This document shows, in pieces, positions 1 to 26,529 of a stretch of 26,529 nt of DNA. Location of the stretch: positions 1 to 26,529 of IMG/VR virus record IMGVR_UViG_3300010370_004344. The stretch is one strand, 5' to 3'. The stretch is from a virus. Below the pieces are notes generated by a model. That model made no database searches. It was not told the origin of the DNA and worked only from the letters and a program-made list of their open reading frames with translations. Numbering within the stretch: position 1 is the first letter of the stretch; every line of letters starts with the position of its first letter. Made by a program: the position numbers and the translations under genes.

Positions 1-1384
1 AAAGATCATCAACAATATCAAACACTTTTAATGTTTTTTTCTTTTCAGATACCCTTAAACCGCGACCAATACTTTGTAATAGTCTTATTACCGATTTAGT
101 AGGAGAGGCAAATATAATATTGTCAAGGTTAACAATGTTGATACCAGCGCTAGTAGTGCCAAAGCTAGCCACAAGGATTGCGTCTCTTTCTTTATCGATG
201 ACTCTTCTAATATATTCTCTTGCTTCTGCTTCTGTTTTTCCAGAGATGAAATATACTTTTCTATTGCCAGCCTCTGTTTCAATGAGAGATGCGAGGGGTC
301 TTCCATGGATCTCAACATAGTTGAATAAAATGAGGGTGTTCCCTTTGGTTTTGAGTGCGAGTTCTTTGATGAATTGGTTTCTTTTTTCATTAGTTACCAC
401 CCATTTTATTTCTTCTGCGTATTTTTGTTTTTTAACTGTCTGCTTATCTTCTTCTTTATATTTAAGGATTATGCAATCTATGCCAAGTTTGGCAAGCAAT
501 CCCTTACTCATTAAGTTTTTTGTATGAATAAATTGTATTGCTGGGCCCAGTATTCCCTCAATACTAAGTCTATGTGCTTGTGTTTGTTGAAGTGTTCCAG
601 TAGTACCAACTCTAAACCAAGCTTTAGATAATTTTTGACCAATAAAATTAATTGATTCTGCTTTAGCTTGATGACATTCATCAAAAAATATTGCATCATA
701 CTGATCAAACCAAGTTTTTGGAAGTTTATAAATTGATTGCCAAGTAGAGATTACAATTTGTTTATCTGTATCTTTTTCTTGACCCGCAGAAATTTTATGA
801 ATATATCTTTTGCAAGACCAAGATTTATCTTGACTTGAATAATCAAAAAAATCGGCCTCCATCTGATTAACGAGGCCAACTGTAGGTACTAGAATCAATA
901 TTTTGCGGTCTGTATTCAAAACCTTTTGTAGATATCGAACCAAGACGTATATAATAAGACTTTTTCCTGAGCCAGTTGGAGAGATTATCACTGAACGATG
1001 ATTGTTCAATGCATGCAAAATAGCTTGTTGTTGGTGTTTGTGCATTACCACTGGTTTCTTGCGAACGGAAACCTTCAACGATTCGTAAAAATTCGCAAGT
1101 TGCTCCTCGGTAATGCATAGAGGATTTTTACTCTCTTTAATATTTAGTGAGTATCCACGATCTGAACAAAATTTTTCAAGATAAGTTTTTAATCCTCTTG
1201 GAAGAGTAGAGGATAAAATATCATACAATCTGATTTTTCCATCCCAAAGCCTACGTTTAAACATAGGCATATATTGAGCGCCTGGAACCATAAAAGAAAA
1301 ATAGTCCCTGAGCTCTTGTTTTAGTCCTTTTTCTGTTTTTACATAGTAACGGACTTCATCAATAGATTCAACATCAATATCCAC
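1..1384 (-). CDS. uvsW: UvsW-like recombination DNA helicase (3' end outside window)
   Basis: An ATP-dependent SF2 helicase. In T4, UvsW remodels branched recombination and replication intermediates and removes R-loops. The minus-strand frame reads open for 461 codons and leaves the window at position 1, so roughly the last 40 residues of a T4-sized (about 500 aa) protein are missing. Visible parts are an N-terminal domain with the UvsW pattern RxLWDGKIRL (residues 44-53), Walker A SPTGSGKS (135-142), the DECH box (235-238) and motif VI QSIGRGLR (437-444). The start is inferred to be GTG at 1384-1382: an in-frame TAG lies just upstream, and GTG gives an N-terminus beginning MDI, as I recall for T4 UvsW. 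No strong Shine-Dalgarno sequence is visible. It starts 7 bases after the uvsY stop, so the two are probably co-transcribed. Family assignment is firm; the exact start is less so. Confidence 0.93.
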   Translation of the reverse strand, partial: MDIDVESIDEVRYYVKTEKGLKQELRDYFSFMVPGAQYMPMFKRRLWDGKIRLYDILSSTLPRGLKTYLEKFCSDRGYSLNIKESKNPLCITEEQLANFYESLKVSVRKKPVVMHKHQQQAILHALNNHRSVIISPTGSGKSLIIYVLVRYLQKVLNTDRKILILVPTVGLVNQMEADFFDYSSQDKSWSCKRYIHKISAGQEKDTDKQIVISTWQSIYKLPKTWFDQYDAIFFDECHQAKAESINFIGQKLSKAWFRVGTTGTLQQTQAHRLSIEGILGPAIQFIHTKNLMSKGLLAKLGIDCIILKYKEEDKQTVKKQKYAEEIKWVVTNEKRNQFIKELALKTKGNTLILFNYVEIHGRPLASLIETEAGNRKVYFISGKTEAEAREYIRRVIDKERDAILVASFGTTSAGINIVNLDNIIFASPTKSVIRLLQSIGRGLRVSEKKKTLKVFDIVDDL

Positions 1385-1391
1385 ATAATAT

Positions 1392-1829
1392 TTAGACTAT
1401 GCCGTTCATCATTTTTTGCCATTCGATGGCAGACTTTATCATAAAATTTCTGTTGTTTAAAGATTTTAAAAACTCTTCAACCATACGAAGTTTAACTTCA
1501 TTGAGTGCAATTTTAGATTTTAATTCTATAACTTTAGGATCAGCTTCTACAAACTGTTCCACATCACTTTTTAGTAATGTAAACTCACACGGCTCTTCTT
1601 TCCATTCTTCTAATTCTTCTCTTGAAGCTTTTCCGGTATATATTTTCCACTTACGGAGTTTAAATACAGCCAAGTCACTTTGTTGCTTAGATAATAAAAG
1701 TTTTATATCTGCAAGTATAGAAAGATATTTGCTGTGTATTTGAGGTATCTTAAGAGACTCAACAGATAATTCTGTAGAGTCTATTTGGGAATCTTTATTA
1801 ATATTTGATTTAAGATCGTCTAAGTTCAT
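1392..1829 (-). CDS. uvsY: UvsY-like recombination mediator
   Basis: UvsY helps load the phage RecA-like recombinase (UvsX) onto single-stranded DNA coated with gp32. The protein is 145 aa; T4 UvsY is 137 aa. The N-terminus MNLDDLKSNINKDSQIDST follows the T4 pattern of an L-x-DL start, a charged stretch and IDST. It continues with a conserved-looking K-x-Y-TG-KAS segment near residues 62-70 and a helical C-terminal end (LNNRNFMIKSAIEW). It is helical and charged overall, without transmembrane segments. It sits directly upstream of uvsW on the minus strand, which matches the uvsY-uvsW neighbourhood of T4-like phages. The plus-strand open frame opposite it is a shadow. Confidence 0.9.
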   Translation of the reverse strand: MNLDDLKSNINKDSQIDSTELSVESLKIPQIHSKYLSILADIKLLLSKQQSDLAVFKLRKWKIYTGKASREELEEWKEEPCEFTLLKSDVEQFVEADPKVIELKSKIALNEVKLRMVEEFLKSLNNRNFMIKSAIEWQKMMNGIV

Positions 1830-1838
1830 TTTAGATTT

Positions 1839-1866
1839 AGTGTACAGGAAAGTAGAATAAAGTCAA
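1839..1866 (-). promoter_or_regulatory. Candidate sigma70-like promoter toward uvsY
   Basis: On the minus strand, TTGACT (complement of 1861-1866) lies 16 bases from TACACT (complement of 1839-1844). The -35 matches TTGACA at 5 of 6 positions; the -10 is weaker, at 4 of 6. The predicted transcript start would fall only a few bases before the uvsY start at 1829, leaving almost no leader, which weakens the call. It is listed because its -35 pairs symmetrically with a plus-strand -35. Confidence 0.3.
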
Positions 1867-1875
1867 CTAAATATC

Positions 1876-1903
1876 TTGACAAATAAAAATAATCTTGTAT
1901 ATT
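1876..1903 (+). promoter_or_regulatory. Candidate sigma70-like promoter for the glycosylation island
   Basis: TTGACA (1876-1881) is followed after 16 bases by TATATT (1898-1903, 5 of 6 matches to TATAAT). It is the only promoter-like pair seen upstream of the 14.7 kb island. A difficulty is that the transcript would start near 1910, at the edge of the GTGAGG Shine-Dalgarno sequence (1908-1913), so the leader would be very short. An alternative is the late-promoter-like CTAAATA at 1867-1873, which would leave a normal leader. The sequence alone does not decide between them. Confidence 0.4.
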
Positions 1904-1918
1904 TATTGTGAGGTTTTT

Positions 1919-2554
1919 ATGATTATAGATCTTCGTGAAATACCAGTAGTTTGGATTAATTTAGATTCTGCCACAAAAAATGCAGAATTAATGGAAAACA
2001 GATTTAAAAAATTTGGGTTTAAAAATACACACAGAAAATCTGGTGTAGTAATTCCCCCGCCACCAAACACAGACATTTCTATTGCACATTTTAGAGGATG
2101 TGGAACATCCCATATTCAAATTTTAGATGATACCGCTCATCAAACACCTCTTTTGATTTTAGAAGATGACATTGAATTTGTAGAAAATTTTAATCCAGTA
2201 TTAGAAATTCCAGATGATTCTGATGGTGTATATTTGGGGGTTTCTCATGGTAATATTTACTATGGATCTTGCAAACACAATGAACACTATTTAAGAATAT
2301 CTGGTATTCTTGCTGCACATGCAATTTTGTATGTAACACCAAAATACAGACAAGCAATGTCTGAAGTTGGAAAGTATTGTTTATATACTTTAAATAAGCC
2401 GTGGGACGTTGGGACTGCGGGAATACAAAATCAATTTAAAGTTTATACTCCAAACGCCCCGCTCGTATATCAGTCAAATGATAGACAGAGTGCAAATAAA
2501 TGGCAAAGTCTAACAGATAAACCACTTGAAAACAGAAATACAGTATTTTCATGA
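1919..2554 (+). CDS. GT25-like glycosyltransferase
   Basis: A probable GT25-type (LPS/procollagen galactosyltransferase-like) sugar transferase of 211 aa. The family signs are INLD near residue 13, a Ser-His pair around 64-65 (GTSHIQIL), and the acidic metal/nucleotide-sugar site LILEDD at 79-84. No signal peptide or membrane helix is visible, so it should act in the host cytoplasm. I place the start at ATG 1919 because GTGAGG lies 5 bases upstream; an in-frame TTG at 1895 would extend it by 8 residues but has no ribosome site. Its stop overlaps the next start as ATGA, implying translational coupling. It is the first gene of the island, transcribed away from uvsY. Donor and acceptor are unknown. 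Confidence 0.75.
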   Translation: MIIDLREIPVVWINLDSATKNAELMENRFKKFGFKNTHRKSGVVIPPPPNTDISIAHFRGCGTSHIQILDDTAHQTPLLILEDDIEFVENFNPVLEIPDDSDGVYLGVSHGNIYYGSCKHNEHYLRISGILAAHAILYVTPKYRQAMSEVGKYCLYTLNKPWDVGTAGIQNQFKVYTPNAPLVYQSNDRQSANKWQSLTDKPLENRNTVFS

Positions 2555-3339
2555 TTACATTTAATTTACTTGGTAAATACGGGCGTATGGGGAACCAAAT
2601 GTTTCAATACGCAACACTATATTCAATTGCAAAAACTAGAAAGTATAATTTTGGAGTGCCTTATAAAAATAAATCTATAAATTGTTATCAAAATTTTTGT
2701 TTGGATGAATGCTTTCCAAATCTTACAGCCAGAGATAGTTCAAATATTAAATCTTTAAGAAAAGCTATAGAAAGCTGTTTTGAATACAACCAAGGAATTT
2801 TTGGTATAGCTGATCAGACTGATATTGTTGGGTATTTTCAAAGTGAAAAATATTTTAAAGATTATAAAAATGATCTTTTAAATGAATATAAGTTTAATAA
2901 AAACATAGATGATAGTGCAATAGATATTAGATCAATCACAAAAGAACCAGTAATTTCTGTTCATCTTAGATTGGGTGATTATAAAAATTTTGTAAATAAA
3001 CACCCGATATGCACTTTAGAATATTATAAAAATGCATTGGAGCATTTACCAAAAGATCTATTAATAATAGCCTTCAGCGATGAGCCAGAACTAGCTAAAA
3101 AAATTTTTAATGAGCTTGGAAGAAAATATTTTATTTCAGACACAAGCAATCAATACATTGATATGTGTTTAATGACAAAGTGCGATTATCACATTATTGC
3201 CAATAGCAGTTTTAGCTGGTGGGGTGCGTGGTTGGCAAATACAAAAAAAGTTATAGCTCCCGCTACTTGGTTTGGCGATTCGCCAGATATGCCAAAAAAT
3301 TGGTCTGATATTTATTGTGATGGGTGGGTAGTTATATGA
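2551..3339 (+). CDS. GT11-family alpha-1,2-fucosyltransferase-like protein
   Basis: Probably transfers a 6-deoxyhexose, typically L-fucose from GDP-fucose, in alpha-1,2 linkage. The 262 aa protein has the GT11 hallmarks: GRMGNQMFQYA (residues 11-21), the donor-site motif VHLRLGD (137-143, HxRxGD type), and NSSFSWWGAWL in the C-terminal third. It is a little shorter than the roughly 280-300 aa of bacterial GT11 enzymes but looks complete. The fit with a GDP-mannose 4,6-dehydratase and a second SDR at the far end of the island supports a GDP-fucose-type donor. It overlaps both neighbours by ATGA, so it is part of a coupled operon. Family membership is strong; the sugar specificity is inferred. 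Confidence 0.85.
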   Translation: MITFNLLGKYGRMGNQMFQYATLYSIAKTRKYNFGVPYKNKSINCYQNFCLDECFPNLTARDSSNIKSLRKAIESCFEYNQGIFGIADQTDIVGYFQSEKYFKDYKNDLLNEYKFNKNIDDSAIDIRSITKEPVISVHLRLGDYKNFVNKHPICTLEYYKNALEHLPKDLLIIAFSDEPELAKKIFNELGRKYFISDTSNQYIDMCLMTKCDYHIIANSSFSWWGAWLANTKKVIAPATWFGDSPDMPKNWSDIYCDGWVVI

Positions 3340-4169
3340 ATACTTTGAATATTTTTACAAATGCATTTAATACACACTCTTGTTTAAATAGTCCACCTAA
3401 ACTTTTTAATTGGGTTTTTAATTCATACCCAACAAATAAAAAGCCAGTTGTTTATTTTGATGATGCAATTTTTAGATATATTAATGATGGTTATAATGGA
3501 CCAAAATATGGTTGGCTTGGCGAATCATCGGAAATAATATCTCCACTTATAATGGGTGTGACATCAAACAAAGAAGTTTTAAAACTAAAATATAAAAAAA
3601 TTTATACCAATGACAGAAGAATAATTGAAATAGATCCAAGTTTTTTTGTGTATTGCCCTCCAGCATCTAATATGCCGTGGATTAAAACTCCAGGAATTTA
3701 TGATAAAAATAAATTGTGTTCTTACATAACAAGTTTCAAACAATTTACCTCTGGGCACATTAAGAGAATGGAATTGTTTGAAAAATTAAAAAACAAACCA
3801 CAATTTGCAGATCATATTTTTGGAAGAGATTATAGATTTATACCAGATAAATTAGACGGATTAAAAGATTATATGTTTTCTATAGTAGTAGAAAACAGCA
3901 TTTATCCCAAATATTATACAGAAAAAATTACAGATTGTTTTGCCACTGGAACTGTACCTATATATTACGGCGACACATCAATAGGTGAAGATTTTGACTT
4001 GAGTGGTATTATTTTTATAGACGATTTGGAGTCTTTTGATTTGTTGAACCCCGATCTTTATTATTCCATGATGCCCGCAATTCAAAATAATTTTGATCGT
4101 GTTTGTAAATTGAAAACAGCAGATGATTTTTTATATGAGGCAATAAATGATACGACTGAGCATTCATAA
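3336..4169 (+). CDS. GT10-like (alpha-1,3-fucosyltransferase-type) glycosyltransferase
   Basis: A 277 aa protein whose C-terminal half carries the GT10 fucosyltransferase donor-binding signature. It runs from YMFSIVVENS (residues 179-188) through YYTEKITDCFATGTVPIYYGD (193-213), the classic ENs...Y-TEK...G-vPIyyG pattern. The N-terminal half is not recognisable to me and would be the acceptor-binding domain. The start is ATG 3336, overlapping the previous stop as ATGA; an in-frame GTG at 3324 is possible but less likely. The end overlaps the following GT10 gene by 23 bases. It is quite divergent from that neighbour, so the pair is not a recent duplication. Sugar and acceptor are unproven. Confidence 0.75.
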   Translation: MNTLNIFTNAFNTHSCLNSPPKLFNWVFNSYPTNKKPVVYFDDAIFRYINDGYNGPKYGWLGESSEIISPLIMGVTSNKEVLKLKYKKIYTNDRRIIEIDPSFFVYCPPASNMPWIKTPGIYDKNKLCSYITSFKQFTSGHIKRMELFEKLKNKPQFADHIFGRDYRFIPDKLDGLKDYMFSIVVENSIYPKYYTEKITDCFATGTVPIYYGDTSIGEDFDLSGIIFIDDLESFDLLNPDLYYSMMPAIQNNFDRVCKLKTADDFLYEAINDTTEHS

Positions 4170-5013
4170 TTTTTGGCCAGATTTTAATTACGATGAAAGT
4201 TTTTTTATTTCTGTCTTAAAAGACATTTATGGTGAAGAGTTAACAGTAACAAATGATGTAAATGACTGTAATCTTTGTTTGGTAGCTGAAAACTATGTTC
4301 CAAAAGAAATAGATAGAACTAAAACAAAAATATTAACTTTTATGGCTGAACCAAAGCCGGTTCAATACCAAGATGGTGATTATCATCTTTCTTTTGATCC
4401 AACTAGGATTGATTTAAAAAATATACGTGTGCCTTTGTGGTACATCTATATAAATTTTTATAATTTACAAAATCAAAAAAATCCTATTCCAGCAATAACT
4501 CCAAAAGAGTTAAACGATAATGTGTGGGTAAATGCACAAAAAGATAAATTTTGTGTTGCCCCATTTTCTGCTATACATAAAAATAGAGTAGATTTTTATC
4601 AGCTACTTAACACGTATAAGCCAACATACGGATTTGGTTTGCCATTTGGAAATGGAGACCATGACAGAAATCAGTTAAGAAAGTACGATGCCATATGCAC
4701 TTTTAGATTTGCAATGGCTTTTGAAAATACGTATAAAACTGGTTATGTTACTGAAAAATTCTTACAAGCCAAAACAGCAGGATGCATTCCAATTTATTGG
4801 GGTGATCCATATGTGCTTCATGATTTTAATCCAGATTGTTTTATCTACGTGAATAATTTTAAAAATATTCAAGAGTGTTTGGAATATATCAAGTATGTAG
4901 ATTCCAACGAAGAAGTATATCAAAAAATAAAAAACGCACCAATATTTAAATACGATATAGTTGAATCGTTGACAAATATTAAAAAACAAATTAAAGAGAC
5001 TATATCATTATGA
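4147..5013 (+). CDS. GT10-family alpha-1,3/4-fucosyltransferase-like protein
   Basis: A 288 aa glycosyltransferase with a clear GT10 C-terminal domain: FAMAFENTYKTGYVTEKF (188-205) followed by AGCIPIYWGDP (211-221). In this family these segments bind GDP-fucose, and transfer is alpha-1,3 or alpha-1,4 to a GlcNAc-type acceptor. Residues 60-75 (ILTFMAEP) resemble the N-terminal acceptor half of bacterial GT10 proteins. No membrane segment is visible. GAGG at 4137-4140 gives a well-placed ribosome site for ATG 4147, inside the end of the previous gene. The stop overlaps the next start as ATGA. The family call is strong; substrate is inferred from the Gmd-containing context. Confidence 0.85.
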   Translation: MIRLSIHNFWPDFNYDESFFISVLKDIYGEELTVTNDVNDCNLCLVAENYVPKEIDRTKTKILTFMAEPKPVQYQDGDYHLSFDPTRIDLKNIRVPLWYIYINFYNLQNQKNPIPAITPKELNDNVWVNAQKDKFCVAPFSAIHKNRVDFYQLLNTYKPTYGFGLPFGNGDHDRNQLRKYDAICTFRFAMAFENTYKTGYVTEKFLQAKTAGCIPIYWGDPYVLHDFNPDCFIYVNNFKNIQECLEYIKYVDSNEEVYQKIKNAPIFKYDIVESLTNIKKQIKETISL

Positions 5014-5777
5014 TTACAAAAGTAATATCTCTCCCAGAAGCAAAAGAGAGACAAGAAAAAATAAATATAAATTTTATTTCAAAAAAAGTAAATTATGATT
5101 TGGTTGGTGGGGTTGGTACAAATGATATTATTTTTGAAAATTCAACGCCTCCATCATACACGTTTTCAGATAAAAAATTTTTAATAAACAAAAATAATTT
5201 ATTAAAATACACACAAAGAAATTGGATAAGATTTGGAGAAATAGCAGCATTGATGGCTCATTATAATTTATGGAAAGAATTGCAGAGCGACAAAAATCAT
5301 AATGTTTATTTAATATGTGAAGATGACTGCCTCCCATCCGAATCATTTTCAATTAATAAATTAACTAATTTTAATTATGAAGAAATTGATTTTTTATATT
5401 TACAAGCAGTTACAGCACATCATCAAGACAAAAAGCATTTAATTAATTCGCTACCAGTATTTAAAAAAGATAATAATTTAAAATTAATAAATGCTTATAA
5501 AAATTATATATGTGAAGGTTTAGCCGCTTATTGTATCACTAAGAGGGGTGCTAAAAAATTATGTGATTATATTGAGCAAAATGGGTACGACGGGCCGGTA
5601 GATAATATAATAACAAGACTAGATAATTTTGAATGTGTTTGTCCTTCCAATTTAGAAGAATATTTTTATCTAGATGAAACATCTAGTTATTCGTACACAC
5701 ACAGTGGAAACTTTTTTAATAAATATGATTTGTCTGGAATAGAACTTCAATCAAAAAATAATTTAAGGATACAATAA
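5010..5777 (+). CDS. GT25-like glycosyltransferase
   Basis: A 255 aa protein resembling GT25 LPS-type transferases: GEIAALMAHYNLWKEL (residues 76-91) matches the conserved Ser/Ala-His region, followed by the metal-binding LICEDD (101-106), and a later YCITKRGAKKL segment typical of the C-terminal part. It is the second GT25-like gene in the island and is strongly diverged from the one at 1919. It starts within the preceding stop (ATGA) and ends immediately before the next ATG. The DNA is notably AT-rich, with many AAA/AAT/ATT codons, like the rest of the island. Donor and acceptor are unknown. Confidence 0.72.
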   Translation: MITKVISLPEAKERQEKININFISKKVNYDLVGGVGTNDIIFENSTPPSYTFSDKKFLINKNNLLKYTQRNWIRFGEIAALMAHYNLWKELQSDKNHNVYLICEDDCLPSESFSINKLTNFNYEEIDFLYLQAVTAHHQDKKHLINSLPVFKKDNNLKLINAYKNYICEGLAAYCITKRGAKKLCDYIEQNGYDGPVDNIITRLDNFECVCPSNLEEYFYLDETSSYSYTHSGNFFNKYDLSGIELQSKNNLRIQ

Positions 5778-6338
5778 ATGGAACATTTTTACTATAATAT
5801 TGGAGAAGATTGGTTTACATATCAACATTTTTATACAGCAGTTGTAAACGAATTTAATGATGGAGCACACTTTGTTGAAGTTGGATCTTGGAAGGGAAGA
5901 AGTGCAGCTTATATGGGTGTAGAAATACACAACTCCAATAAAAAAATAAAATTTGACTGTGTAGATACGTGGAGGGGTTCCGCAAATGAACCAAATCACC
6001 AAAGCGATCCTTTAGTTGTAGCTGATAAATTGTTTGAAGAGTTTTTAAAAAATACAAAACCAGTAGAACATGTAATAACACCAATTAGAGAAAATTCAGT
6101 AAATGCGTCTAAGCTTTATAAAGATAATACTTTAGATTTTGTATTTATTGATGCTTGCCATCTTTACGAATGCGTAAAAGAAGATATATTAAGTTGGTTG
6201 CCAAAAGTAAAAATAGGTGGTATAATTGCAGGTCACGATATAGCCTCCCCAGATGTAAAAAAAGCTGTTAAAGAAATGATTCCAGAGGCACAAGCATTTA
6301 TTCCAAATGATGTGTGGTTTTTCAAAAAAACACAATGA
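5778..6338 (+). CDS. Class I SAM-dependent methyltransferase (Methyltransf_24-like)
   Basis: A 186 aa small-molecule-type methyltransferase. Motif I, the SAM loop, is VEVGSWKGRSAAYMG (33-47). The acidic strand-2 end is in CVDTW (61-65), and the post-motif region is FVFIDACHLYE (121-131) followed by the GGIIAGHDI strand (147-155). This arrangement matches the Methyltransf_24 and cephalosporin-hydroxylase-like group often found in O-antigen and sugar clusters. It probably methylates a sugar or glycan of the island's product, though that is context-based. AAGGA at 5765-5769 serves as ribosome site. There is no gap to the previous gene and only 7 bases to the next. Confidence 0.8.
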   Translation: MEHFYYNIGEDWFTYQHFYTAVVNEFNDGAHFVEVGSWKGRSAAYMGVEIHNSNKKIKFDCVDTWRGSANEPNHQSDPLVVADKLFEEFLKNTKPVEHVITPIRENSVNASKLYKDNTLDFVFIDACHLYECVKEDILSWLPKVKIGGIIAGHDIASPDVKKAVKEMIPEAQAFIPNDVWFFKKTQ

Positions 6339-6345
6339 GAAATAT

Positions 6346-7650
6346 ATGGAAAATATTTTAAAATTAGTTGAAGAATATATAGAAAACAAACCAAAAAAAG
6401 TGTGGATTCCAGGCCACGATTTTGTCCAATATGCTGGCCCGTATTTTACAGCAGAAGAATATGTTGTTGCAATAGAAGCACTTTTAAATGGTTGGTTGGT
6501 GCTCGGGCAAAGTGGAATTAAATTTGAAAATACATTTCCAAAACTTTTTAGTAAAGATTTTGGAATATTGACAAACAGTGGTAGCAGTTCAAATTTAATA
6601 ATGATGTCAGCCCTAACATCAAAAAGACTGCACAATTTGCCAAAAGGAACAAAAGTAATTACTCCAATTGCTGGATTCCCAACCACACTAAATCCAATTT
6701 TTCAAGTTGGGTTTGAGCCAGCTTTTGTTGATATTGATCTTGATACTTTAAATTTAAATTTAGATCAGGTTGAACAAAAGGCAAAAGAGGGATGTAAAGT
6801 TATAACTTTTGCACATGTGTTAGGCAATCCACCAAACATGGATAGACTGATGGATATTGTCAAAACATATGATCTAATTCTATTAGAAGACTGTTGTGAT
6901 GCACTGGGATCTACGTACAAAGGAAATCCATTAGGATCATTTGGCATCATGGCAAGCTGCTCGTTTTATCCCGCACACCACATGACTATGGGTGAAGGTG
7001 GATTTATTGCGTGCAATACATATGAACAAGAAATAGTAATACGAAGTTATCGTGAATGGGGTAGGGGATGCTATTGTGTAGGACAAAAAGCAAATTTATT
7101 AAAAAATGGTTGTTGTGGAAAAAGATTTTCAAATTGGTTGCCATCTTTGCCTGAAGAAATTTTTGATCACAAATATGTTTATGATGAGATTGGATATAAT
7201 CTAAAACCAATAGAGCTACAAGCAGCCATGGGCCTTGCTCAGATGAAAAAGCTTCCCCAGATCCATGAGATACGAAAATCCAATCATAAGCGATTGTGTG
7301 AGATATTTTCCAAATACGAAGAATATTTTATCCTGCCAAAAGCAACGGAACATTCTGATCCAAGTTGGTTTGCTTTTGCAGTTACGATCAAAGAAAATAA
7401 TAAATTTAAAAGAAAAGATATTGTAAACTTTTTTGAAGATCACAAGATTCAAACAAGACCATATTTCGCAGGAAGCGTAATGCTACAACCAGCATATACT
7501 GGTATGATGGATCCACATGATGTGGTAAATAATTATCCCAATGCAAGAAAGGTAACCACAGATACATTCTTCTTGGGAACAAGTCCCGTTATATCACAAC
7601 CACAGTTGGATTATATTGAAAAAATACTTAATAAATTTTTTAAAATATAA
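6346..7650 (+). CDS. rfbH: RfbH/DdhC-like PLP- and [2Fe-2S]-type sugar 3-dehydrase (E1)
   Basis: Belongs to the DegT/DnrJ/EryC1 aminotransferase fold but to its dehydrase branch. In E1 (CDP-6-deoxy-L-threo-D-glycero-4-hexulose-3-dehydrase) the PLP lysine is replaced by histidine. Here the site reads SFYPAHHMTMGEGG, with His211 in the lysine position. The E1 iron-sulfur cysteines are also present: C184, C242 (X57 between them), C244 (X1) and C256 (X11, against X7 in the E1 motif I recall), in a GRGCYC...CCGKRF segment. GSSSN, AGFPTT and EDCCDALGS are further family blocks. I choose ATG 6346 (434 aa, about the size of RfbH) over ATG 6307, because GAGA lies 5 bases upstream and the N-terminus aligns with RfbH. 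The partner reductase (E3, DdhD) is not in the window. ColD is an alternative, but it lacks the Fe-S cysteines. Confidence 0.87.
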   Translation: MENILKLVEEYIENKPKKVWIPGHDFVQYAGPYFTAEEYVVAIEALLNGWLVLGQSGIKFENTFPKLFSKDFGILTNSGSSSNLIMMSALTSKRLHNLPKGTKVITPIAGFPTTLNPIFQVGFEPAFVDIDLDTLNLNLDQVEQKAKEGCKVITFAHVLGNPPNMDRLMDIVKTYDLILLEDCCDALGSTYKGNPLGSFGIMASCSFYPAHHMTMGEGGFIACNTYEQEIVIRSYREWGRGCYCVGQKANLLKNGCCGKRFSNWLPSLPEEIFDHKYVYDEIGYNLKPIELQAAMGLAQMKKLPQIHEIRKSNHKRLCEIFSKYEEYFILPKATEHSDPSWFAFAVTIKENNKFKRKDIVNFFEDHKIQTRPYFAGSVMLQPAYTGMMDPHDVVNNYPNARKVTTDTFFLGTSPVISQPQLDYIEKILNKFFKI

Positions 7651-7653
7651 ATT

Positions 7654-8352
7654 ATGAAAAACCGAGTATTAGTAATAACTGGAACCACTGATATCAATAC
7701 AGATCCTTCATTGGGAGAACCTTTATTTAAAGATGTTTTTGATACAACATTTTCATCAAAAACAAATTATGTTAAAATGCATAATTATGATTTATTGTCT
7801 TTAAATGGATTTGGAAAAGATTTTTTTGGAAGATATCGTGAAAATGAAATAGGGTTTTTGAGAATTGTCAAAGTCTTCAATATGATTGAAGAATACGATT
7901 ATGTCATGTGGATAGATGCAGACGCCATGATAACCAATCCCAGTATGCCAATTGAAAATTTTGAAATAAATGAGTCGGTTTTTTACTGTTCGTATGATTG
8001 GGCTGGGAAATATACTTTGAATACTGGTAACTTTATTTTAAAGAAAACAGTAAATACAAAATTGTTTATAGATGCTTTTTATTCTATTTCTAAACAATTA
8101 AATATGCCAGAAGAACAGGCAACTATAAATTTTATGTATTTTAATACAGAATTTAAAAGTATGATTAAAGTATTAGATCATAGTTTTTTAAATGCCGTTC
8201 CATCTGCAGATATTGTTAAAAAGGAAATATGGAATACAAAACCAAAGCCTCCATTTCCATGGAAGGAAAATGATTTTTTAGTACATGCAACAGGATTACC
8301 AAATAGCGAACGCATTAGAATTTTTAATACTTATTTTAATCAATACTTATGA
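7654..8352 (+). CDS. GT-A fold glycosyltransferase (GT34/GT8-like)
   Basis: A 232 aa protein with the layout of galactosyl GMA12/MNN10-type or GT8-type retaining transferases. The segment YDYVMWIDADAMITNP (81-96) contains the DAD metal site at 88-90, and NTGNFILK (about 123-130) is the typical following block. A HATG-type histidine motif (residues HATGLP near the end) is also consistent with a metal-binding C-terminal His. It lies 3 bases after the E1-like gene and overlaps the next gene by ATGA. No membrane helix or signal peptide is visible. Donor and linkage cannot be read from the sequence. Confidence 0.68.
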   Translation: MKNRVLVITGTTDINTDPSLGEPLFKDVFDTTFSSKTNYVKMHNYDLLSLNGFGKDFFGRYRENEIGFLRIVKVFNMIEEYDYVMWIDADAMITNPSMPIENFEINESVFYCSYDWAGKYTLNTGNFILKKTVNTKLFIDAFYSISKQLNMPEEQATINFMYFNTEFKSMIKVLDHSFLNAVPSADIVKKEIWNTKPKPPFPWKENDFLVHATGLPNSERIRIFNTYFNQYL

Positions 8353-9026
8353 GTAAATTACAATTAAAAAATATTACCCTTCTTTCTTATAATTGTGTAA
8401 ATCCAATACAAAGCATAAAAGCTTTGTTGTATAGCTCAAAAGATATTGATTTTGCAGAAATGATTCTGGTTTCAAATAACAAGCCAGATAATTTGCCAAA
8501 AAATATTACTTTTGTTAAAACTGAACTTAAAACACATTTAGAAGGATCTAAATTTACCTATACTGAGTTGCCAAATATAATTAAAACAGATTATTATCTT
8601 GGTATACACGATGATGGATTTGTAATCAATCCGCATTTGTGGACAGACGAGTTTCTACAATATGACTATATTGGTGCTCCCTGGAAATGGGAAGGTAGAA
8701 GAAACCGTGTGGGAAATGGTGGCTTTGTTTTAAAGAGCAATAAGTTTATCCAACTCACTAAAAATTTAAACTTTTTAAATCGGTGTGATGATGGAGAGCT
8801 GACTAATATGTATTATGATTATTTCATACAAAATGGGTGTCGTTACGCTCCGGTAAGCGTAGCAATGAAATTTTCTTTAGAATCCAAAATACCGGAATGT
8901 GAATTAGATTTAAATAATTCTTTTGGTTTTCATGGTAGAGGAAGACCAGAGGATACGCAAGTGCATGATGGGTTTTATCATCAATTTCAAGAAAAAATTA
9001 AACTATTAGACACAATAGAAATATAA
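8349..9026 (+). CDS. DUF5672-like putative glycosyltransferase
   Basis: A 225 aa protein that resembles DUF5672 proteins found in polysaccharide clusters. The diagnostic stretch is YYLGIHDDGFVINPHLWTDE (82-101), then FLQYDYIGAPW (102-112) and VGNGGFVLKS (121-130). The HDDG motif could be the equivalent of a DxD metal site; that is an inference. It overlaps the upstream gene by ATGA and is 3 bases from the downstream gene. The biochemical activity of this domain family is not known to me, so glycosyl transfer is proposed from fold-like features and from its position among transferases. Confidence 0.65.
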   Translation: MSKLQLKNITLLSYNCVNPIQSIKALLYSSKDIDFAEMILVSNNKPDNLPKNITFVKTELKTHLEGSKFTYTELPNIIKTDYYLGIHDDGFVINPHLWTDEFLQYDYIGAPWKWEGRRNRVGNGGFVLKSNKFIQLTKNLNFLNRCDDGELTNMYYDYFIQNGCRYAPVSVAMKFSLESKIPECELDLNNSFGFHGRGRPEDTQVHDGFYHQFQEKIKLLDTIEI

Positions 9027-9029
9027 TTT

Positions 9030-9986
9030 ATGCAAAATAAACTTCAAATTAATTTGTTTTCTAGTTCTCATAGAGGATATAGATTTCCTTTTACAGTTAA
9101 AATGATGCACGAATTACAAAATGTATCTCATAAAGAAAAGGTGCAGCTTTGCATTCATGCGGAAGAACCTATAATCAATCTGTGGAAAGATTATTTTAAT
9201 ACAAATCCCCCAAAAGTTGATACTTTTTATGTTGAGTACCAAAATTCAGATTATATGAGTAGGGTATATACCGCACAGCAAACTGATTGCAAATACTCAT
9301 GTAAATTAGACGATGATGTACTTGTTAGTCGTCATGTTGTTGATTATATTTTGGAAAATTTAAATGCAATTTCTTTTGAACACCCAATACTCGCACCAAT
9401 TTTAACAAATGGGATGCCAAGCACAGAGTTGTTTATTCAAGACTTTTTAAATGAAGAAGAAAAAGAACAAGCTTACAATATATTTTTGAAAACACCAATA
9501 GAAAATCATTTTCATTTAGATTATACAGAAATTGATAAAAAAGTTAAATCTATGAATAAATGGGATGACAGAGAATACTGGGACTTTGTAGCAACAGCCG
9601 ACACCAAGTGGGAAAAGAAAAATTTACCATGGTGTTATTTTATTGTTCGTGGAATACACCCGGCTCGCTTGTCGTATGAATATAATAAATTTATTGCAGA
9701 AAAAATATTTGCAAATAAAAATAAATTTTTTGAACCTGCTAATTATAGATTGGATACCTATAAAACTCCGTATTTTACAAATAACATGTTTGTAAGTGAA
9801 ACAAAATACTGGAGGGAAACCACACCCATACATGCAGGTGGGTTTGATGAAGGGCAGTTGAGTGTTCGCATGATGATGGATGATTCATCGGTTCTATATA
9901 TAAGAAACGGTTTCGGTATTCATATGGCGTATGGAATGACGCACAATGCGTTTAATCTTGAAAGGTTGTACATAGAAAATTTATGA
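9030..9986 (+). CDS. Putative GT-A-like glycosyltransferase of unknown family
   Basis: A 318 aa protein without a family I can name. It opens with a short strand followed by an RGYRFPFTVKMM stretch. It has an acidic CKLDDDVLVS segment (91-100) that looks like a GT2-type metal/nucleotide-sugar site, and ends with IHAGGFDEGQLS and a GIHMAYGMTHNAFN block that may hold catalytic histidines. No transmembrane segments are visible. Its place between a DUF5672-like gene and a fucosyltransferase-like gene, with a 4-base ATGA overlap to the latter, supports a role in glycan assembly. Function beyond 'probable glycosyltransferase' is not supported. Confidence 0.5.
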   Translation: MQNKLQINLFSSSHRGYRFPFTVKMMHELQNVSHKEKVQLCIHAEEPIINLWKDYFNTNPPKVDTFYVEYQNSDYMSRVYTAQQTDCKYSCKLDDDVLVSRHVVDYILENLNAISFEHPILAPILTNGMPSTELFIQDFLNEEEKEQAYNIFLKTPIENHFHLDYTEIDKKVKSMNKWDDREYWDFVATADTKWEKKNLPWCYFIVRGIHPARLSYEYNKFIAEKIFANKNKFFEPANYRLDTYKTPYFTNNMFVSETKYWRETTPIHAGGFDEGQLSVRMMMDDSSVLYIRNGFGIHMAYGMTHNAFNLERLYIENL

Positions 9987-10798
9987 GCAAGTATATTATT
10001 ATTGAGCCAGAGGGCTACTGTGGAATGTGTGGGTATTTGTGGCAAACAATACGAGCTATTTATCACAATCCAGACAAATTATATTACATCGATTTCGCAA
10101 CTAGCATTTATAAAACGCGAAACGACAATGTTTGGGACTATTTTTTTGAGCAACCACATATACAGAATAAACCAAACCCAGAAGACATTGAGAAAAAAGT
10201 TGGAATTATTTTTGATCAGGCTAGTGAATTTATTTGGCGTAATACTGAACCAAACACTCTAGAAGAAATTCAAAAAAGAAGATTTGCGTTTGGAGAAATT
10301 ATAAAAAAATATATGGTTTTAAAACCCCATATTCAGCAAAAAGTTGATGATTTTGCTGAAAAACATTTTAAAGGAAAAAAAGTATTGGGTGTACATTTTA
10401 GGGGGACCGACCACACTGAAAAAAAACCTATGGAGTATTATCTACAGCAAGTAAAAGAAAAGCTTGCTGACTATGATCTTCTTTTTGTTTGCTCAGATGA
10501 GCATGATCGATTTAAATTGGCAGAGATTGTATTCAAAGATAAAGTTATATCATATGACAGCATAAGAAGCACAAATACAAACCCGCTCCATAGTCCATAT
10601 TATGAAAAACGTTTTCCAAGAAATGGAACTTTTGAATATCAATATAAAATTGCTGAAGATGTTATTGTTGAAGCATTTTTAATGTCAAAAGTAGATTTTT
10701 TAATGTGCTGCGAGGCGTCTAATGTAAATTATCTTTCTAGAGCCATAAATCCAACATTAGAGGCACTAGAGGTACAAGGTAAGCCACCGGTATATTAA
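9983..10798 (+). CDS. GT23/O-fucosyltransferase-like protein
   Basis: A 271 aa protein with the donor-site pattern of GDP-fucose-using transferases of the NodZ/O-fucosyltransferase group: VLGVHFRGTD (134-143, H-x-R-G-x-D), a strand ending in LFVCSDE (167-173), and EAFLMSKVDFLMCCEASN in the C-terminal part, which resembles the conserved D-x-x-x-m-s-x-c-d segment. The N-terminal GYCGMCGYLWQTIRAI is glycine-rich and could bind the nucleotide. It would be a fourth potential fucosyl-type transferase in the island, after one GT11 and two GT10. The stop shares one base with the next start (TAATG). Family placement is moderate and sugar specificity is inferred. Confidence 0.6.
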   Translation: MSKYIIIEPEGYCGMCGYLWQTIRAIYHNPDKLYYIDFATSIYKTRNDNVWDYFFEQPHIQNKPNPEDIEKKVGIIFDQASEFIWRNTEPNTLEEIQKRRFAFGEIIKKYMVLKPHIQQKVDDFAEKHFKGKKVLGVHFRGTDHTEKKPMEYYLQQVKEKLADYDLLFVCSDEHDRFKLAEIVFKDKVISYDSIRSTNTNPLHSPYYEKRFPRNGTFEYQYKIAEDVIVEAFLMSKVDFLMCCEASNVNYLSRAINPTLEALEVQGKPPVY

Positions 10799-11667
10799 TG
10801 TCAAACGATCAAAAAATATCAGTATTTGGTTCTAGTGGTTTTATTGGATCAAAATTTTGTGAATTATATTCAAATGATGTAATTAAAATTCAAAGGGAGA
10901 ATTATTTACCGCAATCCAATAATATTTTGTATTTTATTAGTACTGTGGACAATTATAATGTACATAACAATCTTCATATTGACATAGATACTAATTTAAG
11001 TGTATTAATGAATGTTTTGGATAATATTCCCAAAAACAGTGATACTGTTTTTAATTTTATTAGTTCGTGGTTTGTATATGGTAAAAACTACGAAATGCCA
11101 TTTAGAGAAGATTATTCTAAATGCAACCCAACTGGATTTTATTCAATCACAAAACATTGCGCTGAACAACTTTTAATTTCTTTTTGTCAAACGCATAACA
11201 TAAAATATAGAATTTTTAGATTAGCAAATGTTTTGGGTTCGGGAGATAAAAAAATATCAAAGAAAAAAAATGCATTGCAATTTTTAATTAAAGAAATTGT
11301 CAATGATAAAGATGTTCATTTATATTACGGCGGTGAAGTATTGAGAGATTATATAGATGTAGAAGATGTTTGTCGTGCATTAAAGCTTTGTATGGAAAAA
11401 GCAAACGTCAACGAGATTATCAATATTGGTAGCGGAAAGCCATATAAATTTTTAGATATGATTAATTTTGCTATAGAATATTCTAATTCTTCATCTAAAA
11501 TAATCCATATAAAACCCACCACATTTCACGACATAGTTCAAGTCAGACATTCTTATCTTGATACAGCTAAATTGCTATCTTATGGCTTTAAACAAAGTAA
11601 AGATATAAATCAAATAATAAAAGAATTGGTTGATTTTTATAAAAAAGAAAGTATTATTGAGGCATAA
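10798..11667 (+). CDS. NAD(P)-dependent sugar-nucleotide epimerase/reductase (extended SDR)
   Basis: A 289 aa extended short-chain dehydrogenase/reductase. The Rossmann dinucleotide loop is GSSGFIG (11-17), a catalytic Ser lies in FISSW (about 88-91), and the YxxxK pair is YSITK (115-119). RDYIDVEDV is the common downstream block of NDP-sugar epimerases and 4-ketoreductases. Such enzymes complete deoxysugar pathways, for example reducing the C4 ketone after an E1-type 3-deoxygenation (as abequose or paratose synthases do). That role is attractive here because of the RfbH-like gene, but the exact reaction cannot be read. It is one base away from the dTDP-glucose-dehydratase-like gene downstream. 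Confidence 0.72.
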   Translation: MSNDQKISVFGSSGFIGSKFCELYSNDVIKIQRENYLPQSNNILYFISTVDNYNVHNNLHIDIDTNLSVLMNVLDNIPKNSDTVFNFISSWFVYGKNYEMPFREDYSKCNPTGFYSITKHCAEQLLISFCQTHNIKYRIFRLANVLGSGDKKISKKKNALQFLIKEIVNDKDVHLYYGGEVLRDYIDVEDVCRALKLCMEKANVNEIINIGSGKPYKFLDMINFAIEYSNSSSKIIHIKPTTFHDIVQVRHSYLDTAKLLSYGFKQSKDINQIIKELVDFYKKESIIEA

Positions 11668-11668
11668 A

Positions 11669-12619
11669 ATGAAAATTGTTTACGTAACAGGATGTTTAGG
11701 TTTTATTGGTTCTTATATTACAAGATTATGTCTTGAAAAAGGTTGGTTTGTAAAGGGGGTTGATAAAATCACATATGCTGCCAACAAACAATTGCTAAAA
11801 GAATTTGAATCATATAAAAATTTTTCATTTGTTCATTGTGACATCAATGATCTTACATTTTTGTATGATTGTGATTATATAATAAATACCGCAGCAGAAA
11901 CTCATGTTGGAAATTCTATTGCCAACAGCGATGATTTTATTAAATCAAATATTAGTGGTGTACATAATATTTTAGAGCTTATTAAAAATTATAGACAAGA
12001 AAATGGTAAAGTCCCAACTCTAATACATTTTAGCACCGATGAAGTATATGGTGATATTATTCATGGGGCTCACACCGAAGCAGATATATTAAAACCATCC
12101 AATCCCTATTCTGCATCAAAAGCAGCTGCAGACATGTTAATACTTGCTTGGGCAAGAACTTATAATATACCTTATATTATTGTGAGACCGACAAACAACT
12201 ATGGAATTGGCCAATATGTTGAAAAACTTATTCCAAAAGTTTGCAAATATTTTCATTTAGGTAGAAAAATTCCATTGCATAACAATGGGACACCAGTAAG
12301 AAATTGGCTACACGCAAAAGATACAGCTAGAGCAATCATCACAATAATTGACTCTGGTGTAAAAAATGAAATATACAATATATGTGGTGGTTACGAACAA
12401 AGCAATATAGATACAGTAAAAAAACTTTTAACAGTTTTGGGAATAAAAGAGGAAAATTACTTCAATTATATTGATGCATCTTATAGTCGGCCCGGACAAG
12501 ATGTGAGATATGCTTTAGATGACTCTAAATTGGTTAATCTTGGTTGGAAACCTTTAGAAAATTTTGATAAAGAATTACCTCATATAGTTGAGTATTATAA
12601 AAATAATTTTATTTGGTAA
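11669..12619 (+). CDS. dTDP-glucose 4,6-dehydratase-like SDR
   Basis: A 316 aa protein close in pattern to RfbB/RmlB, which converts dTDP-glucose to dTDP-4-keto-6-deoxyglucose. It has TGCLGFIGS (7-15) for NAD, the active-site block STDEVYGD (122-129) with the Thr-Asp-Glu triad, YSASK (147-151), and NNYGIGQYVEKLIP, a nucleotide-binding stretch typical of this subfamily. The start is ATG 11669 with GAGG six bases upstream; an earlier in-frame codon at 11630 would overlap the previous gene and has no ribosome site. It could feed the E1-like 3-dehydrase if it accepts a suitable NDP-glucose. The nucleotide carried (dTDP or CDP) is not certain, although the STDEVYGD block favours dTDP. Confidence 0.82.
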   Translation: MKIVYVTGCLGFIGSYITRLCLEKGWFVKGVDKITYAANKQLLKEFESYKNFSFVHCDINDLTFLYDCDYIINTAAETHVGNSIANSDDFIKSNISGVHNILELIKNYRQENGKVPTLIHFSTDEVYGDIIHGAHTEADILKPSNPYSASKAAADMLILAWARTYNIPYIIVRPTNNYGIGQYVEKLIPKVCKYFHLGRKIPLHNNGTPVRNWLHAKDTARAIITIIDSGVKNEIYNICGGYEQSNIDTVKKLLTVLGIKEENYFNYIDASYSRPGQDVRYALDDSKLVNLGWKPLENFDKELPHIVEYYKNNFIW

Positions 12620-12623
12620 AAAT

Positions 12624-13673
12624 ATGAACTACAAAAAAAATATTTGGTTATTTGGTGGTGGTGGGGCCTGTTCTTGGATTATTTCTGGATTAAAAAGAGA
12701 AAATGTAGAAATAAAAGGAATACTTGATGATAATCCAAACAAAACAGAAAACATTTATGGAATTCCACTTTTTTCTTCTTCTACAGACAAAATAAACAAA
12801 ACTATCAAAGATAATGATATTATTGTTATATCTATTTTGAATCCTCTAGTAGATACATCTAAAATTATTAAAAATTTACAAAAAGATGGTTGGAAAAATA
12901 TCTTAGAATTTGGAGAATGGGTTGAATTATATTATAAACAGAGTGGAAATGTTGCAGCCCCACTAACAGCAAAAAGTTGGGTAGATAAAACAAATGAACT
13001 GTTGGCCGTTAAAAATCTTTTAGCCGATGAACAAAGCAAACAAGTTTTAGAATGTTTTATAAATTTTGTCAAAGAAGGTAAAAATAAATTTTTACCAATA
13101 GAACCTTGTCCTTATTTTCCTAAAAATTTAAAAAAATGGTCTTCACCATTACATTTTATTGATTGTGGTGCTTTTACTGGAGATACTTTATTGGAAATAG
13201 AAAAAGAAGGATATGAAATAGGTTCAGCACAAGCATTTGAACCAGATATTCCAAATTATAATGAGATGGTAATAAACTGCAAAATTATAAAAAACGCAGT
13301 TTTTTGGCCATGCGGTGTTGGTGATAAAAATGCATCTTTGAGATTTCAAACTCAAAATAATATGGGTTCTTTTGTAGATCCAAATGGTAATTCCGTAATT
13401 CAGTGTGTTCGTTTAGATGATTGCTTGCCGAATTATATGCCAAACTTAATTAAAATGGATATAGAAGGCTATGAATTAAATGCCTTGCAGGGAGCAGAAT
13501 CAATACTTAAAAAGCATTTACCAGGTTTGGCTATTTCTGTTTACCATTTAGCAGATGATATTTGGCAAATACCATTATATTTAAGTACCATTTACAATAA
13601 TAAGGCAAAATTTTATTTAAGAAATCATTCTCGCACAATTGCCGATACTATTTTGTATGTTATTCCAGAATAA
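12624..13673 (+). CDS. FkbM-family methyltransferase with N-terminal Rossmann-like domain
   Basis: A 349 aa two-part protein. Residues 6-40 (IWLFGGGGACSWII ... GILDDNPNK) look like the nucleotide-binding strand-loop seen at the start of PglD-type sugar acetyltransferases and CoA-binding domains. From about residue 176, it is an FkbM (Methyltransf_21) methyltransferase, with FIDCGAFTGDTLLE (178-191) as SAM motif I, AFEPD (204-208), and VRLDDC ... IKMDIEGYELNALQGAE (about 262-292). FkbM enzymes O-methylate sugars or polyketides. ATG 12624 is taken as start; an upstream TTG at 12588 lies inside the previous gene. The fused arrangement is known from glycan clusters but uncommon in phages as far as I know. 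Confidence 0.8.
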   Translation: MNYKKNIWLFGGGGACSWIISGLKRENVEIKGILDDNPNKTENIYGIPLFSSSTDKINKTIKDNDIIVISILNPLVDTSKIIKNLQKDGWKNILEFGEWVELYYKQSGNVAAPLTAKSWVDKTNELLAVKNLLADEQSKQVLECFINFVKEGKNKFLPIEPCPYFPKNLKKWSSPLHFIDCGAFTGDTLLEIEKEGYEIGSAQAFEPDIPNYNEMVINCKIIKNAVFWPCGVGDKNASLRFQTQNNMGSFVDPNGNSVIQCVRLDDCLPNYMPNLIKMDIEGYELNALQGAESILKKHLPGLAISVYHLADDIWQIPLYLSTIYNNKAKFYLRNHSRTIADTILYVIPE

Positions 13674-13681
13674 ATAATAAA

Positions 13682-14305
13682 ATGAATTTAAAAAAGAAAA
13701 TTCTAGATATAGCTTATAAAAATAAATTGAGTCATTTAGGAAGTTATTTTTCTTCCGTTGATATAATAGATTCAATTTACAATAAAATGACAGATAATGA
13801 TATTTTTATCTTGTCGTCTGGGCACGCTGCGGTTGCGTTGTACGCTTGTCTAGAAAAACATTACAATATTAATGCAGAAGAATTGTTTTTAAAACATGGT
13901 GGCCATCCCCACAGAGATGAAGAAAACAAAATACACTGCTCAACTGGAAGTTTGGGTTTGGGTATTACCATTGCTATTGGAAGAGCCATAGCAGATAAAA
14001 CTAAAAAAGTTTATGTTCTAATAAGCGACGGGGAATGTGCCGAAGGAAGTATATGGGAAGCTTTAAAAACAATTTATGAAAATAAAATTGATAACATTGA
14101 AGTTCACGTAAATGTTAATGGTTATGCAGCATATATGGAAATAGATGAAGCATATCTGATAAATAGATTGAAATCATTTTTACCATCAATACAAATACAT
14201 AAAACTACAGTGGAGCATTTTTCTTTTTTAAAGGGATTAAATGCGCATTACCATATAATGAGTGAAGAAAATTATATTCAAGCAATAAAAGAACTAGAAA
14301 AATAA
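13682..14305 (+). CDS. Transketolase-like subunit, N-terminal (TPP pyrophosphate-binding) half
   Basis: A 207 aa protein matching only the first domain of transketolase. It has LSSGHAAVALYA (44-55), GGHP near 73-76, STGSLGLGITIAIG (87-100) and the TPP motif SDGECAEGSIWEA (115-127) closing at NVNGY (144-148). In two-subunit transketolases this half binds the diphosphate and Mg2+. It is followed 7 bases later by the partner half. The usual substrate-recognition elements are hard to verify. In a sugar island this pair could move a two-carbon unit onto a nucleotide sugar or sugar precursor, rather than serve the pentose phosphate pathway; that is inference. Confidence 0.8.
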   Translation: MNLKKKILDIAYKNKLSHLGSYFSSVDIIDSIYNKMTDNDIFILSSGHAAVALYACLEKHYNINAEELFLKHGGHPHRDEENKIHCSTGSLGLGITIAIGRAIADKTKKVYVLISDGECAEGSIWEALKTIYENKIDNIEVHVNVNGYAAYMEIDEAYLINRLKSFLPSIQIHKTTVEHFSFLKGLNAHYHIMSEENYIQAIKELEK

Positions 14306-14312
14306 AGTAATT

Positions 14313-14789
14313 ATGAGAAAATCTTTTGCCAATTTATTGTATGACGAAATGAGTGTTAATAAAAATATTTATTTATTAACCGGCGATCTTGGATATGGGT
14401 TGTGGGATAAAATTAAAGATAATTTTAATGAAAGATTTTTGAATGTGGGCTCCTCAGAAATGGCTATGATGGGCATGGCTATAGGGCTGGCCATGGAGGG
14501 AAAAATCCCTTTTGTTTATTCAATAACACCGTTTGCAATTTACAGACCGTTTGAAATGATAAGAAATTATCTAGAACACGAAAAAATTGCAGTAAATATA
14601 ATTGGCGGTGGGAGAGACCGAGATTATGGTTATTTGGGATTTTCCCATTGGGCTGAAGAAGATAAACAAATAATAGGATGCTTTAAAAATATAAAAATGT
14701 ATCATCCTGAAACAGAGATTGAATTAAAAAGTAATTTTAAAAATATTATAGATAACCGTGTGCCAACATATTTAAATTTAAAAAAATAA
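14313..14789 (+). CDS. Transketolase-like subunit, C-terminal (pyrimidine-binding) half
   Basis: A 158 aa protein corresponding to the middle PYR domain of transketolase. It has the RKSFANLLYDEM start, LLTGDLGYG (21-29), and NVGSSEMAMMGMAIGLAMEG, which holds the Glu expected to activate the TPP aminopyrimidine ring, followed by FVYSITPFAIYRPFEMIRN. It ends without the third C-terminal domain seen in full transketolases and in most two-subunit versions (about 300 aa), so it is unusually short. The neighbouring N-half is required for a functional active site. No frameshift is visible: both halves have their own ATG, and the short intergenic gap makes co-production likely. Confidence 0.75.
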   Translation: MRKSFANLLYDEMSVNKNIYLLTGDLGYGLWDKIKDNFNERFLNVGSSEMAMMGMAIGLAMEGKIPFVYSITPFAIYRPFEMIRNYLEHEKIAVNIIGGGRDRDYGYLGFSHWAEEDKQIIGCFKNIKMYHPETEIELKSNFKNIIDNRVPTYLNLKK

Positions 14790-14792
14790 TTT

Positions 14793-15557
14793 ATGAATAT
14801 TTTATTAGCTGGAAGTCAAGGATATATTGGAAAAAGTATATATCAAAAATTAAGTCAAAAATATAATATAACATGTTTAAACAGAAATGTATTAAATTTA
14901 TCTAATTCTTTTGATGTAGATAAATGGTTTTCAGATAAGTTTTTTGATGTTGTTATAAATGCGGCATCTATCGGTGGCAGCAGGCTGACACCAGATACTG
15001 CAAATGTAATGGATGAAAATTTAAAAATATATTACAATTTTTACAGTAATAAAAATAAATTTAAAAAATTTATATCTTTTGGTTCTGGTGCAGAACTTTT
15101 TATGCCAGAAACATTTTATGGTTTAAGTAAAAAAATTATTGCTAAATCTATTGAAAATAGTAATAATTTTTATAATTTAAGAATTTTTGCAGTGTTCAAT
15201 GAAAACGAATTAAATACAAGATTTATTAAATCAAACATACTCAGATATAAAAAAAGAGAATCCATAGAAATTCATAAAAATAAATTGATGGATTTTTTTT
15301 ATATGGATGATTTAATAACATTAATTGAATATTATATAATTAATGAAAATTTACCAAAAACTATAGATTGTAGTTATGCAGATAAATATAATCTTTTAGA
15401 TGTGGCAGATATTATAAACAGTTTAGATAATTATAAAGTAAAAGTAAATATAAAAGAAAAAGAGACAATTGATTTGTATTGTGGTAATCATATTAACTTG
15501 CCACTCAAATACATTGGTTTAAAAGATGGTATAAAAAATACATTTAAAATGTTGTAA
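14793..15557 (+). CDS. SDR-family NDP-sugar epimerase/reductase, possibly GDP-fucose-synthase-like
   Basis: A 254 aa SDR, shorter than usual (about 300-330 aa). The nucleotide loop is GSQGYIG (7-13), a Ser-rich strand FISFGSGAE lies at about 93-101, and the catalytic pair is YGLSK (109-113). INAASIGGSRL (55-65) resembles the AA-x-VGG stretch of GDP-L-fucose synthase (Fcl/WcaG). It lies directly upstream of GDP-mannose 4,6-dehydratase, where a GDP-fucose synthase would be expected, and the island contains GT11 and GT10 genes. However, the similarity is partial and the C-terminal domain is reduced, so another 4-ketoreductase activity is equally possible. The DNA here is among the most AT-rich in the window. 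Confidence 0.62.
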   Translation: MNILLAGSQGYIGKSIYQKLSQKYNITCLNRNVLNLSNSFDVDKWFSDKFFDVVINAASIGGSRLTPDTANVMDENLKIYYNFYSNKNKFKKFISFGSGAELFMPETFYGLSKKIIAKSIENSNNFYNLRIFAVFNENELNTRFIKSNILRYKKRESIEIHKNKLMDFFYMDDLITLIEYYIINENLPKTIDCSYADKYNLLDVADIINSLDNYKVKVNIKEKETIDLYCGNHINLPLKYIGLKDGIKNTFKML

Positions 15558-15584
15558 TAATTTATATTGGTGGTATAATACTCT

Positions 15585-16589
15585 ATGCAAAAAATAGCTT
15601 TAATTATAGGTGCTAACGGACAAGATGCTTCATATCTGGCAGAATTGCTAATTGAAAAAAATTATAAAGTTCATGGTACAATACGAAGAAATTCTGTACC
15701 AGAATCACAAACAACAAGAATTCAGCATTTACATGATGCAGATTTAATAACATTGCATTATGCTGATTTAACTGATCCGATTAGCATTGAAAGTGTGATA
15801 CAAAGATTGCAGCCAGATGAAATTTACCATTTAGCTGCACAGTCTCACGTTCAAATTTCCTTTGAGTTACCCCAATACACACTTGATGTAAATGGTGGTG
15901 GTACGCTCGCTGTGCTAGAAGCAGTAAGAAGATTTTCCCCACACTCAAAAGTTTATCACGCTGCAACTTCAGAGATGTTTGGCAACTCTAAAGATTCAGA
16001 TGGATTTCAGAGAGAAACAACTCCGCTGATTCCAGTTAGCCCGTATGGTTGTGCCAAATTATATGCCCACAGTCTTTGCAGAAACTATTCACAAGCTTAT
16101 AACCTTTTTGTTTGTTCTGGGATTCTTTTTAACCACGAATCCCCGAGAAGAGGAATTAACTTTGTAACCAATAAAGTTGCATTGCAGGCAGCAAAAATTA
16201 AATTGGGATTAGCTGATACTTTGGTTTTGGGAAATCTTGAAGCAAAACGAGACTGGGGCCATGCAAAAGACTATGTGCAGGCAATGTGGTTAATGTTGCA
16301 ACAAGAAAAGCCAGAGAGTTATGTAATTGCAACTGGTGAAACAAGATCAGTACAGGAAATGGTTAATTGCGTTTTTGATTATGTTCATTTAGATACAAAG
16401 AAGTATTTAAAAACAGATAAAAAATATTGCAGACCAGAAGAACTTCACTACCTTTGTGGTGATGCCACTAAAGCAAAAAATACTTTAAATTGGACTCCAA
16501 AAATTCAATTTGATGATATGATGCACGAAATGGTTGATTTTTGGATGGATAAACTATTAAATAAAAAGCTTGATTTATCATTAATATGA
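15585..16589 (+). CDS. gmd: GDP-mannose 4,6-dehydratase
   Basis: Converts GDP-D-mannose to GDP-4-keto-6-deoxymannose, the precursor of GDP-fucose, GDP-rhamnose, GDP-perosamine and GDP-colitose. The protein is 334 aa. Diagnostic features are GANGQDAS (9-16), the RRNS NADP site (34-37), the catalytic TSEMFG (128-133), YGCAK (154-158) and GILFNHESPRRG, which is near-universal in Gmd. In the N-terminal loop the third glycine of GxxGxxG is alanine (A15), a small departure. It closes the sugar island and is followed by gp55. ATG 15585 is taken as start; a TATAAT at 15574-15579 is too close to be its promoter. Confidence 0.92.
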   Translation: MQKIALIIGANGQDASYLAELLIEKNYKVHGTIRRNSVPESQTTRIQHLHDADLITLHYADLTDPISIESVIQRLQPDEIYHLAAQSHVQISFELPQYTLDVNGGGTLAVLEAVRRFSPHSKVYHAATSEMFGNSKDSDGFQRETTPLIPVSPYGCAKLYAHSLCRNYSQAYNLFVCSGILFNHESPRRGINFVTNKVALQAAKIKLGLADTLVLGNLEAKRDWGHAKDYVQAMWLMLQQEKPESYVIATGETRSVQEMVNCVFDYVHLDTKKYLKTDKKYCRPEELHYLCGDATKAKNTLNWTPKIQFDDMMHEMVDFWMDKLLNKKLDLSLI

Positions 16590-16603
16590 GTTAAAATAAT
16601 ACC

Positions 16604-17170
16604 GTGAAAAAGCCCAAAAGAAAAAACAAAAAAGCATCTGATGCAGATTACGTAAGTAATCAAGATTTATATGATGCTTTAGTAGATTATCGTAAAAAAG
16701 TACAAGATGCTGAAAATGCAGGAAGAAAAAAACCAAAACTTCCAGATTTTATAGGCGAATGTATTTTAAAAATTGCAACACGTCTTTCATATAGACCAAA
16801 TTTTGCAAATTACCCATACAGAGAAGAAATGGTTTCAGATGCAGTATTAAATTGCATAACCTACATTGATAATTTTGATCCCAGCAAATCTAATAGTCCA
16901 TTTGGCTATTTAACTCAGGTTTGCTGGTTTTCTTTTGTGCGTATTATTAACAAAGAAAAACGTGAAAAGTATACTCAATACAAATATGCCGAGCAGCAAA
17001 ATGATAAAGATTTTCATAACTGGTTTAATGAAACCTATGCGGGTATAGATGTCGGCAGAAGAGATTTTTTTGGGCTTACTGATTTAGACATGGAAAGATT
17101 TGACGAAATGTTAGCACCAAAAAAAGGAAAAAGAAAAAGAAAAACAAAGGAATCTTCATTAGATTTATGA
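16604..17170 (+). CDS. gp55: gp55-like late-transcription sigma factor
   Basis: Directs host RNA polymerase to late promoters in T4-like phages and contacts the sliding clamp. The 188 aa product (T4: 185 aa) has the gp55 pattern: YVSNQDLYDALVDYR at the start, a sigma-region-2-like helical core around FDPSKSNSPFGYLTQ, FVRIINKEKREKY, and a basic C-terminal tail. The last residues SSLDL resemble the clamp-binding SLDF motif at the end of T4 gp55, but without the extra residues that follow it there. The start is GTG at 16604, because no in-frame ATG fits; the ribosome site is weak. ATGA overlaps the gp47 start. Placed with gp45, gp44 and gp62, which form the clamp system it depends on. Confidence 0.93.
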   Translation: MKKPKRKNKKASDADYVSNQDLYDALVDYRKKVQDAENAGRKKPKLPDFIGECILKIATRLSYRPNFANYPYREEMVSDAVLNCITYIDNFDPSKSNSPFGYLTQVCWFSFVRIINKEKREKYTQYKYAEQQNDKDFHNWFNETYAGIDVGRRDFFGLTDLDMERFDEMLAPKKGKRKRKTKESSLDL

Positions 17171-18213
17171 AAGCCGTTATTCTCAACGACACACATTTTG
17201 GTTATAAAGCGGATTCTCCAATTGTATTGGAATATTTTTTATCTTTTTTTGAAAAACAATTATTTCCATATATTCGTGAAAATAATATAAAAACTATTTT
17301 CCATCTTGGAGATGTATTTGACAGAAGAAAATATATTAACTTTAAAACTTTAAGCCAAGTACGCACAAGATTTTTTGAACCACTTCAAGAAATGGGTATT
17401 AAGTGCATTGGAATATGCGGCAATCACGACACATATTATCGGAACAATAATAAAGTAAATTCGTTACAAGAAATTGTTTCCCAGTATAGCAACTGGGAAA
17501 TATACTCTGAACCCGTAGAAATAAAAACAAGCGATGGCTGCGTTGCCCTGGTTCCCTGGATTAATCCAGAAAACGAGGAAGTCGCAGCACAATTTATATC
17601 TGAAACAACTTGTTCTTTGCTTTTGGGGCATTTAGAATTATATGGCTTCCAAAGTATTAGAGGAGTATTTGTGGAGCAGGGTTATGAACCAAAACACTTT
17701 GACAAGTTTGAGTATGTTCTTACTGGGCATTACCATATCAAGTCTAGCCGCGATAATATACATTACTTGGGTACGCAGTATGAAATGGCTTTCTCAGATG
17801 TCAAAGAAGAGAAGGGATTTCACGTATTTGACTTCGGTGAGCGTACATTATCGTTTATTAAAAATACAAAAAAGCTTTTCTACACGTTTGATTATAACGA
17901 AGACAACCAACAAGAAATCAATTTTGAAAACTTTAAAGATTGTTTTGTTAAAATATTTGTCAAGAAGCGAACTAAGGCTCCAGCTTTTGAAAAGTACCTT
18001 GATAAATTCTATGAAGCGGGCGTGGCAGAATTGGCAGTAACAGAAGAAGTTTCTACAAATCCAGAATTGGTTGCGGTGGACATTCATAAAGATACATTAC
18101 AACTTTTGCATGAAGAACTTCAATGCATTAACGATAAATCTATTGATAAAAATAAACTTGCCAAGATCGTAGATGAAGCGTATAATATGGCTCTATCCAA
18201 GGATGAAGAGTGA
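17167..18213 (+). CDS. gp47: gp47-like SbcD/Mre11-type nuclease subunit
   Basis: Metallophosphoesterase half of the gp46/gp47 nuclease that resects double-strand ends for recombination-dependent replication. The 348 aa protein (T4: 339 aa) carries the Mre11 phosphodiesterase motifs: NDTHFG (7-12), HLGDVFDRR (46-54), CGNHDT (84-89) and, further on, GHLELYG and TGHYHIKSS. All the expected metal-binding Asp/His residues appear intact. It overlaps gp55 upstream (ATGA) and gp46 downstream (GTGA), giving three coupled genes. No odd features were noted. Confidence 0.96.
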   Translation: MKAVILNDTHFGYKADSPIVLEYFLSFFEKQLFPYIRENNIKTIFHLGDVFDRRKYINFKTLSQVRTRFFEPLQEMGIKCIGICGNHDTYYRNNNKVNSLQEIVSQYSNWEIYSEPVEIKTSDGCVALVPWINPENEEVAAQFISETTCSLLLGHLELYGFQSIRGVFVEQGYEPKHFDKFEYVLTGHYHIKSSRDNIHYLGTQYEMAFSDVKEEKGFHVFDFGERTLSFIKNTKKLFYTFDYNEDNQQEINFENFKDCFVKIFVKKRTKAPAFEKYLDKFYEAGVAELAVTEEVSTNPELVAVDIHKDTLQLLHEELQCINDKSIDKNKLAKIVDEAYNMALSKDEE

Positions 18214-19931
18214 TTGAATTTTTATCTGTAAGATTTAAAAATTTTGGTTCTTTTGGAGCCAATTTTTCTGAAATTAACTTAAATAGCCGTAGCACTACGT
18301 TAGTAACTGGTACGAATGGCCACGGAAAGTCCTTTGCCTTATTGGACTCTTTGTGCTTTGGATTATTTGGAAAGCCTTTTAGACCTATTAATATACCACA
18401 GCTAGTTAATACTGTAAATGGTAAAAACTGTGTTGTTGAAATAGAGTTTAACAAGGGCAACAGCCATTATTTAATTCGTCGTGGGTTATCCCCAAAAACT
18501 TTTGAAATTTATAAGGACAAAGAACTTATAGATCAAAATGCCAAATCCAAAGATTATCAAGAAATGTTTGAAGAACAAATTCTTGGATTTGATTATTCTG
18601 CTTTTAAACAAGTTGTTATTCTTGGTAAGTCTAATTTTATACCATTTATGCAGTTAACTCCTGCAGAGCGCAGAAAGATCATTGAAGGGTTGCTAGAGCT
18701 AGATATTCTTGCTGATATGAATGTCTATGTTAGAGGCCAGCTAGGTTCTTTAAAAGTTTCTATCGCAGAGCATGACAGTTTACTTAAAATTGCACATGAA
18801 AAAATAAAGTCTCAAAAAGAATTTATTGATCAGGTAAAAACGAGCAATGCTGGTGATATTAAACTGTTAGAAGATAGAATTAAAGAATATCGTGACCAAA
18901 TAAAAGAAGATACAAAACAAAAAAGTATTTTACTAAGTAAGCATACGGCTTTACAAGATACGGCAAAGAATATCAAGAAAAAAATTGATTCTTTAAAAGA
19001 TGTTCCTGGAATGTTATTGAAAGCAGAAACACTTAAAGAAACAATATTGGAAGAAATTAAAACTTTAGAACAAAATGCAACTTGTAAGTGCTGTGGGCAA
19101 TCTTTACCTGAAGAGCAAAGAAAAAAACACATAGCAGAAAAAAAAGAAAAAGCAGAAAACTGTTTTGAGGCTCTGAAGGTTGCTACCAAAAAAACCAGAG
19201 AACTGGATGAGTTAAACAAATCTTACAATGAACTTTTCCCAGAGATAGAAACTTTGGCAAATGATATAAATGGTTATAGTTATAGAATCGGAAATAGTGA
19301 ATCCAATATAAAAGTTTTAGAAAAAGATAAAAAAGATAAAGAAGCAGCAAACAATCTAACTGGTTTATTGGCTAGCTTACAAGAGTCCGAGGACAAAAAG
19401 AATGAACTTGCACAAAAATTGGAAGGCTTTATCCAAGAACAAATTCATCACGACGTGGTATATGATATTCTTAAGGACAGCGGACTTAAAAGCCGTATTA
19501 TTAAACATTATGTTCCCATTATCAATGGACTCGTCAACAAGTTCCTCGGAAAACTTAATCTCTATGTTGACTTCACCATCGATGAGGAGTTCAAGGAAAC
19601 AATCAAGTCACGATACAGAGATGCATTCTCATATTCCTCTTTCTCTGAGGGAGAAAAACAACGCATCGACCTTGCCATACTGTTAACTTGGCGAGAGATT
19701 GCTAAAATGAAAAATAGTCTCAACTGCAATCTTCTTATTTTTGACGAGATTCTAGATTCTTCCTTGGATGCCGCTGGCACGGAGTCTTTCTTAAAAATTC
19801 TTAATAAAATGAAGAATAAGTGTTCTATTTTTATTATAAGCCACAAGGCCGATCAATTGGTTGATAAATTTGATCAATCGTTACAATTTGAAAAGAAAAA
19901 TAATTTTTCAAAGATTAAGGTGAATGTCTAA
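18210..19931 (+). CDS. gp46: gp46-like SbcC/Rad50-type ATPase subunit
   Basis: ATPase partner of gp47 in the end-resection complex. The 573 aa protein (T4: 560 aa) contains Walker A GTNGHGKS (34-41) and long coiled-coil arms. The zinc-hook motif is CKCCGQ (Cys292 and Cys295 as the CxxC). The ABC signature FSEGEKQRID is at 478-487, and Walker B LLIFDE at 508-513, followed by a D-loop and an ISHK H-loop. It starts at GTG 18210 with the gp47 stop inside it (GTGA); no better ATG exists in the first ten codons. The gene is complete, with all ATPase motifs intact. Confidence 0.96.
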   Translation: MIEFLSVRFKNFGSFGANFSEINLNSRSTTLVTGTNGHGKSFALLDSLCFGLFGKPFRPINIPQLVNTVNGKNCVVEIEFNKGNSHYLIRRGLSPKTFEIYKDKELIDQNAKSKDYQEMFEEQILGFDYSAFKQVVILGKSNFIPFMQLTPAERRKIIEGLLELDILADMNVYVRGQLGSLKVSIAEHDSLLKIAHEKIKSQKEFIDQVKTSNAGDIKLLEDRIKEYRDQIKEDTKQKSILLSKHTALQDTAKNIKKKIDSLKDVPGMLLKAETLKETILEEIKTLEQNATCKCCGQSLPEEQRKKHIAEKKEKAENCFEALKVATKKTRELDELNKSYNELFPEIETLANDINGYSYRIGNSESNIKVLEKDKKDKEAANNLTGLLASLQESEDKKNELAQKLEGFIQEQIHHDVVYDILKDSGLKSRIIKHYVPIINGLVNKFLGKLNLYVDFTIDEEFKETIKSRYRDAFSYSSFSEGEKQRIDLAILLTWREIAKMKNSLNCNLLIFDEILDSSLDAAGTESFLKILNKMKNKCSIFIISHKADQLVDKFDQSLQFEKKNNFSKIKVNV

Positions 19932-19942
19932 ATATATTAGAT

Positions 19943-20227
19943 ATGGTCATTGATAATTATAAAGAAAGAAATCAAAACGGAACTCGTTTGATTTATAAAA
20001 AAGGCCAAGTAATTTTACACAATGGTAATATATATGTCTGTGTAAAAAAAACTGAAAAAAGCCCAACGAAAGAACCAAAATCGTGGATTAATACAGGGTT
20101 TATTGAGCCTTATTATGGCGTAACAGAACCAGTAAAACCAATTGAAAATCAACTTTGGATAAAAAATGAGGATTCGATTTTTGTTTGGAAAAAAGATTTT
20201 AAAAAATATAGTTGGATTAAAGTTTGA
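19943..20227 (+). CDS. Small protein with a chitin-binding-domain-like layout, function unknown
   Basis: A 94 aa protein that I cannot assign with confidence. Residues 12-49 follow the pattern NGT...Y..GQV..HNGNIYVC.....SPT..P.SW, which resembles the aromatic-rich CBM5/12-type modules common in phage tail and glycan-binding proteins. The second half is rich in Trp, Lys and Pro. The initiator ATG (19943) is 11 bases after gp46, without a strong ribosome site. In T4 the 46-45 interval also holds small accessory genes, so its location is ordinary, but a carbohydrate-binding look there is not. No membrane segment was found. Confidence 0.55.
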   Translation: MVIDNYKERNQNGTRLIYKKGQVILHNGNIYVCVKKTEKSPTKEPKSWINTGFIEPYYGVTEPVKPIENQLWIKNEDSIFVWKKDFKKYSWIKV

Positions 20228-20257
20228 TTTTATTGAATTAGGAGATAGAATGTAATT

Positions 20258-20410
20258 ATGAACGAAGATAGCTTTGAAAAGTTTACCAACCGTCGCAAGA
20301 ATAAGCCCTCTGGCTTTAGCAAGAAACAAGAAAAAAGAAACAAAAGAGGCAGCAGGCATGAGCAAAAGCAACAGTTGAATAACTCAATATACAAAAAAGA
20401 ATTTGATTAA
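20258..20410 (+). CDS. 50 aa basic small protein between gp46 and gp45
   Basis: A short reading frame of 50 codons starting at ATG 20258 and ending TAA 20408-20410. It is very basic, rich in Lys, Arg, Gln and Asn, with a NRRKNKPSGFSKKQEKRNKR stretch that could bind nucleic acid. AGGAG near 20240-20244 lies about 14 bases upstream of this ATG, a little far. A closer ATG there is followed at once by a stop. T4-like phages carry small genes in the same interval, but I recognise no specific match. It could be real or a chance frame; the codon-like composition and gene-sized interval favour real. Confidence 0.5.
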   Translation: MNEDSFEKFTNRRKNKPSGFSKKQEKRNKRGSRHEQKQQLNNSIYKKEFD

Positions 20411-20430
20411 TACCAGAAAGAGATTATATT

Positions 20431-21102
20431 ATGGATACTGTGACAAAAATGAGACTTTCAAAAGAAACGCTTGCTATTCTTAAAAACTTTGCAGGCATCA
20501 ATTCAAACATTCTTATTAAGCCTGGCAACAAGCTTAGAACCATGTCGCCAAATGCCAATATCTTGGCAGAGGCTCAAATTACAGAAGATTTTGATACAGA
20601 GGTTCCGATCTGGGATCTAAATCAATTTCTTGCTGTAGTTAGCATGTTTTCTAATCCCGATCTAGAGTTTAACGAGAAATACGTGGACATTTCTAATGGT
20701 CGTTCCACAATCCGATACCATTATTCGGATGCTTCTCTTTTAACTGTACCGAAGAGAGATATAAGAATTCCAGATTCTGTAATCTCCTTCGATCTGTCAG
20801 AAAGCAATCTAAACGAAATTTCTAAGGCCGCAAACATTCTTCAGGTAACAGACCTACAGATTATTGCAGAAAACGGCTCTTTGAGTGTTCAGGTAGACGA
20901 TAGCAAAAATGATACTTCAAATAAGTTTTCACTTCTAATTGATGAAAACTATGATGGTCCAGATTACACTGGTTCATTTAATGTTTCAGAAATTAAATTT
21001 TTGCCTGGTTCTTATAAAGTGTGTTTGACCGATACAATTATTTCTACATTTACACATGAGTCAAATACTCTTAAGTACGTCATCGGAACAAAGAGAGGTT
21101 AA
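20431..21102 (+). CDS. gp45: gp45-like DNA polymerase sliding clamp
   Basis: Trimeric processivity clamp; in T4-like phages it also activates late transcription with gp55. The product is 223 aa (T4: 228 aa). The N-terminal region (MRLSKETLAILKNFAGINSN) follows the T4 gp45 pattern of KLSK-T-LLKNFA-INS. The second domain keeps the PCNA-like fold pattern with DLNQFLAVVSMFSNPD and a C-terminal beta-rich end. Purine-rich AAGAGA precedes the ATG. The gene order 46-(small genes)-45-44-62-regA matches T4. Overlap with gp44 depends on the gp44 start chosen. Confidence 0.93.
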   Translation: MDTVTKMRLSKETLAILKNFAGINSNILIKPGNKLRTMSPNANILAEAQITEDFDTEVPIWDLNQFLAVVSMFSNPDLEFNEKYVDISNGRSTIRYHYSDASLLTVPKRDIRIPDSVISFDLSESNLNEISKAANILQVTDLQIIAENGSLSVQVDDSKNDTSNKFSLLIDENYDGPDYTGSFNVSEIKFLPGSYKVCLTDTIISTFTHESNTLKYVIGTKRG

Positions 21103-21103
21103 T

Positions 21104-22045
21104 TTGTCTTCAGTAACTAATTTGCTTTGGGTTGAAAAATATCGACCCAGCACTCTATCTGATTGTATTTTGCCAAAAGATCTTTCCATTATTTTTAATG
21201 GAATGGTTAAAGAAGGTAAAATACCAAATATGCTTTTTTATGGCAAGGCTGGAACAGGAAAAACAACTGTTGCCCGGGCTTTAGCCAAAGACATTGATAT
21301 GGACAGCATGCTTATCAATTGCTCCGAGGACAAAGGTATTGATACCTTGCGAGTAAAAATCCGTCAATATGCTTCAACTATATCTTTATCTGGTAAAGGT
21401 AAGCTTATTATTCTAGACGAGTTTGACTACGCAACAACGGCAATTCAAACAGGATTGCGCGGTGCCATCGAAGAATTTGCTAATAATTGCAGATTTGTTC
21501 TTACCTGCAATTATAAAAATCGTGTTATTGATCCTTTGCATTCAAGATGCACAGGAATTGATTTCAGCATTCCAGCAGACGAAAAGGCAAATATAGCCAC
21601 ACAAATTCTTTCCCGGGTAGAGCATATTCTTAAACAGGAAAATGTGCCTTATGAAATCCCCGTTTTGGCAAACCTAATTAAAAAACATTTTCCGGATATT
21701 AGAAGAATTATTAATGAGTTACAAAAGTATTCTTCATATGGAAAAATTGATGTTGGTATTCTTTCACAAGGAAGCTGTGACTCGTATAAAGAACTTTTGG
21801 GTTATATGAAAAAGAAAGATTTTGCATCTTGCCGTAAATGGGTTATGCAAAATATTGATCTTAATACCTCAGAGTTTTTTAAACGTTTGTACAATGAGCT
21901 ATATACAGCTTTGAAGCCTTCTTCAGTACCACAGGCTATTCTTATTATAGCAGAATATCAATATAAGTCTGCATTTGCTTCAGACCAAGAAATTAACACC
22001 ATGGCTATGGTGGTTCAACTTATGATGGACTGCGAGTTTGCCTAA
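21104..22045 (+). CDS. gp44: gp44-like clamp-loader ATPase large subunit
   Basis: AAA+ ATPase that, with gp62, opens and loads the gp45 clamp. Motifs are WVEKYRPSTL (9-18), Walker A GKAGTGKT (47-54), Walker B LIILDEFD (101-108) and the sensor/arginine-finger SRC motif (147-149). The best start is TTG at 21104: AGAGG lies 5 bases upstream, and the N-terminus then begins shortly before the conserved EKYRPST, as in T4 gp44. An ATG at 21056 would add 16 residues inside the gp45 gene but has no ribosome site. Length is 313 aa from TTG (T4: 319 aa). Its stop shares one base with the gp62 start. Confidence 0.93.
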   Translation: MSSVTNLLWVEKYRPSTLSDCILPKDLSIIFNGMVKEGKIPNMLFYGKAGTGKTTVARALAKDIDMDSMLINCSEDKGIDTLRVKIRQYASTISLSGKGKLIILDEFDYATTAIQTGLRGAIEEFANNCRFVLTCNYKNRVIDPLHSRCTGIDFSIPADEKANIATQILSRVEHILKQENVPYEIPVLANLIKKHFPDIRRIINELQKYSSYGKIDVGILSQGSCDSYKELLGYMKKKDFASCRKWVMQNIDLNTSEFFKRLYNELYTALKPSSVPQAILIIAEYQYKSAFASDQEINTMAMVVQLMMDCEFA

Positions 22046-22425
22046 TGAAACTTGGCGATTTTTTAAACAGCATTAATTATGATAAAAAACCTCTTCTAGA
22101 CAATGAAGAAAAGGTAGATGGTCTTTATCCAGCTTTTATTGTAAATCGTTGTTTATCCTTTTTTCCAGATACCATATTTCATGCAAACGAAATGAATTGC
22201 AATTGGGAATTGGATAAAAAAATGCAATTTGATTTCTATAGACTTGGTATAAGAAAAAAGAAAAGGTTCAGTCCCTGGGTTAAAAAAGACTTAGAAGAAA
22301 ATATTGAGCTTGTAAAAGAAGTATTTGGCTATACAGAATCCAAGGCGCAAGAAGTCCTAAATATATTGGGTCCTGAAGATTTAGTGAAATTGAAAGAATC
22401 ATTAGATAAAGGTGGAACCAAATAA
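22045..22425 (+). CDS. gp62: gp62-like clamp-loader small subunit
   Basis: Non-ATPase subunit of the clamp loader. At 126 aa it is clearly shorter than T4 gp62 (187 aa). It starts MKLGDFLNSINYDKK, followed by a YPAFIVNRCLSFFPDTI segment that fits the gp62 pattern of a hydrophobic N-terminal region with P-F-x-N-x-x-LS. The rest is helical and charged. It is one base overlapped with gp44 (TAATG), indicating tight coupling and probably balanced production of the two subunits. A shortened gp62 is, as I recall, common in marine T4-like phages. The call rests on motif and position. Confidence 0.88.
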   Translation: MKLGDFLNSINYDKKPLLDNEEKVDGLYPAFIVNRCLSFFPDTIFHANEMNCNWELDKKMQFDFYRLGIRKKKRFSPWVKKDLEENIELVKEVFGYTESKAQEVLNILGPEDLVKLKESLDKGGTK

Positions 22426-22442
22426 ATATAAGGATTTTTGTT

Positions 22443-22868
22443 ATGTCGGATATTTCAAAGCGTGTTTTTAATGATGTTGGCGTACATGTAAAACTTTTTG
22501 ATGACGAAGATTTTATGGTCGTCAGAGAAACACTTTCACGTATTGGTGTTTCCCCAAAAGGTAAAAAAGTTCTTTATCAATCATGCCATTTAATACATAA
22601 AAACGATGTATATATTATTGCCCATTTTAAAGAATTATTTTCTTTAGATGGACTACCTTCAAATTTATCTGAAGAAGATTTAAAACGAAGAAATACTATA
22701 ATCCAATTACTCAAAGACTGGGAACTACTTGAAGTAATTGATGAAGAAAAAATTAAAGATAAAATGCCAATCAACGGCGTAAAAATTATTAAATATACAG
22801 AAAAAGATGATTGGGACTTAATTCCCAAATTTAACCCCGGAACACTAAGAAAGTTTTTTAATTCATAA
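22443..22868 (+). CDS. regA: RegA-like translational repressor
   Basis: RNA-binding protein that represses translation of many T4 early mRNAs, including genes 44, 45 and its own. The 141 aa protein (T4: 122 aa) carries the RegA core VLYQSCH (43-49), HFKE (61-64), an SLDG segment, a LLKDWELLE motif (residues about 88-96) and a late P-K-F/Y block near the end, all in T4 order. An N-terminal extension of about a dozen residues and a longer C-terminal region are the main differences. AAGGA at 22431-22436 gives the ATG 22443 a good ribosome site. It follows gp62 by 17 bases. Confidence 0.93.
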   Translation: MSDISKRVFNDVGVHVKLFDDEDFMVVRETLSRIGVSPKGKKVLYQSCHLIHKNDVYIIAHFKELFSLDGLPSNLSEEDLKRRNTIIQLLKDWELLEVIDEEKIKDKMPINGVKIIKYTEKDDWDLIPKFNPGTLRKFFNS

Positions 22869-22876
22869 GGATGACT

Positions 22877-24112
22877 ATGCACAAATTAACATTAGCAATG
22901 ATTGTAAAGAATGAGGCCCCAAACATCGAAGAGTGCCTTCGTTCAGTAGTAAAATATATTGATTATTATGTTATCGCTGACACTGGCTCTACCGATAATA
23001 CAAAAGAAATTATTAAAACGTTTTTTGATTCACATGGAATCAAAGGTGAGATTTTAGATCACCCTTGGGAAGATTTCGGAACCAATCGATCAAAAGTACT
23101 AAAGCACTGTCACGGAATTACTGAATGGGCTTTGATGATTGATGCTGACGATTATATTCAAGGAGAACTTCCATCCGTTGATACATTTGATAAGACCATC
23201 GATGGTTATGTTGTAAAAATTGCTCGCGGTCCAATGATATGGTACCGAGCTCAAATTTTTAACTTAGCTAAAAAACTTTGGTGGTACGAAGAACCACTAC
23301 ACGAATATTCATGCTGCGAACAACCCATGAATGTAAAGAAGTTGGAAGGAAACTATGCTTGGTTTGTAAGAACACAAGGATGCCGTTCGCGGGCTGTAAA
23401 TAATGATAGAGAAAAATACGCAAGAGATTATTTCTTGCTAAAAAGCTATCTTGAAAAGGATCCAAATCAACCAAGAAAACAATTCTACGCAGCACAATCT
23501 GCTTTTGACGCCCATTTATTTGAGGTAGCAGAAAAAGAATATTTACTCAGAACACAAATGGGTCAATGGCCAGAGGAAGTTTTTTATTCTTGGATTCGTA
23601 TTGGAATTTGTAGAGAAATTTTAGGTAGACCATTACCAGAAGTTGCCGATGCGTTTTTACAGGCTTATGAAGCTAGACCAAATAGAGCCGAGGCACTTTA
23701 TCATCTTTCTTGTGTTTACAGAAAATACAACAGACCAAGAAATGCATTTATAATTGCAGCACAAGCTTTATCTTTGCCAGCACAAAACGAAGATATTCTA
23801 TTTGTAGATCATTCAGTTTATCAATGGGGTATTTTGGATGAAATTGCTACAACAGCATTCTATGTTGGTAAAGTTCATATGGGCTTGGCGGCATGTGAAA
23901 AATTACTTTCTGAACCATATTTACCAGAAGAACACAGAGAAAGAATTAGAAATAATAAAGCAGTTTACTTAAAAGCTATTGAAGAAATTCAACAGCAACA
24001 AGTTGCTCCTATTGTAGAAAAACAAAAACAAGTAGAGGAAAATGTAAAAAAAGTAGTTAACCAAACTACATTTTCTAAATCATTATCAGATTTACAGGCC
24101 GTAAAACTTTAA
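22877..24112 (+). CDS. GT2 glycosyltransferase with repeat-containing C-terminal half (SunS-like)
   Basis: A 411 aa protein whose N-terminal 150 residues form a GT2 catalytic domain: LAMIVKNEAPNIEECLRS (6-23), ADTGSTDNT (34-42) and MIDADD (87-92, DxD metal site). From about residue 190 it has helix-rich, TPR-like repeats (LxxALYHLSCVYRKYNRPRNAF is typical), and a Gln-rich tail. This architecture matches SunS-type and flagellin-type protein O- or S-glycosyltransferases, which recognise peptide acceptors. I set the start at ATG 22877, as AAGGA lies 5 bases upstream; ATG 22871 overlaps that ribosome site. It occupies the position downstream of regA where T4 has DNA polymerase gene 43. Confidence 0.78.
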   Translation: MHKLTLAMIVKNEAPNIEECLRSVVKYIDYYVIADTGSTDNTKEIIKTFFDSHGIKGEILDHPWEDFGTNRSKVLKHCHGITEWALMIDADDYIQGELPSVDTFDKTIDGYVVKIARGPMIWYRAQIFNLAKKLWWYEEPLHEYSCCEQPMNVKKLEGNYAWFVRTQGCRSRAVNNDREKYARDYFLLKSYLEKDPNQPRKQFYAAQSAFDAHLFEVAEKEYLLRTQMGQWPEEVFYSWIRIGICREILGRPLPEVADAFLQAYEARPNRAEALYHLSCVYRKYNRPRNAFIIAAQALSLPAQNEDILFVDHSVYQWGILDEIATTAFYVGKVHMGLAACEKLLSEPYLPEEHRERIRNNKAVYLKAIEEIQQQQVAPIVEKQKQVEENVKKVVNQTTFSKSLSDLQAVKL

Positions 24113-24124
24113 TCCCCCAAACTC

Positions 24125-24131
24125 CTAAATA
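24125..24131 (+). promoter_or_regulatory. Candidate late-promoter-like element CTAAATA
   Basis: CTAAATA lies 42 bases before the virion-protein start at 24173, in a 60-base intergenic gap. Its TAAATA core matches that of the T4 late promoter TATAAATA. A GGAG ribosome site (24163-24166) follows at a reasonable leader distance. The same heptamer occurs at 1867-1873, at 19928-19934 and at 26409-26415, near gene starts, but also inside coding DNA (22357-22363). In AT-rich DNA several copies are expected by chance, so this remains tentative. Confidence 0.3.
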
Positions 24132-24172
24132 TTTAATAATAAATAATATAGGATTATTATTTTGGAGAAATA

Positions 24173-24571
24173 ATGGCAGAAAGTTTTGATACATCTTTTG
24201 TCCAGGGTGACACAATTAAATGGTCTTTGTATTTCACAGACAAAGGTGGAACCGCTTATAATTTAAGCGGTTGTACACTTTCTATGCAAATAAGACGGGG
24301 GTATTATCCTTCAAGTTTGGTTTCGTCTTATTCAACTTTTGTACCGGAAGGAACTACTGCGGGGAATTATCCTGAAGGAATAATTGGTGGTTTGTCGGCA
24401 TCTGCAACAGGTGGAACATTGTATGTTTGTATTGGCGCAACATACACATCCAAATTACCTAGTGACACCACTTCTAAGTATGATTTGCAGATCATAAATC
24501 CAAATGGTAATACCGTTACAACAATTTTACGTGGGTCGTTAACAGTGTTGCCTGAAGTTACGAGATTGTAA
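24173..24571 (+). CDS. Putative virion/baseplate-fibre protein
   Basis: A 132 aa protein rich in Ser, Thr, Gly and beta-strand-like alternation. The N-terminus [15 protein letters not shown] and the following [21 protein letters not shown] segment look like the N-terminal beta-sandwich of baseplate-upper-protein (BppU_N) type domains, which begin with a GD-x-x-x-W pattern and a linear polypeptide term. That assignment is weak. Its stop shares a base with the collagen-like gene (TAATG), so both are made together, and both look like structural parts. GGAG upstream of ATG 24173 is a fair ribosome site. Confidence 0.6.
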
Positions 24572-26412
24572 TGGTAGACCCAGTTCCACAGTATCCATCT
24601 ATAACGGTAACAAATACTGGTTACCCAAATATTATTGTAACAAATCAGGACTCTATTGGTGCAATAGGTGGTGGACCACCAGGAGCACCAGGACCAGCTG
24701 GCAGTCCTGGTGCCCCAGGAACATCTGGAAATACTGGAGCCACTGGTGCAAGAGGTTCGACGGGTCCAACTGGTGCAACTGGATTGCCTGGTGATCTTTA
24801 TGCAACGTCATCCAATACAGCGGTTAATCTTAGTACGCTTAATATTGGAGATAATGTTAATCTTACAGTTGAAAGTGGTCTTGCGTATACAAAAGTTCAA
24901 GATCTTTTAGTTGCTAGTGGTTTAACAAATTATTTTAATGCTCAAGTTATTACTTATATTAATACATCATTAAATGTTTCTGTAACTGGAATTACTGGTT
25001 CTGGAAGTTGGAATAATTGGGATATAAATTTAGCTGGTTCAGTTGGTCAAATAGGACCAGAAGGCAACCAGGGAATTCAAGGAAACACAGGAAATACAGG
25101 TTCCACAGGATCAACTGGATATACAGGAGCAACTGGTGCTACAGGAGCAACTGGTGCTACAGGAGCAACTGGTGCTACAGGGGCAACTGGTGCTACAGGG
25201 GCAACTGGGGCTACAGGAGCAACTGGTGCTACAGGGGCAACTGGGGCTACAGGGGCAACTGGGGCTACAGGGGCAACTGGTTTACCCGGAGACCTTTATG
25301 CCACATCCTCATCAACATCTGTAAATTTAAGTACTTTAAATATTGGTGACACTGTAAACCTAGCTGTTGAAACTGGATTAGCTTATACCAAAGTTCAAGA
25401 TATATTGGTAGCAAGTGGTTTAACAAATTATTTTAATGGACAAATTATAAATTATTCTGGCAGTTCATTAAACATTTCTGTTACAGGTCTTACTGGTGTT
25501 GGAAGTTGGAACAATTGGGATGTAAATTTAGCGGGATCAATTGGTCAAATAGGACCACAGGGTAATCAGGGAAATACTGGTAATACAGGAGCAACTGGTT
25601 CAACTGGTGCTACAGGAGCAACTGGAGCAACAGGTGCCAGAGGAACTACAGGATTTACTGGAGCAACTGGTGCTACTGGTGCTACTGGTGCTACTGGTGC
25701 TACAGGGGCAACCGGTGCCAGAGGAACTACAGGATTTACTGGAGCAACTGGTGCTACTGGTGCTACTGGTGCTACAGGGGCAACCGGAGCAACACCAGCA
25801 AATTACGTCGTTCAAATAAATGGTTATACTGGCTACATCGGTCTAACTTCTGGTTCTGGCATAAGTATAACTACGGTTACTGGGGTCTGTGGTGCAACTT
25901 TTACAATATCATCAACTTCTCCCGGCGGTTCTAGTAATATTGCAAGTCTGACGCCAACAGGAGTCACATCAGACATTATTGCTATGCGTTATGGTGGTTG
26001 GACTTTAGCTAAACCAAATACTATTTCGATGCCGTTGCCGATATTAGCTAATATTCAAACAATTATTGGTGGTATAACTTCTTGGTTTAAACGAGGAGAC
26101 AACTTAACTGCTGGTATTTGCTTAGGAAGTGGAACATTTTTAATTTACAATAGTTCATATGTTAATGGAAAATCTGTTGACCCAAGCACTTTTCAAAATG
26201 ATGATGTGTTTGTTAAAATTCCTGGATTTGTTGCACAAGAATTTACTATTAAACAAGGCCAAGGTGTTACATATCCATCTGGAATTGCTCCAGAAATAGG
26301 AGCCTGGTCTAATTTTTTTACTACAGAGTATTATCATCAGGGGTGGGCAATAAAATTAAGTGGAGCAACTACAGGTGGTGTTGGTGCGGGAGATGGTATT
26401 CAACCTTTCTAA
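24571..26412 (+). CDS. Collagen-like tail-fibre/virion structural protein
   Basis: A 613 aa protein organised as N-terminal linker (1-30), collagen-like Gly-X-Y tract (about 35-72), 97 aa beta-like module A (72-168), a longer Gly-Ala-Thr tract (about 169-237), module B (238-334), a third Gly-X-Y tract (335-410) and a non-collagen C-terminal domain (about 411-613). Modules A and B both begin [10 protein letters not shown] and end in GP(E/Q)GNQG. Such Gly-X-Y tracts trimerise in phage fibres. Threonine occupies the Y position of most GAT triplets. The C-terminal domain, starting at a [13 protein letters not shown] stretch, is probably the distal trimerisation or receptor-interacting part. No protease, lyase or chaperone motif was recognised. 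Confidence 0.82.
24784..25074 (+). repeat. Intragenic 291-bp module, copy A
   Basis: Encodes 97 residues starting [10 protein letters not shown] and ending GPEGNQG. Copy B lies 498 bases downstream at 25282-25572 and is colinear. The two proteins are highly similar, but many codons differ at third positions, so the duplication is not recent. Confidence 0.85.
25123..25266 (+). repeat. Tandem 18-bp repeat, eight units
   Basis: Eight head-to-tail copies of an 18-base unit of the form ACAGGAGCAACTGGTGCT, plus a partial ninth, each encoding two Gly-Ala-Thr triplets. Units differ mainly at synonymous A/G and T/G positions (GGAGCA against GGGGCA; GGTGCT against GGGGCT). Alternation of unit types suggests past slippage or unequal exchange. 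It sits in the collagen tract between modules A and B. Confidence 0.93.
25282..25572 (+). repeat. Intragenic 291-bp module, copy B
   Basis: The downstream partner of the module at 24784-25074, offset 498 bases. The encoded 97 residues begin [10 protein letters not shown] and end GPQGNQG. Confidence 0.85.
25633..25785 (+). repeat. Higher-order collagen-tract repeat (81 bp and 72 bp copies)
   Basis: Two adjacent copies beginning GGTGCCAGAGGAACT (25633-25713 and 25714-25785), nearly identical. The first is longer by one 9-base GCTACTGGT unit, that is, exactly one triplet. This is what replication slippage or unequal recombination would leave. Near-identity at the base level implies a recent event. 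Confidence 0.88.
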
Positions 26413-26425
26413 ATAATTTAAACTA

Positions 26426-26529
26426 ATGTTCTTTGGAAAGAACAAAACATCTCTAAAATTGGCTAAACAGCACCCAGAATTGCTGATGGGGTGTGAATAT
26501 TATATAATTGAATCTTCAAATAACCCAAA
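26426..26529 (+). CDS. Start of a gene that runs off the window, function unknown
   Basis: ATG 26426 opens a frame of 34 codons without a stop up to the window end. The start reads MFFGKNKTSLKLAKQHPEL, followed by a CEYYIIES segment. It is 13 bases after the collagen-like gene, with no strong ribosome site. No family is recognisable from this fragment. Confidence 0.5.
   Translation, partial: MFFGKNKTSLKLAKQHPELLMGCEYYIIESSNNP

Follow-up and report, generated by a model that had tools for sequence, protein, structure and literature searches.

Genes at the locus

The window, i.e. the whole stretch of viral DNA that was analysed (26,529 nucleotides), contains a gene for a predicted E1-type sugar 3-dehydrase and, further downstream, genes for a 4,6-dehydratase, a split transketolase and a short SDR (Table 1). 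The E1 open reading frame encodes 434 amino acids, and a further in-frame ATG is present at position 6,307. The FkbM-type methyltransferase, which carries an extra N-terminal domain, is encoded between the dehydratase and the transketolase; its family was found in four loci, every one of them with a transketolase cassette.

Table 1. Predicted genes of the E1 locus in the window
Feature	Position	Strand	Evidence
E1-type (DdhC/RfbH) PMP- and [2Fe-2S]-dependent sugar 3-dehydrase (predicted)	6346..7650	+	NF011936, 3bcx/3bb8, residues
Accessory SDR/epimerase	10798..11667	+	PF01370
RmlB-like NDP-glucose 4,6-dehydratase, predicted dTDP-glucose	11669..12619	+	TIGR01181, PDB matches, DE pair
FkbM-type methyltransferase, optional decoration	12624..13673	+	TIGR01444, PF05050
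Split mini-transketolase, ThDP-diphosphate-binding subunit, 207 aa	13682..14305	+	PF00456, NF004559
Split mini-transketolase, pyrimidine-binding subunit with catalytic Glu, 158 aa	14313..14789	+	PF02779
Short SDR, predicted to act last in the pathway as NAD(P)H reductase, putative YerF/Pau7-like role	14793..15557	+	PF01370

Open reading frames were clustered for 81 loci, namely the window and the best 80 of 432 matches in viral contigs, several of which are near-copies. The RmlB-like dehydratase is present in 68 of these loci, ThDP genes in 64, and the short SDR in 59, with the Y...K motif in all 59 members of this SDR family. In every complete locus, defined by the presence of E1, dehydratase and SDR, the E1 gene is followed by an RmlB-like dTDP-glucose 4,6-dehydratase, a ThDP enzyme and a short SDR (61/61). 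The ThDP cassette always lies between dehydratase and SDR (61/61; 44/44 after dereplication at 95%), and the set always ends with the SDR, counting a related one (cluster c67) in a few loci. The gene combination of yersiniose-type pathways, i.e. 4,6-dehydratase, E1, ThDP carboligase and SDR, thus occurs in all 61 complete loci. ThDP genes were not called in 17 loci. Sixteen of these break off no more than about 5.4 kb from E1, and L056 has a run of short open reading frames in place of the dehydratase and ThDP genes. The family of the accessory SDR/epimerase is found in 20 of the 81 loci, often just upstream of the dehydratase. A GDP-mannose 4,6-dehydratase gene (15585-16589), present in 17 of the 81 loci, adjoins the set and probably belongs to a separate GDP-sugar route.

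Identity of the E1 protein

The product of the E1 gene scored 454.7 bits with the RfbH model NF011936, above the curated cut-off of 423, and matched the Yersinia E1 structure 3bcx with E = 6.5e-101 (phmmer). The closest solved relatives, by sequence as well as by fold, are the Yersinia E1 entries 3bcx and 3bb8, the best Foldseek matches of the predicted structure (TM 0.89). The model has a mean pLDDT of 89.8, with values below 50 at residues 245-258, i.e. the cluster loop. The phage protein shares with E1 of Y. pseudotuberculosis (DdhC/AscC/RfbH) the histidine in place of lysine, the four cysteines and the fold, and the two proteins are about 38% identical when aligned by structure. As judged from sequence, residues and modelled fold, it is a real E1 3-dehydrase. 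The preliminary description had proposed a deoxygenating enzyme of this type and not an aminotransferase, and this view is backed by family, residues, tree and fold. In the phylogeny suggested there as a check, the phage protein groups with E1, apart from the sequences that are devoid of the Fe-S cysteines. A sugar aminotransferase (DegT/DnrJ/EryC1) was ruled out because of His211 at the position of the catalytic lysine, the tree placement and the fold. Membership in the ColD group (GDP, no Fe-S cluster) was also rejected, as all four Fe-S cysteines are present. The occurrence of E1-type genes has already been listed in virome surveys (PMC10653327, PMC11295528).

His211, Cys183, Cys184, Cys242, Cys244 and Cys257 are invariant in all 82 viral E1 homologues, a set in which the window and L001, the duplicate of its own locus, are counted. 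The columns of His211 and of Cys184, Cys242, Cys244 and Cys257 are also kept in 76 of 76 cellular E1s, so that the reported replacement of the PLP lysine by His211 holds throughout both sets. Three of the four cysteines described earlier, Cys184, Cys242 and Cys244, were placed correctly. The fourth had been assigned to Cys256, which was rejected as a cluster ligand because this position varies among the viral proteins (S, T, M or C); Cys257 is the predicted fourth ligand, since it is invariant in viral and cellular E1s. The corrected motif is C184-X57-C242-X1-C244-X12-C257. The last spacer is therefore X12 instead of the X11 given before, and it is five, not four, residues longer than the X7 of Yersinia (C-APGCDNT-C in the 3bcx alignment). 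Cys184, Cys242, Cys244 and Cys257 are thus the candidate ligands of a [2Fe-2S] cluster, with His211 as the predicted general base.

A virus-only branch of the E1 family

In viral contigs, 432 stretches were confirmed to encode relatives, and among these the best 80 have 75-85% identity. The nearest proteins from about 85,000 cellular species genomes have about 44-46% identity to the phage E1, in a pattern search that divergent cellular copies can escape, and identity does not exceed 45% in samples drawn from Alphaproteobacteria and Cyanobacteria. The viral E1s form a single clade beside all cellular E1s (SH-aLRT 99, and 95 with cyanophage relatives included); a wider viral set adds members at 50-68% identity, with a support of 93 for the viral branch. 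On these trees, the phage E1 belongs to a virus-only branch of the family. A protein of S-CAM7 that is annotated as 3-dehydrase is not an E1, because the Fe-S cysteines at positions 242, 244 and 257 are missing; it is about 25% identical and has the histidine, and ACG-2014f proteins match at the same level. The clamp loader is at most 52% identical to those of isolated phages, cyanophages being nearest; the names of the other T4-like core genes were assigned by eye. A long protein encoded at positions 24571-26412 of the window has collagen-like Gly-X-Thr repeats and is probably a fibre of the virion.

Nucleotide and electron supply

The dehydratase scored 310.7 bits with TIGR01181, under the cut-off of 365.1, and 73.8 bits with the CDP-glucose model. 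Its top PDB matches are dTDP-glucose 4,6-dehydratases, and the catalytic Asp-Glu pair is present in 68 of 68 family members. It was rightly noted before that the window has no clear CDP-glucose dehydratase, though it does encode this dehydratase of the dTDP-glucose type. In the viral loci, identity to a CDP-glucose dehydratase does not exceed about 30%, and no gene resembles the clusters of cellular sequences for glucose-1-phosphate cytidylyltransferase, E3 or RmlA, which were named by eye. Judged by gene content only, the CDP-linked intermediates of a yersiniose-type pathway are not represented. Because an RmlB-like dehydratase with the Asp-Glu pair accompanies E1, the enzyme probably uses dTDP rather than CDP, a prediction that rests on a neighbouring protein which itself scores under its family cut-off. 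A nucleotidyltransferase match was obtained in 4 of 33 viral records. In a large phage record (L031; 211,724 bases) the gene at 84020-84700 strongly matches NTP_transferase with E = 4.7e-57; it lies far from E1 and may supply a nucleotide sugar.

The phage system differs from that of Yersinia in having an RmlB-type instead of a CDP-glucose dehydratase, and no E3 was found with the phage E1. The lack of an E3 reductase in the window, pointed out in the preliminary description, extends to 50 related viral records searched whole, possibly fragments, in which neither the E3 domains PF00175 and PF00111 nor plant-type ferredoxin domains were matched; a search for flavodoxin in 33 records gave no match. 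Of 80 cellular E1 loci, no more than about 20 have an E3-like gene, as judged by eye, and a dedicated E3 is a trait of the characterised Yersinia system and not of the E1 protein itself. The mechanisms of E1, ColD and SpnQ have been treated together, and SpnQ exemplifies an E1-type enzyme that acts on a dTDP sugar with general ferredoxin or flavodoxin systems (PMC8987622). By description, SpnQ of spinosyn biosynthesis agrees with what is predicted for the phage E1, namely a dTDP substrate, a 2Fe-2S cluster and a host-type electron supply; it differs in its substrate, a 2,6-dideoxy sugar, and in serving the synthesis of an antibiotic. As no E3 is encoded, the phage enzyme would draw its electrons from ferredoxin or flavodoxin of the host, in the manner of SpnQ. 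The LdpA-like protein of L034 (14895-16061) has 4Fe-4S motifs and may be an electron carrier; its gene, with a HAD-like gene next to it, occurs in five loci of the acetolactate synthase type.

Interchangeable ThDP enzymes

Three types of ThDP enzyme occupy the position between dehydratase and SDR: an acetolactate synthase (ALS or YerE) type in 36 loci, with 8rph as its best solved match, a transketolase (TK) type in 20, and a PDH-like pair in 7; one locus has two types. At least nine changes of type are forced on the E1 tree along well-supported branches. Only three ThDP superfamilies are known to use ketone acceptors, i.e. YerE-like decarboxylases, alpha-KADH2 and TK (PMC12247030). The three phage types represent these superfamilies, for which the branching of keto sugars has been reported or proposed.

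The ALS-type loci carry PanB, MhpE/MhpF, HpcH, NeuB-like, AroB-like or further small sets of genes, while the loci with a split mini-transketolase or a PDH-like pair are devoid of such keto-acid-making genes. The ALS-type gene travels with predicted makers of unusual 2-keto acids (PanB, MhpE/F, HpcH, NeuB-like). YerE adds acetyl to CDP-3,6-dideoxy-4-keto-glucose, and ErwE prefers 4-hydroxy-2-oxo acids (PMC12247030), a donor preference that MhpE/MhpF would fit. The phages share 4,6-dehydratase, E1 and ThDP carboligase with the yersiniose A and erwiniose pathways (YerE, ErwE), which are, however, CDP-linked and bacterial; in the window the slot is filled by a split transketolase. Among cellular E1 loci, 29 of 80 likewise contain the ALS type, in some cases with the accessory genes known from the phage loci, and the idea of such a pathway therefore extends beyond viruses.

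In the split mini-transketolases, the equivalents of TktA H26, H66, H100, D155, N185 and H261 are kept in 20 of 20 cases, and so are those of E411 and R358 in the pyrimidine-binding subunit, where R520 is replaced by Lys. The ThDP and Mg ligands and the catalytic Glu (D155, N185, E411) are thus complete in all 20, and the enzyme is predicted to carry a two-carbon ketol group. The missing transketolase C-terminal domain and the loss of some phosphate-binding residues count against this role. The split-gene transketolases of miharamycin and amipurimycin biosynthesis likewise consist of two genes, and a transfer of hydroxyacetyl onto a keto sugar has been proposed for them. That TKs act on keto sugars is unproven, and the 13 candidates are all from Streptomycetes (PMC12247030); in contrast to these, the phage subunits have only 207 and 158 amino acids and are encoded beside E1. 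In other phages this slot holds a short PDH-like pair (about 216 and 176 amino acids), which can be likened by type to the alpha-keto acid dehydrogenase pairs AviB1/AviB2, Pau11/Pau12 and KbDH. AviB1/B2, YerE and the branch ketoreductase Pau7 have been treated previously (PMC4753412).

A proposed pathway for a branched deoxysugar

Taken together, we consider it likely that the E1 is a working 3-dehydrase within a phage-encoded pathway for a branched deoxysugar. The ThDP enzyme and the SDR, with which this pathway would be complete, had been overlooked in the preliminary description. The RmlB-like dehydratase would convert host dTDP-glucose to dTDP-4-keto-6-deoxyglucose. E1 would form a Schiff base between this sugar and PMP, His211 would take the proton, and the C3 hydroxyl would leave; two electrons, passed one at a time via the [2Fe-2S] cluster, would then yield the 3,6-dideoxy-4-keto sugar. 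The split transketolase would add a two-carbon unit onto the C4 ketone, giving a tertiary alcohol, and the C4 branch in this phage is probably hydroxyacetyl. The SDR would reduce the newly made ketone, and phage glycosyltransferases would link the resulting sugar to a glycan of the phage or of its host. In the open-access literature searched, no description of a phage branched-sugar pathway was found.

An unlikely alternative is that E1 serves a simple 3,6-dideoxyhexose of the paratose or abequose type by direct reduction at C4, the ThDP genes belonging to another, adjoining pathway. A reductase does end the classical E1 pathways (PMC8987622), and SDRs are encoded in the window; however, the invariant position of the ThDP cassette between dehydratase and SDR, its repeated exchange among three types and its retention when the gene order changes speak against two adjoining pathways. 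It is quite unlikely that the branched-sugar route starts from host CDP-4-keto-6-deoxyglucose, for which one could cite the CDP specificity of Yersinia E1 (PMC8987622) and a glucose-1-phosphate cytidylyltransferase-like gene in 56 of 80 cellular E1 loci (by eye). The viral loci contain neither this cytidylyltransferase nor a CDP-glucose dehydratase above about 30% identity, and the dehydratase beside the phage E1 is RmlB-like.

The adjoining GDP-mannose 4,6-dehydratase (TIGR01472, 394 bits) could in principle provide GDP-4-keto-6-deoxymannose for a colitose-like route. We regard this as very unlikely, as its family occurs in far fewer loci than the RmlB-like gene (17 versus 68 of 81) and the phage E1 retains the Fe-S cysteines that are missing from ColD-like proteins. 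Phage glycan islands vary fast, and the genes might thus be host-derived cargo without a function during infection. Yet catalytic residues are invariant in 82 sequences, the clade is virus-only, and no near copies were found in the cellular genomes searched; functionless cargo is extremely improbable.

If the branched-sugar pathway operates as proposed, phages would possess dedicated enzymes to produce and diversify rare branched sugars, probably as a means of varying glycans in infection. The mini-transketolase would then be an example from outside Streptomyces of a ketol group passed on to a keto sugar, and with its compact size one could test directly whether transketolases act on keto sugars, as has been proposed without proof. 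The three slot types would also add many candidate enzymes that form tertiary alcohols.

A cysteine-free relative of E1

A search of viral contigs with the TK and PDH subunits retrieved 14 loci with a true E1 and 11 with a cysteine-free relative; these loci usually also contain the dehydratase and SDR, sometimes in rearranged order. The relative (L195:4999-6141, L202-L281) has about 380 amino acids and occurs in about 150 viral contigs. In a separate search, the histidine was kept in 80 of 80 proteins (FYASH); Ala-Asp (IEDSAD) is found at the position of the first cysteine, and the Fe-S loop is missing. The protein is nearer to E1 than to ColD (196 versus 141 bits) and remains below the RfbH cut-off (272 versus 423 bits).

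A wider reading, to which we give about an even chance, is that of a modular phage factory for C4-branched deoxysugars, in which dehydratase, 3-dehydrase and SDR are constant and the branch slot is interchangeable, being filled by a YerE-like enzyme with custom keto-acid makers, a mini-transketolase or a PDH-like pair; the 3-dehydrase, too, would be interchangeable, either Fe-S E1 or the cysteine-free relative. Two enzymes in one pathway slot would offer a natural comparison of routes for C3 deoxygenation. Two results count against the proposed branched-sugar pathway: 49 of the 80 cysteine-free loci have no recognised ThDP gene within 6 kb, and no match to a dTDP-glucose dehydratase was obtained in the whole records L173, L174, L176, L177 and L195. 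In 31 of these 80 loci, a gene of one of the three ThDP types lies near that of the cysteine-free enzyme, and the five records just named, two of them longer than 148 kb, contain it together with a ThDP cassette.
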